This document shows positions 1 through 64,000 of a stretch of 64,000 nucleotides of DNA, one piece after another. The translations under genes were made by a program, and so were the position numbers. The number at the start of each line of letters is the position of its first letter. Positions within the stretch are counted from its first letter, which is position 1. The notes beneath the pieces are model-generated. The model worked only from the letters and a program-made list of their open reading frames with translations. It was not told the origin of the DNA and did no database searches. Origin of the DNA: Aurantiacibacter gangjinensis (GTDB lineage: Bacteria; Pseudomonadota; Alphaproteobacteria; Sphingomonadales; Sphingomonadaceae); contig NZ_CP018097.1 of assembly GCF_001886695.1 (NCBI RefSeq), forward strand, positions 1,383,001 to 1,447,000, in the 5' to 3' direction.

Positions 1-225
1 AATACGGGCGAGGGCTGCGAATACACCGCCTATGCGGTCAGCGGCAACACGATCGACGCCACCATGCAGTGCAACGACACCAACGGCACATCGGGCACGA
101 TGGAGTTCGACGGTACGGTGACGGAAACCTCGCAGAACATCACGCTGGCGATGGATATGACCGCCGAAGGCCAGGGCTTCGACATGACGCTGAACATGAC
201 GCAGGAGCGCGTGGGCGACTGTTGA
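1..225 (+). CDS. DUF3617-type envelope protein, C-terminal part (cut by window edge)
   Basis: The reading frame is open from base 1 to a TGA at 223-225 and gives the last 74 residues of a protein whose start lies outside the window. It is rich in Thr, Asp, Met and Gly, has two cysteines, and ends in R-V-G-D-C. The next two genes end in almost the same way (R-x-G-D-C). This matches the C-terminal half of DUF3617 proteins, small secreted or lipid-anchored proteins of Proteobacteria with no known biochemical role. The family call rests on similarity to the two complete neighbours and on the family's Cys-containing beta-strand pattern. No function can be given. Confidence 0.7.
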   Translation, partial: NTGEGCEYTAYAVSGNTIDATMQCNDTNGTSGTMEFDGTVTETSQNITLAMDMTAEGQGFDMTLNMTQERVGDC

Positions 226-375
226 GCCTGATGGCAAGCGCCTCGCTCTGGCCCGAAATGGGACGGGGCCGAGGCGCTTCTCCCCTCCCGATTGGCAGGA
301 CAAAGGCCCGCTGGTATCCGCTGGTGGCATAACACTGGCGGGTATTGCCGCCTGCCATTGATACGGGGAAATTCG

Positions 376-912
376 ATGCGCCTGATCCACAGCCTTTCGC
401 TTGCAGCGGCCTTTGCGCTGGCAGCCTGCGGCAACAATGCCGACGAGGAACTGACCGACGAGGCGCTGTCCGCCGAGGAAGTGGGCGCGGCGATGAACGA
501 CAACGGCACCATGTTGCAGCCGGGCGAATATACGACCAGCATGGAGCTGGTATCGTTCGAGATGCCGACTGCTTCGAGCATCGACATGGAAGCCTTGCAG
601 GCAGCTTTCGAAGAAGGCGCCGCCAATCAGGCGAGCTTCTGCGCGACCGAGGCGATGGACCGGGAAAGCCTGATCTCCGCCATGACCGACAATAGCTGCG
701 ACATCACCCGCATCACGGCAGAGGGTAACGACCTCGACCTCGCCATGACGTGCGACGCCGAAGACGGGCCCCAAGGGCGCATTACGCTGGCGGGCACGAT
801 GGAAGAGACCAGCGCCGATCTGGAAATGCAGTTCTCCCAGCCCATCGAAGGTATCGGCGATGCCGATGTCACCGCGCGCATTTCGGCACGACGCACTGGA
901 GATTGTTCATAA
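376..912 (+). CDS. DUF3617 domain lipoprotein
   Basis: This is a 178-aa protein. The N-terminus is a short hydrophobic signal ending in a lipobox (L-A-A-C, Cys18), so it should be a lipid-anchored envelope protein. The mature part has paired cysteines (F-C-A-T-E, S-C-D-I, M-T-C-D) and ends R-T-G-D-C-S. The ATG at 376 is preferred over upstream in-frame starts because only it puts the signal peptide at the N-terminus. It is the middle member of three tandem paralogues on the same strand. DUF3617 proteins are widespread in sphingomonads but uncharacterised, so function is unknown. Confidence 0.8.
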   Translation: MRLIHSLSLAAAFALAACGNNADEELTDEALSAEEVGAAMNDNGTMLQPGEYTTSMELVSFEMPTASSIDMEALQAAFEEGAANQASFCATEAMDRESLISAMTDNSCDITRITAEGNDLDLAMTCDAEDGPQGRITLAGTMEETSADLEMQFSQPIEGIGDADVTARISARRTGDCS

Positions 913-933
913 GCACCGCTAAAGCTGGCGCTT

Positions 934-1578
934 ATGAACAAAGACATTCTAGCAGGCGGCATTGCTGCCTTACTCGCCATCACGCCCGCTGCTGCCGCAT
1001 GGCAGGACGCTGATCCCGATGACGTCCGTGCTGCGGAAGAGCGGATCGCCGGGGCTGTGGGCGAGATGGAAACCGACGAGAGCGATGTAGCTGCGAACGA
1101 GCGCAGCGGCTCGGTGGCTGACGGAGAGCTGTCTTCCAACGAACCATATCCCTGGCCGGACTTCATGAACGTGACGCCGATACCCGGCCGCTACAAAATG
1201 AAGATCTCTCTGGTCGATGTCGATTTGTCCGACAATTCTCTCGCTGCTGCGCTGACCACGCCGGAAATGCTGGCTGAAAATTTTGCTGAAACCGAAACAT
1301 ATTGTGTCGCTCCCGGCTCGCAGCGCAGCGAAAGATGGCTCGGTGATTTGAGCGACGACGATTGCAGCGCCCTTGAGACGACGGTTGACGGAAACAGCTT
1401 CACCCATGTCCTGCAATGCACGGAAGACGACGGAACCGAAATCACACTTGCGATAGATGGTGATGTGTACGACGACCGCGCCCGTATGGATGTGCAGGTT
1501 GATATGAACCCGGACGATACGGGGCCGGTTTCCCTCAAGATGCGGATCGCGTCCAACCGAACCGGCGATTGCGACTGA
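934..1578 (+). CDS. DUF3617-like secreted protein
   Basis: This is a 214-aa protein with a cleavable signal peptide (about residues 1-21, ending A-A-A-A) and no lipobox Cys, so it is probably periplasmic. After an acidic linker (about residues 22-70) it has a Cys-containing domain (T-Y-C-V, D-D-C-S, L-Q-C-T) and the terminal motif R-T-G-D-C-D shared with the two preceding proteins. It lies 21 nt after the previous gene and may be co-transcribed with it. It is more divergent and longer than its neighbours, so a duplication followed by drift is likely. Function is unknown. Confidence 0.7.
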   Translation: MNKDILAGGIAALLAITPAAAAWQDADPDDVRAAEERIAGAVGEMETDESDVAANERSGSVADGELSSNEPYPWPDFMNVTPIPGRYKMKISLVDVDLSDNSLAAALTTPEMLAENFAETETYCVAPGSQRSERWLGDLSDDDCSALETTVDGNSFTHVLQCTEDDGTEITLAIDGDVYDDRARMDVQVDMNPDDTGPVSLKMRIASNRTGDCD

Positions 1579-1675
1579 TGCGCTAAGCGAGGCTTCGGAA
1601 ACATAGCTTCGCCGGCTCGTTCACCTGCGCACAAGGCGGTTTTGTTACAATCGCCAGGATTGAACGATCGACAGC

Positions 1676-2467
1676 ATGGATAGCCAGCCAACTTCACGCA
1701 CGCCCGTCGATGGCGCTGATGCTGCGAGCGGCAGCGGGCTGGGTGCGCAAATTTCCCGTCGGTTGGAGCTGTTGCAAGGCGAGGAGCCTCCCGAAGCGCA
1801 CAAGCCGCCCCTGCGGCTGTTCCCGGCAGAAGTCCTGAACTTTCTCGAACCCATCAAGCGCAAGTTCCGCGCGCCGCTGGATATCGCGCCTGCGGACGCC
1901 CCGAAGGTCGTGATCCTGCTGCCCGGCTTCGCCACCCACCCCTGGCGCATGCGCTATATGGCGGAGCAGTTGGAGCGCGCCGGCCACAAGGTCAAAAAAT
2001 GGGGCTATGGCTATAATTTCGGGCCGACGCCGGAGAATTTCGACATTGTGGCAAAGCGCGTTTGCGATGTGAAAGCGCGCTACGGCAAGGAGGTAGTGCT
2101 GATCGGCTGGAGCCTCGGCGGCATTTTTGCGCGCGAGGTCGCCAAGCGACATCCCGACTGCGTGGAAAAGGTGGTGACCATGGGCACGCCTTTCAGCCAC
2201 ACGCCCTATTCCAACAATCTGTGGCGCATCTATCAGGCGATCACCGGCCACCGGGTGGACAATCCGCCCGTCGAGGCGAACCTGCCGGAAAAACCGCCGG
2301 TGGAAACGGTGGCTTTCTGGAGCCCGCGCGACGGTGCTATTTCGCGCCGCAGCGCCTGCGGCCTGCCGGGAGAGCGCGACCGCGCAGTAGCCTTGCGCTG
2401 CACGCATATGGGCTTTTGCAACTCGCCCGAGGTCATTCTGGCGCTTGATGCGGAACTCAAGCGCTGA
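1676..2467 (+). CDS. alpha/beta hydrolase (triacylglycerol lipase-like)
   Basis: This is a 263-aa alpha/beta-hydrolase. An oxyanion-hole strand (V-I-L-L-P-G-F at about 78-85) is followed by the nucleophile elbow G-W-S-L-G with Ser146. Asp219 (S-P-R-D-G) and His244 (C-T-H-M-G-F) are likely triad partners. There is no signal peptide, and residues 1-70 form a polar, probably flexible extension. The layout resembles small cytosolic esterase/lipase proteins of the LipA/EstA-like group, but the substrate cannot be read from sequence. The gene sits 85 nt upstream of the Anbu operon on the same strand, so a shared transcript is possible but unproven. Confidence 0.8.
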   Translation: MDSQPTSRTPVDGADAASGSGLGAQISRRLELLQGEEPPEAHKPPLRLFPAEVLNFLEPIKRKFRAPLDIAPADAPKVVILLPGFATHPWRMRYMAEQLERAGHKVKKWGYGYNFGPTPENFDIVAKRVCDVKARYGKEVVLIGWSLGGIFAREVAKRHPDCVEKVVTMGTPFSHTPYSNNLWRIYQAITGHRVDNPPVEANLPEKPPVETVAFWSPRDGAISRRSACGLPGERDRAVALRCTHMGFCNSPEVILALDAELKR

Positions 2468-2552
2468 TCAACGCTTGTTAATTCGACGGGCCGCATCCGC
2501 TTTGCAGCGGCGTGGCATCAGCTGAACCCATCCAGCGCATCAGGGGACTTGC

Positions 2553-3983
2553 GTGACCGCTTCCGAGCAGGCCAACTTCAATGAGATGTATGCCCCCGAT
2601 GGTTCGGTGCGCGATGCCTATCGCGGCTATAATGAATGGTTCGGCCAGCAGAACGCCTCTTGGCTGAAGCGCAAGGATTTTGAGGCGGAGGGCTTTTTCC
2701 GCCGCACCGGTATCACTTTCAACGTCTATGGGGAGGACGATGCCGAGGAGCGGCTGATCCCCTTCGACATGGTGCCGCGCATCATTACCGGGGCAGAATG
2801 GCGACGTCTCTCGAAAGGCATTGAGCAGCGCGTGCGGGCGCTCAATGCCTTTATGCACGATCTCTATCACCGGCAGGAAATCATCCGTTCCGGCCGCCTG
2901 CCAGAACGCCTGTTTCGCAACAATACCGCATGGCTGCCGCAAATGGTCGGCTTCACCCCGCCGGGCGGCGTCTACACACATATCACCGGCATTGATCTGG
3001 TGCGTACCGGGCCTGACGATTTCCTGGTGCTGGAAGATAATGCCCGCACGCCCAGCGGCGTCTCCTACATGCTGGAGAACCGCGAAACGATGATGGCCAT
3101 GTTCCCCGAGCTGTTCAGCAAGGTGAAGGTGCGCGAGGTTTCGGACTATCCGCGGCGCTTGGCGAAAAGCCTTGCTGCCTGCGCACCGCCGGGGGCCGGA
3201 GCCAATCCCAATATCGCCGTGCTGACGCCGGGCATCTACAATTCCGCTTATTACGAGCATGCCTTCCTCGCCGACCAGATGGGCGCAGAGCTGGTGGAAG
3301 GCAGCGACCTTCGCGTAGTCGATGGCAAGGTACAGATGCGCACCACCACGGGCTTCACCCAAGTGGATGTGCTGTATCGCCGCGTCGATGATGAATATCT
3401 CGACCCGCTGACGTTCAACCCGTCCAGCATGCTGGGCGTGCCCGGCATCATGGACGTGTACCGGGCAGGCGGCATCACCATCGCCAATGCGCCCGGCACC
3501 GGCGTGGCAGACGACAAGGCGATCTATTCCTTCATGCCGGAGATCGTGCAATTCTATACCGGTGAGCGGCCCCTGCTGCCCAATGTCGATACGTGGCGCT
3601 GTTCCGATCCGGATAGTTTGAAATATGTGCTCGACAATCTTGCCGAACTCGTCGTGAAGGAGGTGCACGGATCGGGCGGCTACGGCATGCTGATCGGCCC
3701 CACTTCGTCGAAGAAGGAAATCGAGACCTTCCGCGCCAAGCTGAAGGACGATCCCGACAATTATATCGCCCAGCCTACCCTGTCGCTCTCCTCCTGCCCA
3801 ATCTACACCAAGCAGGGCCTCGCGCCGCGCCATGTGGACCTTCGCCCCTTTGTGCTGTGCTCGCCGCAAGGCGTCGATATCACGCCCGGCGGCCTCACCC
3901 GCGTGGCGCTGAAAAAAGGCTCGCTCGTCGTCAATTCCAGTCAGGGTGGCGGCACCAAGGATAGCTGGGTGCTGGACGATTAG
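2553..3983 (+). CDS. circularly permuted type 2 ATP-grasp protein
   Basis: This is a 476-aa protein of the DUF404/DUF407 (CP-ATP-grasp) family. Visible hallmarks are L-E-D-N-A-R-T-P-S-G-V-S at about 159-170, P-G-I-Y-N-S-A-Y-Y-E-H near 226, and the Gly-rich ATP loop K-E-V-H-G-S-G-G-Y-G near 370. ATP-grasp enzymes ligate carboxylates to amines, and this subgroup has been proposed to form peptide or amide bonds. It starts at GTG 2553 behind AGGGGAC. The next gene follows directly after its stop. It is the first gene of the four-gene Anbu-associated operon (ATP-grasp, alpha-E, transglutaminase, Anbu). The substrate is unknown. Confidence 0.92.
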   Translation: MTASEQANFNEMYAPDGSVRDAYRGYNEWFGQQNASWLKRKDFEAEGFFRRTGITFNVYGEDDAEERLIPFDMVPRIITGAEWRRLSKGIEQRVRALNAFMHDLYHRQEIIRSGRLPERLFRNNTAWLPQMVGFTPPGGVYTHITGIDLVRTGPDDFLVLEDNARTPSGVSYMLENRETMMAMFPELFSKVKVREVSDYPRRLAKSLAACAPPGAGANPNIAVLTPGIYNSAYYEHAFLADQMGAELVEGSDLRVVDGKVQMRTTTGFTQVDVLYRRVDDEYLDPLTFNPSSMLGVPGIMDVYRAGGITIANAPGTGVADDKAIYSFMPEIVQFYTGERPLLPNVDTWRCSDPDSLKYVLDNLAELVVKEVHGSGGYGMLIGPTSSKKEIETFRAKLKDDPDNYIAQPTLSLSSCPIYTKQGLAPRHVDLRPFVLCSPQGVDITPGGLTRVALKKGSLVVNSSQGGGTKDSWVLDD

Positions 3984-4946
3984 ATGAGTGGAGCTTTCGC
4001 CATGTTGGGCCGCGTCGCTCACGGCATCTTCTGGATGTATCGCTATCTGGAGCGTGCGGAGAATACCGCCCGCCTGCTTGCAGCGGGGCAGCGCATGGCG
4101 CTTACGCGCGGGCAGGATCTGGCCGATGCCGAATGGAAATCGGTTCTGACGACGCTCGGCCTGCGGCAGGCCTATGAAGCGCAATATGACGATTACGAAG
4201 GCGCGCATGTGTGCGACTTCGTGCTGCGATCGAAGGACAATCCCGAAAGCGTCTTTTCCATGGCAGAACGCGCGCGCACCAATGCGCGGGCCTGCCGATC
4301 CGCCATCACGGCAGAGGTTTGGGAAGCGGTGAATGAAGGGTGGATGACCATGCGCGACATGCTGGCAAGCCCTGTCAGCGATGGCAGCTTGGGCGTGGTG
4401 CTGGCCGCCGTCCGCCGCGAAAGCACGCTGGCGCGCGGGGCGACGCATGGCTCCATGCTGCGCAACGAGACCTACAGCTTCGCGCGGCTCGGCACCTTCC
4501 TCGAACGGGCGGACAACACCGCGCGTATCCTCGATGTGAAGTATTACCTGCTGCTGCCGTCGCTATCCTATGTCGGCACGCCGCTGGATACCGGGCAGTG
4601 GGACAATGTGCTGCGCTCGCTGTCGGCAGAGCGCGCCTATCGCTGGCTCAATTCCGGCCGGATGGATGCCCGCTCCATCGCCGATTTCCTAATCCTGGAT
4701 GACCGTTTTCCGCGCAGCCTCGTCTTCTGCTATTCCGCGATGCGCGAACAGATGGGCGAGCTGGCGCAGATCCACGGTTTCGAAGGCAGCGCGCATGAAT
4801 GCATGCGGGAGCTGGACATGCGGCTGACGGGCAAAAGCGTGGACGATATTTTCGACCAGGGCCTGCACCAGTTCATCCAGGAATTTCTCAGCGGCAACCA
4901 GCAACTGGCCAGCGCCATTGCCGACGATTATCGTTTTCTGGGCTGA
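3984..4946 (+). CDS. alpha-E domain protein (DUF403)
   Basis: This is a 320-aa, all-helical protein with the family opening G-R-V-A-H-G-I-F-W-M-Y-R-Y-L-E-R-A-E-N (about 9-27) and a second similar block, L-G-T-F-L-E-R-A-D-N-T-A-R, near 169-181. It starts immediately after the ATP-grasp stop (zero spacing), which implies translational coupling. Alpha-E proteins occur almost only beside circularly permuted ATP-grasp genes, sometimes fused to them, and are taken to be obligate partners. Their biochemical role is not established. The clustering with transglutaminase and Anbu is the conserved arrangement. Confidence 0.92.
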   Translation: MSGAFAMLGRVAHGIFWMYRYLERAENTARLLAAGQRMALTRGQDLADAEWKSVLTTLGLRQAYEAQYDDYEGAHVCDFVLRSKDNPESVFSMAERARTNARACRSAITAEVWEAVNEGWMTMRDMLASPVSDGSLGVVLAAVRRESTLARGATHGSMLRNETYSFARLGTFLERADNTARILDVKYYLLLPSLSYVGTPLDTGQWDNVLRSLSAERAYRWLNSGRMDARSIADFLILDDRFPRSLVFCYSAMREQMGELAQIHGFEGSAHECMRELDMRLTGKSVDDIFDQGLHQFIQEFLSGNQQLASAIADDYRFLG

Positions 4947-4960
4947 TGGGAGAATAGACC

Positions 4961-5785
4961 ATGCGCCTCTCGATCCGCCACACCACCCGCTATCGCTTTG
5001 CAGAACCGGTTGCCCACGGCATCCAGCGCTTGCGCCTGACGCCCAAGGAAACGCAGGGCCAGCGCATTCTCGACTGGACCATGGAATTCGAAGGCGCGCA
5101 TGAGCAGCTTTCTTATGACGACCAGAACTTCAATCACGTGTCGCTCGTAGCCGTCGATCCCGGCACGCAGCAGGTGGTCGTGAGCTGCGCGGGCCATGTC
5201 GATACAGAAGATAACGCCGGCGTGATCGGCCAGCATGCCGGGCACTTGCCGCTCTGGGCCTTTCTCGGCCGCACGCCGCTGACCAAGCCCGGCCCGGCCA
5301 TCCGCTCCATCATCGCCGATGTTGAGCGCAGCGAGGGCGGCATGGTGCAAACCCTGCACAATCTCTCGGCCGCTATCCGCGATCGCGTCACCTATGGCAC
5401 CGGCGTAACTGTTGTAACGACGACCGGCGAAGAAGCGGCAGCGGAAGGGCAGGGGGTCTGCCAGGACCACGCGCATATCTTTATTGCCGCTGCCCGGATG
5501 CTGGAAATTCCGGCACGCTATGTCTCAGGCTATCTGATGATGAACGACCGCATCGATCAGGAAGCGACCCACGCCTGGGCGGAGGCATGGGTGCAGGGGT
5601 TGGGCTGGGTCGGTTTCGACATCTCCAACGGCATCAGCCCCGATCCGCGCTATGTGCGCGTGGCAACAGGGCGCGATTACACCGATGCAGCTCCGATAAC
5701 CGGCATCAGTTTCGGGGCCGTGACCGAAGACTTGACCGTCGATGTCGCCGTAGAACAGCAAATGGAAGAACAGCAGCAACAATGA
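4961..5785 (+). CDS. transglutaminase-family cysteine protease/ligase
   Basis: This is a 274-aa protein with an N-terminal bacterial transglutaminase-like beta domain (about 1-85) and a catalytic papain-like core. The triad is readable as Cys167 (G-V-C-Q-D-H-A-H), His204 (T-H-A-W-A-E) and Asp220 (G-F-D-I-S-N). There is no signal peptide, so it is cytosolic. It lies 14 nt behind the alpha-E gene, and its TGA overlaps the ATG of the Anbu gene (ATGA). In this operon context it probably cleaves or transfers an amide or peptide made by the ATP-grasp protein. The C-terminus ends in a Gln/Glu-rich tail. The substrate is unknown. Confidence 0.9.
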   Translation: MRLSIRHTTRYRFAEPVAHGIQRLRLTPKETQGQRILDWTMEFEGAHEQLSYDDQNFNHVSLVAVDPGTQQVVVSCAGHVDTEDNAGVIGQHAGHLPLWAFLGRTPLTKPGPAIRSIIADVERSEGGMVQTLHNLSAAIRDRVTYGTGVTVVTTTGEEAAAEGQGVCQDHAHIFIAAARMLEIPARYVSGYLMMNDRIDQEATHAWAEAWVQGLGWVGFDISNGISPDPRYVRVATGRDYTDAAPITGISFGAVTEDLTVDVAVEQQMEEQQQQ

Positions 5786-6537
5786 CCTATTGTGTCGGCC
5801 TCATGCTCGAAAAAGGCCTTGTCCTGATGAGCGATACGCGCACCAATTCCGGTGTCGATAACATCTCCGTGTTCCGCAAGATGTTCACGTGGAGCGTACC
5901 GGGCGAACGGATCATCACGCTGGTGACGGCGGGCAATCTTGCTACGACGCAGGCCGTGATCAGCCGGCTGGAAGAACGCACCAAGGCACCGTCGGAACGC
6001 AGCAATTCGCTGATGGAATTGCCTACGATGTTCCAGGTGGCCAGCGAAACGGGCAAGCTTCTGCGCGAGACTATCCGCGAAACGCAAGAGAGCAACGGCG
6101 TGCGCGGCAAGGGGCGTTTCACCGCATCCATCATCCTCGCAGGCCAGATCCGCGGCATGGAACCGCGCCTCTTCATGGTCTATCCCGAAGGCAATTTCAT
6201 CGAAGCGAGCTACGACACGCCCTTCTTCCAGATCGGCGAGACGAAGTATGGCCGCCCCATCCTGATCCGCGGCTACGACCGCGACATGAGCTTCGAGGAC
6301 GCGGTGAAATTGCTGATGGTCAGCTTCGATTCCACGCTCAAGGCGAACCTTTCGGTCGGCCTGCCGCTAGACCTGATGGTGATCGACCGTGACGGTTTCG
6401 CCCCTGCGCATGAACGCCGCATCGAAGCGACAGACCCCTATTTCAGTGCGATCAGCGATGGCTGGGGGCGGGAATTGCGCAGCGCGTTCCACTCGCTGCC
6501 CAGCTACACTTTCGAATCCGAAGACGCCGCCGAATAG
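5782..6537 (+). CDS. Anbu: proteasome-like N-terminal-nucleophile peptidase
   Basis: This is a 251-aa predicted cytosolic peptidase of the Ntn-hydrolase fold related to HslV and 20S beta subunits. Removal of Met1 exposes Thr as the nucleophile (M|T-Y-C-V-G). Counted from that Thr, Asp17 (M-S-D-T-R-T) and Lys32 (F-R-K-M-F) occupy the positions of the proteasome catalytic residues. Length agrees with Anbu, which is longer than HslV. There is no propeptide and no ATPase partner such as HslU nearby. The ATG overlaps the stop of the transglutaminase gene. The association of Anbu with CP-ATP-grasp, alpha-E and transglutaminase genes is documented, but the physiological substrate is not. Confidence 0.9.
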   Translation: MTYCVGLMLEKGLVLMSDTRTNSGVDNISVFRKMFTWSVPGERIITLVTAGNLATTQAVISRLEERTKAPSERSNSLMELPTMFQVASETGKLLRETIRETQESNGVRGKGRFTASIILAGQIRGMEPRLFMVYPEGNFIEASYDTPFFQIGETKYGRPILIRGYDRDMSFEDAVKLLMVSFDSTLKANLSVGLPLDLMVIDRDGFAPAHERRIEATDPYFSAISDGWGRELRSAFHSLPSYTFESEDAAE

Positions 6538-6697
6538 ATTTCTGGGTCAAGGAACGGGGTTAACAGCTCCATTTCGGAGATAAATCCGCCCGTCCTTAAT
6601 ACGGCGTGGCGAGGCACCCTAGTAGCCTTACTTATAGGTGCAAATCCGTGGTAATACGGAATGTTTCTGATCGTGTTTCCTGCGCAAGATCAGTGCC

Positions 6698-7396
6698 ATG
6701 GAACAGCGTATCTCGATCCACATCGTCGGCGGCAACAGCCGCTCCCGGGCAGAGCAATCCCGCCTAATCCTTTCCATGGGCCACCATGCGGAAGTGTATT
6801 CGGACCTTGTCGAGCTGATGGACCGCCCACCGCGCTCCGGCGTCATCATCGCATCGAACGATGTGCTGGATGACGGGATCGAGGATCTGCTGGAAGAGCT
6901 GGCCGATGCGGGCATCTGGGTGCCGCTGGTGGCCGCCAAGGTCGAACCAACAGTCGAGGAAGTGGTCGAAGCGATCCAGGCGGGCGCGCTCGATTACCTG
7001 CAATTGCCGCTGAGTGAAGACGAGTTGCGGCGCATGATTGCCCACGTCCACACCGATGCCGGTCGCCACGCCGAGGCACGCCGCCGGCTGATCGATGCGC
7101 GCAAACGCATCGGCGCATTATCGAAGCGCGAGCGCGAAGTGCTCGACTGGCTGAGCGAGGGCTGCTCCAACAAGGCCATCGCCCGCAATCTGGAAATCAG
7201 CCCGCGCACGGTGGAAATCCACCGCGCCAACATGATGGACAAGCTGGGCGCAGGCCACGCGGCAGAGGCCGTGCGGCTGCGGCTGGAAGCCGGTTATGAG
7301 GAGGCGACCCGCGAAGGCCGGGTAAAAAAGCCTGAAGCGTCCGGCGCGGACGCCATGCTGATCCAGGAGTTGATAATCCCTAAGCTCGCCGGTTAA
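6698..7396 (+). CDS. FixJ/LuxR-type regulator with degenerate receiver domain
   Basis: This is a 232-aa two-domain protein. Residues 1-120 align by eye with a FixJ-like receiver, but the phosphorylation machinery is gone: the acidic pair is G11-G12, the phospho-Asp position is Ser53, the switch Thr is Ala and the conserved Lys is Leu103. Residues about 139-190 form an intact LuxR/GerE helix-turn-helix (L-S-K-R-E-R-E-V-L-D-W-L ... S-P-R-T-V-E-I-H-R-A-N). It should bind DNA without a conventional phosphorelay. It stands alone, 160 nt after the Anbu gene, with no histidine kinase nearby. Targets are unknown, and regulation of the Anbu operon is only a possibility. Confidence 0.88.
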   Translation: MEQRISIHIVGGNSRSRAEQSRLILSMGHHAEVYSDLVELMDRPPRSGVIIASNDVLDDGIEDLLEELADAGIWVPLVAAKVEPTVEEVVEAIQAGALDYLQLPLSEDELRRMIAHVHTDAGRHAEARRRLIDARKRIGALSKREREVLDWLSEGCSNKAIARNLEISPRTVEIHRANMMDKLGAGHAAEAVRLRLEAGYEEATREGRVKKPEASGADAMLIQELIIPKLAG

Positions 7397-7420
7397 CGGC
7401 GAAGGGACGACGGCCTTGGC

Positions 7421-8161
7421 TCAGCGGCAATAGGATGTGCCGTCGATCACGCCTTCGAGGTGAAAGTGATCCTCGTGCGCGGCATTGTATTCCGGCCCCA
7501 GCACGGTTCCGAAGCGGCGGCAGGCGCTGCGTTGCACCGTCCGCAGGAACTGGCGTTCCCGCGCGTTGCCGTTCCAGCCATCGGTCACCGTGATGCGCGT
7601 GCCGTCCTCCAGCACGAAGCCTGCGACATCGATGGCATTGGCGCTGGCATGGCCCGATCGGCGATTGCTGCCTGCCACATTGCGGCAGGCATAGCTGCCC
7701 ATCGTCTCGATACTGGCGACGCCCTGTCCGAAGATCTGCTGCGCTGCGCGGTCCACGCCGAAACGCGCCCACGCCGCGAACGCCGCGCTGACGGGGCAGG
7801 TAACCGGCCCCAGATTGGCAACGCCCAGCATACCATTGTCACTGCTGAGCGCATGCATCTGCACGGTACCCAGCGTGCTGCAGCCGCTGCCGAAATCCTG
7901 ATTGGCCACTGCATCGAAAGTCACGCCCGCTTGGTCCAGCTGCGCCATGCATTGCCCACCGGCAGTCGCAAGAGCAGGGCGGGGCGCTGGTAAGCGCTGC
8001 GCTGTCGGGCGAGCCACCGGGCGGGAGGTGGCGCGCGCCGGAATATCGGCGCTTGCACTGGCGGAATAGCGCGGGCCGGAAGCCTGCGGCACCAGCTGGC
8101 AGCCTGTCAGCGCCAGCGAAAAGAGCGGCGCACCCAGCGAGATCAGGAGCATACGGTTCAT
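7421..8161 (-). CDS. extensin-like family lipoprotein (peptidase M15-like fold)
   Basis: This is a 246-aa protein. The ATG at 8161 gives a signal with lipobox A-L-T-G-C (Cys21), then an Ala/Pro/Arg-rich linker, then an extensin-like C-terminal domain. Within it are H-A-S-A-N-A-I-D-V-A-G-F and E-D-H-F-H-L-E, a His...Asp...H-x-H set reminiscent of zinc D-Ala-D-Ala peptidases. Conserved cysteines are spread through the domain. It is probably an outer-membrane-anchored, peptidoglycan-related protein, but activity is not proven for the family. It is convergent with the FixJ-like gene (24-nt gap) and divergent from serC. Start codons further upstream would bury the lipobox and were rejected. Confidence 0.85.
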   Translation of the reverse strand: MNRMLLISLGAPLFSLALTGCQLVPQASGPRYSASASADIPARATSRPVARPTAQRLPAPRPALATAGGQCMAQLDQAGVTFDAVANQDFGSGCSTLGTVQMHALSSDNGMLGVANLGPVTCPVSAAFAAWARFGVDRAAQQIFGQGVASIETMGSYACRNVAGSNRRSGHASANAIDVAGFVLEDGTRITVTDGWNGNARERQFLRTVQRSACRRFGTVLGPEYNAAHEDHFHLEGVIDGTSYCR

Positions 8162-8294
8162 GGTTACTCCCCATGCCCCACATGTGGTTAACCCCTGCCG
8201 CAAGGTCATGGTTAACACGCGCGAAAGAGATTTGGAACCGGCACGGCGCTGGCCCGTCAATCCGGTAACGAAAGAAACCGCAATTTCCTTTGAC

Positions 8295-8309
8295 TTGTGC
8301 GCTGCACAA
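8295..8309. promoter_or_regulatory. perfect palindrome upstream of serC
   Basis: TTGTGC-GCT-GCACAA is a perfect 6+6 inverted repeat with a 3-nt centre, in the 212-nt gap between the divergent extensin-like gene and serC. It overlaps a TTGACT that could be a -35 element for serC (8290-8295), although no convincing -10 was seen at standard spacing. Shape and position fit a repressor or activator site. The binding protein is unknown. Confidence 0.4.
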
Positions 8310-8373
8310 TTTACTTCCGCCGACGGGCCACGCGGTCCCAACGCCGCGCGTGCTCTCTGCAAGGAGAGAATAC

Positions 8374-9534
8374 ATGACTGACCAACCGGCGCTGAAGCCT
8401 CAGCGTCCTTTCTTCTCGTCCGGACCCACGGCCAAGCCGCCGGGGTGGGATGCTTCCAAACTACAGACCGAAAGCCTCGGGCGATCGCATCGGAGCAAGC
8501 TTGGCAAGGCGCGGCTGAAACACGCCATCGACCTGACGCGCGAATTGCTGGGCGTGCCGGACGATTACCTCGTCGGCATCATGCCCGGCTCCGATACGGG
8601 CGCGCTGGAATGCGCGATGTGGACCATGCTGGGCGCAGGCCCTGCCACGGTCGCCGCGTGGGAGAGCTTCGGCAATGTGTGGATACAGGATGCGGTCAAG
8701 CAGCTGAAGCTGGCCGACCTCACCACGCTGACCGCCGATTACGGCGAAATCCCCGACCTGTCGCAGATCCCGCAGGATCATGATGTGGTGTTTACCTGGA
8801 ACGGCACGACCTCGGGCGCACGCATCGCCGATACGGATTGGCTGGCTCCGGACCGCAAGGGCATCACCATCAACGATGCGACCAGCGCCGTCTTCGCGCA
8901 GGAGATGGATTGGCCCAAGCTCGATGCCACCACCTTCAGCTGGCAGAAGATCATGGGGTCCGAAGCGCAGCACGGCATGCTGATCCTCAGCCCCAAGGCC
9001 GTGGCGCGGATCGAAAGCTACGATCCCGCATGGCCGCTGCCCAAGCTGTTCCGCCTGAAAAAGGGCGACAAGCTGAACCGCGCCATCTTCGAAGGGGCGA
9101 CGATCAACACGCCTTCGATGCTGGCAGTCGAAGATTACATCTGGTCGTTGGAGTGGGCGAAGTCGATCGGCGGCCTGTCCGCCATGATCGCGCGAGCCGA
9201 TACCAATGCCGCAATCGTCAAAAACTGGATCGAGGCGACGCCCTGGCTGCGCAACATGGCTTCGGACCCGGCGCAGCAGACCAATACCGGCGTGTGCATG
9301 CTGTTCCAGGGCGATTGGTATGAAAGCCTGTCCGACGAGGGCAAGGCAAATGTGCCCAAGACAATCGCCGCCAAGCTGGAAGAGCTGCACGTCGGCTACG
9401 ACTTCAACGGCTATCGCGACGCCCCGCCATCTTTGCGCATCTGGTGCGGTGGATCGGTGGAAGCCGAAGACATCCGCCGCCTGCTGCCGTGGATCGAGTG
9501 GGCCTTTGCCGAGCTCCAGGCGGGCAATCTGTAA
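8374..9534 (+). CDS. serC: phosphoserine aminotransferase
   Basis: This 386-aa PLP enzyme converts 3-phosphohydroxypyruvate and glutamate to phosphoserine and 2-oxoglutarate, the second step of serine synthesis. The sequence shows P-F-F-S-S-G-P-T-A-K-P near the N-terminus, G-S-D-T-G-A near 72, and the PLP lysine region F-S-W-Q-K (Lys192), as in the alphaproteobacterial SerC form. The ATG at 8374 follows AAGGAGAG. serA follows on the same strand after a REP-like pair, so both enzymes of the pathway start are adjacent. Confidence 0.96.
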   Translation: MTDQPALKPQRPFFSSGPTAKPPGWDASKLQTESLGRSHRSKLGKARLKHAIDLTRELLGVPDDYLVGIMPGSDTGALECAMWTMLGAGPATVAAWESFGNVWIQDAVKQLKLADLTTLTADYGEIPDLSQIPQDHDVVFTWNGTTSGARIADTDWLAPDRKGITINDATSAVFAQEMDWPKLDATTFSWQKIMGSEAQHGMLILSPKAVARIESYDPAWPLPKLFRLKKGDKLNRAIFEGATINTPSMLAVEDYIWSLEWAKSIGGLSAMIARADTNAAIVKNWIEATPWLRNMASDPAQQTNTGVCMLFQGDWYESLSDEGKANVPKTIAAKLEELHVGYDFNGYRDAPPSLRIWCGGSVEAEDIRRLLPWIEWAFAELQAGNL

Positions 9535-9541
9535 TCCGTTT

Positions 9542-9619
9542 CCGTTCGTTCTGAGCCTGTCGAAGGACGAAACTGCACCGCCTCGCCAATTCGTGCTTCG
9601 ACATGCTCAGCACGAACGG
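9542..9619. repeat. REP-like inverted pair between serC and serA
   Basis: Two 30-nt arms (9542-9571 and 9590-9619) are inverted copies differing at three positions. The core reads CTGAGCCTGTCGAAGG on one side and its complement on the other. The centre is 18 nt. A second pair with the same core lies at 11260-11351, so serA is bracketed. This is the paired REP (BIME-like) element common in sphingomonad intergenic DNA. It can form a long hairpin in RNA and may act as a terminator or mRNA stabiliser. Confidence 0.85.
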
Positions 9620-9644
9620 GGTGGGCCAACCAAGGTATTTCATC

Positions 9645-11240
9645 ATGACCAAACCCAAAGTTCTCATCTCCGACAAGATGGACCCCAACGCCGCGCGCAT
9701 TTTCGAGGAGCGCGGCTGCGAGGTCGATGTCATCACCGGCGAGACGCCCGAAGAACTAAAAGCCCGCATCGGCGAATATGATGGCCTTGCCATCCGCTCC
9801 TCCACAAAGGTGACGAAGGATATCCTCGACGCAGCGGACAATCTGAAAGTCATCGGCCGTGCCGGCATCGGCGTCGACAATGTCGATATCCCCGCCGCCA
9901 GTGCCAAGGGCGTGGTGGTGATGAATACGCCTTTCGGCAATTCCATCACCACGGCGGAGCACGCCATTTCCATGCTGCTGGCGCTCGCCCGCCAGATCCC
10001 GGAGGCCAATGCCCGCACCAAGGCTGGCGAATGGCCGAAGAAGGATTTCATGGGCGTGGAAGTCACCGGCAAGACGCTGGGCCTCATCGGCGCGGGCAAT
10101 ATCGGCGCGATCGTCGCCAGCCGCGCGCGGGGGCTGAAGATGAAAGTGATGGCTTACGATCCGTTTCTCACGCCCGAACGCGCATTGGAAATGGGCGTGG
10201 AGAAGGTGGACCTCGGCACGCTGCTGGAGCGGGCCGATTTCATCACCCTGCACACACCGCTGACTGATGAGACGCGCAACATCCTCAGCCGCGAGCGGAT
10301 CGAGGCGGCCAAGCCCGGCGTGCGCATCGTCAATTGCGCGCGCGGCGGGCTGATCGACGAGGCGGCGCTGAAGGATGCGCTGGAAAGCGGCCATGTCGCA
10401 GGTGCGGCGCTGGACGTGTTCCTCGAAGAACCCGCGAAAGAGAACCCGCTATTCGACGCGCCCAACTTTATCTGCACGCCGCATCTCGGCGCCTCGACGA
10501 CCGAAGCGCAGGTCAATGTCGCGCTGCAGGTGGCCGAGCAGATGGCTGATTACCTCGTCGATGGCGGCGTGACCAATGCGCTCAACGTGCCCAGCCTCAG
10601 CGCAGAGGAGGCACCGCGCCTCAAGCCGTATATCACGCTTGGTGAAAAGCTGGGTTCGCTGGTAGGGCAGCTGGAGGGGCCGGACGTGCAATCGCTTTCG
10701 GTGGAAGTCGAAGGCGCGGCGGCGGAGCTGAACCTCAAGCCCATCGTCGCCGCCGTGCTGGCAGGCATGATGCGCAGCTGGTCGGACACCATCAACATGG
10801 TCAATGCGCCGATCCTCGCCAAGGAACGCGGCCTGAAAGTCAGCGAAACGCGCACGGCGAAGGAGGGCGATTATCACACGCTGCTGCGCGTCGTCGCCAA
10901 CACGCCCGATCGCCGCCGCGAAGTGGCAGGCAGTCTGTTCGGCAATAACCAGGCGCGGCTGGTGGAGATTGCAGGCACGCGCATCGAGACAGAGCTCGAG
11001 GGACACATGCTCTATATCGTCAATGAAGATGCGCCGGGCTTCATCGGAAGGCTCGGCCTGACGCTGGGCGATGCGGGCGTGAATATCGGCAACTTCCACT
11101 TGGGTCGCCGCCTGCCGGACAAGCACAAGGGCGGCGATGCCGTGCTGATGCTGACGCTGGATCAGCAGCCCTCGGACGCGGTGCAGGATGCGGTTTGCGC
11201 TCTTGAAGGCGTGCGGAAGGTGCGGTCGCTATCGTTTTGA
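9645..11240 (+). CDS. serA: D-3-phosphoglycerate dehydrogenase
   Basis: This 531-aa enzyme oxidises 3-phosphoglycerate to 3-phosphohydroxypyruvate with NAD, committing carbon to serine. The substrate and NAD domains show G-R-A-G-I-G-V-D-N-V-D, the Rossmann loop G-A-G-N-I-G, the catalytic Arg in N-C-A-R-G-G and His in C-T-P-H-L-G-A-S-T. After residue about 320 come the intervening (ASB) domain and a C-terminal ACT domain (Y-I-V-N-E-D-A-P-G-F-I-G), usually the serine-feedback site of the long form. ATG 9645 is the start. An in-frame ATG at 9603 would lie inside the REP-like repeat and is unlikely. Confidence 0.97.
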   Translation: MTKPKVLISDKMDPNAARIFEERGCEVDVITGETPEELKARIGEYDGLAIRSSTKVTKDILDAADNLKVIGRAGIGVDNVDIPAASAKGVVVMNTPFGNSITTAEHAISMLLALARQIPEANARTKAGEWPKKDFMGVEVTGKTLGLIGAGNIGAIVASRARGLKMKVMAYDPFLTPERALEMGVEKVDLGTLLERADFITLHTPLTDETRNILSRERIEAAKPGVRIVNCARGGLIDEAALKDALESGHVAGAALDVFLEEPAKENPLFDAPNFICTPHLGASTTEAQVNVALQVAEQMADYLVDGGVTNALNVPSLSAEEAPRLKPYITLGEKLGSLVGQLEGPDVQSLSVEVEGAAAELNLKPIVAAVLAGMMRSWSDTINMVNAPILAKERGLKVSETRTAKEGDYHTLLRVVANTPDRRREVAGSLFGNNQARLVEIAGTRIETELEGHMLYIVNEDAPGFIGRLGLTLGDAGVNIGNFHLGRRLPDKHKGGDAVLMLTLDQQPSDAVQDAVCALEGVRKVRSLSF

Positions 11241-11259
11241 GGATTGCAAAAATAGCCCA

Positions 11260-11351
11260 CCGCTCGTCCTGAGCTTGTCGAAGGGCTGCTTTTTCTTATA
11301 GCGCAGCGCGCGAAGTGAAATACGACCCTTCGACAGGCTCAGGGTGAGCGG
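11260..11351. repeat. REP-like inverted pair between serA and hisZ
   Basis: Arms at 11260-11285 and 11326-11351 are inverted copies (core CCTGAGCTTGTCGAAGGG against its near-complement) separated by 40 nt. The core is the same as in the pair at 9542-9619. It lies 19 nt after the serA stop and 22 nt before the hisZ start, so it probably ends or protects the serA transcript. No associated RAYT transposase gene is present in this window. Confidence 0.85.
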
Positions 11352-11373
11352 AATGTTGGGTCGAGAGAGATAG

Positions 11374-12486
11374 ATGACAGACCCGACTCAAGACCTGCTG
11401 CCCGAGGGGCTGGAAGACCGCCTTGTGCAGTCCGCCGCCGCTGCCACGCGTATCGAGCGCGCCATGCTGGAGGCGATGCGCGGCCATGGCTATGATCGTG
11501 TACGCCCGCCACTGATCGAATTCGAACGGTCCATGGCCGGGCGGATGGACGGCGTTTCCACGCGCGAGATGTTCCGCTTCGTCGATCCGGTATCGCTGCG
11601 GACGCTGGCGCTCCGGTCCGACATCACGCCGCAGCTGGGCCGGATCGCTTCGACCGGCCTTGCCGACGCAGCGCGCCCGCTGCGCCTGTGCTATGCAGGG
11701 CAAGTGGCGCGCATCACCGGCAGCAAGCTGGAACCACGGCGCGAGGAATTGCAGGTGGGTGCCGAACTGATTGGTGCGGACAGCGTCGCCGCCGCCAGCG
11801 AGGTGGTGGAACTCGCCATCGCCGCGCTGGAAGCGGCAGGCGCGACCGGCATTTCGGTCGATTTCACCTTGCCGGATCTCGTCGATACGCTGGCCGACGG
11901 TCCGCTGCCGCTGGACGATGCGCAGCGCGAGAATGTGCGGCGCGAGCTCGATACAAAGGATGCAGGCGGGCTGGTCGAGGCGGGCGGACGCGATTACCTC
12001 CCGCTGATCCATGCCACCGGCGCATTCGAGGACGCCGCCACGAAACTGGAAGCGCTCGACACCTCCGGCGTGCTGGAAACCCGTATCGCCGGGCTTCGCG
12101 ACATTGCCGCGCGCATCGGTGACAAGGCGCGCATTACGCTCGATCCCAGCGAGCGGCACGGCTTCGAATATCAGAGTTGGTTCGGTTTCACGCTCTATGC
12201 CGAGAATGTGCGCGGCGCGATGGGGCGCGGCGGCACCTATTGCATCGCCGGGACCGATGAAGCGGCAACGGGTTTCTCGCTTTACCCTGAAAACCTGATT
12301 GAGGCGGTGAAAGGGCACGAAGACACCGGCAAGCGCCTGTTCCTCCCATTGGGGCACGACCGCGATGCCGCCGCCGAGGCGCGCAGCGAAGGCTGGCGCA
12401 CCGTCGCCGCGCTGACCGATGCCGACGATGCGGCAGGCATGGGATGCAGCCACCGGCTTGATGGCGGCGCTATCCGCTCCGCCTAG
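11374..12486 (+). CDS. hisZ: ATP phosphoribosyltransferase regulatory subunit
   Basis: This 370-aa paralogue of histidyl-tRNA synthetase would be the regulatory partner of short-form HisG in the first step of histidine synthesis. It has the class II aaRS-like N-terminus (D-L-L-P-E-G-L ... Y-D-R-V-R-P-P-L-I-E-F) and motif-2-like R-S-D-I-T-P-Q-L-G-R and L-C-Y-A-G-Q-V. It lacks the anticodon-binding domain expected of a true HisRS. hisG is not in the window. Its end overlaps by 4 nt the end of the convergent phosphate transporter gene. Confidence 0.9.
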   Translation: MTDPTQDLLPEGLEDRLVQSAAAATRIERAMLEAMRGHGYDRVRPPLIEFERSMAGRMDGVSTREMFRFVDPVSLRTLALRSDITPQLGRIASTGLADAARPLRLCYAGQVARITGSKLEPRREELQVGAELIGADSVAAASEVVELAIAALEAAGATGISVDFTLPDLVDTLADGPLPLDDAQRENVRRELDTKDAGGLVEAGGRDYLPLIHATGAFEDAATKLEALDTSGVLETRIAGLRDIAARIGDKARITLDPSERHGFEYQSWFGFTLYAENVRGAMGRGGTYCIAGTDEAATGFSLYPENLIEAVKGHEDTGKRLFLPLGHDRDAAAEARSEGWRTVAALTDADDAAGMGCSHRLDGGAIRSA

Positions 12487-13445
12487 AGCATCAAGCCAAT
12501 AACCAGGGCGATGGCCGCCGAAATCGGCAGGGTCAGGACCCAGCTTCCCAGAACGCTCGCGACCACCTGTTTGTCGAGCGTTCCAGCGCCCGCGCCTGTC
12601 CCGATAATCGAGCCTACGGAAACATGCGTCGTCGATACCGGCAGACCGATCCGGCTGGCGCCCAGCACCAATGCGGCCGTGACCAGATTGGCGGTGATCC
12701 CCTGTACGTGATCGAGGCGATTGATCTTGTAGCTCATCGTCTCGGCCACACGGCGCGATAGCAGCCAGCCGCCAATCCCCATCGCCACGGTCACGCCGAG
12801 CGCCGCCTGCGCCCCGTCGAGCAATTGCGTGCCGATCAGCAGTGCAGCAAGTTTCGGCGCATCGTTCACACCGCGGGCGAAGCAAATACTGCTGGCAGAA
12901 AGCAGGTGCATTCCGCGGGCTAGTGGCGTTTCCGCAGGTATATCGCCCGGATGGCGGCGCTTGAAGAACCGAAAGAGTGCGTAAAACGACACACCGAGCC
13001 CGGCAGACATGAACGGGCTCACCAATAAAGGCGTGACGAAGCCGCTGCCGAGATTGGCAAGGTCGATGCTCTCCTCACTCAGCGCGACGCCCGCCCCCAC
13101 CAGCCCGCCGACCAGCGCATGGGTGGTCGAGATCGGGAAGCCAAGGCGCGTAGCGAGGATGACGGTTGCCGCCGCGCCGGTCGCCACGGCGAGTGCGAAG
13201 CGCGGCTGGCTTGCCAGGTCGTCGCCTACCAAACCCTTTCCGGAGAACTGCGAGGCAAGACCTTCGGCAAGCACGACCGAAGCCAGCCCGCCAAGGACAG
13301 TAGCAACAGTCGCCAGGATCAGCGCACGGCGATAGGGCAGGGCATCGGCACCCCAGATCGTGGCGAAGCCCTTGAAATTATCATTGGCGCCGTTGCTGAA
13401 CGCAAGGAACAGCGCGGCGAAGCCGAGCAGCAGAACGATGGTGAT
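12483..13445 (-). CDS. pit: inorganic phosphate transporter, PiT family (non-standard start)
   Basis: This is a multi-pass PiT-type phosphate permease of about 320 aa with both family repeats: S-N-G-A-N-D-N-F-K-G near the N-terminus, F-A-R-G-V-N-D-A-P-K in the middle, and the two loops F-P-I-S-T-T-H-A-L-V-G-G and L-P-V-S-T-T-H-V-S-V-G. The N-terminal repeat is encoded upstream of the first standard start codon (GTG at 13274). The frame is open back to a TGA at 13476-13478 and holds no ATG, GTG or TTG before that GTG. I place the start at ATC 13445 (I-T-I-V-L-L-L-G), 9 nt after GGGGGAG. An alternative is a 1-nt error in the C5/G5 run at 13457-13461, which would bring ATG 13479 into frame. Confidence 0.8.
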   Translation of the reverse strand: MTIVLLLGFAALFLAFSNGANDNFKGFATIWGADALPYRRALILATVATVLGGLASVVLAEGLASQFSGKGLVGDDLASQPRFALAVATGAAATVILATRLGFPISTTHALVGGLVGAGVALSEESIDLANLGSGFVTPLLVSPFMSAGLGVSFYALFRFFKRRHPGDIPAETPLARGMHLLSASSICFARGVNDAPKLAALLIGTQLLDGAQAALGVTVAMGIGGWLLSRRVAETMSYKINRLDHVQGITANLVTAALVLGASRIGLPVSTTHVSVGSIIGTGAGAGTLDKQVVASVLGSWVLTLPISAAIALVIGLML

Positions 13446-13500
13446 CGGAACAGACTCCCCCTGATGGTCGGGAGTTCATTCGTCTCCGGTAAGCAGCGGG

Positions 13501-14925
13501 TTACACTGCGTTTTTCATGAAGCCGAGGTCGGGGCTCGCGAACCGGCCGATATTGGGCGCGATGCTGGGCATTTCGCTGCCAGACACGCCGAACCATTTG
13601 GCCAGCGTTGCCGAATATTCGTCCACCGATACGGTCGGCAGCAGGCGGCCGCGGCCGACCTGGTCATTGCCTTCGACGCTGATTTCCGGCGCCCTGCCGT
13701 AGAAGCGCCCGCCATTGACCGCGCCGCCCATCACGAAGTGATGGCTGCCCCAGCCATGGTCGGACCCGTCGCCATTGCTGGCGAGCGTGCGGCCGAAATC
13801 GGATGCGGTGAAGGTCGTCACCTGCTCGGAAACGCCCATTTCCACGGTCGCGCGGTAGAAGGCGTCCATCGCGCTATCCACCTTACCTAGCAGCGCTTCA
13901 TGCGATCCGATCAGGCCGTCATGGTGGTCGAACCCGCCCATGCCGACGAGGAAGACCTGCCGCTTCACCCCCAGCGATCCGCGCGCGGCGATCAACCGGG
14001 CGACGAGGTTCAGCTGGGATGCAAGCGAGTTGCCGCTGCCGAAGTCGGTCGAGAGATTGGCCGTCGCGAGCGCATCGTTGACAAAGCCCGCATAGGTGAC
14101 GGAGCGCGCTGTGGTGGTGGCATAGTCGGCCTGCAACACATGGCCGTGATGCGTCGTCGTCAGCTGGCGCACCGTGTCGCCCAGGTCGCTGGCGCCGTAT
14201 ACGCGGTTGGTCAGCGATTTCATCGTCACCGCGCCGCTGCCCGCCAGCTGGTAGGGCACGGCGTTTTCACCCGAAAGGAAGACGGCGTTGCCCGATGCGT
14301 TGATCGCGGTGAACATCGCATTGGTGTTTCCGCTCTGCGCCAGATCGCCCATGCGACCGCCCCAGCCCGTGGTCGATCCTTCGGGCTGCGAGCTCTGCCA
14401 TGTGCTCTGCTGGTCGTTGTGGCTGAACAGCTTGGGCGGACGCGGATAGCTTGCATTGCTGTTGCTGTCATATTGCGCCTTGGTCAGCGGCACGATCAGC
14501 GGGCCGACATTCAGCAGCGGAGCCATGCGGCCCTGGCCAAAGCGCTGTGCCATTTTCGGCATGGTCGGCGCGAGGGCCAGCGTCATGTCGTCGGTCAGCG
14601 TCTGGCCGCCCGCAGGGTTCAGCACGGTGCCCGCAAGGCTGGCGCGGGGCAGGGCGATGCCGCCGCCCCCCGGCGTGCCGCGAATGGCCTGGTAACGCCC
14701 GTAATTGGTCGCATCGTATGGGATCACCGTGTTGGCATGGTCGTTACCGCCATACAGGAATACGCAGACCAGCGCCTTGTATCCGCCCGCAGAGCTGAAG
14801 GCGGCAGCTTCGCCCATGCCTGCCAGGCCAAGGGCATAGCTGGATGCGGCGCCCGCCACGGCCAGCTGGCTGGTGCGGCGCATGAAGGCGCGGCGGGAAA
14901 GTTCGTGGCTTTTTCCGATGAACAT
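13501..14925 (-). CDS. DUF1501 domain protein, exported
   Basis: This is a 474-aa protein with an N-terminal twin-arginine-like export signal (S-R-R-A-F-M-R-R-T-S then a hydrophobic Ala-rich stretch, about residues 10-35). The DUF1501 domain, a sulfatase/alkaline-phosphatase-like fold, follows: L-V-C-V-F-L-Y-G-G-N-D-H-A-N near 53-66, D-H-H-D near 330, and D-H-G-W-G-S-H-H-F-V-M-G-G near 401. The clustered His/Asp residues suggest metal binding. It starts 11 nt downstream of the stop of the DUF1800 gene, a pairing seen in many Proteobacteria and Planctomycetes. The function is unknown. Confidence 0.9.
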   Translation of the reverse strand: MFIGKSHELSRRAFMRRTSQLAVAGAASSYALGLAGMGEAAAFSSAGGYKALVCVFLYGGNDHANTVIPYDATNYGRYQAIRGTPGGGGIALPRASLAGTVLNPAGGQTLTDDMTLALAPTMPKMAQRFGQGRMAPLLNVGPLIVPLTKAQYDSNSNASYPRPPKLFSHNDQQSTWQSSQPEGSTTGWGGRMGDLAQSGNTNAMFTAINASGNAVFLSGENAVPYQLAGSGAVTMKSLTNRVYGASDLGDTVRQLTTTHHGHVLQADYATTTARSVTYAGFVNDALATANLSTDFGSGNSLASQLNLVARLIAARGSLGVKRQVFLVGMGGFDHHDGLIGSHEALLGKVDSAMDAFYRATVEMGVSEQVTTFTASDFGRTLASNGDGSDHGWGSHHFVMGGAVNGGRFYGRAPEISVEGNDQVGRGRLLPTVSVDEYSATLAKWFGVSGSEMPSIAPNIGRFASPDLGFMKNAV

Positions 14926-14936
14926 CGTCGCGGCTC

Positions 14937-16775
14937 CTATCGCTGAACCGTGTAGTCGTTGGAGATCATCACCAGGAACACGCCTGTGTGAATGCGGCGC
15001 AGCTTTACATCGTCGGCATCGCCTTGCGCTGCGGGCCGTGCCTCCAGCGCCGAAAGGATGGCGCTGCGCGTATCGTCGGCCAGCTGCATGCCGGTCAGCA
15101 GCAAGTCGAGCCGGTCGAGCAGGGCCTGCGCATCGTGCGCGATGGCCAGTTCCTGCGTGTAGGCAGCTTTCACGTCGCGGGCGAAATAGCCGCGACCTTC
15201 CACCATCCGCTCCATGAAATTGACGTATCCGGCAACGCTCGTTTCGTTGACGATCTGCATTTCGGGAGCGACCAGGCCGCGCGCCGAGGTTTCCGTCTTC
15301 TGCGGCACATAGCCCGGGCGGAAGAAGTTGAAGACCGAGGGTGAACGCAGCGGGGATTGGCCCAGCCGGTCTACGGCATTGGACATATCGCCCAATTCCC
15401 AATTGCCACCGGCAGAGGCCGCGCCGAAGGTCCGCCCCCATTGCGCGAGGCGCACGATGGGTTCGCGGATCTTGCCGAAGGTCGGGTCGTTCAGCGTGGT
15501 TTCGGAGCGTGCTTCCTCGTCCATCCAGATTGCCCGGAACACTGCGCCCAGATCACCGCGCGTGCCGCTGCCATTGTTCTCGAACACGGCAGCCACGCGG
15601 TCCACATAGGCGGGGCTGGGATTGCTGGTGACGAGGCGCTGGATCATCTGCTTGCTGAAGAACGGCGCGACGTTGGGGTGGTTGAACAGCGTATCGTGCG
15701 TGATGCGCAGCGTTTCGACAGGGCCGGTGCCTGCGGGAATCGTGACGCCGAGGAATTTCTTCTCCTCGCCGGAGTGGAAGTCGCGGCCTTTGTTGTAGCG
15801 CCAGCGCGAAGAATCCGCCGTCATCGAGGCATAGGCATATTCGGCATCTTCCACCTGCCGCGTGCCGCCCACTTCGGTGGTGAAACCGATATCCTTGAAA
15901 TCGAAATCGTAGCCGGTGAAGGCCTTGGCGATACCCGTCACATCGTTATTGGTGTAGGTCTCGATGGGCTTGCCATCGCTGCCCGTCTTTACCGTGCCGT
16001 CACGATTGAGCTCCACCAGCCCGATGGAAAAGAGCTGCATGATCTCGCGGCCATAATTCTCGTCCGGCACGCGGCCCTTGTCATCCGCCTTGCGATTGCC
16101 GCGCGTGTTGAGGAACACGCCCATTGCGGGGTTCAGGCTGATATCCTCGATCAGGTCGCGGAAATTGCCGAAAGCGTGCTCGTTCAGCGTGTCCCAATAG
16201 GCGGTGATCGCGCTCGATCGCCACGCCATGTTGATCGAGTTGAGCGAGACGACGAAGAATTCCGACATTGCCAGCGCCGCGCGTTTGCGCACGCCGCTGC
16301 CGCCCTGCATCAGCTGCGACCAGATCATGGCATCGCCCGGACTGGCGCTGTTGTACCAGCGTCTGGTGTCGACTTTCTCGAAGCCGCGCGCTTTCAGGAA
16401 TTGCGCGCCGCTCTGGTCGTTGTCGCGCGCCATCTTGGCGTCGAGCCAGGCGAGATAGCCGTCTTCACGCAGCGTCTCGATATCGGCGGGCGACACGGAG
16501 AGCGAGGCATGCAGCGCAAAGCGTGCAGCCTGCGCATCGCTTTCCGGCTTCAGGACGACGGGCGGCGGGGGCGTGGGGGTCGGTGTCGGCCCGGGGCTGC
16601 CGATGGGCGGAGGCGCAGTGCCGCCATCGCCGCCGCCGCAGGCAGCGACACTGCCAGCAGCCAGCGCGATGGCACTGACACGGCCCAGCGCGTGCGCCGT
16701 GCCCGGTTTCGTGTCGCCGCTATCGTTGTCGACAGCAGTGTCGGGCGGCTGCAAGCCGCTAGTTTCGTCCAGCAT
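14937..16775 (-). CDS. DUF1800 domain protein
   Basis: This is a 612-aa protein. A hydrophobic segment (about 33-45) ends at Cys46 in V-A-A-C-G-G-G, which looks like a lipobox preceded by an unusually long polar N-region. A Pro/Thr-rich linker (about 55-73) leads into the DUF1800 domain. Features typical of the family include N-M-A-W-R-S (near 186), N-Y-G-R-E-I-M-Q-L-F-S-I-G (near 240) and F-F-S-K-Q-M-I-Q-R-L-V-T-S (near 382). It is the first gene of the DUF1800-DUF1501 pair. Such pairs are probably secreted and surface-associated, with no established activity. Confidence 0.88.
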   Translation of the reverse strand: MLDETSGLQPPDTAVDNDSGDTKPGTAHALGRVSAIALAAGSVAACGGGDGGTAPPPIGSPGPTPTPTPPPPVVLKPESDAQAARFALHASLSVSPADIETLREDGYLAWLDAKMARDNDQSGAQFLKARGFEKVDTRRWYNSASPGDAMIWSQLMQGGSGVRKRAALAMSEFFVVSLNSINMAWRSSAITAYWDTLNEHAFGNFRDLIEDISLNPAMGVFLNTRGNRKADDKGRVPDENYGREIMQLFSIGLVELNRDGTVKTGSDGKPIETYTNNDVTGIAKAFTGYDFDFKDIGFTTEVGGTRQVEDAEYAYASMTADSSRWRYNKGRDFHSGEEKKFLGVTIPAGTGPVETLRITHDTLFNHPNVAPFFSKQMIQRLVTSNPSPAYVDRVAAVFENNGSGTRGDLGAVFRAIWMDEEARSETTLNDPTFGKIREPIVRLAQWGRTFGAASAGGNWELGDMSNAVDRLGQSPLRSPSVFNFFRPGYVPQKTETSARGLVAPEMQIVNETSVAGYVNFMERMVEGRGYFARDVKAAYTQELAIAHDAQALLDRLDLLLTGMQLADDTRSAILSALEARPAAQGDADDVKLRRIHTGVFLVMISNDYTVQR

Positions 16776-16911
16776 GAGACCCCATGGCTCCCTCTACGAT
16801 CGCCACGATCCATGCGATCCCTATCCCTAAGGCCGCGTTAAAACGGCCTATGAACGGGTGTTAAACCTGTGCGGCAGAGCGTGCGGCTTTTCCGATTTCG
16901 GGGCCGCATGC

Positions 16912-17928
16912 TTACTCGAAGAGAGCGCTGAGGAAGGCATCGATGGATGCCGTGGTGGCATCGCCGGGCGTGCCGATATTGCGGTTCATCCCGCCATGAT
17001 CGGTGCCTGCGATGGGGACCACTTCCACGCTCGCTCCTGCCGCCTGCAGAGCATCTCCCAGCGCGCGGGCCTGCTGGGTCGTTTCAGCGCGCCCATCCAC
17101 ATGAAGGATCAGCCATTGCGGCGCATCGGGGCCGCCGACATGGGTGACGGGCGAAAGGCGCGTTTGCTGTGCGGCATCCTCGCTGAAAGCATTGCGATAG
17201 GCATAGAGCGTAGGGCCTGACGCGGCGCTCATGCGCAGTGGCACGTCGTAGCCGCCGCCATCCAGCAGCACGACACCGGAAATGGCTGCCATGTCCTCGC
17301 CCGCATATGCGGGATCGGTGGCGACCAGCGCCGCCAGATGCGCACCGGCGCTATGGCCCATCAGCACGATGCGATCCGGATCGAAGCCAAGCCGCGGCGC
17401 ATCGGCCCGTATGGCAGAAAGGGCAGCGGCAAGGTCGCTCGCCTGTTCCTCCACGCTGACATCGGGCAGTACGCGGTATCCGGCTGAGGCAAAGGCATAG
17501 CCTTGCCCCGCAAAATGCGACGGCTTGGTCTGCACGTGGCTGCGCTCACCAAAGCTCCAGGCCCCGCCATGCACGAACAGCACCAGCGGCGGTGCTTCGG
17601 CAGCGACCGGCCCGGTGTAGAAATCGACCGCCTGCCTTGCATGATCGCCATAAGCCAGGCTGGCGAGCGGCGCGTTTTCCCGCGATGCGGCATCCCGGCG
17701 CTCACCGCCGCCGCGATTGCCCATCCGCTCACGCAATTCGGCCCGGCATGTGCTGGACAGTTCGCGCCAGTTCTCGCGCAGGCAGGCGCGCATGGCCGAC
17801 CGGTCCGTCCCGCATAATTCGCGCAGTTCTACGCGGCAATCGCGCGACAGGCGCTGCTGCGCCATGGACGGCAGGGCGATGCCGAGCAGGGCAAGCAGGG
17901 CGATCATTGCGGTAATGGTTTTGCGCAT
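16912..17928 (-). CDS. secreted alpha/beta hydrolase with N-terminal Cys-rich segment
   Basis: This 338-aa exported esterase-like protein begins at ATG 17928 with a signal peptide (about 1-23, cut near S-M-A-Q). Residues 30-70 hold two similar Cys-pair units (C-R-V-E-L-R-E-L-C and C-R-A-E-L-R-E) resembling the eukaryotic-type Cys-rich GLG1 repeat. The catalytic domain follows, with H-G-G-A-W (oxyanion hole, HGG type), nucleophile elbow G-H-S-A-G-A-H and terminal His in G-T-D-H-G-G-M. It looks like a carboxylesterase or feruloyl-type hydrolase of the BD-FAE kind. The substrate is unknown. Confidence 0.85.
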   Translation of the reverse strand: MRKTITAMIALLALLGIALPSMAQQRLSRDCRVELRELCGTDRSAMRACLRENWRELSSTCRAELRERMGNRGGGERRDAASRENAPLASLAYGDHARQAVDFYTGPVAAEAPPLVLFVHGGAWSFGERSHVQTKPSHFAGQGYAFASAGYRVLPDVSVEEQASDLAAALSAIRADAPRLGFDPDRIVLMGHSAGAHLAALVATDPAYAGEDMAAISGVVLLDGGGYDVPLRMSAASGPTLYAYRNAFSEDAAQQTRLSPVTHVGGPDAPQWLILHVDGRAETTQQARALGDALQAAGASVEVVPIAGTDHGGMNRNIGTPGDATTASIDAFLSALFE

Positions 17929-18248
17929 CGGGGTTCTCCTGTTGCCAACCTGCCAAGCGAGAGAGCGCGCGGCCAGCGGTAATATGTCGCAAAATGTCGC
18001 TTTCGGGGTGTCAGGCTTTCCTACAGGCGGGCGGAACGGCAGGGATTGCCGCTCCAGATGGTTTGGAGGCGCCTGTGAATTTCTCCCGCAAAGTGTCAAT
18101 TTCGCAAAATCGGGCGCAAAGCTCCGGCCAGCGCGGGATTGCGCCCGAATTGCGGGGCCGCCACCGTGTCAACTTTGTCAAGCCGATTGCCCTTGATAGC
18201 CCGCTCTTCTACGGCGCGGCGGGCTACTAGCTGAAAAGGATTCGTGCA
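17929..18248. other. 320-nt non-coding gap upstream of purA
   Basis: No convincing gene is present. It separates the divergent esterase and purA genes and must hold both promoters. Visible details are a short direct repeat (ATGTCGC twice, around 17985-18000), a weak purA promoter candidate TTGTCA at 18175 with TAGCCC 16 nt later, and a 7-bp hairpin AGCCCGC/GCGGGCT at 18198-18225 that would lie in the purA leader just before its ribosome site. Confidence 0.5.
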
Positions 18249-19541
18249 GTGCCGAACGTCACCGTGATCGGCGCCCAGTGGGGCGATGAAGGCAAGGGCA
18301 AGATCGTCGACTGGCTGGCGACCCGCGCCGATGCCGTCGTGCGCTTCCAGGGCGGGCACAATGCCGGCCACACGCTGGTGGTCGATGGCACGACCTACAA
18401 GCTCAGCCTGCTGCCCAGCGGTATCGTCACCGGCACGCTCAGCCTCATTGGCAATGGCGTGGTGCTGGACCCGTGGGCCTTGCGTGACGAGATCGCGCGG
18501 CTGGAAGGGCAGGGCGTGTCCATTACGCCCGACAATTTCGGCATTGCCGACAATTGCCCGCTCATCCTGCCGCTGCATGGCGAGCTGGACGGGCTGCGCG
18601 AGGCCGCGGCGGGCAAGGGCAAGATCGGCACCACCAAGCGCGGTATCGGCCCTGCTTACGAAGATAAGGTGGGCCGCCGCGCCATCCGTGTGTGCGACCT
18701 CTCGCATCTCGACGAGCTTGAGCCGCTGCTCGACCGTCTGTGCGCGCATCACGATGCGCTCCGTGCCGGCTTCGGGGAAGCGGCTGTGGACCGCGCTGCC
18801 CTGCTGGCGCAGCTGAAGGACATCGCGCCTTTCGTCACCCAGTTCGCCCAGCCCATCTGGAAACGGCTGCGCGACGTGCGGGCCGATGGCGCGCGCATCC
18901 TTTTCGAAGGCGCGCAGGGCGTGCTGCTGGATGTGGACCACGGCACCTATCCCTTCGTCACCAGCTCCAATACCGTATCGGGCAGCGTGGCATCGGGCAG
19001 CGGCCTTGGCCCGGGCGCGGCGGGCTTCGTGCTCGGCATCGTCAAGGCCTATACCACCCGCGTGGGCAGCGGCCCTTTCCCCACCGAATTGGACGACGAG
19101 ATCGGCCAGCGCTTGGGCGAGCGCGGCCACGAGTTCGGCACCGTCACCGCGCGCAAGCGGCGTTGCGGCTGGTTCGATGCGGCACTGGTGCGCCAGAGCT
19201 GCGCCATTTCCGGCGTGACCGGCATCGCGCTCACCAAGCTGGACGTGCTGGACGGGTTCGAGACGATCAAGATCTGCACGGGCTACAAGCTGGGCGATCG
19301 CATGCTCGACTACCTCCCTTCCAGCGCCGTGGAGCAGGCCGCTCTGGAACCGGTCTACGAGGAAATGGAAGGCTGGAGCGAAAGCACCGAAGGTGCGCGC
19401 ACCTGGGCCGAACTGCCCGCGCAGGCGATCAAGTATATCCGCCGCATCGAGGAGCTGATCGAGTGCCCGGTGGCCAGTGTCTCTACCAGTCCCGAACGGG
19501 ACGACACTATCCTGGTGCGTAATCCGTTTGCGGAGATTTGA
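18249..19541 (+). CDS. purA: adenylosuccinate synthetase
   Basis: This 430-aa GTP-dependent enzyme joins IMP and aspartate in AMP synthesis. It carries the N-terminal signature Q-W-G-D-E-G-K-G-K, the switch [17 protein letters not shown], the IMP-site V-G-S-G-P-F-P-T-E and [12 protein letters not shown]. Length matches the bacterial family. The start is a GTG at 18249 preceded by AAAAGGA. It is immediately followed by a gene behind a probable SOS box. Confidence 0.97.
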
Positions 19542-19552
19542 TCCGCTGTTTC

Positions 19553-19585
19553 TTGACATGATCCGCATTTGTTCTCATCCTGTTC
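19553..19585 (+). promoter_or_regulatory. probable SOS promoter: -35 plus LexA box
   Basis: TTGACA (19553-19558) is followed at 17-nt spacing by CATCCT (19576-19581). Overlapping the -10 region is GTTC-TCATCCT-GTTC (19571-19585), a perfect match to the alphaproteobacterial LexA site GTTC-N7-GTTC. It lies 25 nt upstream of the GTG start of the winged-helix gene and 29 nt after purA ends. LexA bound here would block the promoter. This is read from sequence only. Confidence 0.65.
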
Positions 19586-19610
19586 CCATCGAATCAGGAA
19601 GGACAAATGC

Positions 19611-20597
19611 GTGGCGGATATCGACTTTGCGTATGAGGTAGCGGCGGATTCGGCAGGCTTTCCGATGGCCGTGTCGATCTTCGCCGATGATGACGATGTG
19701 CGCGATGCCATGCGCGAAGATGTGTCGGCCGCCGGATTTACGCTGCGCGAGGCACGCGGGCTTTCGGCGCTCGGCGATGGTGGTCCGCAGGCGTTGGGCG
19801 AACTGGTGCTGCTCGATTGTCCGGTGCCCGATGCCGCAGCTTTGGCGGGCTTGATGCGCATGGACACGCGCGTCGCGCGGTCCGGCGCGCGGATGATCGT
19901 GGCGACCTCTGCTGCAGGGCTGGAAGATGTGTTCGGCGCCTGTGTGGAAAGCCGTCCGCAAATCCTTGTCGATCCGCTTCGGGCGGAGCGGGTGATCGCC
20001 ATCGGGCGGATGCTGGCCGAACAGCCCAAGCTGCGTCTGCGCGAATTGTCGGAGACGGACAGGCTGGCTTTGCTGCGCCTGACCGAACAGGTCGGCAAAA
20101 TTGCCGAGCGGCTCGACGGGCTTGATCGCAATGGCTGGGGGCAGGACAACGGGGCGGGGCCAGAGAGCCGCAGCGCCTTCCGCTTCGAAAGCCCGGTGGA
20201 CGGCTACAATGCCAGACAGGCAGAGCCGCTGCGCCGCTCGAAAACGCCGCTGCCCAGCGCACGGCTGGTGCGCAAGATCATCGCCGCACGAAAGGCGCGC
20301 GCCCGCTTCGTCGATCCGAATTTGTTCGCCGATCCGGCATGGGACATGCTGCTGGACCTGACAGCCGCGCGGGTGGAGCATCAGCGCGTCTCAGTGACTT
20401 CACTCTGCATCGCTTCCGGCGTCCCGCCGACCACGGCGCTGCGCTGGATCGGGCAGATGGTGGATGCCGGATTGTTCGAACGCGTCGATGATGAGCTAGA
20501 CCGCCGCCGCGCCTTCATCCGCCTGACAGACAAAGCCGCCGACGCCATGGCGCGCTATTTCGCTGAAGTCGGGCAGGACGCAGTGGCATTCGCCTGA
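19611..20597 (+). CDS. winged-helix (MarR-like) DNA-binding protein, putative SOS gene
   Basis: This is a 328-aa protein. Residues 1-125 look like a receiver-like alpha/beta domain (hydrophobic strands V-S-I-F-A, E-L-V-L-L-D-C, A-R-M-I-V-A) without a recognisable catalytic site. Residues about 135-165 form a helix likely to coil. The last 90 residues resemble a MarR-type winged helix (R-V-S-V-T-S-L-C-I-A-S-G-V-P-P-T-T-A-L-R-W-I, then a basic wing D-R-R-R-A-F-I-R-L-T). The GTG start at 19611 is set by AGGAAGGA 7 nt upstream. An ATG at 19607 is out of frame. The promoter carries a LexA box. Targets are unknown. Confidence 0.75.
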   Translation: MADIDFAYEVAADSAGFPMAVSIFADDDDVRDAMREDVSAAGFTLREARGLSALGDGGPQALGELVLLDCPVPDAAALAGLMRMDTRVARSGARMIVATSAAGLEDVFGACVESRPQILVDPLRAERVIAIGRMLAEQPKLRLRELSETDRLALLRLTEQVGKIAERLDGLDRNGWGQDNGAGPESRSAFRFESPVDGYNARQAEPLRRSKTPLPSARLVRKIIAARKARARFVDPNLFADPAWDMLLDLTAARVEHQRVSVTSLCIASGVPPTTALRWIGQMVDAGLFERVDDELDRRRAFIRLTDKAADAMARYFAEVGQDAVAFA

Positions 20598-20603
20598 GCG
20601 GGT

Positions 20604-21584
20604 TCAGCGGCGGTTGAAAGCTTCTTGCACGTGTTCAGGGTCCGTGGTGCCGCTGGCGATCAGCAGCTGCAGCAATATGCGCGCTTTCGCCGGGCCAAGT
20701 GCGCGAGCGGCGACGAAGCCGTTGGCATCGTCCTCCGGTTCGCGGTCTACCAGTCCTTCGTCCACCCGCGAGGCGCGCACGACCACAACGCCGCTTCTCG
20801 CCGCGTCGGCCAGCGCCTCTCGCACGCAGTCCGGCGCATTCCCGGAACCGACACCCGCGAGAACGATGCCTTTCGCACCGCCATCCAATGCGCGGGTGAT
20901 ATCGCCCGCCTCCTGTCCGGCATAGCCATGCACGATCGGCACGTAGGGAAAGTTCGCCGGAAAGGCGAAGCGCGCTTTCTCGCCGGTGCGCCAGGCGGGT
21001 TGCAACCAGTCGAGCGACGCCGGATTGGCCAGCGCCACCGCGCCGCGGGGGAAGCCCACGAACGCGCCCGACCCCGTCGTCTGCGCCTTGCGCGCATCGC
21101 GCGCCGCCAGCACCTGGTCTCCCATCACAAGCAAGACACCGCGCCCGCCCGCATCCTTATCTGCCACTGCGTTCACTGCGTTCGCGAAATTGCGCAGTCC
21201 GTCCGCCCCTACCGCATCGGCCGGTCGCATCGCGCCGACCAGCACGACGGGCTTGGTGGTCGGCAGCGTCAGGTCGAGCAGGAAGGCGGTTTCTTCCGCC
21301 GTGTCGGTGCCGTGCGTGATGATGATGCCGTCGACCGCCGGATCATCCATCGCTCGCGTGATCTGCGTGTGCAGCTCGCGCCAGATGTCCGGCCCGATAT
21401 TGGCCGAGTCGATATTCGCCACCTGCCGCCCGGTCAGCCGCGCGGGCAGGCCGAGTTCCGCGAAATCGGCAAGGAAATCGGCAATGTCGATCTGGCCCGG
21501 GCGATAGTCGCGCCGCGTCGCCGAGCCTGCCTGTCCGGCAATGGTCCCGCCGGTCGCCAGCACGAGGATGGATGCATCGTTCAT
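20604..21584 (-). CDS. L-asparaginase
   Basis: This is a 326-aa threonine amidohydrolase converting asparagine to aspartate and ammonia. The first catalytic Thr lies in L-A-T-G-G-T-I-A-G (residues 9-17) and the second signature is T-H-G-T-D-T-A-E-E-T-A. Length fits the bacterial type I/II family. Without a signal peptide from ATG 21584 it should be cytosolic. An extended start at 21635 gives no signal and is rejected. It is convergent with the winged-helix gene, with only 6 nt between stops. Confidence 0.92.
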   Translation of the reverse strand: MNDASILVLATGGTIAGQAGSATRRDYRPGQIDIADFLADFAELGLPARLTGRQVANIDSANIGPDIWRELHTQITRAMDDPAVDGIIITHGTDTAEETAFLLDLTLPTTKPVVLVGAMRPADAVGADGLRNFANAVNAVADKDAGGRGVLLVMGDQVLAARDARKAQTTGSGAFVGFPRGAVALANPASLDWLQPAWRTGEKARFAFPANFPYVPIVHGYAGQEAGDITRALDGGAKGIVLAGVGSGNAPDCVREALADAARSGVVVVRASRVDEGLVDREPEDDANGFVAARALGPAKARILLQLLIASGTTDPEHVQEAFNRR

Positions 21585-21700
21585 GGCGCCCGCCTCTACA
21601 TCGGGCCGCGCATATTGCCCAGCGATACAAAACACCCTTTCCCCGCCGCCGGCTTTGCGTTAGAGGGCGCGCTCTCGCACAGGGCGGCAAGACCTGAGCA

Positions 21701-21776
21701 GGGCGATTAGCTCAGTTGGTAGAGCATCTCGTTTACACCGAGAGGGTCGGCAGTTCGAGCCTGTCATCGCCCACCA
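21701..21776 (+). tRNA. tRNA-Val (anticodon TAC)
   Basis: This 76-nt cloverleaf has acceptor arms GGGCGAT and ATCGCCC, a D-arm with AGCTCAGTTGGTAGAGC, anticodon loop TTTACAC with TAC at 21734-21736, and a T-arm with GTTCGAGC. The 3' CCA is encoded. It is a single tRNA, not in a cluster. Confidence 0.98.
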
Positions 21777-21788
21777 GTTTTGACTAGA

Positions 21789-21813
21789 GAATTTCATCCG
21801 GGGGATGAAATTC
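21789..21813. other. perfect 11-bp hairpin after tRNA-Val
   Basis: GAATTTCATCC and GGATGAAATTC pair exactly over 11 bp around a GGG loop. The hairpin starts 13 nt after the tRNA 3' end and 102 nt before the next gene. There is no T-run on either side, so it is not a textbook terminator. A TTTT tract precedes it (21777-21780). It may mark the 3' boundary of the tRNA precursor or be a small repeat. Confidence 0.6.
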
Positions 21814-21914
21814 CGTTGAAACTCCCGAGCGCAAGCGAACGGCAATACGCCAATTTCTGCAAAACCGGCGTCGGCAGCTAGCGCGATCGTCACGCAGCTA
21901 TTAGCCCCTTCGCC

Positions 21915-23162
21915 ATGAAGCCGCTCGACATCGCCATTACCGGTTGCGGCATTGCCGGCCTTGCGAGCGCCATCCTGCTGCGGCGGCAGAGGCACACCGT
22001 CACGCTGTACGAGCGCTTCGCCGAGCCCAAGCCGATTGGCTCCGGCCTGATGATCCAGCCGACCGGCTTGGCCGTCCTGCAATCCATGGGTCTCGCGCAG
22101 GAAGCGGCGGAAAGAGGCGCGCCCGTCGATGCGCTGTTGGGGCTCAATACCGAAGGCGAACCGGTGCTCGAGGCATCGTATGGTGACCTCGGCATGCCGG
22201 AGGCCGTCGGTCTTGGTATCCACCGCTCCAACCTTTTCGGCATCCTCTACAAATCTGCGCGAGAAGCGGGCGCGACCATCCAGACCGGGCGCGATGTGCA
22301 AGATACTGACATTGCAGGCGATGGCCGCATCCTGCATTTCGCCAATGGCAGCGCATCGCGCCCGCACGATCTCGTCATCGACGCCGCCGGTCTCGGCTCC
22401 ATGCTGGTCCCGAAGCCCGCCGCGCACCTGCCGTTTGGCGCGCTGTGGGCGACGGTGGATTGGCCGGGCGAGCCGTTCCAGCCGCGCATCTTGGAGCAGC
22501 GCTATGCGCGGGCCGACCAGATGGTGGGCGTGTTGGCGACAGGGCAAGGCAAGGCGGCTTTTTTCTGGTCGCTGCGGGCAGACGAATACGATGCGTGGCA
22601 GGCCGCGCCGCTCGACCTGTGGAAAGCGCAGGTCTGCGCGCTCTGGCCGGAATGCGAGGCTATCACCGCGCAGCTCCACACCCACGACCAGTTGACTTTC
22701 GCGCGCTATGCCCATCGTACCACCCGCGCGCCGGTGGGCGAGAGGATCGCGCATATCGGTGATGCGTGGCACGCGGCCAGCCCGCAATTGGGGCAGGGCG
22801 CGAACATGGCCCTGCTGGATGCTTATGCACTCGCCAAAGCGATCGAGAGTTCCGACACAATTGCTGCGGCGCTCGGCCAGTTGCTCGAGCTGCGGCAGAG
22901 CCATGTGAAGCTTTATCAGGCCTTGACCTGGGGCTTTACGCCGCCCTTCCAGTCGTCGTCGATATGGCCGGCGCTGTTCCGCGACCTCTTCATGGCGCCG
23001 GGATCGCGCATCGGACCTTTCCCGCGCCTGAAAGCGATCACCCTTTCCGGGCTACTGGGTGCGCCGCTGGAGACGCTCGGCCTTGACGTGCCGGACTATC
23101 CGTCGCTGGCGGCCAGCGCTTCCAATACCTGGGCGCGCGCTTCCTCGCTGGCCCAGTCATAG
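21915..23162 (+). CDS. FAD-dependent monooxygenase (salicylate hydroxylase/UbiH type)
   Basis: This 415-aa group A flavoprotein has the N-terminal FAD-binding motif G-C-G-I-A-G-L (about residues 10-16) with the acidic end of strand 2 (Y-E-R-F), the D-L-V-I-D-A-A-G segment, and the second FAD motif I-G-D-A-W-H-A-A-S-P-Q-L-G-Q-G-A-N. It should hydroxylate an aromatic or related substrate with NAD(P)H and O2. No neighbour reveals which. The last 67 nt overlap the 3' end of the convergent TlpA-like gene. Confidence 0.9.
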   Translation: MKPLDIAITGCGIAGLASAILLRRQRHTVTLYERFAEPKPIGSGLMIQPTGLAVLQSMGLAQEAAERGAPVDALLGLNTEGEPVLEASYGDLGMPEAVGLGIHRSNLFGILYKSAREAGATIQTGRDVQDTDIAGDGRILHFANGSASRPHDLVIDAAGLGSMLVPKPAAHLPFGALWATVDWPGEPFQPRILEQRYARADQMVGVLATGQGKAAFFWSLRADEYDAWQAAPLDLWKAQVCALWPECEAITAQLHTHDQLTFARYAHRTTRAPVGERIAHIGDAWHAASPQLGQGANMALLDAYALAKAIESSDTIAAALGQLLELRQSHVKLYQALTWGFTPPFQSSSIWPALFRDLFMAPGSRIGPFPRLKAITLSGLLGAPLETLGLDVPDYPSLAASASNTWARASSLAQS

Positions 23163-23689
23163 GCGCCGATCACGCGCCAGATCTCGCGGCCCTCGGCATC
23201 GTAGAGCACGGTCAGCGGTAATACCGGGCCACCGCCGAATGCGAAAGCGAGGTCGTTCTCCGGATCGAGCCATTGCGGCAGGTTGGGCAGGTCGTTCTCC
23301 TCGAAGAATGGCTGTACCACTTCGGCGCCGCGCATGTCTTCGCTGACCGTCACGACGCGTACCTGGCCTTCCAGTTCGGCGGCAAGTTCGTCCAGCAAGG
23401 GCATTTCGACGACGCAGGGCGCGCACCATGTCGCCCAGACATTGAGCAGCATGGGTTCGCCCACCTCATGCAGAGCCAAGGTGTCGCCATCGGGGTCGGT
23501 CACCGTCACCTCGGGCACGCTTTCGCCGGTAAAGGCGTCGTCCATTACGCCGGTCAACGCCGTGGTTTGGCTATGCGGCTCGACAGCGACGGTTTCTTGC
23601 ACCTCCTCGTCTGCCTCTCTATCGCAGCCACCCAATGGCAAGGCCGCCAGCGCGGCGCAGCAGGCAAGGATGAGACGGGCTTTGGCCAA
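23096..23689 (-). CDS. TlpA/ResA-like thiol-disulfide lipoprotein
   Basis: This is a 197-aa thioredoxin-fold protein exported as a lipoprotein (lipobox L-G-G-C at about residue 22). It has the active-site motif W-C-A-P-C and the cis-Pro region P-L-T-V-L, so it should act as a periplasmic reductant or disulfide exchange protein, as in cytochrome c maturation. The start is taken as TTG 23689 because GGAGGAG sits 6 nt upstream. A TTG at 23704 would place that ribosome site inside the gene. The 5' region abuts the divergent argH. Confidence 0.88.
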
Positions 23690-23708
23690 GGATAACTCCT
23701 CCAATCAG

Positions 23709-25085
23709 ATGTGGGGCGGCAGGTTTGCAGATGGCCCCTCTGCCATAATGCGCGAGATCAATGCGAGTATCCCGTTCGACAAGGCTTTGTGGCGACAGGA
23801 CATCGCTGCAAGCAAGGCCCATGTCGCGATGCTGGCGGCTTGCGATATCGTTTCCGATGGCGATGCCGAAGCGATTATCGGCGGGCTCGACACGATTGCG
23901 AGCGAATACGAGGCCGATGGCGTTCCCGAAGATTGGGACCTTGAAGACATCCACATGACGACCGAATCGCGGTTGGCGGAACTGATCGGCCCAGCCGCAG
24001 GGCGACTGCACACGGCGCGCAGCCGCAACGACCAAGTTGCAACCGATTTCCGCTTGTGGGTACGCGATGCCATCGATCAGGCGGTGGCCGCGGTGGAAGC
24101 ATTGCAGCGCGCCCTGGTGACGCGCGCGGACGAGCATGCGGACAGCATCATGCCAGGCTTCACGCATTTGCAGACCGCGCAGCCGGTGACGCTGGGCCAT
24201 CACCTGATGGCCTATTACGAGATGGCGCAGCGCGACATTTCGCGCTTTGCGGATGCGCGGCATCGCCTCAACCAGTGTCCGCTCGGCAGCGCCGCGCTGG
24301 CGGGCACGGGCTTTCCCATCGACCGCGAGATGACCACGCAGGCGCTGGGCTTCGATGCGCCGACCGCCAACAGCCTCGATGCCGTATCCGACCGCGATTT
24401 CGCGCTCGATTACTTGCAGGCCGCCGCGCAGTGCAGCCTGCACCTGTCGCGTCTGGCGGAGGAATTCGTGATCTGGGCAAGCCAGCCTTTCGGCTTCGTT
24501 CGCATGCCCGATGCGCTCAGCACTGGCAGCTCGATCATGCCGCAGAAGAAGAACCCCGATGCCGCCGAACTGGTGCGCGGTCACGCGGGGCGGATTATCG
24601 GCTGCCTCACCAGCCTGATGGTGACGATGAAGGGCCTGCCGCTCGCCTATTCGAAGGACATGCAGGACGACAAGCCGCCCGTGTTCGAAGCGGCTGGCCT
24701 GCTCGGCCTCTCCATCGCCGCGATGACCGGCATGGTGGAAGGCGCTGCCTTCAATACAGGCCGGATGCGGCAAGCGGCAGAGCTGGGCTATGCCACCGCG
24801 ACCGACCTTGCCGACTGGCTGGTGCGCGAGGCGGACATTCCTTTCCGCGAAGCGCACCACATTACAGGCGCGGCAGTGAAACTTGCCGAGAGCAAGGGCG
24901 TGGCCTTGGAAGCGCTCTCGCTGGAGGAACTGCAAGCGATCGACACGCGTATCGACGAGCGGGTGTATGGCGCGCTTTCGGTGGAAGCGTCGGTTGCCGC
25001 GCGGGCCAGCCATGGCGGCACCGCGCCTGCCGAAGTCCGCAAACGGGTGGCCGAAGCGCGCGAGAGACTGGGGATGGATATATGA
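23709..25085 (+). CDS. argH: argininosuccinate lyase
   Basis: This is a 458-aa enzyme for the last step of arginine synthesis, splitting argininosuccinate to arginine and fumarate. The sequence shows the opening [15 protein letters not shown] near residue 105, and the fumarase/aspartase signature [15 protein letters not shown] 23709 matches the conserved N-terminus. In-frame starts at 23682 (TTG) and 23670 (ATG) would add residues S-N-Q and more, and would overlap the divergent TlpA gene. Start choice is therefore uncertain. The stop overlaps the start of the LptM-like gene (ATGA). Confidence 0.95.
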
Positions 25086-25336
25086 AGAAGGCGACCTGTC
25101 TGACGTTATCGGCTTTGCTGATTGCAGGCTGCGCGCAGAAGGCTGCGCTGGAGCCTGCGCCGGGCGAAACCCTGCCGCCGCCGCCTTATGGTGCGACCCA
25201 GCCGCTTGATGCCGACCAATTGCTGGAGCTCGATCCGCAGGCCGCCCCGGAACGCAGCATCGAATTGCGCCGCGAGAGCGAGGAACGGGAGGACGATCCC
25301 TTCGATCTCCCGCCCGAAGACCCGGACGACAACTGA
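25082..25336 (+). CDS. small LptM-like lipoprotein
   Basis: This 84-aa protein has a signal and lipobox L-I-A-G-C (Cys17) followed directly by A-Q-K-A-A-L-E-P and a Pro-rich, strongly acidic tail. The G-C-x-Q-K/G-x-L-x-x-P pattern and the position just before lysA match the small LPAM_2/LptM (YifL) family, whose E. coli member assists maturation of the LPS translocon LptDE. The ATG overlaps the argH stop and its own stop abuts the lysA GTG. The longer acidic tail is unlike E. coli LptM. Confidence 0.75.
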
Positions 25337-26602
25337 GTGGACCATTTCCAGCTGAGGAACGGCGAGCTCTACGCCGAGGATGTGCCGCTGGCGCGGATTG
25401 CTGACGAGGTCGGCACGCCGGTCTATGTCTATTCGCGCGCCACGTTCGAGCGGCATGCGCGCGTATTCGTAGAAGCGCTTTCGGGATTGCCGAAGAAGCC
25501 GCATATCGCTTTTGCCGTGAAGGCCAATCCGAACCTCGCCGTGCTCAGCCTGCTGAGTCGCGAGGGGCTGGGCGCCGATGTCGTCTCCGGCGGGGAAATG
25601 GCGCGCGCGCTGGCGGCCGGGATGCCTGCGACGGACATCGTATTTTCCGGGGTCGGCAAGACACACCGCGAACTGGCCGACGCGCTCGATGCCGGGATCG
25701 GACAATTCAACATCGAAAGCGGCGAGGAAGGCCGCGAACTGGCGGAGATCGCCGCGGCGCGCGGCGTGGTTGCCGATTGCGCCTTGCGGGTGAATCCAGA
25801 TGTCGACGCAGGCACGCATGACAAGATTTCTACCGGCAAGGCGGACAACAAATTCGGCGTGCCCATCGGCCACGCGCCGCAGCTGTTCGCCAAACTCTCG
25901 CAATTGCCGGGGCTGAACCTGCGCGGTCTCGCCGTGCATATCGGTAGCCAATTATCAGAGCTGACTCCGCTCGAAACCGCTTTCACCAAGCTGGGCGACA
26001 TGCTCGCAACGCTACGCGAGGCGGGGCATGCCATTACCCATATGGACCTCGGCGGCGGGCTGGGCGTGCCGTACCGAGCAGGCGAGCAACTGCCCTCTCC
26101 ATTCGAATATGGCGAGATGGTGAAGCGGGTGACCGCAGGCTGGGATGTAACGCTGATGTTCGAGCCGGGCCGCGTGATCGCGGGCAATGCCGGCGTGCTG
26201 CTGACCCGTGTTATCCGGGTGAAGCGGGGCCTGAAGCATCCTTTCGTCATCGTCGATGCGGCGATGAACGACCTTGCTAGGCCAGCTCTTTACGGGGCGT
26301 ATCATGACTTTGCCGCCGTCGCGCCCTCAGGTGAGCGCATGCTCGCCAATATCGTGGGACCGATCTGCGAGACGGGGGATACTTTCGCTACCGACCGCGA
26401 AACCGATGCTCTGGTAGCGGGCGACCTCGCCATCTTCCGCACCGCGGGCGCCTACGGTGCGACCATGGCCAGCAGCTACAATTCGCGCGGCTTCGTGGCC
26501 GAGGTTATGGTCGACGGATCGCAATTCGCCACCGTCGCCGACCGCATCCCGCCCGGCGACATCGCCGATGCCGAGCGGGTGCCGGACTTCCTGAAAGCCT
26601 GA
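25337..26602 (+). CDS. lysA: diaminopimelate decarboxylase
   Basis: This is a 421-aa PLP enzyme making L-lysine from meso-diaminopimelate. The fold type III hallmarks are the PLP lysine in A-F-A-V-K-A-N-P-N, H-I-G-S-Q-L, the Gly loop D-L-G-G-G-L-G-V, F-E-P-G-R and the C-terminal G-A-Y-G-A-T-M-A-S-S-Y-N. It starts at GTG 25337, the base after the preceding stop, so it is translationally coupled in the argH-lptM-like-lysA operon. Confidence 0.97.
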   Translation: MDHFQLRNGELYAEDVPLARIADEVGTPVYVYSRATFERHARVFVEALSGLPKKPHIAFAVKANPNLAVLSLLSREGLGADVVSGGEMARALAAGMPATDIVFSGVGKTHRELADALDAGIGQFNIESGEEGRELAEIAAARGVVADCALRVNPDVDAGTHDKISTGKADNKFGVPIGHAPQLFAKLSQLPGLNLRGLAVHIGSQLSELTPLETAFTKLGDMLATLREAGHAITHMDLGGGLGVPYRAGEQLPSPFEYGEMVKRVTAGWDVTLMFEPGRVIAGNAGVLLTRVIRVKRGLKHPFVIVDAAMNDLARPALYGAYHDFAAVAPSGERMLANIVGPICETGDTFATDRETDALVAGDLAIFRTAGAYGATMASSYNSRGFVAEVMVDGSQFATVADRIPPGDIADAERVPDFLKA

Positions 26603-27390
26603 TGCGCTCGCTGCCGCTTTTCCATCGGATCGCCGGGCAGCCGGTGATCGTTCTGGGCGAAGGCGAAATGGCGGAACCGAAGCGCCGCCTGATCGAACGG
26701 GCGGGCGGCCGCGTCGTCTCGGTTATGCAGGCCGGGATCGACGAAGGCGCGCGCCTCGCTTTCGTCGCGCATGACGATGAGAAAATGTGCGAAGGCGATG
26801 CCATCCGCCTGCGCTGCGCTGGCCTGCTGGTGAATGTCGTTGACAGGCCGGACCTCTGCGATTTCACGACGCCCAGCCTGCTGGAGCGCGACCCGGTACT
26901 GATCGCTGTCAGCACGAGCGGCGCTTCTGCCGGGCTGGCCAAGCAATTGCGCCTTCGGCTGGAGAAGCTCTTGCCCGCCAATCTCGGCGAGCTTGCAGAG
27001 AAGCTTTCCGCGATGCGCGGAGCGATCAAGGCGCGTTTTCCCAGCATGCCGGTACGCCGACGCGCGCTGGACGATGCGCTCGGCGAGGGCGGTTACCTCG
27101 ATGTCCTCGCTGAGGGCAGCGCCGATCGGGTCCAGATATGGCTTGAGAATGCCGAGACGCCGGGTGCCGAGGCGGTGCACCGCTTTACGATTAGCAGCGA
27201 TGATCCCGAAGACCTCACGCTAAGGCAGGCCCGTCTGCTGGGCAGCGCCGATGCCGTCATCGCCGATCCGGCCATTCCCGCCACAATCCTCGACCGCGCA
27301 CGTGCCGACGCCGAGCGCCTGATCCTGCCGCATGATGGCGATTTGCCAAGCGGTCTGGTCATCATTCTCGAACGGGGTGAGTTCCCCTGA
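26602..27390 (+). CDS. precorrin-2 dehydrogenase / siroheme synthase N-terminal type
   Basis: This 262-aa protein resembles the N-terminal half of CysG (Met8p-like), which oxidises precorrin-2 and chelates iron on the way to siroheme. It shows the Rossmann-like opening P-V-I-V-L-G-E-G-E-M-A, the segment A-F-V-A-H-D-D, V-N-V-V-D-R-P-D-L-C-D-F and the signature A-V-S-T-S-G-A-S-A-G-L-A-K. The uroporphyrinogen methyltransferase domain of CysG is absent. The ATG shares one base with the lysA stop (TGATG). No sulfite reductase gene is in view. Confidence 0.88.
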   Translation: MRSLPLFHRIAGQPVIVLGEGEMAEPKRRLIERAGGRVVSVMQAGIDEGARLAFVAHDDEKMCEGDAIRLRCAGLLVNVVDRPDLCDFTTPSLLERDPVLIAVSTSGASAGLAKQLRLRLEKLLPANLGELAEKLSAMRGAIKARFPSMPVRRRALDDALGEGGYLDVLAEGSADRVQIWLENAETPGAEAVHRFTISSDDPEDLTLRQARLLGSADAVIADPAIPATILDRARADAERLILPHDGDLPSGLVIILERGEFP

Positions 27391-27443
27391 TTACAAGCAT
27401 TTAACTGTAGCGAGGCCGTACTCGCAGGCAGTCTTCATCGCAC

Positions 27444-27473
27444 GGGCCGACACGGGGTCGGGCCTGTCAGGAG
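27444..27473 (+). promoter_or_regulatory. leader hairpin and strong RBS of the 51-aa peptide gene
   Basis: A stem GGGCCGAC/GTCGG-g-CCT (27444-27465, one bulge, 5-nt loop) sits directly before AGGAG (27469-27473), 7 nt from the ATG at 27481. The strong ribosome site supports the small gene being real. The hairpin could modulate its translation. No clear promoter was identified in the 90-nt gap. Confidence 0.45.
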
Positions 27474-27480
27474 ACTGTCA

Positions 27481-27636
27481 ATGAAACTACCCAAGATCGA
27501 TCTTTCGAACCTGCCGGATCTCGGCACGCTGACCGGCATGTTCGGCTCGCCCACCGGCACGCCCGGCCATGACGACACGATCATCGTGATTGCCACCATC
27601 GTCTATGAGAGTGGCTCGCCCACTCCGGGCCTTTAG
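27481..27636 (+). CDS. 51-aa peptide, candidate modified-peptide precursor
   Basis: This is a short gene with a strong ribosome site, encoding 51 residues. The first half (M-K-L-P-K-I-D-L-S-N-L-P-D-L ... M-F-G-S) is amphipathic with Leu/Asp spacing, like a recognition leader. After a Gly/Pro/Thr spacer comes H-D-D and a beta-branched run (T-I-I-V-I-A-T-I-V-Y-E), then S-G-S-P-T-P-G-L. No signal peptide or Cys is present. Its stop is 16 nt before the HEAT-like gene and a cupin-like gene follows. I do not know the family. A leader-core precursor acted on by the downstream enzyme is an inference. Confidence 0.6.
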   Translation: MKLPKIDLSNLPDLGTLTGMFGSPTGTPGHDDTIIVIATIVYESGSPTPGL

Positions 27637-27652
27637 GGGTCGGTCCAAAGCG

Positions 27653-28621
27653 ATGCAGGTCCATCCCGACATCGCCGCGTTGCGGAGCGATCGCGCTCCG
27701 CAACGCGAGGCCCAGACGCTGATCCTCGCCGCCCGCAATGCCTGGGCGGCCGAGGAAGGAGCGTCGGAGTTGCTGGCCGAGCTTGAGGCTTATGGCGAGG
27801 GCGCGCCGCTGGAAGCGTGCCCTGTTCTGGAGGCGGTATTCACAGGGCAGGGCGAGGCAGAGCGGCTGATGCATGCGCTGGTGAAGCACTATTGCAAGGC
27901 TATCGCCGAAAATCCGCTTGGCCATCCACCCTTCCGCATCGGCTTCAATGGGGTGTCGACATCGATCCTGCTCGGGCGTTCCGGCCGGGCGCAAATGATG
28001 CTGCAGGCGCGCGAGCCGGGCACCTTCGACAACCCCAGCTATATCCTGCCCGATGCGACGCGCCTCGATGCCGTGCTCGCAGGAGAAGCGCAGGGTCGTA
28101 TCGTTCGCCGCGTCGTTCGCGGCGAGACTGCCTGCCGTTTCGACGAAGAAGTGGTCGCCTTGCGAGCGGGAGGGCGCTATGCGTTCGACCTATCGAGCGA
28201 AAGCCTGATGATTGACGTCGTGGACACCCGCTTTGTTGTGCTGCGGCTGATGCGCACGGCGGAGAACCCTGCCCCAGCACGCGAATATTGCGCAGAGACG
28301 GGCGCGTTCCTGCATCAATGTGCCGGAAACATCGCGACCAGCAGGCTGGAAGCTCTCATCGCCACGCTCGGAAGAATGGGCCGCGAAGATGCCGCGCCCG
28401 CCATCGCTGCCATCGCGCTCGACGAAGGCGATAGCTCGCTGCGCTGGCAGGCTGTGCGCGAGGCGCTGTCGCTCGACAGTAAAACCGGTTTCGCCGCGCT
28501 TGCCGAAATCGCCGCACGCGCTGGCGACCCCTTGGCCGCCAATGCCGGCGCCCTGCGCGCGCAACTTTGTGAAACCTATCCGCAATTTGCCCAATGGGAG
28601 GCCCGACAATGCCCCGCATAA
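27653..28621 (+). CDS. uncharacterised protein with C-terminal HEAT-like repeats
   Basis: This is a 322-aa, probably cytosolic protein of no family I can name. The first 120 residues are mainly helical (Q-T-L-I-L-A-A-R-N-A-W). The middle is beta-rich, with V-S-T-S-I-L-L-G-R-S-G-R-A-Q and L-M-I-D-V-V-D-T-R-F-V-V-L-R-L. The last 85 residues look like two or three HEAT/Armadillo units (R-L-E-A-L-I-A-T-L-G-R-M-G, then D-S-S-L-R-W-Q-A-V-R-E-A-L). It starts 16 nt after the small peptide gene and overlaps the next gene by 13 nt. Peptide binding or partner docking is a guess from HEAT biology. Confidence 0.7.
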   Translation: MQVHPDIAALRSDRAPQREAQTLILAARNAWAAEEGASELLAELEAYGEGAPLEACPVLEAVFTGQGEAERLMHALVKHYCKAIAENPLGHPPFRIGFNGVSTSILLGRSGRAQMMLQAREPGTFDNPSYILPDATRLDAVLAGEAQGRIVRRVVRGETACRFDEEVVALRAGGRYAFDLSSESLMIDVVDTRFVVLRLMRTAENPAPAREYCAETGAFLHQCAGNIATSRLEALIATLGRMGREDAAPAIAAIALDEGDSSLRWQAVREALSLDSKTGFAALAEIAARAGDPLAANAGALRAQLCETYPQFAQWEARQCPA

Positions 28622-29508
28622 TCGACTGTCATGACGACGCCAGCTGCGCGCTCGGGGATGTGCTGGATGCGCTATCCGCCGAAGGCTTCCGACCGTTCGA
28701 GGAAGAAAGCCTGCAACATGCGGCGGGCTGGCTGCGTCGGCTGAACAACAATCGCACCTTCCTCGCCGACATGATGCTGGAAGAATTGAAGCAGGGCGTG
28801 AAAGCGGCGGAGGATGCGAGCAGCTATGGCCCGCAAGTCATGATGCTGTGCCCGCTGGGGCAGGAGTTTTTCATGCGCGCCAATTTCTGGCCCGGTCGGC
28901 AGGATCACATGTTCCGCGCCAGCGGGAAGGGCACTTTCAGCTATGAGCTTCCGCACGATCACAATTTCGATTTCCTGACCGTCGGCTATTTCGGGCCGGG
29001 TTATGAAAGTGATTACTACGAATATGACTACGAGGCGGTGGCGGGCGCGATCGGTGAGAAAGCGGGTTTGCGTTTCGTAGAGCGCAGCACTCTCTCGCCG
29101 GGCAAGCTGATGCATTACCGCGCGCATCGCGATGTGCATTCGCAGTTGCCGCCCGAAAGCCTCTCGATTTCGATCAACATCATGCATGCAGGCGGCGCGC
29201 AGGGGTGGCTGGATCAATACTGCTTCGATGTCGAAAAGGACGAGATATCGAGCGTCGTCAGCCCCGGTGGCAGCGAGGTGTTCCTGCGCGTGGCTGTCGG
29301 CCTTGAGCATGTCGAAGCACTGGACCTCGCAGAAAACTTCGCTGCAAATCACAAGTCGGACAGGATGCGGCTGGTGGCGCTGGAAGCGCAGGCGGGCCTG
29401 CTGAACGTTGCCGGACGCGACGATCTGTGGCGAAACGCAGAAAATTCGGGCAGCAGGCTGATTGCGCTGGAAGCGTCGCGTCGGCGGCGCGAGTTGAGCC
29501 TAGCCTAA
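28609..29508 (+). CDS. cupin-like putative iron dioxygenase
   Basis: This is a 299-aa protein. The central part carries a cysteine-dioxygenase-like cupin pattern: His116 and His118 in P-H-D-H-N-F-D, tyrosines Y126/Y137/Y141, then H169, H173 and H177 in M-H-Y-R-A-H-R-D-V-H-S, followed by the strand S-L-S-I-S-I-N-I. Three His near one metal site would fit an Fe(II) enzyme. Flanking helical parts are unassigned. It begins 13 nt inside the preceding gene, so the two are coupled and probably work together. Oxidation of the upstream peptide is inference; a free small-molecule substrate is equally open. Confidence 0.65.
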   Translation: MPRIIDCHDDASCALGDVLDALSAEGFRPFEEESLQHAAGWLRRLNNNRTFLADMMLEELKQGVKAAEDASSYGPQVMMLCPLGQEFFMRANFWPGRQDHMFRASGKGTFSYELPHDHNFDFLTVGYFGPGYESDYYEYDYEAVAGAIGEKAGLRFVERSTLSPGKLMHYRAHRDVHSQLPPESLSISINIMHAGGAQGWLDQYCFDVEKDEISSVVSPGGSEVFLRVAVGLEHVEALDLAENFAANHKSDRMRLVALEAQAGLLNVAGRDDLWRNAENSGSRLIALEASRRRRELSLA

Positions 29509-29987
29509 AGGATGCCGCCAGCCAGCCGGTCGATCGCGCCTTGCAGGATGACTGCGGCGGCATGGCTGTCGATCCGCTCGGCGCGCTTGCCGCGGCTCAT
29601 GTCCTGCGCGATCATGTCGCGCTCTGCGCTCGCGGTGGACCAGCGTTCGTCCCACAGCAGGAGGGGGAGGCCCAGCACCGACAGGTTGCGCGCAAAGGCG
29701 CGGCTGGCCTGCGCGCGCGGCCCGGCGCTGCCATCCATGTTCAGCGGCAGGCCGATGACGATGCCGGCGACGCCACGCTCTCGGCAGATCGCCTCCAGCG
29801 CCGCCTTATCTCGTCCGAACTTGCCTTTGGGCAGCGTCTTGCCTGCGGTCGCAAAACTCCATCGCGCATCGCACAGGGCCGTGCCGATGGTCTTGGTGCC
29901 AAGATCCAGCCCCAGCAGCACACCGCCATCCGGCAATGCATCGCGAAAGGAAGCCGCGTCCTCGGTAATCAGGACGTCTGCTGCCAT
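29505..29987 (-). CDS. ruvX: putative pre-16S rRNA nuclease / Holliday junction resolvase-like RuvX (YqgF)
   Basis: This is a 160-aa RNase-H-fold nuclease. Motifs: G-L-D-L-G-T-K-T-I-G (first metal Asp), G-L-P-L-N-M-D-G-S, W-D-E-R-W-S-T-A-S-A-E, and D-S-H-A-A-A-V-I-L-Q (last Asp). The family trims the 5' end of 16S rRNA precursor in E. coli and was earlier linked to Holliday junction resolution. It is the last gene of the long minus-strand operon and overlaps the DUF3089 gene by 19 nt. Its own end overlaps the convergent cupin-like gene by 4 nt. Confidence 0.95.
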   Translation of the reverse strand: MAADVLITEDAASFRDALPDGGVLLGLDLGTKTIGTALCDARWSFATAGKTLPKGKFGRDKAALEAICRERGVAGIVIGLPLNMDGSAGPRAQASRAFARNLSVLGLPLLLWDERWSTASAERDMIAQDMSRGKRAERIDSHAAAVILQGAIDRLAGGIL

Positions 29988-31189
29988 GACCGCATTCGCG
30001 TGACGACATCCTGCTGCAAATTCTTCCAGAACAGCGGGATGTCGACGAGGTGGTAATTGTTACCGGGAAAACGCTGATTGCCCATTTCCGGCGGATCGCC
30101 GATCAACAACAGGCCCTGTTCGTTGCAGCGCGCAGGAACCGCGCCCGGCAATAGCTCGCCGGTCGAGAAATCCTCTTCCGGCACCAGCGTGCCGAGGTTC
30201 TCGCTCATTGGAGCTTCGCCGTTCAGCGTGCCAGTGATCGGGTTGACGCACAGGATCGGGCTATCGCCTCGTGGCTGGCCGTTGAAGCCCGGCGTGCTGG
30301 AATAGCGTCGGAAAAACAGGCCCGGATCGGCAGGCTCTGCAAAACTGGCCCAGCTGACGATGCACCCAGACTGGCTTGCGCTGGCACAGGCCGGCAGGCG
30401 CAATTCGGGCAGGTCGTTTTCCAGCGAGATCGGCCAGCCGATGGGGTAGGCCATCGCAATGCGGCCCTCGAGCGCGGGGTCGCCGCCACGCTCCTGCAGC
30501 AGGCGTGTGATGTGATAGGCGCCCTGGCTGTGCCCGGCGAGCACGATAGGCCTGTCTGCCGGGACCGAATCAAGGAAGAAATCGAAGGCCTGTTCGACAT
30601 CGCGATAGGCCGCGTCGATGGCGCTAGTGGCTTCGGGCGCATCGGTCAGAAAAGCGCCGAACGTCGCCTGCCGGTAGCGTGGCACCCAGATCTCGCTCGC
30701 CTGGTTGAAAGCGCTGGCGAGCCCGCGCACCATGATGCGCGCGCGGTTCTGCGATTCCGCTTCGTCTATGGTTGCATTCCATGCGCTACGGTTGAAGTAG
30801 CTGGTGGGGTGGACGAAAAAGACGGCGAAAGACGGCACTTCTTCGCGCGCTTCGCTTACGTCAGGGGCGCTCGCGTCCGACTGCACTACTTCTCCATTGG
30901 GCGTTGCCGACGCGGTGGGCTCCTCAGGCGGGGCAGCAGGGTTCGTTGCATCGCCTTCAGCGAATTGCGGCTCCCAGCGCGCCGGATCGTTGGCCGCGCC
31001 CTTGCCGGGGCGGCTGAACCACATATCCGGATCCTGGTAGGCGTTCAGCTCCAGCGGGTCCTGCTCGACGAATTCGGTGTCGGGCACCATCGCCACTTCG
31101 GTCAGCTCGTCACCCCACACGCGCAAGGCGAACAGGCCGGCCGCCACGATGACGATGAGAACGGTAATCGTATAAAGGAACTTACGCAG
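29969..31189 (-). CDS. DUF3089 alpha/beta-hydrolase-like membrane-anchored protein (CTG start)
   Basis: This is a 406-aa protein with an N-terminal membrane anchor and an alpha/beta-hydrolase domain: F-F-V-H-P-T-S-Y, then the elbow L-A-G-H-S-Q-G-A-Y-H. No ATG, GTG or TTG lies between the upstream in-frame TGA and GTG 31147, which sits in the middle of the anchor. The natural-looking start is CTG 31189 (x-R-K-F-L-Y-T-I-T-V-L-I-V-I-V), with GGGAG 9 nt upstream and an 8-nt overlap with the AI-2E gene stop (CTGCGTAA). I use CTG. If GTG 31147 is right, the protein is 392 aa with a shortened anchor. The substrate is unknown. Confidence 0.82.
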   Translation of the reverse strand: MRKFLYTITVLIVIVAAGLFALRVWGDELTEVAMVPDTEFVEQDPLELNAYQDPDMWFSRPGKGAANDPARWEPQFAEGDATNPAAPPEEPTASATPNGEVVQSDASAPDVSEAREEVPSFAVFFVHPTSYFNRSAWNATIDEAESQNRARIMVRGLASAFNQASEIWVPRYRQATFGAFLTDAPEATSAIDAAYRDVEQAFDFFLDSVPADRPIVLAGHSQGAYHITRLLQERGGDPALEGRIAMAYPIGWPISLENDLPELRLPACASASQSGCIVSWASFAEPADPGLFFRRYSSTPGFNGQPRGDSPILCVNPITGTLNGEAPMSENLGTLVPEEDFSTGELLPGAVPARCNEQGLLLIGDPPEMGNQRFPGNNYHLVDIPLFWKNLQQDVVTRMRSWQQTS

Positions 31190-32333
31190 GGTCGGTCTCC
31201 CGAGAGGTGTCGTTCAAAGAATGGGCGGACGGTGCATTGGCTGCCGCCGCATCGATTTCCGCTGCATCTTCCTCGTCCTTCTCCTTCGCCCGCTGTTCCA
31301 GGATCACCTTGATCATGGCGAGAAGCGGATCGGCGAGGAACAGGCCGAGTATGCCAAACAATATGCCCATGATCAGCTGCATCGCCAACACCAGCGCGGG
31401 TGCGAGATCGACCGTCTTCTTGGCAATCATCGGGATGACTAAATAGCCATCGATGTTCTGGACGAGGAAATAAACGAAGATGGTATAGATGCCCATCTGC
31501 GCGCCGCCGGAAAAGCCCACCAGCACCATCAGAACGCCGGAAATCACAGCACCGATATTGGGCACGAAGGCAAGCAAGCCGGTAAGTATGGCGAGCAGCG
31601 CGGCCATCGGAATGGTATCGCCGGTCACCAGTCCGTATCCGATCAGCATGACATAGGTGAATATGCCTTCCACGACCATGCCGACGATACGGCCGAACAT
31701 CAGGCGGCGCATGGTGTAGCCCATGCGGCTGGCCGTATCGTAAAACCCGTCGCGGCGGCCCTTTGGCAGCATCCAGGCCACACCGCGCTCGTACAGGCGC
31801 GGTTCGGCGACCACATAAATCCCGATGATGACGATCAGGGCCAGCGTGGCGAGCCCGCCGAGCAGGCCGCCGAGCGCGCGCGTGATGGAACCCATGCCGC
31901 TGACGGCCTGGCTGGCCATCGACTGCACCGAATCGATGCTGATCTGGAAGCCCTGCTCACGCAGCCACGCGAAGAGCTGGCGCGTCTGGTTCTCCACGAT
32001 CGACGGGAATTCCGCAGCTTGCTGCGAAATCTGCGAGCCGGCAAAAATGGAAAGCCATCCGATAAAGCCGATACCTGCCGCGATCACGATGCCGATCCGC
32101 CAGCCGCGCCCTATGGGCAACACGCGGCTTAGCAGACGCGAGCCGCCATCGATGATCGAGGCGAAGACCATCGCGCCGAAAATCACCAGCAGGCTGTGCG
32201 AGATATAGACCGCGAGCATCACCAAGCCGACGATTACCGTCCAGACCAGCGCCTTCCACGCCTCGAAGCGCAGCTCCGGCGTGGAGATGCGCGTCGGGCT
32301 TGCACCCATGTTCTCGAGGTCCGGATGGCTCAC
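31182..32333 (-). CDS. AI-2E family transporter / permease
   Basis: This is a 383-aa polytopic inner-membrane protein with about eight helices, a large soluble stretch between helices 3 and 4 (about 90-150), and the conserved P-N-I-G-A-V-I-S-G near residue 257. The C-terminus is a charged Glu/Lys then Ala-rich cytoplasmic tail. The family (YdiK/TqsA) contains autoinducer-2 exporters and Na+/H+ antiporters, so the cargo is not predictable. It starts at GTG 32333, overlapping the lepB stop (GTGA). Confidence 0.9.
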   Translation of the reverse strand: MSHPDLENMGASPTRISTPELRFEAWKALVWTVIVGLVMLAVYISHSLLVIFGAMVFASIIDGGSRLLSRVLPIGRGWRIGIVIAAGIGFIGWLSIFAGSQISQQAAEFPSIVENQTRQLFAWLREQGFQISIDSVQSMASQAVSGMGSITRALGGLLGGLATLALIVIIGIYVVAEPRLYERGVAWMLPKGRRDGFYDTASRMGYTMRRLMFGRIVGMVVEGIFTYVMLIGYGLVTGDTIPMAALLAILTGLLAFVPNIGAVISGVLMVLVGFSGGAQMGIYTIFVYFLVQNIDGYLVIPMIAKKTVDLAPALVLAMQLIMGILFGILGLFLADPLLAMIKVILEQRAKEKDEEDAAEIDAAAANAPSAHSLNDTSRETDPA

Positions 32334-33193
32334 TGCTCGGTCTCTCCCCTGATCTCCGGACGCAGGCTGCGCCATGCGCGGTCTCCGCGCAAGGCCTGCC
32401 ACCATGTCAGCGGGTTCAAGCTGGCCTGTCCGTCGACGGAGAAGGTAATGAATTCGGCGCGCCCACCGACATCTTCGAGCGGCACCGGTCCGCCAAGCCC
32501 ATCGGAAGACAGAGGCGCGCGGCTGTCTGCCGAATGGTCGCGATTGTCACCCATCAGGAAGACATGACCATCGGGCACGGTCACTTCTGCCATCTGGTCG
32601 AGCCGCGTTTTTTCATGGTCGATAATGAGATAGCTTGCCCCGTTCGGTAACGTTTCGCGGAAAGTGGGCGGTTCATACACGTCGCTGCCGTCTTCCAGCG
32701 TCACGCGATAGGGTTCGAACACGGCGAGGCATTCGCGAAAGCCGCACAGATTGTCGTTCTCGGCGGGCAAGCGCACCGGCGGCTCGAACTCGCGCGGCAC
32801 GGGCTCGCCGTTGAGGATGATGCGCCCATCCACCAGCGCGATGGTATCGCCGGGCAGGGCGACGACGCGCTTGATGTAATCTTCCGCGCGGTTCGGCGGC
32901 ACCACGATAACGATGTCGCCATATTCGGGCGTGCCGGGCGCAACGCGCCAATCGTCGCGCGGCAGCACATGGAAGCTGGCCGACACCCAGCTCCAGCCAT
33001 AGGGATATTTGCTCACGATCAGGCGGTCGCCCACCATCATGTTCGGCGCCATGCTGATGGAAGGGATGTAGAACGGCTTGGCGATGAAGGTGTGAAAGGC
33101 AAGCACGGCCAGCAGCATGAGCGCAAGTCCGCGTGCCTCGGCCCACCAGTTGATGTTCGTGTCGGCCTTTTCCCCGGCCTTGTCTTGGCTCAT
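32330..33193 (-). CDS. lepB: signal peptidase I
   Basis: This is a 287-aa inner-membrane serine protease that removes Sec/Tat signal peptides. An N-terminal transmembrane helix (about 22-38) precedes the catalytic Ser47 in I-P-S-I-S-M-A-P. The general base is Lys108 in [11 protein letters not shown], and [11 protein letters not shown] is box E. There is one membrane span, as in many alphaproteobacteria. The start ATG overlaps the acpS stop (ATGA) and its stop overlaps the AI-2E start. Confidence 0.96.
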
Positions 33194-33603
33194 CGCATGT
33201 CGGCTTTCGGCAGCGCTTCGAGGATGACGAAGGCCTGCGCCCATGGATGATCGTCGGTGAGGGTGAGGTGAACGGTGACTTCGTATCCTTCCGGCGTCAG
33301 CGCTGCCAATCGCTCGGCCGCGCCGCCGGTCAGCGCAAGCGTCGGTGCGCCGCTGGGGGCGTTCACCACGCCGATATCCTTCATGAATACACCGCGCTTG
33401 AAGCCCGTGCCGACAGCCTTGGAGAACGCCTCCTTGGCCGCGAACCGCTTGGCATAGGTACCCGCCTGCGTATGCGGGCGCCGCGCTGCCTTGGCGTTCT
33501 CCACATCGGTGAAGACGCGATTGCGGAAACGGTCGCCGTAGCGATCCAGCGAATTCTGGATTCGCTCGATGTTACAGAGGTCGGAACCAAGGCCGATGAT
33601 CAC
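33190..33603 (-). CDS. acpS: holo-[acyl-carrier-protein] synthase
   Basis: This is a 137-aa phosphopantetheinyl transferase that activates ACP from CoA. The Mg-binding Asp is in [12 protein letters not shown] (residues 4-15) and the Glu/Lys pair in [12 protein letters not shown]. The start is GTG 33603, overlapping the pdxJ stop (GTGA). The order pdxJ-acpS-lepB is a widely conserved proteobacterial arrangement. Confidence 0.96.
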
Positions 33604-34340
33604 CGCGCGTCGTCCATCAACTCACGCATTTTCAGCACGGCTGGCTCCAGCCCGGTGAACACCGCTTCGCCGATCAGGTAATGGCCGATATTCAGTTCAG
33701 CCAGTTGCGGGATGGCGGCGATGGGCTGGACATTTTCGTAGGTGAGGCCGTGGCCTGCATGCGGCTCGATGCCGTTCTTCGCTGCCAGCGCCGCCATATC
33801 GGCGATGCGCTTCAATTCGCTCGACACGCGCTCGCTGTCGCCATCGAGATGGGCGTGCGCGTATTCACCGGTATGGAATTCCACGACGGGCGCGTTCAGC
33901 CGTAGCGCGGCGTCGAGCTGCCGTTCGCTCGCTTCGATGAAGAGCGACACACGAATGCCGGCATCCTGTAATTTGCCGACAATCGGCGCGATGGTGTTGT
34001 GCAGGCCCGCCGCATCCAGCCCGCCTTCGGTCGTGCGCTCCTCTCGCTTTTCGGGCACGATGCAGGCAGCATGCGGCTTATGCGCGAGCGCGATGTCGAG
34101 CATTTCATCGGTCGCCGCCATTTCCAGGTTGAGCGGCAGGTCGGTCGCTTCCTGGATGCGGCGCAGATCCTCATCGCGGATATGGCGGCGGTCCTCTCGC
34201 AGGTGGGCAGTGATGCCATCACCGCCACAACGCGCCACGATCTCGGCAGCGCGCACTGGATCGGGGTGGTCGCCGCCGCGCGCATTGCGGATGGTGGCGA
34301 CGTGATCGATATTTACACCGAGGCGGAGCTGGTGGGTCAT
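33600..34340 (-). CDS. pdxJ: pyridoxine 5'-phosphate synthase
   Basis: This 246-aa TIM-barrel enzyme condenses 3-amino-2-oxopropyl phosphate with deoxyxylulose phosphate in vitamin B6 synthesis. Hallmarks: [38 protein letters not shown] and H-A-G-H-G-L. The ATG at 34340 overlaps the preceding stop (ATGA). A longer start at 34400 would run into the upstream gene and lacks support. Confidence 0.97.
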
Positions 34341-35449
34341 GCGCGCGCTCCGCAAACTGCTGCGGACAATACCGAATGGCTCATCCCGCCGGTGTCCCAC
34401 GGCTCACCAAAAGAGAAATCCGCATCATGGACGACCATGGCAAGCGCGATGTCGCGTTCCGGAACGATGAAATTGCGCACTTCGTAAGCCCCTATGTCGC
34501 CGCGACGTTCGACGATCCGCGTGGGGGTATCGCAGCCATCCAGCGGAAGCTCGTACACCCACTGGCCCAACGCCATATACCCCATTTGCGGATCGCTATC
34601 CCACATTAGCTCGCGGCTTTCACCGGACAGCAGGCGACCGTCGAGCAGCGCGCGGTCGAAAGCGATCATGTCGTGAAGCGAACCCAGGAGTGCGCCAGAA
34701 GCACCGAAGCGGGAGATGTCGATGGGGAAATCGGGCGCGTAATGCCGCACGCCGCGCGGGCGCCGCGCAGGCAATTGCATTTGCGGAAGTCCCGCTTCGC
34801 GGAAACGTGCGTTCACGAGCCCTGCAAGGGGTTGACCGGTCACCGCCTCCAGCAGCGCGCCCAGAACGATGTAATCGCAATTATTGTACGTCCATCCCTC
34901 CGCCACCGCTTCACCGCGATCGGCCAGACACCAATCCACGCCGTGGTCTCCGGTGGAGTAGAAATCGGGGATGCCGTTGGCGTCATCGGGTGTATCGTCC
35001 GGATTGCGCAAGCCGGACTGGTGCCGCAGCAACTGCCGGACGGTCGGCGAACCGGCATCGGGAGAGGCAGGAAAAGGTAGATAGGACACCGCCAGTGCAT
35101 CAAGCGCAACCCTGCCGCGCTCCACTTCCTGCATGACCAGCGTGGCGATCACCTGCTTGGTGACCGAAGCCCATGGCCAAATGTTGCCTTGGGCGTGGCC
35201 GTCACCGCAACTCTCGGCAGTGCGAAGCCAGTAATTCATGCCCTCGCGATAGAGCATGGCCTCGCCGGGAAAGTCCTCACCAAGGGCTGCGATCGCTTCG
35301 GACATGAAAGGCGGCGGTTCATCGACCCGCTCCTCGTCGCCGAGCACATGCACAGGATTGATCGCACAGGCCTGCGCTGGCGTTGCCGCGCCAAACGCGC
35401 CGGACAACACGGCGAGAAGCGCGCAGACCGCGGCCGAGCCTTTTGTCAT
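34337..35449 (-). CDS. secreted serine hydrolase (beta-lactamase/class C-like)
   Basis: This is a 370-aa protein with a signal peptide (about 1-27, T-P-A-Q-A) and the penicillin-binding fold: S-x-x-K at Ser95/Lys98 (A-S-V-T-K), Y-x-N at Tyr188/Asn190 (T-Y-N-N), H-Q-S-G-L near 143. Six or so cysteines suggest disulfides after export. Relatives include esterases, D-aminopeptidases and beta-lactamase-related proteins, so the substrate is open. It sits between pyrE and pdxJ with ATGA overlaps on both sides, an unusual insertion into a biosynthetic operon. Confidence 0.88.
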   Translation of the reverse strand: MTKGSAAVCALLAVLSGAFGAATPAQACAINPVHVLGDEERVDEPPPFMSEAIAALGEDFPGEAMLYREGMNYWLRTAESCGDGHAQGNIWPWASVTKQVIATLVMQEVERGRVALDALAVSYLPFPASPDAGSPTVRQLLRHQSGLRNPDDTPDDANGIPDFYSTGDHGVDWCLADRGEAVAEGWTYNNCDYIVLGALLEAVTGQPLAGLVNARFREAGLPQMQLPARRPRGVRHYAPDFPIDISRFGASGALLGSLHDMIAFDRALLDGRLLSGESRELMWDSDPQMGYMALGQWVYELPLDGCDTPTRIVERRGDIGAYEVRNFIVPERDIALAMVVHDADFSFGEPWDTGGMSHSVLSAAVCGARA

Positions 35450-36027
35450 GCGGCGCGGCTTCCGGGCTTTGTGATTGGAATGGCGGCCAGTTCGCTGGGC
35501 ACATCGTTCTCCGCATAGGTCGGGAAGTCGATGTCGATCAGCGGGAAGAAGGGCACGCCCAGATCGACCGAGCCGCTGCTGCGGTCGACCAGCGATACTT
35601 CGGCCAGCACTTTGCCACCCTCGCGCACTACGGCGGCGATAGCTTCGCGGCTGGAAAGCCCGGTCGTCACGACATCTTCCACCATCAGCACTTTCGCACC
35701 CGGTTCCAGCGCGAAACCGCGGCGCAGGTGGAATTCGCCCTCGGGTCGTTCGAGGAACATGGCATCGAGCGAAAGCGCGCGGCCCATTTCATGCCCGATG
35801 ATGATGCCGCCCATGGCCGGCGACACTACGGCATCGAGCGAATCGCGAATGTCGGCAGGCAGTTTTGCTGCCAGCGCCTCTGCCAATCGGGCGGCGCGAT
35901 GCGGGTTCATCAGCACGCGCGCGCATTGTAGATAGTGCCCGGAATGGCGACCGGAGGACAGTTTGAAATGGCCTTCCAGCAGGGCGCCGCTGGTGCGAAA
36001 TTCGTCGAGCACTTCGTCCTGTGTCAT
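35446..36027 (-). CDS. pyrE: orotate phosphoribosyltransferase
   Basis: This is a 193-aa enzyme making OMP from orotate and PRPP. The PRPP loop is V-L-M-V-E-D-V-V-T-T-G-L-S-S (about residues 106-119), the orotate side has G-H-Y-L-Q-C-A, and the conserved G-G-I-I-I-G-H-E-M-G is present. It is the first gene of the eight-gene minus-strand unit running to ruvX, and is divergent from the cytochrome oxidase genes. Confidence 0.95.
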   Translation of the reverse strand: MTQDEVLDEFRTSGALLEGHFKLSSGRHSGHYLQCARVLMNPHRAARLAEALAAKLPADIRDSLDAVVSPAMGGIIIGHEMGRALSLDAMFLERPEGEFHLRRGFALEPGAKVLMVEDVVTTGLSSREAIAAVVREGGKVLAEVSLVDRSSGSVDLGVPFFPLIDIDFPTYAENDVPSELAAIPITKPGSRAA

Positions 36028-36126
36028 CCGGTCTGGCTAAGCCTTTCATGTCATTGCGATGCCGCGCGATTTCCATATCGGACCAAAGGCGGCATGGGCA
36101 GGCGTGAAAAAAGTCCCTAGTTGCGC

Positions 36127-36155
36127 TTGAGGCATGGGGCAAGCGCGCGTATAGG
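36127..36155 (+). promoter_or_regulatory. candidate coxB promoter
   Basis: TTGAGG (36127-36132), a 17-nt spacer and TATAGG (36150-36155) form a plausible sigma-70-type promoter about 40 nt before the coxB ATG, in the 167-nt gap between divergent pyrE and coxB. GC-rich inverted bases (GGCGCGCC) follow it. No FNR-type box was seen here. Confidence 0.45.
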
Positions 36156-36194
36156 CGCGCCGAGGCGGCCCTGAAGCGGCCCGATGGGCACCTC

Positions 36195-37361
36195 ATGCCC
36201 GCGAAAGAAATGGAAAGCATCGACGACATGATTTTCGGCGCATTCGCCCGCAAGAAGTTCAACACCCTGGTCCTCGCCGCGATTGCGGCATTGGGCTTGG
36301 CGGTGCAGCCTGCCAGCGCGCAGGATTTCCGCGACAATCTTTCCGATGTCGAGACGAACCCGGCCGCGCAGGATGCTGCCGCAGCCGTGGGCGAAGATAC
36401 CAGCCTGACTGCTGAAGAGACCGTAACTGACACATCCGGCTTCGACTATTACGGCCCCGAAATGATCCTGGGAGAGCCGACCGCGTCGGACGAGGACATC
36501 TGGGCCTCGATGACGTTCCAGCCGCAATATACCGACAATGGCGAATACGCATTGTGGATGCACGATGCGCTGCTTCTGCCGATCATCACGGTCATCAGCC
36601 TGTTTGTACTGGGCCTGCTGCTGTGGGTGATCGCAAAATATCGCCGTAAGGCCAATCCGGTGCCTTCCAAGACCAGCCACAATACGCTGATCGAAGTGAT
36701 CTGGACGGTCGTTCCGGTCATCATCCTCGTGGTGATTGCCGTGCCTTCGATCACGCTGCTGGCACGCCAGTACCAGTCGCCGCCAGAGGATGCGATCACG
36801 ATCAAGGCCAATGGCTACCAGTGGTATTGGGGCTATGAATATCCCGACAATGGCGGGTTCGAAGTCATCTCCAACATGATGCCGGAAGAAGATGCCATCG
36901 CAGCCGGTCTGCCGCCGCAGCTGGCCGTGGACAACCGTATGGTCGTGCCGGTCGGCGTGCCGCTGCGTATCCAGACATTCGGCGCCGACGTGATCCACGC
37001 TTTCGGTATCCCGTCGCTGTGGTTCAAGCTCGACGCCGTGCCCGGCCGCATCAACGAAAAGATGCTGACCATCAACGAGCCTGGCATCTATTACGGCCAG
37101 TGCATGGAGCTTTGCGGTGCGCGTCACGGCTATATGCCCATCGCCATCGAGGCGCGTCCGTTGGCCGAATTCAACGAATGGGTGCAGACCCAGCCCGGCG
37201 GCATGACCCGCGCGCAGATCGAGGCGCAGGCTGCATCCGAAGCGGCTGCCGAAGATGCTGCCTCTGCCTCTGCCGAAGCAGAAGATGCTGCCGACGCAGA
37301 AGACGAGGCTGAAGGCGAAGCAGAAGCAGAGGCGGATACCGCCGAAGCCGACGCCGCCTGA
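36195..37361 (+). CDS. coxB: cytochrome c oxidase subunit II
   Basis: This is a 388-aa subunit of the aa3-type oxidase that accepts electrons from cytochrome c through the CuA centre. It has a signal peptide (cut near A-S-A-Q), two transmembrane helices (about 123-147 and 166-187), the aromatic patch Y-Q-W-Y-W-G-Y, and CuA ligands in V-I-H-A-F-G and C-M-E-L-C-G-A-R-H-G-Y-M. The C-terminus carries an extra 50-residue Ala/Glu/Asp-rich low-complexity tail. Three in-frame ATGs (36195, 36210, 36228) compete for the start. The first is used. Confidence 0.95.
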   Translation: MPAKEMESIDDMIFGAFARKKFNTLVLAAIAALGLAVQPASAQDFRDNLSDVETNPAAQDAAAAVGEDTSLTAEETVTDTSGFDYYGPEMILGEPTASDEDIWASMTFQPQYTDNGEYALWMHDALLLPIITVISLFVLGLLLWVIAKYRRKANPVPSKTSHNTLIEVIWTVVPVIILVVIAVPSITLLARQYQSPPEDAITIKANGYQWYWGYEYPDNGGFEVISNMMPEEDAIAAGLPPQLAVDNRMVVPVGVPLRIQTFGADVIHAFGIPSLWFKLDAVPGRINEKMLTINEPGIYYGQCMELCGARHGYMPIAIEARPLAEFNEWVQTQPGGMTRAQIEAQAASEAAAEDAASASAEAEDAADAEDEAEGEAEAEADTAEADAA

Positions 37362-37398
37362 TTTTTACGAATACGTTTAGACTAGGGTACTGACGATC

Positions 37399-39132
37399 AT
37401 GGCTACCACAGCTGAAGGCTTCCCGGCTCACGACGGCGACAAGACGGCGCATGGCGGACATCACCACGATGCCGACCACAAGCCAGGCTTTTTCGCCCGC
37501 TGGTTCATGTCGACGAACCACAAGGACATCGGCACGCTCTACCTGATCTTCTCGATCATTGCGGGTGTGATCGGCGGTGCCATTTCCGGCCTGATGCGTG
37601 CGGAGCTTGGCGCTCCCGGCCTGCAGGTGATGGGCGATGTCGTCAATTTCCTGGGCGGCGACGGCGCAAGCTTCGACCAGCAGGGCCATATGTGGAACGT
37701 GCTGATTACGGCGCACGGCCTTATCATGGTGTTCTTCATGGTCATGCCTGCCATGATCGGCGGTTTCGGAAACTGGTTCGTGCCGCTGATGATCGGCGCG
37801 CCGGACATGGCCTTCCCGCGCATGAACAATATCAGCTTCTGGCTGACGGTGGTGGGCTTCCTCTCGCTGTTGTTCTCGCTCTTCGTGCCCGGCGGCACGG
37901 GCTATGGCGCGGGTGTCGGCTGGACGGTCTATGCACCGCTTTCAACGACGGGCTCCGTGGGTCCGGCAGTCGATTTCGCGATCTTCTCGCTGCACCTTGC
38001 AGGTGCCGGCTCGATCCTCGGTGCGACCAACTTCATTACCACCATCTTCAACATGCGTGCCCCCGGCATGACGCTGCACAAGATGCCGTTGTTCGTATGG
38101 TCGGTGTTGGTGACCGCCTTCCTGCTGCTGCTGGCTCTGCCGGTGCTGGCCGCGGCCATCACCATGCTGTTGACGGACCGCAATTTCGGCACGACCTTCT
38201 TCAACCCCGATGGCGGTGGTGACCCGGTTCTCTACCAGCACCTGTTCTGGTTCTTCGGCCACCCCGAAGTGTACATCATGATCCTGCCGGGCTTCGGCAT
38301 GATCAGCCAGATCGTCGCGACCTTCAGCCGCAAGCCGGTGTTCGGCTATCTCGGCATGGCCTATGCCATGGTCGCGATCGGTGTTGTCGGCTTTATCGTG
38401 TGGGCGCACCACATGTATACGGTCGGCCTCGACGTGAACACGAAGATGTATTTCACTGCCGCGACAATGGTGATCGCCGTGCCGACGGGTATCAAGATCT
38501 TCAGCTGGATCGCCACCATGTGGGGCGGCTCCATCGAGTTCAAATCCCCGATGGTTTGGGCCATGGGCTTCATCTTCCTGTTCACCGTCGGCGGCGTGAC
38601 CGGCGTGGTGCTCGCCAATGGCGGCATCGACGACAACCTCCACGACACCTATTACGTGGTGGCGCACTTCCACTACGTGCTGTCGATGGGTGCAGTCTTC
38701 TCGATGTTCGCGGGCTGGTATTACTGGTTCCCCAAAATGTCCGGCCGCTGGCACTCGGAATTCCTAAGCCACCTGCATTTCTGGACGTTCTTCGTGGGCG
38801 TGAACATCATCTTCTTCCCGATGCACTTCCTCGGCCTGCAGGGCATGCCGCGCCGCTATCCCGATTTCACACCGGCGTATGCTTACTGGAATGAGATCGC
38901 GACCTTCGGCTACGCCATCATGGCAGGCTCGATGCTGATCTTCTTCGCGAACATCATCTACGCCTTTACCGTGGGCAAGCGTGCAGCCGCCAACTACTGG
39001 GGCGAGGGCGCGACGACGCTGGAATGGAGCCTTTCCAGCCCGCCGCCGTTCCACCAGTTCGAAACGCTGCCGGTGATCGAAGAACACCACACGCCGGACG
39101 ATCACATCAGCGACAAGCCTGCGACTGCATAA
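37399..39132 (+). CDS. ctaD: cytochrome c oxidase subunit I
   Basis: This is a 577-aa catalytic subunit holding heme a and the heme a3/CuB site, with 12 membrane helices. Conserved segments include [11 protein letters not shown] near 35, W-F-F-G-H-P-E-V-Y (CuB His and the cross-linked Tyr), [17 protein letters not shown] (heme His ligands), and an N-terminal His-rich stretch (G-G-H-H-H-D-A-D-H). Together with GHPEVY this is an A-type heme-copper oxidase. It follows coxB by 37 nt. Confidence 0.98.
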
Positions 39133-39162
39133 GCAGCGCGGCTCTCGCCTGACAAAAACCGG

Positions 39163-39196
39163 GAGGGGGCGCGCCAGAAATGGCGTCGCCCCCTTC
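39163..39196 (+). terminator. strong hairpin between ctaD and ctaB
   Basis: GGGGGCG-c-GCC, loop AGAAAT, GGC-g-t-CGCCCCC forms a near-perfect stem of about 10 bp, 30 nt after the ctaD stop. Only TT follows, not a T-run, so it may be a partial terminator or a 3' stabiliser that lowers ctaB output relative to the structural subunits. Confidence 0.5.
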
Positions 39197-39221
39197 GTCA
39201 AACAGGAAACCGTAACCGCCC

Positions 39222-40130
39222 GTGTCCACCGCTGCCCCCACCACCACCCCATTGCCCGCCGAGTGGCGCGATTTCTTCGCGCTGACGAAGCCGCGGGTGA
39301 TGAGCCTTGTGGTCTTCACGGGGCTTGCCGGATTGCTGGCGGCTCCCGGTAGCATCCATCCGGTGCTCGGCTTCACCGCCGTGCTGTGTATCGCGATGGG
39401 CGCAGGCGGCGCGGCGGCGCTCAACCAGTGGTGGGAAGCCGATCTCGACGCGAAGATGAAGCGCACCCACCAGCGCCCGCTGCCCGCAGGGCGGATGGAT
39501 CGCGGCGATGCGCGCGATTTCGGGCTGGTACTGTCGGGCTTTTCGGTGATGATCATGGGGCTCGCCATTCACTGGCTTGCCGCGATTATCCTGGCGATCA
39601 GCATTGTCTATTACGCCGTCATCTACACTATGTGGCTCAAGCCGCGCACGCCGCAGAACATCGTCATCGGCGGCGGGGCAGGGGCCTTTCCGCCGCTGAT
39701 TGGCTGGATCGCCGTCACCGGCGAAATCACGCTGATGCCGGTGCTGCTGTTCGCGATCATCTTTATCTGGACGCCGCCGCATTTCTGGGCGCTCGCCCTG
39801 TTCGTGAAGACCGATTACGCCGAGGCCGGCATTCCGATGATGCCGGTGGTCGCGGGCGAGAAGTCCACGCGCCGACAAGTGTTGGCCTATTCCGTCCTGC
39901 TTCTCGCCACAGCCATGGTGCCGTGGGCCATCGGTGAAACCGGCCCGATTTATGGCATCAGCGCGCTTGTCCTTTCCGCCATCTTCGTCGCGCTTTCGGT
40001 GCCGGTCGGCTTGCGCTCCAGCCAGCCCGAGGACGGCATGAAACCCGAAAAGCGGCTCTTCGCTTTTTCCATACTGTACCTTTTTGCCCTGTTCACTGCC
40101 CTTGTGATCGACCGTATGGTGCTGGCATGA
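39222..40130 (+). CDS. ctaB: protoheme IX farnesyltransferase
   Basis: This is a 302-aa membrane prenyltransferase converting heme b to heme o, needed for heme a. About eight helices; the Asp-rich motifs read [15 protein letters not shown] (near 70) and the region T-P-P-H-F-W-A-L-A is present. It starts at GTG 39222. Its stop overlaps the ATG of the 41-aa gene. Confidence 0.96.
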
Positions 40131-40252
40131 CCCCTGACGACCAGAAAGAAATCGAACGCCGCCGCAAGGCCCGCAATGCCGTCTTCGGCCTGCTGCTGCT
40201 TGGCTTCGTGGTGTTGCTGTATGCGATCACCATTGTGAGGATCGGCGACTGA
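40127..40252 (+). CDS. 41-aa single-span membrane protein (CoxF-like) of the oxidase cluster
   Basis: This short gene starts with ATG overlapping the ctaB stop (ATGA) and ends in a TGA that overlaps the ctaG ATG. The product has a charged N-terminus ([14 protein letters not shown]) and one hydrophobic helix (about 18-37, [14 protein letters not shown]). It occupies the place of the small coxF-like ORF found between ctaB and ctaG in many alphaproteobacteria. A role in oxidase assembly is inferred from position alone. Confidence 0.8.
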
Positions 40253-40833
40253 TGGCCAGCCAACCTCTCGAAGCGCAAAACCGCAAGACGATGCTGATCG
40301 CCTTCGGCATCGCGGCGGGCATGCTGGGCATGGGCTATGCTGCCGTGCCGCTTTACGATCTGTTCTGCCGCGTGACGGGCTTTGGCGGCACAACGCAGGT
40401 CGCTAGCGAAGCCGATGCAGACCTTGCCGCGCGCATGGCAGCAAGCGCGGGCGGGGCGACCTATTCCATCCGGTTCGACAGCAATACGGCGCGCGACATG
40501 CCGTGGGATTTCACGCCAGTGCAGCGGACCGATACCGTCGCCATCGGCCAGCGCGACATGGCGTTCTACATGGCGCGCAACACGTCGGACGAGCCGATCA
40601 CCGGCACGGCCACTTTCAATGTGGAGCCCGAACAGGCAGGCCGCTATTTCCACAAGATCCAGTGCTTCTGCTTCATCGAGCAGACGCTGCAGCCGGGCGA
40701 AGAGATCCGCATGCCCGTGCTTTATTATGTCGATCCGGCGGCGCTGGACGATCGGAACATGCAAGGGGTGGAGCAGATCACCCTCTCCTACACCTTCCAC
40801 CGCATAGACGAACCCACCGAAACAGGCCTCTAA
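40252..40833 (+). CDS. ctaG: cytochrome c oxidase assembly protein CtaG (Cox11)
   Basis: This is a 193-aa copper chaperone that helps insert CuB into subunit I. One N-terminal membrane helix (about 14-33) is followed by the conserved P-L-Y-D-L-F-C-R-V-T-G-F-G-G-T-T and the copper motif Q-C-F-C-F-I-E-Q. The domain is periplasmic. Its ATG shares one base with the stop of the 41-aa gene. Confidence 0.96.
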   Translation: MASQPLEAQNRKTMLIAFGIAAGMLGMGYAAVPLYDLFCRVTGFGGTTQVASEADADLAARMAASAGGATYSIRFDSNTARDMPWDFTPVQRTDTVAIGQRDMAFYMARNTSDEPITGTATFNVEPEQAGRYFHKIQCFCFIEQTLQPGEEIRMPVLYYVDPAALDDRNMQGVEQITLSYTFHRIDEPTETGL

Positions 40834-40899
40834 GCCTCTGGACCAAGCGGGCGCCGGGCGTTAACAGGCCCATCAATACCAAGGATCAGGACGAGAATC

Positions 40900-41772
40900 A
40901 TGGCAGGTGCCAAGAACCACGACTTTCACATCCTAGCCCCCGACATCTGGCCGATCGTCGGTGCGTTCTCCGCGCTGATCTTCACCAGCGGCATGGTGCT
41001 GATGATGCACGATGACTATTTCGGCGATGCCTGGCGCATCGTGCTGGGTCTGGGAATTGCCGGCCTGATCGCCACCTTCTGGGGCTGGTTCGCCAAGGTC
41101 GTGAACGAGGCCGAAGGCGGCGATCATACACCCGTCGTGCAGCTGCACATGCGTTACGGCATGATCCTGTTCATCGCGTCCGAAGTCATGTTCTTCGTCG
41201 GCTGGTTCTGGGCTTGGTTCGATTTCGCGCTGTTCCCCGCGCCGCTGGAAATGGTGGACGAAGGCATCTGGCAGAACCTGATCGGCCAGGAAGGCGCGGC
41301 TGCGCTGGTGCAGTTCCCGCCGGACGGCATCGAAGTGCTGCCGGCTTTTGAGCTTCCCCTGCTCAATACGCTGATCCTGCTGTGCTCCGGCACTACGGTG
41401 ACCTATGCGCACCACTCCCTGATCAATGGCGACCGTGAAGGTCTGAAGAAGGGCCTGTGGTACACCATCGCGCTTGGCGTGCTGTTTACCGCCATCCAGG
41501 CTTACGAATACAGCCACGCGGCCTTCGGCTTCGGCGGCAACACCTATTCCAGCGCCTTTTATATGGCGACCGGTTTCCACGGCTTCCACGTCCTGGTCGG
41601 CACGATCTTCCTGATCGTGTGCCTCGCGCGCACCTATAAGGGCCACTTCACACCGCGCCAGCACTTCGGCTTCGAAGCGGCGGCTTGGTACTGGCACTTC
41701 GTCGACGTGGTGTGGCTGTTCCTCTTCGTGACCGTTTACGTCTGGGGCGGCTGGGGCGCGACCGTTCACTAG
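40900..41772 (+). CDS. ctaE: cytochrome c oxidase subunit III
   Basis: This is a 290-aa polytopic subunit without redox centres, with seven membrane helices. The family opening H-D-F-H-I-L-A-P-D-I-W-P, F-I-A-S-E-V-M-F-F-V-G-W-F-W-A, G-F-H-G-F-H-V-L-V-G-T-I-F and the terminal W-Y-W-H-F-V-D-V-V-W-L-F-L-F are visible. It follows ctaG by 66 nt. Confidence 0.97.
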   Translation: MAGAKNHDFHILAPDIWPIVGAFSALIFTSGMVLMMHDDYFGDAWRIVLGLGIAGLIATFWGWFAKVVNEAEGGDHTPVVQLHMRYGMILFIASEVMFFVGWFWAWFDFALFPAPLEMVDEGIWQNLIGQEGAAALVQFPPDGIEVLPAFELPLLNTLILLCSGTTVTYAHHSLINGDREGLKKGLWYTIALGVLFTAIQAYEYSHAAFGFGGNTYSSAFYMATGFHGFHVLVGTIFLIVCLARTYKGHFTPRQHFGFEAAAWYWHFVDVVWLFLFVTVYVWGGWGATVH

Positions 41773-41800
41773 GTTCGTGACGAAAATCGCAGATTTTTCG

Positions 41801-41834
41801 AAGGGGCGGCCCGCACTCAGCGCGGTCGCCCTTT
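41801..41834 (+). terminator. hairpin between ctaE and the SURF1 gene
   Basis: AAGGGGCG and CGCCCTTT pair over 8 bp with one G-T, around an 18-nt GC-rich loop, and are followed by CCTTTG. It begins 28 nt after the ctaE stop. An A/T-rich hairpin GAAAATC/GATTTTTC lies just before it. Partial termination before the assembly gene is plausible. Confidence 0.45.
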
Positions 41835-41853
41835 CCTTTGTCGAGGATAGGTC

Positions 41854-42483
41854 ATGAGCGCGCGCCGCATCCCGATTATCGCCACGATCATCGTGGTCGC
41901 CGCGGCGGCGGTCATGGTGGTTCTTGGCTTCTGGCAGCTGGATCGCCGGGAAGAGAAGGCGGCGCAGATCGCGCAATACGCCGTCGCAGCGGACCTGCCG
42001 ACGATAGAGCGTTTTCCCGATGCGGCGCTGTTTCGCGATCCTTCGCGTTTCGAGAGCCTGCTTTTCCGGACCGTGCGGATGGACTGCAGCAATGCGCGGC
42101 GATGGCGCGGCGTGGCGGGGCGCAGCGAAAATGGCCATTCCGGTTATGCGCACAGATACCTCTGCCAGCAATCGCCCTTCGGCATGAATGGCGAGCCCGA
42201 CCCGGACAGCCCCGATATCCATGCCACTATAGGCTGGTCGCGCGGGCCGCAGGAGCCCGAATGGTCGGGCGACGTCGTGATCGGCGTTCTCGCCCCTGCG
42301 GGCGATGATTACGAGGTGGTTCTGACCCAGCCGCAAGCTGGGTTGGAGGCGCTGGCTCGCCCCGATCCGGGCGACCTGCCTAATAACCATCTCGCCTATG
42401 CCGGGCAGTGGTTCTTCTTCGCGCTGACATCGCTTGTCATCTACTGGCTCGCCCTGCGCCGCCGCTGGCGCGACCAAGGCTGA
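41854..42483 (+). CDS. SURF1 family cytochrome oxidase assembly protein
   Basis: This is a 209-aa protein with an N-terminal and a C-terminal membrane helix enclosing a periplasmic domain, the SURF1/Shy1 layout. Typical points are G-F-W-Q-L-D-R-R-E-E-K (about 27-37, usually L-G-x-W-Q-x-x-R) and H-L-A-Y-A-G-Q-W-F-F-F-A-L near the end. It aids heme a insertion into subunit I. It closes the oxidase cluster. Confidence 0.9.
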   Translation: MSARRIPIIATIIVVAAAAVMVVLGFWQLDRREEKAAQIAQYAVAADLPTIERFPDAALFRDPSRFESLLFRTVRMDCSNARRWRGVAGRSENGHSGYAHRYLCQQSPFGMNGEPDPDSPDIHATIGWSRGPQEPEWSGDVVIGVLAPAGDDYEVVLTQPQAGLEALARPDPGDLPNNHLAYAGQWFFFALTSLVIYWLALRRRWRDQG

Positions 42484-42548
42484 CTGCGCGCTCGCGAAAC
42501 ACTGCTTTCTTGCGAGGTCCGGCGCGCCAAGCTACCCGCCGGAATGCT

Positions 42549-43949
42549 ATGCGATACATCTCCACCCGCGCCGATGCACCGCAACTCGATTTTGAAGGCG
42601 TAACGCTGGCAGGCCTTGCCAGCGATGGCGGACTGTATCTGCCCGAAGAATGGCCAAGTTTTTCCGGGTTCGAGATCCAGCAAATGTCCGGCCTGACCTA
42701 TGTCGAGCTGGCAGTGCGGGTGATGACACCTTTCGTCGAGGGCAGCCTGTCCGAGAGCGAACTGCACGACCTGTGCGAGAAAGCCTATGGTCGTTTCGCC
42801 CACCGCGCCGTTACCCCGCTTGTGCAGCTCGACCACCAGCATCACCTGCTGGAGCTGTTTCATGGTCCGACGCTCGCCTTCAAGGACGTGGCGCTGCAAT
42901 TGCTCGGCGGCCTGTTCGAGCATTTCCTTTCTAAAACCGATGACCACCTGACCATCGTCGGCGCGACCAGCGGCGATACCGGCAGCGCCGCGATCGACGG
43001 CGTGGCGGGGCGCGAGCGGATCGATATTTTCATGCTGCACCCAGAGGGCCGCGTCAGTGAGGTGCAGCGACGCCAGATGACCACGGTCCACGCGGACAAT
43101 GTGCACAACATCGCGATCAAGGGCAGCTTCGACGACGCGCAGGCCATGGTGAAGCGCATGTTCGTCGATCCCGATATGACCGGCGATTATCGCATCGGCG
43201 CGGTCAATTCGATCAACTGGGCCCGGCTGATGGCGCAGGTCGTGTATTACTTTGCCGCCGCGCTGCAATTGGGCGCGCCCAGCCGCAAGGTCGCCTTCAG
43301 CGTACCGACGGGCAATTTCGGCGACGTGTTTGCAGGCTATGTCGCGGCGAAAATGGGCCTGCCGATAGAGCGGCTGATCGTGGCGACGAATGTCAACGAT
43401 ATTATCCACCGCGCGCTCTCGACCGGCGACTATTCGGCGGGCGATGTCACGCCGACGCAATCACCCAGCATGGATATCCAGGTCAGCTCCAATTTCGAGC
43501 GACTGCTCTTCGATCTGGGCGGACGCGATGGTGCTGCCATCGCCGCGCAGATGCGAGGCTTCGAAGCGGAGCGGAGCATGCATCTCACCAACGCGCAGCG
43601 GGAGGGAGCGAGCGCACTCTTCGCTTCGGAAAGGGTGGACGAAGACGCGACTGCCGAGGCAATGGCGTGGGCGAAGGCGGAATGCGGCGAAGTGCTCGAT
43701 CCGCACACCGCCATCGGCCTTGCCGCAGCGCGCAAGGCGGGCGTGGGGCCGGGCATCCCGGTGGTGACGCTGGCGACGGCGCATCCCGCGAAGTTTCCCG
43801 ATGCGGTAGAAGCGGCAACCGGGATCCGGCCAGAGCTGCCGGAGAGGGTGGGCGACCTGTTCGAGCGGGAGGAGCGCTACACGGCTTTGCCGGGGGATTA
43901 CGAGGCCGTGCGTGACTTCATCCGCGAGCATGCTACGCGGAGCGCCTGA
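42549..43949 (+). CDS. thrC: threonine synthase
   Basis: This is a 466-aa PLP enzyme making threonine from O-phosphohomoserine. It shows M-R-Y-I-S-T-R, A-S-D-G-G-L-Y-L-P near 27, the PLP lysine in G-P-T-L-A-F-K-D-V, A-T-S-G-D-T-G-S-A and V-P-T-G-N-F-G-D. ATG 42549 is used; another ATG at 42544 is out of frame. Its stop overlaps the next ATG by one base (TGATG). Confidence 0.97.
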   Translation: MRYISTRADAPQLDFEGVTLAGLASDGGLYLPEEWPSFSGFEIQQMSGLTYVELAVRVMTPFVEGSLSESELHDLCEKAYGRFAHRAVTPLVQLDHQHHLLELFHGPTLAFKDVALQLLGGLFEHFLSKTDDHLTIVGATSGDTGSAAIDGVAGRERIDIFMLHPEGRVSEVQRRQMTTVHADNVHNIAIKGSFDDAQAMVKRMFVDPDMTGDYRIGAVNSINWARLMAQVVYYFAAALQLGAPSRKVAFSVPTGNFGDVFAGYVAAKMGLPIERLIVATNVNDIIHRALSTGDYSAGDVTPTQSPSMDIQVSSNFERLLFDLGGRDGAAIAAQMRGFEAERSMHLTNAQREGASALFASERVDEDATAEAMAWAKAECGEVLDPHTAIGLAAARKAGVGPGIPVVTLATAHPAKFPDAVEAATGIRPELPERVGDLFEREERYTALPGDYEAVRDFIREHATRSA

Positions 43950-44845
43950 TGGCGAAACTGGTGCGCGAACCCGTGGTGATGGAAGGCGAGGGCTGGGACG
44001 GCTATCGCCTGCTGGATAGCGGCCATGGTCGCAAGCTTGAAAGCTTCGGTCCGCATCGCTTCATCCGTCCCGAACCGCAGGCCATGTGGACCCCGCGCCA
44101 CGGCGGCGATGGCTGGCAGGCCGATAGCGAATTCATTCCGGGCTCGGACGAGGATGGCGGCGGTCGCTGGACGCCCGCCCCGCATTTGCCCGAAGGCGGC
44201 TGGCCCGTAAGCTGGGACGATGTGAGCTTCACCGCGCAGCCTACGCCGTTTCGTCACCTCGCCTTCTTCCCCGACATGGCGCCGGTGTGGAACTGGATGC
44301 GCGAGCAGTTGGCAGGCCGCGAGGATGCGGAGACGCTGAACCTCTTCGGCTATACCGGCGTCGGCTCGCTCGCCCTGTCGCGCCACGGCCGCGTGACGCA
44401 TGTCGATGCGAGCAAGAAATCGGTTGCGCAGGCGCGGGAGAACGCCGTGCTTTCCGGAATGGAGGACCGCCCCATTCGCTGGCTGGTGGACGATGCCGCC
44501 AAGTTCACCGCGCGTGAGGTGCGACGTGGCAATCGCTATGACGGCATCATCCTCGATCCGCCGAAATTCGGTCGCGGCCCCAAAAACGAGACGTGGCGGC
44601 TGGAGGAAGGTCTGCCCGACCTCATCCGCGATTGCCGCCAACTGCTCGATGGCAACAGCCGCTTCCTGTTCCTCACCGTCTACGCCGTGCGCATGAGCAG
44701 CCTCGCCATCGCCGGACTGGTGGAGGAAGTGTTCGCCGACCTGCCTGGCACCATCGAACATGGCGATCTCGCCATCCGCGAAGAAGGCGAAAACGGCCGC
44801 CTTCTCCCCACGGCGATTTTCGCGCGGTGGAGTGCTAAGGGATGA
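43949..44845 (+). CDS. class I SAM-dependent methyltransferase, RlmI/RlmK-like
   Basis: This is a 298-aa methyltransferase of the SAM_MT/RlmI type. The SAM-binding motif is L-N-L-F-G-Y-T-G-V-G-S-L-A (about 130-142), with H-V-D-A-S-K-K-S as motif II and the catalytic-side motif I-I-L-D-P-P-K-F-G-R-G. A large rRNA cytosine or guanine is a likely target, but the PUA RNA-binding domain of RlmI is absent, so specificity is uncertain. The gene is coupled to thrC (TGATG) and to the next gene (ATGA). Confidence 0.85.
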   Translation: MAKLVREPVVMEGEGWDGYRLLDSGHGRKLESFGPHRFIRPEPQAMWTPRHGGDGWQADSEFIPGSDEDGGGRWTPAPHLPEGGWPVSWDDVSFTAQPTPFRHLAFFPDMAPVWNWMREQLAGREDAETLNLFGYTGVGSLALSRHGRVTHVDASKKSVAQARENAVLSGMEDRPIRWLVDDAAKFTAREVRRGNRYDGIILDPPKFGRGPKNETWRLEEGLPDLIRDCRQLLDGNSRFLFLTVYAVRMSSLAIAGLVEEVFADLPGTIEHGDLAIREEGENGRLLPTAIFARWSAKG

Positions 44846-45222
44846 TGCGCGTCATTGCAGCAGCATTGCTGAGCCTGCCACTCGCAACGCCGACTCACGG
44901 GCAGGAGTCAGACCAAGATGCGCGCTTCGGCTCGCTTCGCCTGTGCGCCGATACCGTGACTGATGCGCGTATCGAACAGGACGAAGCTTCCGGTCAGATG
45001 CTCCTGCTGCTGACATTCTCGCCCGAAGCGGCGGCGAAAGTTGCCGAGATGACCACAGCGGCCATCGGAGACGTTATTGTTCTGCGCTTGGCCGACGAAA
45101 TCATTTCCGAACCGAGGGTCTACGAGCCGATACTTGGAGGCGAGTTGCAGGTTTGGGGCACAGAAATCGAAACGATGGAGCGCTTGCTGCCGGCGGTAAG
45201 GGAAGCCTGCCCGGCTGCCTGA
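44842..45222 (+). CDS. exported protein with SecD P1-head-like domain
   Basis: This is a 126-aa protein with a signal peptide (about 1-20, T-H-G-Q). The mature part (F-S-P-E-A-A-A-K-V-A-E-M-T, V-I-V-L-R-L-A-D-E-I-I-S-E-P, I-L-G-G-E-L-Q-V) closely follows the pattern of the SecD periplasmic P1 head subdomain. Here it stands alone, without membrane helices. It may be a free periplasmic binding module. No role in translocation is shown. It overlaps the methyltransferase stop by 4 nt. Confidence 0.75.
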   Translation: MMRVIAAALLSLPLATPTHGQESDQDARFGSLRLCADTVTDARIEQDEASGQMLLLLTFSPEAAAKVAEMTTAAIGDVIVLRLADEIISEPRVYEPILGGELQVWGTEIETMERLLPAVREACPAA

Positions 45223-45228
45223 CGCCTC

Positions 45229-46038
45229 CTATTCGGCCGTCTGCAACTCCGCCATGAAGCTACGGATGCGGTCGGCATTATAGCCCAGATCGCTGCCGCC
45301 CACCTGGCTGACCGAGCGCATGTCCACCCGCGTGCTGCCATCGGCGATGGCGGTCGCTTCCACCAGCACATCGTCCTTGAAGCGGATGAAGCCTGCATAG
45401 GCGACGGCTTCCAGACGGCCCGCTTCGGGATCGAATTCGACAATGTCCCAGCCTCGCTCTTCGGCGATGGCGCGGGCATCGGCGATCACCAGTTCGGGCA
45501 GCTTGTCGATGATGACCGGGCCGAGCGTCGGATAGCCCTCGCGGTGCGCGGATTTCCAAGCTTCCTCGCTGCCTTCGAACTGGTCGAGATTGTCCTCGCG
45601 CAGCGTGATGGCGCTGAATTGCGGCGGATCGTCGATATCGGTGGTCACATCATGCAGGAAAGGCGCGCTCTGCGCAGGGCGCAGCACCATGACGTAGAAA
45701 ATGCCGACCATCGCGAGGCCCACCACCAGCGCGCCTGCGGAGCGGCGACGGCCGCGGCTTTTCAGGATGTATGCCAGCAACAAGCCGACCAGGCCTATCA
45801 CCGCCGATGCCCCGGCGATGTAAGTCGCGTAGACATACCATTGGAAGCCGGTCAGCTTGCCGATCACGCCGTAGCGCGCGAGGGTCAGCATGATGAGCGC
45901 GATGGCGACGGCCAGAAGCGCTCCGCCCAGTGCAAAGGCGCCGATATAGAAGCTGGCGGTGCGCTTTTTCGCAGCCGTGTCGCCAGTCGCGGTCGCAGTC
46001 GGGGTTGCGGTGGTCTCGGTCGTCGTCGGCTCGCTCAT
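45229..46038 (-). CDS. membrane protein with DUF1499 domain
   Basis: This is a 269-aa protein with a Thr/Ala-rich polar N-terminus, three predicted membrane helices (about 29-55, 68-89, 99-116) and a soluble C-terminal DUF1499 domain (P-P-Q-F-S-A-I near 139; A-R-S/M-R-S-V-S-Q-V-G-G-S-D-L-G-Y-N-A near the end). The ATG at 46038 is supported by AGGAGAG 5 nt upstream. DUF1499 proteins are uncharacterised. It is divergent from the folB-like gene. Confidence 0.85.
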   Translation of the reverse strand: MSEPTTTETTATPTATATGDTAAKKRTASFYIGAFALGGALLAVAIALIMLTLARYGVIGKLTGFQWYVYATYIAGASAVIGLVGLLLAYILKSRGRRRSAGALVVGLAMVGIFYVMVLRPAQSAPFLHDVTTDIDDPPQFSAITLREDNLDQFEGSEEAWKSAHREGYPTLGPVIIDKLPELVIADARAIAEERGWDIVEFDPEAGRLEAVAYAGFIRFKDDVLVEATAIADGSTRVDMRSVSQVGGSDLGYNADRIRSFMAELQTAE

Positions 46039-46158
46039 CGCGGCTCTCCTGTGAAATTCGCTGTGCCAGCCATGGCGGCGGGCGGCTATCCGGTCAATGG
46101 CGCAAGGCGAGGCGCGGCTTGGCTTGCCATGCGGAGCGAGCGCGGTATTGCATGCACC

Positions 46159-46527
46159 ATGGCCGACAGCCTCCATCTCGAACTCGCCGATTTCGTGCAT
46201 GACGTGCACACCGGCATCTATTCGGAAGAAACCGGCAAGCCGCAGCCGCTGCGCTTCACCGTGCGGGCGAAACTGAAGGCGCTAGATCGCTACGATCCCG
46301 ATACGCCGCTGGAGCAGTCCAAGAATTACATGGATTTGAAATTCGCTTGCTCCGAAGCGCTCGGCACGCGGCATTACAAGCTGATAGAAGCGGTGGCGGA
46401 CCATGTTTGCGAGACGCTGTTCCTGCAGGACGAGCGGCTGGAAGAGATCAGCGTCAAGATCGTGAAGCTGGCTCTGTCAGAGGCGGATGAGCAGATCGGC
46501 ATCACGCTGGTGAGGGAACGGCGCTGA
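46159..46527 (+). CDS. dihydroneopterin aldolase family protein
   Basis: This is a 122-aa tunnelling-fold protein of the FolB/FolX type: L-A-D-F-V-H-D-V-H-T-G-I-Y-S-E-E near the start, the central N-Y-M-D-L-K-F-A and the terminal strand I-S-V-K-I-V-K-L-A-L. FolB cleaves dihydroneopterin in folate synthesis. Its usual catalytic Lys/Tyr/Glu set is only partly recognisable, so a FolX-like or related role is possible. ATG 46159 is used; an upstream ATG at 46129-46131 adds a basic extension. Confidence 0.82.
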   Translation: MADSLHLELADFVHDVHTGIYSEETGKPQPLRFTVRAKLKALDRYDPDTPLEQSKNYMDLKFACSEALGTRHYKLIEAVADHVCETLFLQDERLEEISVKIVKLALSEADEQIGITLVRERR

Positions 46528-46841
46528 TGGCGCTGGTGCGCATCGTAGCCCGCGACCTGCCCGATACGCCGCTCGATGCCGCCGCCGCTTTCCATTCGCG
46601 CATCGTGCCGCAAGTGCGCCGCCAGTCCGGCGCCGATATAGCCGTGCTGCTCGACCATGCAGACCATGCTCATGACAGCTGGCGCAAAGCCGCCATCGAG
46701 GAGCTTGCGCGCGAGGCTGCGCCGTGCCGCCTCAACGCCGTGATAGGGCCCGATGGCGAGGCTTGCGATGCGGTATGCGCCTTCCTCGATAGCGCGCCCG
46801 GTGTAACCGCGCAGCTCTTTACGACGGATGACGCGGCATGA
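46527..46841 (+). CDS. uncharacterised 104-aa protein
   Basis: This small alpha/beta protein has no motif I can name. It is coupled to both neighbours (TGATG with the folB-like gene, ATGA with moaA). A predicted pattern of strand (A-L-V-R-I-V-A), helix, strand (A-D-I-A-V-L-L-D-H-A-D) and a His/Asp-rich centre suggests a minimal Rossmann-like fold. Conserved placement before moaA would hint at a pterin or Moco link, but this is not shown. Confidence 0.7.
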   Translation: MALVRIVARDLPDTPLDAAAAFHSRIVPQVRRQSGADIAVLLDHADHAHDSWRKAAIEELAREAAPCRLNAVIGPDGEACDAVCAFLDSAPGVTAQLFTTDDAA

Positions 46842-47839
46842 GCTGCCAGCGCCCCCTGATCGACGCCTTTGATCGCCGCATCACCTATCTGCGCCTTTCA
46901 GTGACGGATCGCTGCGACCTGCGATGCGCCTATTGCATGCCCGAGCGCATGCAGTTCTTGCCGAAGAAAGAGGTCCTGAGCCTCGAAGAGCTGTATCGTC
47001 TCTCGCTTGCCTTCGTCGAGCGGGGCGTGACCAAAATCCGCCTGACCGGCGGCGAGCCGCTGGTGCGCCGCGACATGATCGATCTGGTACGCGCGCTGGG
47101 CCGCAGGCTGGGAGACGGTCTGGACGAGCTGACTCTTACGACCAACGGCACCCGGCTGGCGGAGTTTGCCGGGCCGCTGTTCGAAGCAGGCGTGCGGCGC
47201 GTGAATGTCAGTCTGGATACGCTCGACAGTGAACGGTTCGAAACGCTTTCGCGGCGCGACCGGCTGGACGATGTGATGCATGGCATCGCGGAGGCGCAGC
47301 GCGTGGGGCTTTCTGTCAAAATCAACACTGTCGGATTGAAGGGCATCAACGATGTCGAAATTCCGGCACTCGTCGAGTGGGCGCACGGTGCGGGCCACGA
47401 CATGACGCTGATCGAGGTCATGCCGCTGGGTGAAGTGGATGGCGAGCGCGTGGACCACTATCTGCCGCTGACCGAGGTGCGAGAGCAGCTGGAGCAGCGC
47501 TTCACCCTGACTGACAGCACATATCGTACCGGCGGGCCTGCGCGCTATGTGCGCGTGGAGGAAACGGGCGGGCGGCTGGGCTTCATTACCCCGCTAACCA
47601 ACAATTTCTGCGCCAGCTGCAACCGCATCCGCGTGACCGCGACGGGCCAGCTTTATGCCTGCCTCGGCGGCGCGGAAAAGGTGGACCTGCGCGCCGCCAT
47701 GCGCTCCGATGCGCCGGAGGAGAACCTCGCCGCCGCGCTGGACGAGGCGATGCGGATCAAGCCCGAACGCCACACTTTCCGCATCGCGCCCGGCGAAGCA
47801 CCGGCGCAGCCGCGGCATATGTCGATGACGGGCGGATGA
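46838..47839 (+). CDS. moaA: GTP 3',8-cyclase
   Basis: This is a 333-aa radical-SAM enzyme that begins molybdenum cofactor synthesis from GTP. The SAM cluster cysteines are Cys26, Cys30 and Cys33 (D-R-C-D-L-R-C-A-Y-C-M-P). The second cluster is N-F-C-A-S-C-N-R-I-R with a further Cys in Y-A-C-L-G-G. The chain ends in the functional G-G tail. It is part of the chain folB-like/46527 gene/moaA/moaD/moaE. Confidence 0.98.
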   Translation: MSCQRPLIDAFDRRITYLRLSVTDRCDLRCAYCMPERMQFLPKKEVLSLEELYRLSLAFVERGVTKIRLTGGEPLVRRDMIDLVRALGRRLGDGLDELTLTTNGTRLAEFAGPLFEAGVRRVNVSLDTLDSERFETLSRRDRLDDVMHGIAEAQRVGLSVKINTVGLKGINDVEIPALVEWAHGAGHDMTLIEVMPLGEVDGERVDHYLPLTEVREQLEQRFTLTDSTYRTGGPARYVRVEETGGRLGFITPLTNNFCASCNRIRVTATGQLYACLGGAEKVDLRAAMRSDAPEENLAAALDEAMRIKPERHTFRIAPGEAPAQPRHMSMTGG

Positions 47840-48081
47840 TGGCGATTACCATCGTCTTTCTCGGCAAACTTGCGGACCATGCGGGCGAGCCATCGCGCGA
47901 AGTGCCCGCTCCGCTCGATTGGGCACAACTGCTTGCCAGTCTCGAACCCGATCTGGCCCAGGCCGTGACTGCCGATACGGTGCGGATTGCTGTGAACGGC
48001 ACCTTGCTGGCCGACAAAACCGCCCTCGACGCGAAAGACGGTGCGGAGATCGCGCTGCTGCCGCCCGTCAGCGGCGGCTGA
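47836..48081 (+). CDS. moaD: molybdopterin synthase small subunit
   Basis: This is an 81-aa ubiquitin-like protein carrying the sulfur for dithiolene formation as a C-terminal thiocarboxylate on Gly-Gly (P-P-V-S-G-G). The start overlaps the moaA stop (ATGA) and the stop is 1 nt from the moaE ATG. Confidence 0.95.
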   Translation: MMAITIVFLGKLADHAGEPSREVPAPLDWAQLLASLEPDLAQAVTADTVRIAVNGTLLADKTALDAKDGAEIALLPPVSGG

Positions 48082-48082
48082 C

Positions 48083-48532
48083 ATGGCGCGCGACATTGCC
48101 CTGTTGGAGAAAGGCTTCTCAGCCGGAAAGACGCTGGGCCTGTTCGCCAAGGCGCATCCGGAGGCGGGCGCGATTGCCAGTTTCGTCGGCAAGGTGCGGC
48201 CCGATGGCGACGTGAAAGTCCTCCACCTCACCCATTACGCACCGCTCACACTGCCTGGCATGGAAACCCTTGCCGAGGCGGCGAGCGAGCGCTGGCCGCT
48301 CGATGGCCTGCTAATGCATCACCGCATCGGCCATATGCGCCCTGGGGCGCCCATCGTCCTGGTCGCTGCTGCCGCCGCGCACCGCCGCGCCGCCTTCGAT
48401 GCGGTCGATTTCTGCATGGACCACCTCAAGGCGCGCAGCTGGTTCTGGAAACGCGAGAAGCGCTCCGATGGCTGGCACTGGATCGAACCGCACGCCGACG
48501 ATTACGCGCATATGGAAAATTGGGACGTTTGA
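48083..48532 (+). CDS. moaE: molybdopterin synthase catalytic subunit
   Basis: This is a 149-aa subunit that transfers sulfur from MoaD to cyclic pyranopterin. It shows A-S-F-V-G-K-V-R (where many have V-G-x-V-R), H-H-R-I-G-H-M, A-A-A-H-R-R-A-A-F-D-A, and the active-site lysine area C-M-D-H-L-K-A-R-S-W-F-W-K-R-E. Its stop codon lies inside the FNR box that serves the next gene. Confidence 0.95.
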   Translation: MARDIALLEKGFSAGKTLGLFAKAHPEAGAIASFVGKVRPDGDVKVLHLTHYAPLTLPGMETLAEAASERWPLDGLLMHHRIGHMRPGAPIVLVAAAAAHRRAAFDAVDFCMDHLKARSWFWKREKRSDGWHWIEPHADDYAHMENWDV

Positions 48533-48570
48533 TCCAGATCAAGGCGGCATCGCGCGATTCGGCCTAATCC
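48529..48570 (+). promoter_or_regulatory. FNR-type box and class II promoter
   Basis: TTGATCCAGATCAA (48529-48542) is a perfect TTGAT-N4-ATCAA site. TAATCC at 48565-48570 would be the -10 element, giving a transcript start near 48577, so the box centre falls at about -41.5, the classic activator position. The gene at 48599 follows. The cognate regulator is encoded on the opposite strand 16 nt after that gene. Confidence 0.8.
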
Positions 48571-48598
48571 TTCTCTCACAGGAAGAAGGAGACCGGCC

Positions 48599-49021
48599 AT
48601 GGCCGAGCGTATTACCAAAGAGCAGATTATCGAATTCGCCGATGTTGTGGAGGCTCCGCGCCCCGCGCATGAGGTGGACCGCACGTTCGAATTGCCGACC
48701 GGCCTCTACGCCGCGACCGTCGGGATTTTTCTCGCCTATATCGCCCTGATGGCGACCGGCTTCAGCCACCCGGAAATGATTCTGCCGACCGCCATCTTCG
48801 TGCTGTTCGTGGTCGCCGGCTTCGGCGTCCCTGCCATCTGGACGCGGCTCAACCCGGCCACGCGCAGCAAGGCGATCACATGGGGCCGCTTCCGGCAGGA
48901 TGGCATCATGACCGGCAGCGGCCACAGCACGGCAGGTGCCGCCACGGTGCAGGTGCTGATCCTGCCTATCCTTATCTTCCTGTGGGGAGTGGCGGTGGTC
49001 ACCATCGCCGCACTGGTCTGA
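48599..49021 (+). CDS. small membrane protein under FNR box
   Basis: This is a 140-aa protein with a soluble N-terminus and three hydrophobic segments (about 38-53, 60-80 and 115-138). The loop between the last two contains a Ser/Gly/His/Thr stretch (T-G-S-G-H-S-T-A-G-A). I do not recognise the family. A ribosome site AGGAAGAAGGAG precedes the ATG. With a perfect FNR box upstream and fnrL convergent, it is probably induced at low oxygen. A function cannot be assigned. Confidence 0.8.
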   Translation: MAERITKEQIIEFADVVEAPRPAHEVDRTFELPTGLYAATVGIFLAYIALMATGFSHPEMILPTAIFVLFVVAGFGVPAIWTRLNPATRSKAITWGRFRQDGIMTGSGHSTAGAATVQVLILPILIFLWGVAVVTIAALV

Positions 49022-49036
49022 AAACCGAACAACGGA

Positions 49037-49720
49037 TCAGACCAGATCCTCCAGACGCGCGGGGTCGACCAGTTCGATCCCGCGCGTTCCGTTGCGCCTG
49101 ATCGTGCCCTCGCGTTCCAGCGTGGTGATGGCGCGGCTGACGGTTTCGATGGTGAGGCCGAGCATGCTGGCCATCTCGCCGCGCGTGATCGGCAGCTCGA
49201 AAGTCCGCGCCGGATGGCAGGGCGATGTGCTGGCAGCCTGCGCCAATGCCAGCAACAGGCCGCCTACCTGGTCTTGCGCGCTGCGGCCCGAGCCGAGGCT
49301 GAGCAGCATGCGCGAGCGGTGCAGGTCTTCCTGCGAACGGCGGAGCAAAGCGCGCAAGAGTTCGGGATGCCGTTCCAGCGCGGCTTCCATATCGGCCTTT
49401 GCGAATATGCATAGGCGGGACTTGGTGAGGGCCACGACATCGTGCGAAGTGAAGGGCGAGAACATTTCGCCGATAAAGCCCGAGGGATGAATCAGCGCGA
49501 GAATGCGTTCATGCCCGTCGGCATCGTGACTGGTGACTTTCAGCGCGCCCGTCAGCAGCGTGGCGCACACAGTATCGGCCTCGCCAGCCGCGAAAAGCAC
49601 CTCACCGCGGGAGAGTTCTCGTGTGCGTCCCGCGCGCGCCAGCTTTTCGCGGTCTTCTTCGGAAAGCACGGCGCAGGCCGCGCTGTCGCGCACCGGGCAG
49701 GTGGCGCATTCCAGCGTCAT
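49037..49720 (-). CDS. FnrL-type Crp/Fnr transcription regulator
   Basis: This is a 227-aa oxygen sensor-regulator. Cluster ligands are Cys5, Cys8 and Cys16 (C-A-T-C-P-V-R-D-S-A-A-C) plus Cys104 (S-R-L-C-I-F), matching the FNR/FnrL 4Fe-4S set. The cyclic-nucleotide-like domain is followed by the HTH with recognition helix L-T-I-E-T-V-S-R, whose E-x-x-S-R is the TTGAT-reading pattern. ATG 49720 puts the first cysteines at the N-terminus. It overlaps the upstream lipoprotein gene (ATGA) and is convergent with the FNR-box gene. Confidence 0.92.
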   Translation of the reverse strand: MTLECATCPVRDSAACAVLSEEDREKLARAGRTRELSRGEVLFAAGEADTVCATLLTGALKVTSHDADGHERILALIHPSGFIGEMFSPFTSHDVVALTKSRLCIFAKADMEAALERHPELLRALLRRSQEDLHRSRMLLSLGSGRSAQDQVGGLLLALAQAASTSPCHPARTFELPITRGEMASMLGLTIETVSRAITTLEREGTIRRNGTRGIELVDPARLEDLV

Positions 49721-50217
49721 TGCGCCAGATTGGCGAGCAGAGCTTCGATTACGGCGTTCTGCTCGACCACCTGTGCATCCACTTCGTTGCGAGCCGCATC
49801 GATCGGCGCCACGGCCACTGCGTCGGTCATGGCGGCGACATACAGCCGGTCGAGATCGGCCAGCGCGATCATCGCTTCGCTGCGGCTGCTTTCCAGCCCG
49901 GCAATGGCGACTTGCGCGACGCTCCACGCCTCGCTGCCGCGCGCTGCGCCCGATGCGCGCTGGGCGCGGGTGCGGGCGGCGGGGACGGCTTCGGTAAATT
50001 CGGCATGGGCGGCCCGCGCACGGGCCAGCAGGCTGTCGATATCGGCGACTGCTTCGGGCGTAAGAGCAGGCGGTTCGGGCGGCGGGGCCGGTTCAAACGT
50101 GCCGTTAAGCCGCTCCACATCGCGAATGGCAAGAGAGGGGTACTCTCCCTCAGGCGCAGCGCACGCGCCCAGCATGGCGATCAGCGCGAGTGGAGCGAGG
50201 CGATTGGCTTGCATCAT
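49717..50217 (-). CDS. hypothetical lipoprotein, co-transcribed with fnrL
   Basis: This is a 166-aa protein with lipobox L-G-A-C (Cys19), a Pro-rich linker (P-A-P-P-P-E-P-P) and two long Ala/Glu-rich helices that probably pair as a coiled coil (about 55-165). The family is unknown. Its stop overlaps the fnrL start, so both are likely on one transcript. Two adjacent ATGs (50217, 50214) are possible starts. Confidence 0.75.
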   Translation of the reverse strand: MMQANRLAPLALIAMLGACAAPEGEYPSLAIRDVERLNGTFEPAPPPEPPALTPEAVADIDSLLARARAAHAEFTEAVPAARTRAQRASGAARGSEAWSVAQVAIAGLESSRSEAMIALADLDRLYVAAMTDAVAVAPIDAARNEVDAQVVEQNAVIEALLANLAQ

Positions 50218-50291
50218 CGTGCCTCTTCCCTACCTTTGCCCAGCAGGGCTTTCCAGAGTGCTTTTTGGTCGCGATTTCGCCAAGCTTGCGG

Positions 50292-50320
50292 TTGACAGCC
50301 CCAAGAGCTTGGCCTAACGG
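50292..50320 (+). promoter_or_regulatory. rplU promoter
   Basis: TTGACA (50292-50297), exactly 17 nt, and TAACGG (50315-50320) form a good sigma-70 promoter about 100 nt before rplU. Its transcript would begin near 50327 and include the terminator-like hairpin at 50334-50356. Confidence 0.65.
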
Positions 50321-50333
50321 CAGCGCTCTTTCC

Positions 50334-50356
50334 GGTGCCCTGTGGGCGCCTTTTTT
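50334..50356 (+). terminator. leader terminator/attenuator upstream of rplU
   Basis: GGTGCCC, loop TGT, GGGCGCC then six T residues make a textbook intrinsic terminator with a 7-bp stem. It lies between the rplU promoter and rplU. Neighbouring genes upstream run the other way, so it can only act on the rplU transcript. Attenuation by L21 or another signal is the likely meaning. Confidence 0.7.
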
Positions 50357-50425
50357 GTCGTTGCCTCGAATCGGCTGCTGTCGGGACGAGGGGTAAAGAC
50401 ACCAGAAGAAACGGATTTGAGCACC

Positions 50426-50941
50426 ATGTTCGCAGTAGTGCGCACGGGCGGCAAGCAGTATCGCGTCGCCGAAGGAGACAAGATCGCAGTCGAGAAGCTG
50501 GCGGGTGAAGCCGGTGACTCGGTCACGCTGGGCGATGTTTTGCTGGCCGGTGACGGCGGCGACATGGCCGATGCCGCCAAGGTAACGGTTTCGGCCGAGA
50601 TCATCGCGCAGGCGAAGAGCGAGAAGGTGACGGTTTTCAAGAAGCGTCGCCGTCATAATTATCGCCGCAAGAACGGCCACCGCCAGCAGATGACCCTGCT
50701 GCGCATCACGGCCGTGGGCGAAGGCAAGAAGGCGCCGGCCAAGAAGGCTGCTGCCAAGAAGGACGAGACCGAAGCCAAGGCTGCTCCCAAGAAGGAAGCT
50801 GCCGAGAAGAAGGCTCCGGCCAAAAAGCCTGCCGAAAAGAAGGCCGCTCCCAAGAAGGAAGCTGCTGAGAAGAAACCCGCCGCCAAGAAGGCCGCGCCCA
50901 AGAAGGTCGCTGCCACCAAGAAGTCGGCTGACAAGAAGTAA
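50426..50941 (+). CDS. rplU: 50S ribosomal protein L21 with long Lys/Ala tail
   Basis: This is a 171-aa protein. Residues 1-102 are standard L21 ([30 protein letters not shown]). The remaining 68 residues are repeats of the type [11 protein letters not shown], with no hydrophobic residue, and are presumably disordered. L21 binds 23S rRNA in the large subunit. ATG 50426 matches the family start. rpmA follows 36 nt later. Confidence 0.96.
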
Positions 50942-50977
50942 GACCGCAATTGCGGCACGAATACGGAGCAAGACACA

Positions 50978-51247
50978 ATGGCACATAAAAAAGCTGGTGG
51001 TTCATCGCGTAACGGTCGCGACTCAGCCGGTCGTCGCCTTGGTGTGAAGAAGTTCGGCGGTCAGCACGTGATCGGCGGCAACATTATCATGCGTCAGCGT
51101 GGCACGAAGGTCTATCCAGGCGTCAATGTCGGCATTGGCAAGGACCACACGCTGTTCTCGCTCGTCGAAGGCGTCGTGCGCTTTCACGATGGCAAGCTTG
51201 GCCGCAAATATGTGTCAGTCGATGCCATGGCAGAAGCAGCCGAATAA
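50978..51247 (+). CDS. rpmA: 50S ribosomal protein L27
   Basis: This is an 89-aa protein with the usual [16 protein letters not shown] opening, near the peptidyl transferase centre, and the [12 protein letters not shown] core. The start begins directly with the mature N-terminus without the cleaved Firmicutes-type extension. It is paired with rplU. Confidence 0.98.
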
Positions 51248-51262
51248 CCGGATGAACCGATA

Positions 51263-51291
51263 AAGGGGCTCATCCACCGGGATGGCCCCTT
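51263..51291 (+). terminator. hairpin after rpmA
   Basis: AAGGGGC and its near-complement GGCCCCTT (51263-51291) can form a 7-bp stem 15 nt after the rpmA stop. No T-run follows, so it is secondary to the hairpin at 51324. Confidence 0.4.
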
Positions 51292-51323
51292 CCGGACCTC
51301 ACAAGAGAACCGGAAAATTGGAA

Positions 51324-51352
51324 GGAGATGGGGCCGCCCCGTCTCCTTTTTT
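51324..51352 (+). terminator. rho-independent terminator of rplU-rpmA
   Basis: GGAGATGGGG, CCGCCCCGTCTCC and six T residues (51347-51352) form a stem of about 10 bp with one T-G pair, ending in a T-tract. This is a strong intrinsic terminator for the ribosomal pair, 67 nt before the GNAT gene. Confidence 0.8.
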
Positions 51353-51418
51353 GATTCTCCTTCTGTTCTGTTCGGCGGCCCACTGGAGGCGGGCTCCCGT
51401 TCGAAGGGGAGAGAGACG

Positions 51419-51928
51419 ATGTTCATACGTACCGATCGGCTGTTCCTGCGGCCTGCCTGGAGCGAGGATGCTGCAGCGATACTGGACGGCATTGCCGAGC
51501 GCGAAATCGTTCGCAACCTGGCCCGCGCACCGTGGCCCTACGAAATGGACGATGCGCGTGCCTTCGCAAGTATCGCACAGGACCCGCGCGTGCCGCATTT
51601 CCTCATCCATCTTCCCGATGCGGGCGTTATCGGCTCGGTCGGCTTCGGCTTGGATGGCGAGGATGTGGAGATCGGATACTGGATCGCCCGTGCCTATTGG
51701 GGGCAGGGTATTGCAACCGAAGCGGGGCGCGGCCTGCTCGCCATCGGGCGCATGCTCGGCCACACCCGCCTCGTCGCCGGCCATTTCGCGGACAATCCTG
51801 CATCGGGCGCGGTCTTGCGAAAACTGGGTTTTCGCGCCACGGGCTCGGTCGTGATGCGCCACAGCCTCGCGCGTGGAGGTGACGCTCCGCTGGTGCAGTA
51901 TGCCTGCTCTCTGACAGAGGAACGCTGA
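51419..51928 (+). CDS. GNAT family acetyltransferase (RimJ/RimL-like)
   Basis: This is a 169-aa N-acetyltransferase. It opens M-F-I-R-T-D-R-L-F-L-R-P and has the acetyl-CoA pyrophosphate loop near Y-W-G-Q-G-I-A-T-E-A, then N-P-A-S-G-A-V-L-R-K-L-G-F, as in RimJ-type proteins acting on ribosomal or other N-termini. The substrate cannot be given. Confidence 0.9.
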   Translation: MFIRTDRLFLRPAWSEDAAAILDGIAEREIVRNLARAPWPYEMDDARAFASIAQDPRVPHFLIHLPDAGVIGSVGFGLDGEDVEIGYWIARAYWGQGIATEAGRGLLAIGRMLGHTRLVAGHFADNPASGAVLRKLGFRATGSVVMRHSLARGGDAPLVQYACSLTEER

Positions 51929-52000
51929 TCTTTCGAGCTGTCGTGCGCCGCCTGATACGGGTGGCGCGCCATTTCTCTCAGAAGGCGATGCGAATAGCGC

Positions 52001-52861
52001 CTATTCGGCAGGTATGGCCGCCAGGTTGGCATCCTGAAAGGGGCTATCGTATTTGGCGATCAGCGCGCGGTCGTCATGGTCCCAAGGGTGGAAGCCGGGC
52101 CGGAAATAGCTGAGCCATGCCGGAAAGATTCGCCGCAGCAGGCCCGGTTTGCCCGTGAGATACGCGAATAGCTGCCAGCGCGCGCGCCAGCCGGTCAGCC
52201 CGTCCTGCGCCATCAGTTCCAGCGAATCGCGCACGCGGTTGCTGATAAACCGCTTGCTGGTGCGCAGCATGACGAGGCAGCGCACGAGGTATCGCTTGCG
52301 GTCCGACCAGTTGCGCGTCGCGTGCAGCCAGGTGTCGAAAGCGACGCCTTTGTGCTCGATCTCTTCCACGGCATGCCAGCGCCACAATTCCGGATCGCCA
52401 ATGCCATCGGAGGTAAGACTGTCGGGCTCGGACAGGAAACGATGCGCGATAATGGCGGTGAAATGCTCCAGCGCCATGGTGACGGCCAGCTGCACCATTG
52501 GCGGCTTTGCCAGCGCCTCGTCCACGAGGGCGGCGATGCGGGCATCGACGATGCGCGTGTCATAGCCAGCCTCGCGCGCCAGCTTGTTGAAAGCAAGGTG
52601 CTCGCGGCTGTGGTTGACTTCCTGCTGGATGAAAGCGCGGATTTCCCGCTGCAAGCGGGCAGGCGCATCGTCGCGGAAATGCTTCACCGCGGCGATGAAC
52701 ATCGCTTCGCCGCGCGGGAAAGAGGAGGACAGTGCGAGAAACCAGGCGGCGGCCACCGGATCGTGACCCTTTTGCCGCGTGGTGTCGCGACCGAAGCGAT
52801 AGTCGCGCACGGTGATAGGCACGTCGTGCGGGCTTGCTTTGCGATGGCTGTTTGCAGACAT
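52001..52861 (-). CDS. PF10118-type metal-dependent hydrolase (ferritin-like)
   Basis: This is a 286-aa, all-helical protein with metal-ligand-like motifs in consecutive helices: Q-Q-E-V-N-H-S-R-E-H, M-A-L-E-H-F-T-A and H-A-V-E-E-I-E-H-K-G-V-A-F-D. This is the family called metal-dependent hydrolase, though the E/H arrangement looks di-iron and ferritin-like. ATG 52861 is the start. It is divergent from a TetR gene, which probably controls it. Confidence 0.85.
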   Translation of the reverse strand: MSANSHRKASPHDVPITVRDYRFGRDTTRQKGHDPVAAAWFLALSSSFPRGEAMFIAAVKHFRDDAPARLQREIRAFIQQEVNHSREHLAFNKLAREAGYDTRIVDARIAALVDEALAKPPMVQLAVTMALEHFTAIIAHRFLSEPDSLTSDGIGDPELWRWHAVEEIEHKGVAFDTWLHATRNWSDRKRYLVRCLVMLRTSKRFISNRVRDSLELMAQDGLTGWRARWQLFAYLTGKPGLLRRIFPAWLSYFRPGFHPWDHDDRALIAKYDSPFQDANLAAIPAE

Positions 52862-52931
52862 GATCGCTTTCCGAATAGAACGTCCCAATAGACCGTCTTT
52901 GTCGAAGCGTATGTGAATGAAACTTACATCA

Positions 52932-52955
52932 CTGTCAATAAGGAAACCGTGACAG
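52932..52955. promoter_or_regulatory. candidate TetR operator
   Basis: CTGTCA-N12-TGACAG is an inverted repeat directly before the GTG start of the TetR gene, in the 94-nt divergent gap to the PF10118 gene. It is in the right place for auto-repression and control of the divergent gene. Confidence 0.4.
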
Positions 52956-53552
52956 GTGGCCACGAGAAAACGTCTCAGTCCCGAAGAAAGCCGCGCACAG
53001 GCGCTGGAAGCCGCGCGCCAATTGCTGATCGAGGCGGGGCCGCAGGCTGTCACGTTGAAAGCCGTGGCCGGGCGCATCGGGCGCACTCATGCAAATCTGC
53101 TGCATCATTTCGGTAGCGCCGCGGGCCTGCAGAAAGAGCTGGGCAAGCACCTCGGCCAGACCGTGTGCGATACCATCGCCGATGCCGTGCGCGCAACGCG
53201 GGCGGGAATCGGCAGCGTACGCGAAGTGGTGGACCTGACATTCGATGCTTTCGGCCCCGAAGGCGGCGGCGCGCTGGCGAGCTGGATGCTCGCCTCGGGC
53301 AATGAGGATGCGCTCGATCCCATCGTGGAAGCGGTGCACCGCGTGGTGCACGATCTTGCGCCTGAAGAGGCCGCGCATGGCGACAATCCGCGCATGCACG
53401 AAACCACGTTTACGCTTGTGCTGCTGGCCATGGGCGATGCCCTGCTGGGCGAGCAGCTGGCCGATTCGCTACAAGTGCGCCGCTCCGTTGCGCGCGACCG
53501 GGCCGAGGCGATGATGCGCGCAGCCTTTGAGGCGCACGGCTTCGCGGTTTAA
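52956..53552 (+). CDS. TetR family regulator
   Basis: This is a 198-aa regulator with an N-terminal HTH (A-R-Q-L-L-I-E-A-G-P-Q-A-V-T-L-K-A-V-A-G-R-I-G-R-T-H-A-N-L) at about 18-60, then an all-helical ligand domain. It starts at GTG 52956. Divergent orientation with the ferritin-like hydrolase suggests it as its target. Its last four bases overlap the convergent ygfZ gene. Confidence 0.88.
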   Translation: MATRKRLSPEESRAQALEAARQLLIEAGPQAVTLKAVAGRIGRTHANLLHHFGSAAGLQKELGKHLGQTVCDTIADAVRATRAGIGSVREVVDLTFDAFGPEGGGALASWMLASGNEDALDPIVEAVHRVVHDLAPEEAAHGDNPRMHETTFTLVLLAMGDALLGEQLADSLQVRRSVARDRAEAMMRAAFEAHGFAV

Positions 53553-54325
53553 CCGCTCTCGGAAAGGTCCAGCCAGTCCGGCGCGAGCTCGTCCGGAATA
53601 TCCGCCACGCGCAGGTGATCGATGGCCAGGCCGAGATCGTCATGCGCAGCCTTGCGGCGCTTTTCTTCCGATCGGTCCATTGGCACGACGATGAGCCGGC
53701 GATTGACCTTCTGCCGCCAATTCATCCGCGCCGTATTCTCCTGCCCGATATAGCACCCTTTGGTGAAGCTGACGCCGTTCAGCTCCACCGCATTGGTTTC
53801 CAGCCAGAGGATGTCGCCCAGCTCGTTGCGCCCCTCAGGCACGCCGAGCGAAAGACGATGCGCGCGGTAGGCATCGTCGATGGAGATGTCGTCTGACTGG
53901 GGAATGTCGATCCAACGATGCCCTAAGTCCTTCAGGCGGGGGTCTAGAGATACAAGCGTTGCGGGCGTCAAAGGCACCCATCTGTTCGGCAAATATCCGT
54001 TTGGTAACGCCTCCCGACTCCAAAAAACGCAACGCCTTTCGTCCACGCCGATATCGATGGCGCGGCGCAGACGGTAGAGCGAGAGGCGCTTGGCCAGCTC
54101 CTCCGCCAGCTCGGCCTCGCAATCCAGCAGCACGTCGCGGCCGTCATGCCACACCAGCATGTCGAACATGGTCTTGCCCTGCGCCGTCAGCAACGCGGCA
54201 TAGAAGGGTGTCTCGCCCGCCACATCGTTGGTCAGCAGGCCTTGCAGGAAGGCGGCGGCATCCTCTTGTTCGTCGCGGGGAGATACGCGAACCACGGCGC
54301 GATTGGTGAGTTGTCCTGAAACCAT
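53549..54325 (-). CDS. YgfZ/GcvT-like folate-binding Fe-S maturation protein
   Basis: This is a 258-aa protein with the diagnostic K-G-C-Y-I-G-Q-E-N-T-A-R and a GcvT-like fold that binds tetrahydrofolate. It supports assembly or repair of certain Fe-S enzymes. ATG 54325 (M-V-S-G-Q-L-T) gives the expected N-terminus. An in-frame ATG at 54364 would share the palindrome acatgt with the divergent patatin start. Confidence 0.9.
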   Translation of the reverse strand: MVSGQLTNRAVVRVSPRDEQEDAAAFLQGLLTNDVAGETPFYAALLTAQGKTMFDMLVWHDGRDVLLDCEAELAEELAKRLSLYRLRRAIDIGVDERRCVFWSREALPNGYLPNRWVPLTPATLVSLDPRLKDLGHRWIDIPQSDDISIDDAYRAHRLSLGVPEGRNELGDILWLETNAVELNGVSFTKGCYIGQENTARMNWRQKVNRRLIVVPMDRSEEKRRKAAHDDLGLAIDHLRVADIPDELAPDWLDLSESG

Positions 54326-54362
54326 GGGTGACAGATAGTCACCGCCGCCCGTAAGGAAAGAC

Positions 54363-55205
54363 ATGTCAGACGATTGGGCACCGCCCTTCCACTTCGAGCA
54401 GCTGGTTTTCGCAGGCGGCGGCATTCGCTGTTTCTGGCATGGCGGCTTTCTGGCCGTGGCGGGCAATGCGCTGCAAATGCAACCGAAACGCATCAGCTGC
54501 GTATCGGGCGGTGCGCTGTCTTCCGCTGCATGGATCGCACGGCGCGACCATAAGCTACGCCGCGTGATGGGCGAAGCCTTTGCGGGCAACGATTCGAATG
54601 TCGATGCCGATAAATCCAACTTCACGCCGCATCAGGAGATGTACCGGGCGGTGGTGGAGGAAACGCTCGATGCCGAAGCGATAGACGCTATTGCAGACGG
54701 TCCGGATTTTCAGGTCGTGCTGGGTCTGCCGCCGCAATGGGTGCCGCCGCGCATCTATGTGATGCTGTCGGGCGCGGCCTATTTTGCCGAGAAGAAGGTC
54801 CACTCTCATCCACATCTGCGCTGGCCGCGCGCTGTCGGGCTGCAACCCTTGCGCGTCGATGCGCGGCAGGCGGCGCGCGACGGCACGCTGGTGGATCTGA
54901 TCTGCGCAGCGGCCACGATCCCGCCGGTGTTCGATGTTCCTGAATGGAACGGCAAGCGTGTGCTGGATGGCGGCATGTGTGACAAGGCGCCGCCGCCAGA
55001 GCCCGATGAAGGCCGCACGCTCTTCCTGATGACCAGCCTATATGACGACCTGCCGCAGAACGATCGACGCTTCTACATTCAGCCCAGCGAAGAAGTGCCT
55101 GCAGACAAGATCGATTTCAGCGAACGGTCCAAGGTCGATGAGACTTGGGACCAGGGCGAGCGCGACGCGCGAAGCTGGCTGGAAAGGCGCGGGCTGGCGG
55201 GCTAG
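54363..55205 (+). CDS. patatin-like phospholipase
   Basis: This is a 280-aa lipid acyl hydrolase. The oxyanion motif G-G-G-I-R-C is at 18-23, the nucleophile Ser48 in V-S-G-G-A-L (one residue off the usual G-x-S-x-G), and the Asp is in L-D-G-G-M. There is no signal peptide. The ATG is preceded by AAGGAAAG. The substrate is unknown. Confidence 0.87.
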
Positions 55206-55215
55206 GGCGCTCGGC

Positions 55216-56253
55216 ATGAGCGAATCCATCACCATCCGCCGCCCTGATGACTGGCATGTCCACCTGCGTGACGGGGCCATGCTGGAAGCGGTCGTGCCTT
55301 ACACCGCGCGCCAGTTCGCCCGTGCGATCGTGATGCCCAATCTCACCCCGCCCGTCACGACGGTGGCTGCGGCGCAGGCCTATCGCGAGCGGATCAGGGC
55401 GGCCGTGCCCGACGGTATGACCTTCGAACCGCTGATGACATGCTACCTCACCGACAACACCGACCCGGAAGAATTGCGGCGCGGCTTCGAGCAGGGCGTG
55501 TTTACCGCGGCCAAGCTCTATCCCGCAGGCGCGACGACCAATTCCGATAGCGGCGTGACCGATGTCACGAATATTCGCCAGGCCCTGGAGGCGATGGCCG
55601 GGATCGGCATGCCGCTATGCGTGCATGGCGAAGTGACGAGCGACGACATCGATATTTTCGACCGCGAGGCCGTGTTCATCGAGCACATCCTCGCGCCGCT
55701 GCTGGACGATCTGCCGCAGCTCAAGGTGATATTCGAGCATATCACCACCAGCGAAGCGGTGGCTTTCGTCGAGCGCGCGGGAGAGCGCGTCGCTGCCACG
55801 ATCACGCCGCAGCACCTGCATATCAACCGCAATGCCATGCTGGTGGGCGGCATACGTCCGCATGCCTATTGCTTGCCCGTCGCCAAGCGCGAGGCGCACC
55901 GGCTGGAACTGCGCCGCGCCGCGACGAGCGGATCGCCCAAATTCTTCCTCGGCACCGATAGCGCCCCGCATGAGCGCCACGCCAAGGAAAGCGCCTGCGG
56001 CTGCGCGGGCATTTTCAACGCGCCCTTCGCGCTGGAGAGCTACCTCGCGGTGTTCGAGGAAGAGGGCGCTCTGGAGCATTTCGAGGGCTTCGCCTCGCTC
56101 CACGGTCCCGCTTTCTACAATCTGCCGGTGAATGAAGAGACCGTGACGCTGGAACGGCGCGCCCATGATGTGATGGACCGGATCGAGATCGCCGACACAG
56201 AGCTGGTGCCTTTCCACGCGGGGCAATCGCTCGATTGGCGTTTTGCCGGTTAG
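55216..56253 (+). CDS. pyrC: dihydroorotase (class II)
   Basis: This is a 345-aa dinuclear zinc amidohydrolase closing the dihydroorotate ring. Metal ligands: D-D-W-H-V-H-L-R near the start, the carboxylated Lys in [23 protein letters not shown], and G-T-D-S-A-P-H. The sequence resembles E. coli PyrC. It starts 10 nt after the patatin gene and is convergent with rarD (4-nt overlap). Confidence 0.96.
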
Positions 56254-57143
56254 GCCGGTTTGCGCCGCGCATTGCGGATCATGTCCCAGCTGAACAGCGC
56301 GATGCCTGCCCAGATCAGGATGAAGCAGACCAGCTGCACCCTCTGCAATTCCTCGCCGAACACGGTGAGGCCGAGCACGAAAATCATGCTGGGCGCGAGG
56401 AATTGCAGCACGCCCGACACCGTATAGGGCAGGTTGCGCGCGGCATTGGCGAAGAGCAACAGCGGCGTGGCGGTCACGAAGCCTGCGCCGATAATCGCCA
56501 GCGTTTCGACCGTGTCGCGCCCGAAGGCGACGCCATCGGTTGCCGCGACCCAGCCGAGATAGCCTGCGACCAGCGGCAGCAGGATGGTCGCCTCGATCGT
56601 CAACCCGGTCAACGGACCGGCGGCGACCGTCTTTCGCAGCAAACCGTAAAAGCCGAAAGTCAGCGCAAGGCTGAGTGAGACCCAAAGGGTGGTGAGTGCA
56701 CCGGTCGACAGCACGCCCACGCCGATGCCTGCCAGCACGACGGCCACGGTCTGTGCGCGCGATAGCCGCTCTTTCAGAAAGACCAGCCCCATTACCATCA
56801 TCAGCAGCGGCAGGATGTAATAGCCGAGGCTGGCGGCGTAGATGTAGTTCTCCTGGATCGCCCAGATATAGATCCACCAGTTCAGCCCGATCAGCGCCGA
56901 TGTGGCGAAAAGCGTCACCATCGCCTTGCCGTTGGACAGGATGGCGCGCAGCTCTGCCGACTGCTTCAGCATGGCAACCAGCGCGAGGCAGATCGGCAGG
57001 GTGAAAAGCGTACGCCACGCCACGAATTCCAGCGGCGGCACATCGTCGACCAGGATCAGGTAGAGCGGCAGCGTGCCCCAGATCGCATGGGTCGCTAGGC
57101 CGCAGGCAAGCGCTTGGCGCGTCGTAAGGGTGCGGGTGGGCAT
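56250..57143 (-). CDS. rarD: RarD/EamA family permease
   Basis: This is a 297-aa inner-membrane protein with ten predicted helices in two EamA repeats, typical of the RarD branch ([10 protein letters not shown] near 87, Y-Y-I-L-P-L-L-M-M). The ATG at 57143 gives the charged start M-P-T-R-T. The transported compound is not established. Confidence 0.88.
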
Positions 57144-57332
57144 TGTGTGCGGGCGACAGCGGCTCAATGAATGACAGGCAGCAAGCATAGTTGCTGCGCG
57201 TTCAGGAATGCCGCGCTATAAGCTCCTCACGCTTGAAACATAGCGTATTCTTGAATTTACGAGATCGGTGCCATCTTCCCTGTTGGATGCACCGGATGCG
57301 CGGCTCTCTGGGTCGTGTTATGGGGGTCGCGC

Positions 57333-57366
57333 CAAGGCGTCCGGACTTAGCGGTTCGGACGCCTTG
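57333..57366 (-). terminator. hairpin after astD
   Basis: AAGGCGTCCG and CGGACGCCTT form an exact 10-bp stem with a 12-nt loop, 14 nt beyond the astD stop on the minus strand. No T-run follows, so it may be a Rho-aided or weak terminator. Confidence 0.5.
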
Positions 57367-57379
57367 AACTTCTATGGCC

Positions 57380-58825
57380 CTAGCGATCCTTGAACCCGAC
57401 GCCCACGCTGGCGCGCGGCTGCTCCAATTCCGTGCTGGTGACGGGGTAGGCGCAGTAATCCGCTGCGTAGAAAGCGGCTGGGCGATGATTGCCGGAGAGG
57501 CCGATGCCGCCGAACGGCGCGGCGCTGCTGGCGCCATTGGTCGGGCGGTTCCAGTTGACGATGCCTGCGCGGATATTCGCCCAGAAGCGGTTATACTGCT
57601 TGGGATCGCCGCCGATCAGCGAGGCAGACAGGCCGAAGCGCGTATTGTTCGCCTCTGCGATGGCGGCATCGAAGTCGTCCACCCGCACCACCTGCAGGAT
57701 CGGCCCGAAGAGCTCCACATCGGGGCGCTCTGCCATATTGGTCGTGTCGATGATGGAGGGCGAGAGGAAAGGCAGGTCGCCATGCGGGCGGCGCAAATGC
57801 TTGATCGCCTTGCCGCCATTGGAAAGCAGATACAGGAAGCTCTCGGTCAGCTGGTCGGCGGTCTGGTTGTCGATTACCGGGCCCATGAAGGGCGCAGGGT
57901 CGGCAAAGGGCTCGTCCACCAGCAGGCGGTCCGTCAGCTTGGTCACCGCTTCCAGCGCCGCATCGTACATGCTGGATTTCACGATCAGGCGGCGACCCGC
58001 GGTGCAGCGCTGGCCCGCGGTGGTGAAGGCCGACTGGATGATGAGCGCGGCGGCATCCTCCAGCTTGGGCGTATCCCACAGCACGATGGGGTTGTTGCCG
58101 CCCATTTCCAGCGCGACCATCTTGCCCGGATTGCTGGCGAGCTTGCGGTTGATGGCGATGCCGACCTGCGCACTCCCGGTAAACAGCACGCCGTCCACAT
58201 CCGCATGGGCGACCAGCGCCTTGCCTTCGTCAGGCCCGCCGATCAGGCACTGCACCACATCCTGCGGGATGCCGGCCTTGTGGAAGAAGCTCAGCAGCCT
58301 CTCGCCGACGGCGGGCGTCTTCTCGGAAGGCTTCAGGATGATCGCATTGCCCGCAATCAGCGCGGGCACGATGTGGCCATTGGGCAGGTGCGCGGGGAAA
58401 TTGTAGGGGCCGAGAACGGCCATTACGCCATGCGGTTTGTGGCGCAATGCGGCAGAGCCTTGCAGCGCGCTGTCGAGCTTGCGCTGGCCGGTGCGCTCCG
58501 CATAGGCGGTGATGCTGATGTCGACTTTGGCCATCACGGCCTCGACCTCGGTGCGCGCTTCCCATAGCGGCTTGCCCGTCTCGCGCGAGATCAGCTGCGC
58601 GAACTCGTCCTGCTCGGCCCTCACTTCATTGACGAAACGGCGCACCAGCTCGATGCGCTTGGCCAGCGGTTCGGCGGCCCAGCCGGGCCAGGCCTTGCGC
58701 GCCCGGGCGACGTATTCATCGACGTTTCCATGCCGCTGGCGCCACAATTCCGCGCCCGTTGCAGGTTCGTAGGAGATGAGTTCGGCTGTGTCTGACAAGG
58801 CGTCCCGATCCGCGTTAATGTTCAT
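57380..58825 (-). CDS. astD: N-succinylglutamate 5-semialdehyde dehydrogenase
   Basis: This is a 481-aa NAD(P) aldehyde dehydrogenase of the arginine succinyltransferase route. It contains Y-N-F-P-A-H-L-P-N-G-H, F-T-G-S-A-Q-V-G, L-E-M-G-G-N-N-P and the catalytic Cys in G-Q-R-C-T-A-G-R. Length matches AstD. astA, astB and astC are not adjacent, so the gene is separated from its pathway here. Confidence 0.92.
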   Translation of the reverse strand: MNINADRDALSDTAELISYEPATGAELWRQRHGNVDEYVARARKAWPGWAAEPLAKRIELVRRFVNEVRAEQDEFAQLISRETGKPLWEARTEVEAVMAKVDISITAYAERTGQRKLDSALQGSAALRHKPHGVMAVLGPYNFPAHLPNGHIVPALIAGNAIILKPSEKTPAVGERLLSFFHKAGIPQDVVQCLIGGPDEGKALVAHADVDGVLFTGSAQVGIAINRKLASNPGKMVALEMGGNNPIVLWDTPKLEDAAALIIQSAFTTAGQRCTAGRRLIVKSSMYDAALEAVTKLTDRLLVDEPFADPAPFMGPVIDNQTADQLTESFLYLLSNGGKAIKHLRRPHGDLPFLSPSIIDTTNMAERPDVELFGPILQVVRVDDFDAAIAEANNTRFGLSASLIGGDPKQYNRFWANIRAGIVNWNRPTNGASSAAPFGGIGLSGNHRPAAFYAADYCAYPVTSTELEQPRASVGVGFKDR

Positions 58826-58884
58826 TTTGAGCGCTACTTAGTGGCTCTAGTCCCGCAGCGCAAAGCGATGGCTAAATCTTGTGG

Positions 58885-60279
58885 TTAAGTTGCCGGAAAG
58901 ACGGGCGGCTCGCCCAGTGCATCGCCCAAGCGGCGAAGCCTTGCGACCTTGTCGTAAAGCGGCTCCCAGTCATCGCGCTGGTCGATGGCGGACCAGATGG
59001 TTTCCACCTCGTCGATCAGCATGGATTCGGCGTGCCCTTCCGCCCAGTAATCGTGGCTGCTGCCCGTCGGTGCATAACCTCCCAGCGCTTCTGCCAGATT
59101 GCCCTCCGCCGCGCGCCCGCCGCGGTGCCGGTAGAAGAATTCGTCCGGCCCGATGCGCTGGCTGGTCATGGTCCGCTCTGCCGCATTGATGAGCGCCACG
59201 TCGCGCTCCTGCCCCTGCTGCTCGACGCCCAGCCGCCAGCAAAAGTGCCGCGCCATGGCCTGCTCGTAGAGGTCGGGAAAACGCTCCAGCGCAGCGATCA
59301 GCGGCGGGGCCTCAACCAGCGGGCGAAGGGCGATGGCGAACTGGCCGAGGTTCCAGCGGATCGCCTCTGGCTGGCGGCCGAAGGCGTATAACCCCTGATG
59401 GTCGAAATAGGCGGCGGTGAAGCCGGGCTGCCATTGCGGCAGCCAGCGCCACGGCCCGTAATCGAAGCTCTCGCCGGTGATGTTCATATTGTCGGTATTG
59501 AGCACGCCGTGGACGAAGCCTGCGACCATGTAGCTGGCGGCAAGCTCGGCAAGGCGCTCCGTCACCTGATGCATCAATTGCACGGCAGGCTCATCACGCC
59601 CCGGCGCATCTTCCGGCGGCGGAGGACCGGGATAGACGCGCAGCGCATACTCGACCAACCGCGCAAGCTCGGCCTCCTGCTCCAGCGCCATGAGCCGCTG
59701 GAAACTGCCGATGCGGATATGGCCATGGCTGAGGCGCACCATCACGGCGGATCGGGTGGGGGAAGGCTCGTCCCCGCGCTCCAGCGCTTCGCCCGTTTCG
59801 ATCACGGACAGCGTCTTGCTGGTATTCACACCCAAGGCTTCCAGCATCTCGGTGGCGAGGATCTCGCGCACCGCGCCTTTCAGCGTCAGCCGCCCGTCGC
59901 CCGCGCGGCTCCAAGGCGTCGTGCCGCTTCCTTTGGTGCCGCAATCGAGCAGGCGGCCATCGCCATCCCGCATCTGCGCAAACAGGAAACCCCGCCCGTC
60001 GCCGAGGTCCGGGTTGTACACGCGGAACTGGTGGCCATGATAGCGCAGCGCCAACGGCTGCGGCAGGTTGTCGGGCAGAGGTGCGAAGCGCCCGAAATGG
60101 CGCACCCAGTCATCATCGCCCAGCATGTCGAGGCCGACGGTCTTGTCCCACCGGTCATTGCGAAAGCGCAACCGCGTCTCGGGGAAGTCTGCCGCTTCCA
60201 CCGGATCGGCGAGGAAATCGGTCACCGCCTCGATCTGCGGATCGGGCGTGTATTCATGGGATTGCGGTTCGGCGCGCAT
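58885..60279 (-). CDS. selO: SelO/YdiU-type protein AMPylase
   Basis: This is a 464-aa pseudokinase-fold enzyme that transfers AMP to proteins. It shows R-Y-H-G-H-Q-F-R-V-Y-N-P, L-K-G-A-V-R-E-I-L-A-T-E-M near 130, G-F-V-H-G-V-L-N-T-D-N-M-N (active Asp/Asn), and F-D-Y-G-P-W. No selenocysteine or terminal Cys is seen at the C-terminus. ATG 60279 is chosen; a start at 60339 would run to within 9 nt of the divergent gene. Confidence 0.92.
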   Translation of the reverse strand: MRAEPQSHEYTPDPQIEAVTDFLADPVEAADFPETRLRFRNDRWDKTVGLDMLGDDDWVRHFGRFAPLPDNLPQPLALRYHGHQFRVYNPDLGDGRGFLFAQMRDGDGRLLDCGTKGSGTTPWSRAGDGRLTLKGAVREILATEMLEALGVNTSKTLSVIETGEALERGDEPSPTRSAVMVRLSHGHIRIGSFQRLMALEQEAELARLVEYALRVYPGPPPPEDAPGRDEPAVQLMHQVTERLAELAASYMVAGFVHGVLNTDNMNITGESFDYGPWRWLPQWQPGFTAAYFDHQGLYAFGRQPEAIRWNLGQFAIALRPLVEAPPLIAALERFPDLYEQAMARHFCWRLGVEQQGQERDVALINAAERTMTSQRIGPDEFFYRHRGGRAAEGNLAEALGGYAPTGSSHDYWAEGHAESMLIDEVETIWSAIDQRDDWEPLYDKVARLRRLGDALGEPPVFPAT

Positions 60280-60347
60280 ATAGCCATTAGTGGCCCCTCC
60301 ACCGGCCCGCTTCAAGGCGGGCATAGGGCCAAGGGGCATACCGGATC

Positions 60348-61226
60348 TTGAGCGACGCAGCTTTTACTGACGGATACTGGCAGAGCGATGACGGGCTGCG
60401 CCTGCATTATCGCGATTATGCAGGGCGAGACGACCGTCCGCCCATCCTGTGCATCCCCGGCCTCACCCGCAATGCCCGCGATTTCGAGCCTGTGGCGGAG
60501 GCCTTTGCCGGCGAATGGCGCGTGATATGCGTGGACCTCCGGGGCCGGGGCGAGAGCGATTATGCCAAGGATTCGGCCAGCTACACCCCAACGCAATATG
60601 TGCAGGACATTATCGCCTTGCTGGATCAGGCGCAGCTCGACAGGGTGGTGGCTCTTGGCACGTCGCTTGGCGGCATCGTCACCATGCTGCTTTCCATGAG
60701 CCATGCAGACCGCCTGGCGGGCGCGATCATCAACGATATCGGTCCGCATATCGACGATGCGGGCCTTTCGCGCATTATGGATTATGTCGGGCAGGGCCGG
60801 TCCTATCCCACGTGGATGCATGCCGCATGGGCGATGAAGGAAAGCTCTGCCGATATCTATCCGGACTATCAAACGGCGGACTGGCTGGGCTTTGCCAAGA
60901 AAGTGATGTGCGTATCGGGCAGCGGGCGCATCACGCTGGATTACGACATGAAAATCGCAGAGCCCTTCGCTGCGCCGCCACCGCAGCCTTCGGTCGATAT
61001 GTGGGCCGCGCTCAAATCGCTAGAAGGCCGTCCGCTGCTGGCGCTGCGCGGGGAGCTGTCCGATATCCTGTCGGACGTTACCTTCCACCGGATGGAGCGC
61101 GAGGTCGAGGGGCTGGAAACCGTGACCGTGCCGGGCGTCGGCCACGCACCCACGCTGGAAGAACCGGTCGCGCTTGAAGCCATTGCGCGCCTGCTGGGCA
61201 AGGTCAGCGGGAAGGTTGCCGCATGA
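60348..61226 (+). CDS. alpha/beta hydrolase
   Basis: This is a 292-aa hydrolase with P-G-L-T-R-N (oxyanion side), G-T-S-L-G-G (nucleophile Ser), Asp in the segment L-R-G-E-L-S-D, and His in G-V-G-H-A-P. No signal peptide. The start is TTG 60348 behind AAGGGG. It is coupled to the following glycosyltransferase gene (ATGA). The substrate is unknown. Confidence 0.88.
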   Translation: MSDAAFTDGYWQSDDGLRLHYRDYAGRDDRPPILCIPGLTRNARDFEPVAEAFAGEWRVICVDLRGRGESDYAKDSASYTPTQYVQDIIALLDQAQLDRVVALGTSLGGIVTMLLSMSHADRLAGAIINDIGPHIDDAGLSRIMDYVGQGRSYPTWMHAAWAMKESSADIYPDYQTADWLGFAKKVMCVSGSGRITLDYDMKIAEPFAAPPPQPSVDMWAALKSLEGRPLLALRGELSDILSDVTFHRMEREVEGLETVTVPGVGHAPTLEEPVALEAIARLLGKVSGKVAA

Positions 61227-62362
61227 GCGCGACGCCAAAAATCCTCCACCTGCATTCCACTTTCGATCCCGGCGGCAAGGAGCTTCGCACCGTCCGCCTC
61301 ATCAATGAGTGGGGTAAGGAAGTCGACCACGCCATCGTGTCGGGCGACCTCGAAAAGCGCGGCGCGGCGGCCATGCTGGGCAAGAAGGCGAAAGTCAGCT
61401 GGCCGAAATTCCCGTCGCTGCAGGGCAAGCCCACGCCGGGGCGCCTCGCCAAGCTGGGAAAGGCGATGGCGGGCTACAACCTGATCTGCACCTATAATTG
61501 GGGCGCAATCGACGCAGTGATGGCGCACACGATCTTTGCCGATACCTACAAGCTGCCGCCGCTGGTGCATCACGAGGATGGCTTCAACGAGGACGAGGCG
61601 ACGCGCCTGAAGAAGCGGCGCAACTGGTATCGCAAGATCGCGCTTGGCCGCACGGCGGCACTGGTCGTGCCGTCGGCCAAGCTGGAGGATATCGCGCTCA
61701 ATGTGTGGGACCAGCCGCGCACCCGCGTGCGACATATTCCCAATGGCATCGACACGCGCGCCTATGCCGCGCCGCCCAAGCGCGACATCCTGCCCCGCCT
61801 CATCAAGCACAAGGACGAGTTCTGGATCGGCTCGCTGGCGGGCCTGCGCCCGGTCAAGCAGCTGGAACAGCTGGTGCGCGCTATGGAGAGCCTGCCTGCC
61901 GAATGGCAGCTGGTAATCGCGGGCGAGGGGCCGGAGCGCGACAGGCTGCTGGCCGAGGCGGAAAAGATCGGCGTGGAAGACAGGGTGCACCTGCCCGGCT
62001 TCGTGCCGCAGCCGCAAAAGCTGGTCGGCCTGTTCGATATATTCGCGCTTTCGAGCCAGTCGGAGCAATTCCCCATTTCCGTGGTGGAAGCGATGTCTGC
62101 CGGCCTGCCCGTCGCAGCGCCGCGCGTGGGCGATATCGGCTCCATGGTCTCCAGCGAAAACGGGCCGTTTTTGGTGGATGCGGGCGATGAGAAGGCGCTT
62201 GCTGCATCGCTTGCGAAGCTTGCCGCAGACCCCGCGGGGCGCAAACGCATCGGGCAGGCCAACCGGCAGAAGGCGCGCGACGAATTCGACGAGCGCAAGA
62301 TGATAGAGCGATACCGCGCCCTGTATTGGGGATTGATGCAGAAATACCCGAAAAAGGGTTGA
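61223..62362 (+). CDS. glycosyltransferase family 4-like (GT-B)
   Basis: This is a 379-aa glycosyltransferase with a GT-B fold. The donor side is seen in G-E-G-P-E-R-D-R-L-L and S-S-Q-S-E-Q-F-P-I-S-V-V-E-A-M-S-A-G-L-P-V. The N-terminus F-D-P-G-G-K-E-L-R is typical of the acceptor side. No other polysaccharide genes are near, so the product is unclear. Confidence 0.9.
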   Translation: MSATPKILHLHSTFDPGGKELRTVRLINEWGKEVDHAIVSGDLEKRGAAAMLGKKAKVSWPKFPSLQGKPTPGRLAKLGKAMAGYNLICTYNWGAIDAVMAHTIFADTYKLPPLVHHEDGFNEDEATRLKKRRNWYRKIALGRTAALVVPSAKLEDIALNVWDQPRTRVRHIPNGIDTRAYAAPPKRDILPRLIKHKDEFWIGSLAGLRPVKQLEQLVRAMESLPAEWQLVIAGEGPERDRLLAEAEKIGVEDRVHLPGFVPQPQKLVGLFDIFALSSQSEQFPISVVEAMSAGLPVAAPRVGDIGSMVSSENGPFLVDAGDEKALAASLAKLAADPAGRKRIGQANRQKARDEFDERKMIERYRALYWGLMQKYPKKG

Positions 62363-62498
62363 GGCGCCGCGCAGGCGGCAGCGCCTTGGCTTCATGGGCC
62401 GTTCACCCTTACGGGGACAGGCTCCAACCCCTGATTGAAATGCGCCCAAGCCTTGCTAAAGCGCAGTCCGACCGTTCCATACACAGCGAAACAGATAC

Positions 62499-63287
62499 GT
62501 GGCCAAACTCCCCGACATCGTCGTCAATTCCAACAAGCCGAAATCCAAAGAGCGCGATGTGGAGCAGGAAATGCTTATGCGCGAAGTGGACGAGGCCGTG
62601 CGGCAGGACGATGTCAGCGGCTTCGCCAAGAAATATGGCCTGCCGCTCGGCATCGGCGTGTTCCTGATAATCGCAGCCTTCGGCGCATACCTGTTCTTCG
62701 ATGGTCGGAGCGAAGCTGAACTGGAAGACCGCTCGGTAGAGCTGGTGCAGGCGATGGACCAATTGGAAGCCGGCAATATCGACCAGGCCGACTCGCAGCT
62801 CGCCGCCCTGATGGAAGGCGAAGGCGGCGTTGCTGCCATGGCGCGGATGCAGCGCGCTGGTATCGCCTTGGAACAGGGCCGCACGGCAGACGCCGTCGCG
62901 CTGTATGACGAGGTGGCAAACGATGGCGAACTGCCGGCCGAATTGCGCGATATCGCTGCCATTCGCAGCGTTTCCGCCAATTACGACAATATGACGCCTG
63001 CCGATGTAATCGCGCGCCTCGGGCCGATCGCGGTGGCGGACAACGCCTTTTACGGCAGCGCGGCCGAACTCGTCGCCCATGCCTATCTCACCCAGGGCGA
63101 GACCGATCAGGCAGGTGCCATGTTCGGTGAAATCGCCCGCAACGATGAAGTCCCGCTCCCCATTCGCGACCGTGCCCGTGCGCAGGCCGGTGTGCTGGGC
63201 GTGGACGCCATCGACGATGTCGACGCCGCCCTTGCGGAAATTACCGGCGAAGAGCTGGAAGAACCCTCGGTCGAGCTGGTCGAATAG
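62499..63287 (+). CDS. YfgM-like TPR membrane protein
   Basis: This is a 262-aa protein with a cytosolic start, one helix (about 48-67) and a periplasmic region with TPR-like repeats (A-R-M-Q-R-A-G-I-A-L-E-Q-G-R, A-H-A-Y-L-T-Q-G-E-T-D-Q-A). The architecture and adjacency to bamB match YfgM (TPR_21), which attends outer-membrane protein folding. It starts at GTG 62499. Confidence 0.88.
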   Translation: MAKLPDIVVNSNKPKSKERDVEQEMLMREVDEAVRQDDVSGFAKKYGLPLGIGVFLIIAAFGAYLFFDGRSEAELEDRSVELVQAMDQLEAGNIDQADSQLAALMEGEGGVAAMARMQRAGIALEQGRTADAVALYDEVANDGELPAELRDIAAIRSVSANYDNMTPADVIARLGPIAVADNAFYGSAAELVAHAYLTQGETDQAGAMFGEIARNDEVPLPIRDRARAQAGVLGVDAIDDVDAALAEITGEELEEPSVELVE

Positions 63288-63296
63288 GATAAGAGA

Positions 63297-64000
63297 ATGA
63301 ACACCATGACCAATCTTCGCCGAGTTGCGAAAATCTGCGCCCTTCCCGCGCTCGCCCTCGCCCTTGCAGGCTGTGCTGGCGGACTTTTCGGCGGTGGCGG
63401 CGACGATGACGACGATACGCCGACAGTCGGCAACCGCGTGCCAATCCTCTCGCGCATCGCGACCGAGATCACCGCCGATCCGCTGCTGGCGGACACCGCC
63501 GTGATCGTTCCGACTGCGCAGACCAACACCAGTTGGCCGCAAGCCGGTGGCAACGCGGCGAAGGTGGCAGGGCATGTGACGCTGGCTGCAGCGCCCAGCC
63601 GCATCTGGACCGCATCGGTCGCAGGCACCACCAATACGCGCCGCCTGGCCGCCGCGCCGGTGGTGGCCGACAATACGCTGTTCGTGACCGATAGCGACGC
63701 CGTGATCCACGCCTTCGACGCCAATACCGGCGCGCGGCGTTGGCGTCACCAGATCGACGTGTCGGGCGATCTCGAAGATGCGACATTCGGCGGCGGTTCG
63801 ACCTATTCCAACGGCCGCATCTACGCCACCAATGGCGTGGGCGACGTGGTGGCGCTGGATGCCGCGACTGGCGCGCAGCTGTGGCGTGTGAAGCCCGCAG
63901 GCCCGCTGCGCGGTTCGCCGACCGTGGCTTTCAACGCCGTGTTCGTGATGACGCAGAACAACCAGATCTACGCGCTCAATGCGGAAGATGGTTCGGTCAA
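63297..64000 (+). CDS. bamB: outer membrane assembly lipoprotein BamB (3' end outside window)
   Basis: This is the start of BamB, with at least 234 codons visible. A lipobox L-A-G-C (about residue 26) is followed by a Gly/Asp-rich linker, then PQQ-type beta-propeller blades with signatures such as D-A-N-T-G-A-R-R-W-R and D-A-A-T-G-A-Q-L-W-R. It works in the BAM complex. It lies 9 nt after the YfgM-like gene, a conserved pair. Confidence 0.93.
   Translation, partial: MNTMTNLRRVAKICALPALALALAGCAGGLFGGGGDDDDDTPTVGNRVPILSRIATEITADPLLADTAVIVPTAQTNTSWPQAGGNAAKVAGHVTLAAAPSRIWTASVAGTTNTRRLAAAPVVADNTLFVTDSDAVIHAFDANTGARRWRHQIDVSGDLEDATFGGGSTYSNGRIYATNGVGDVVALDAATGAQLWRVKPAGPLRGSPTVAFNAVFVMTQNNQIYALNAEDGSV

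Follow-up and report, generated by a model that had tools for sequence, protein, structure and literature searches.

A candidate RiPP-type cassette of a small peptide gene and two cupin-plus-HEAT proteins in Aurantiacibacter gangjinensis

Results

Organization of the locus

The window analyzed here is a stretch of 64,000 nucleotides from Aurantiacibacter gangjinensis. On its + strand, between a lysA/cysG-like gene pair and an opposite-strand ruvX, lies a set of three genes that encode a small peptide and two larger proteins, designated B and C (Table 1). The reading frames of B and C share 13 nt, and the identical overlap was found in many relatives. An earlier, sequence-only reading had described the first gene as a tiny gene with a strong ribosome site and a leader hairpin, and both features were borne out. 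GGAG was present upstream of the peptide in 18 of 20 same-genus loci and GAGGA in the remaining two, as judged by eye.

Table 1. Features of the peptide-B-C locus, in window coordinates.
Feature	Position	Strand	Size or basis
Outer helix of the 5' leader	27427-27436, pairing with ribosome site region 27470-27479	+	window fold
Inner hairpin of the 5' leader	27444-27465	+	fold of 27395-27500
Ribosome binding site AGGAG	27469-27473	+	sequence; 7 nt before peptide ATG
Peptide ORF	27481-27636	+	51 aa; ORF call
Protein B	27653-28621	+	322 aa; ORF call
Protein C	28609-29508	+	299 aa; ORF call
AI-2E family permease	31185-32405	opposite	

No exporter or protease belonging to the cassette was found among the ten window neighbors scanned. 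The sole candidates among them were the AI-2E family permease, which is the nearest exporter-like gene, and a signal peptidase located beyond it. In Erythrobacteraceae, the cassette occupied a recurring chromosomal place. A RuvX-like ORF followed C in at least 31 of 76 loci and a DUF3089-like ORF in at least 46, while ORFs before the cassette were argH-like in at least 25, lysA-like in at least 18 and cysG-like in at least 19. The family names reflect similarity to genes of the window, and the counts are lower bounds because the longest-ORF filter often takes the wrong strand.

Conservation and translation of the peptide

The peptide could be divided into a leader (residues 1-23), a linker (24-28), a Val/Ile-rich core (29-44) and a tail (45-51). 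A homologous ORF of 51-62 aa was found in the same place, with B behind it, in all 20 same-genus loci (taken from 30 match rows and including the window's own). dN/dS values calculated over these loci by the Nei-Gojobori method were 0.17 (leader), 0.21 (core), 0.61 (linker) and 0.54 (tail). For the whole ORF the value was 0.28, and linker length differences between relatives preserved the reading frame. Comparison of these sequences indicates that two blocks, leader and core, are kept within the genus, whereas linker and tail drift. This supported the proposed leader-like and core-like halves of the peptide. The terminal S-P-T-P-G-L, which had also been singled out, is present in the window peptide but belongs to the poorly conserved tail. 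Purifying selection on the ORF shows that the peptide is translated, as the sequence-only reading had assumed; a chance ORF was ruled out by dN/dS. The precursor gene is thus translated and co-located with the genes for B and C, whose modifying role is predicted.

In the named genomes, 73 of 76 loci carried the peptide next to C; an HMM detected it at 70 of them and hand reading at three. In L083, L084, L087 and L089 the HMM E-value was only 0.01-0.94 and the peptide call rests on position. The hand-found peptides were those of Ferrimonas (L092, five in tandem) and two Dyella loci (L094 and L095); for L095, one start residue entered in the computation does not correspond to a start codon in the DNA. 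The three misses were L064 and L091, whose contigs end inside C, and L093, which had no candidate. Conservation of the peptide together with both partners was therefore upheld by the same-genus and named-genome sets, which overlap, with 13 of the 20 same-genus loci sharing an identical C with a named locus. A peptide search of the organism's own whole genome returned one match at E <= 10, and no match for the peptide was found in Pfam, NCBIfam, PHROGs or PADLOC.

RNA leader

The fold of the leader region had a z-score of -2.5, with 3 of 200 shuffles as good, and its outer helix covers the ribosome site of the peptide. A hairpin 15-27 nt before the start was seen in many relatives, although for only 17 of 70 best stems did no more than 5 of 100 shuffles do as well. 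After seven of the 70 upstream regions were dropped (L040, L083, L084, L086, L087, L089 and L090), pairing with the ribosome site region had a mean score of 14.46 over 63 loci versus 12.39 (sd 0.29) in permutations, and none of 300 permutations reached it. The corresponding scores for a close set of 20 were 17.25 and 13.72, with none of 500 permutations reaching the former. A MAFFT alignment of all 63 regions yielded no consensus pairs. For a 7-bp stem in 21 of the 63 sequences, we counted 40 double-change cells, compared with 14.6 in shuffles and 3-15 when the stem was slid; these 21 sequences were hand-picked, mainly close to the window and with the hairpin already seen, so this result leans towards structure. 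In the same 21 sequences, pairs with a double change numbered 6 versus 5.0 expected from shuffles, a value reached by 127 of 500 shuffles. Taken together, the data support a hairpin able to cover the ribosome site of the peptide.

Protein C

The AF2 model of C, built on an alignment of 56 homologues, was confident (pLDDT 92.2) and consisted of N-terminal helices, a cupin beta barrel and C-terminal HEAT-like helices. Among solved structures, the best Foldseek match was 4tlf, a 3-mercaptopropionate dioxygenase (E 4.6e-8; TM 0.60 by target length and 0.42 by query length), and mercaptosuccinate dioxygenase was also among the top matches. PCO4, CDO and ADO ranked lower, amid other cupins and JmjC folds, the latter being weaker matches. 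The top structures are thiol dioxygenases, which are 3-His enzymes. By sequence, C had no significant match in the PDB; window C matched no Pfam family and produced one chance-level NCBIfam row, and the 56 aligned C members matched no Pfam cupin family, their best match being HEAT_2 in five (5e-4). The view of C as a cysteine-dioxygenase-like cupin was thus upheld as to the fold, since model and Foldseek place it in the thiol dioxygenase (CDO) superfamily, but not as to sequence membership in a curated family of that superfamily.

Residues H116, H118, H177 and Q179 of C were invariant in all 56 sequences of our alignment (window C and 55 of the 73 readable homologues from named genomes, with near-duplicates and split or cut genes left out), in all 73 named homologues and in all 18 distant rows; these sets overlap, and one distant row duplicates the C of Dyella L095 (far locus L141 has the same C). 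Five histidines had been claimed for C, of which these three did not vary freely, whereas H173 was present in 60 of the 73 named homologues and H169 in 39. E138 varied among the distant rows. The invariance of the histidine set and Q179 over very distant homologues points to catalysis. 2-Oxoglutarate and JmjC hydroxylases use an HxD/E...H facial triad; this triad was absent from C, which has an invariant H-x-H...H instead. On the basis of the model and these residues, C is probably a 3-His iron oxygenase.

Protein B and its relationship to protein C

Protein B had been read as a HEAT-like protein. HEAT_2 matched window B at E = 0.008, below the Pfam cut-off, and was found at E <= 0.1 in 31 of 54 family members (best 2e-10); the PDB matches by sequence were alphaRep chains, which are designed HEAT-like proteins. 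Apart from the weak HEAT_2 match, window B gave chance-level rows in the family libraries. The AF2 model, built on an alignment of 54 homologues (pLDDT 95.4), likewise showed C-terminal HEAT helices, but these were preceded by N-terminal helices and a cupin-like barrel, the same order as in C. Foldseek matches were to cupins, the first being mercaptosuccinate dioxygenase 8vni (E 8e-7). A pure HEAT protein was therefore ruled out by model and Foldseek. The barrel of B lacked conserved metal ligands: no histidine was conserved in the alignment (the window plus 53 of 71 homologues, with near-duplicates and split or cut genes left out), and the best position was occupied by His in 34 of 54 members.

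In hhalign comparisons of B with C, the HEAT parts proved to be related, with E 4e-6 compared with 0.11-0.71 for eight full-length controls that were reversed or column-shuffled; the whole proteins matched with 9.8e-5. The barrels alone gave a nonsignificant E of 0.15. B adjoined C in 74 of 76 named loci, the exceptions being the two cut contigs (L064 and L091). By HMM, it was located directly before C in 19 of 21 far loci; L118 had a weak match (E 0.19) and L152 an unmatched ORF in its place. Because B is a cupin-plus-HEAT protein that lacks conserved ligands, and HEAT-like helices are likewise found at the end of C, the two modeled proteins look like a catalytic/pseudo-enzyme pair, which may form a B:C heterodimer.

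Occurrence of the cassette

C was detected in 28 of 61 genomes. These were the genome of the window and 27 of the 36 others from its genus; none of the 24 from other families had it. One of the 27 (G011) was a partial match with a stop. C is therefore not essential, being absent from 9 of the 36 and interrupted in G011. In the C tree, window C grouped with Aurantiacibacter/Erythrobacter rows with support of 99/94. Among the genomes sampled, 97 of 296 in the order and 15 of 398 in the phylum carried C, two of the latter being outside the window's family; in the orders of these two hosts, it was present in 10 of 250 and 5 of 247 genomes. Named hosts outside Alphaproteobacteria were Ferrimonas, Dyella, Alteromonas and Vibrio, and the remaining far genomes, which belong to the same phylum as the window, are presumably Gammaproteobacteria. 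C was also found on one Alteromonas plasmid and one Vibrio plasmid. Phage records contained no match for C, and none was confirmed in viral contigs.

Candidate precursors and transporters in other lineages

Precursors at far loci were chosen by eye from the small ORFs upstream of B that had a ribosome-site match and whose end was hydrophobic; for L147 and L148 the look of the leader contributed to the choice. Candidates were found in 11 of 15 far loci (L117-L120 and L142-L152), the exceptions being L118, L143, L145 and L149; L093 and L124 likewise had none. Further candidates were found in L092, L094, L095 and the divergent alphaproteobacterial loci L121, L122, L123, L125 and L126. The far precursors differed from one another and mostly followed one plan, with an N-terminal part, often containing P-x-L-x3-[VTAFI]-[GAS]-x2-G, followed by a Val/Ile-rich end. 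The candidate cores of L147 and L148 were without a Val/Ile run. A strict leader motif, P-x-L-x3-[VTA]-[GA]-x2-G-[ST], occurred in 60 of the 70 peptides detected by HMM and in 8 of the 21 far candidates, compared with 17 of 7419 other small ORFs; it was drawn from these same peptides, and two of the far candidates were picked partly by it. GG preceded the core in L092, L150, L084, L086, L087, L089 and L090.

Several loci had more than one candidate precursor. For example, Ferrimonas L092 carried five tandem copies before the B-C pair, of which copies 1-3 had an identical core and copy 4 a nearly identical one. Between copies 1 and 5, 19 of 27 leader residues were kept (57 of 81 bases) but only 2 of 11 core residues (21 of 36 bases, with the same boundary). 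A conserved leader and a varying core, which had been expected of the peptide, were thus observed between these copies but not within the genus, where the core was nearly as conserved as the leader and the linker and tail varied. L117 and L142 each had two different candidates; L142b is the least sure of them because it starts with GTG and overlaps B in its longest reading frame. The L146 candidate contained a twice-repeated FIFAA segment; at this locus, an unmatched ORF occupied the position of B and was followed by a second C-like gene (7.6e-20).

Genes of transporter families (ABC_tran, MacB/FtsX, HlyD, ABC-2 or AcrB) were found close to the cassette in 11 of the 19 non-alphaproteobacterial loci, a raw count over chosen neighbors. 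These loci were L092, L093 (HlyD only), L094 (ABC-2, below the Pfam cut-off), L095 (as L141), L117, L120, L142, L143, L147, L151 and L152. The earlier statement that no transporter is adjacent thus applies to the window but not to these loci.

Core composition and thiols

In the most hydrophobic 13-residue windows of 88 peptides, the ratio V+I/(V+I+L) was 0.84, a value reached by none of 2000 control samples; the controls had a ratio of 0.56. For the 18 far peptides alone it was 0.83, reached by none of 5000 control samples. The controls were 4075 windows from longest ORFs, some of them probably spurious; L146-L148 were absent from the test, and the eye-based choice of precursors was not used directly in it. 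The window peptide has no Cys. Among the HMM-found peptides, 8 of 70 had a Cys after residue 20, and among the far peptides, 6 of 18 had one beyond residue 15. The general reaction on the peptide therefore cannot be the thiol chemistry of the fold's relatives; a small thiol may still be a substrate of C.

Discussion

We consider it fairly probable that the locus is a new RiPP-type cassette, whose B:C heterodimer would bind the leader and whose protein C would oxidize the hydrophobic core. The small gene would encode a precursor with an amphipathic leader, a flexible linker and a short Val/Ile-rich core. B and C, which have adjacent genes and appear to be related cupin-plus-HEAT proteins, would form the heterodimer, in which ligand-free B and the HEAT helices would hold the leader while C, with one non-heme iron in its 3-His site, would oxidize the core with O2. 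The most likely reaction would be hydroxylation or another oxidation of an aliphatic core residue, which is favored because most cores are without a thiol. The leader may later be removed by an unlinked protease, and versions outside Alphaproteobacteria may be exported by neighboring pumps. In all, the scheme that we infer extends from the B:C complex and leader binding through the iron and the reaction to leader cleavage and export. RiPP-like features that argue for it are the tandem precursors, the copy with a kept leader and a changed core, the paired candidates, the FIFAA repeat and the transporter genes. Also in its favor are the co-occurrence of the peptide with B and C, purifying selection on leader and core, the fold and invariant residues of C, the matching layout of ligand-free B and the Val/Ile bias of the cores.

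Among described systems, the thiol dioxygenases (4tlf/6xb9 3MDO, 8vni, 4ysf CDO, 7chj PCO4 and 9dxb ADO) share with C the cupin barrel and the HxH...His set. C differs from them in having no significant PDB sequence match or Pfam cupin family, in its additional N-terminal helices and C-terminal HEAT-like helices, and in its association with a partner that lacks ligands and with a peptide, which in most cases has no Cys after the leader. Double-glycine-leader class II microcins and bacteriocins resemble some candidate precursors in the GG before a small hydrophobic core and the proximity of MacB/HlyD-type genes, whereas the window peptide has neither a GG site nor an exporter. To our knowledge, B and C are no part of such systems. 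A further likeness is to PbsQ of the biphenomycin-like pbs cluster, a JmjC-related, cupin-fold hydroxylase that works on a RiPP precursor in a pathway where an MNIO and an arginase act earlier and a B12-rSAM enzyme later (PMC12257519). The proposed system would likewise combine a cupin-fold oxygenase with a RiPP-type precursor; in the window, no MNIO, arginase or B12-rSAM gene was found among the neighbors scanned, and the ligand set of C looks like 3-His. Among the matches listed in our literature search, which covered titles and abstract openings and left bioRxiv preprints and most subscription papers outside its scope, no HEAT/cupin or thiol-dioxygenase RiPP was described. The claim that no system of this make-up has been described thus held in the family libraries and literature searched, and the novelty of the cassette is provisional.

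Some of the same evidence can be read differently. The near-equal conservation of leader and core within the genus would also be expected if the peptide were a small, permanently bound subunit of a B:C oxygenase, or an allosteric component of it, and the oxygenase acted on a small molecule, such as a thiol, with its two blocks binding the two partners. The single genomic copy, the recurring chromosomal place in Erythrobacteraceae and the fold of C, which is that of small-thiol dioxygenases, agree with such a role, but five tandem or two different peptides per B-C pair are unsuited to a stoichiometric subunit, and neither core replacement between copies nor the transporter genes outside Alphaproteobacteria fit it. 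We regard this explanation as unlikely, yet as the most serious alternative. Another reading, in which B and C are chaperones or immunity proteins that hold a hydrophobic bacteriocin- or signal-like peptide without modifying it, appears more doubtful still: the hydrophobic Val/Ile cores, the GG before the core in the loci named above and the MacB, HlyD and ABC-2 genes near some loci are compatible with it, whereas the invariant histidine set and Q179 of C point to catalysis and the window cassette has no exporter. Finally, the small ORF is short and lies behind a structured leader, as might a spurious ORF or a regulatory upstream ORF of a locus in which only B and C matter. The whole-ORF dN/dS, the frame-keeping changes of linker length and the conservation over genera make this very improbable.

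Several observations weigh against the RiPP reading itself. The core is conserved in the genus, no cassette exporter or protease was seen in the window, and the barrels of B and C are unlike by sequence. Besides, several far loci were without a candidate precursor, the cores of L147 and L148 were not Val/Ile-rich, and C was missing from some same-genus genomes.

A broader and more tentative version of the RiPP reading, which we rate somewhat short of an even chance, is a new class in Alpha- and Gammaproteobacteria that would use a heterodimer of a 3-His cupin oxygenase and its ligand-free cupin partner, both HEAT-capped, to oxidize unactivated Val/Ile side chains in a short hydrophobic core. 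In Erythrobacteraceae, it would be a chromosomal module that is passed on mostly by vertical descent and has its ribosome site covered by a hairpin, and these properties hint at a function in physiology and not in warfare. With its precursor, partner pair and invariant histidines, the cassette is a three-gene system that can be tested directly. If the proposal is true, the biosynthesis of peptide natural products would gain a new enzyme architecture, in which a catalytic cupin is paired with one that lacks ligands, as well as an iron oxygenase of thiol-dioxygenase fold working on peptides that are mostly without thiols, and its products could be a new class of natural product. Because the cassette recurs at one chromosomal place in Erythrobacteraceae, it is worth asking what a small modified peptide might do in the physiology of these organisms.

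Neighborhood and leader of the cassette

In the window, a siroheme-synthase-like gene precedes the cassette, and similar ORFs, named by likeness to the window gene, were found upstream in at least 19 of the 76 named-genome loci with C, the cupin gene. Locus L146 carries an additional C-like gene and a candidate precursor. In three loci that come from metagenomes (L027, L044 and L049), two different frames are needed to read B, the cupin-like/HEAT gene, and the same holds for C in L072; either decay or sequencing error may account for these splits.

Coordinates of features around the cassette and in other loci
Feature	Sequence	Coordinates	Remark
Siroheme-synthase-like gene	window	26602-27390	CysG N-terminal; directly 5' of cassette
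Covarying hairpin	window	27427-27480	5' of peptide gene
Region with second C-like gene and candidate precursor	L146	5940-8193	
ORF in B's position	L146	5940-6626	ahead of second C-like gene
Second C-like gene	L146	6623-7357	
Candidate precursor	L146	8002-8193	repeated FIFAA segment
Yip1-domain, HlyD/ABC/MacB, His_kinase/LytTR genes	L092	9282-14992	
Yip1-domain gene; genes that look like the others of L092	L150	9309-12929	

A Yip1-domain gene is common to L092 (Ferrimonas, five tandem peptides) and the far locus L150, which also has genes similar in look to the HlyD/ABC/MacB genes and His_kinase/LytTR pair of L092. These neighbors perhaps sense the product or membrane stress. The outer arm of the hairpin is able to mask the ribosome site, which suggests that the precursor is controlled at the level of translation.
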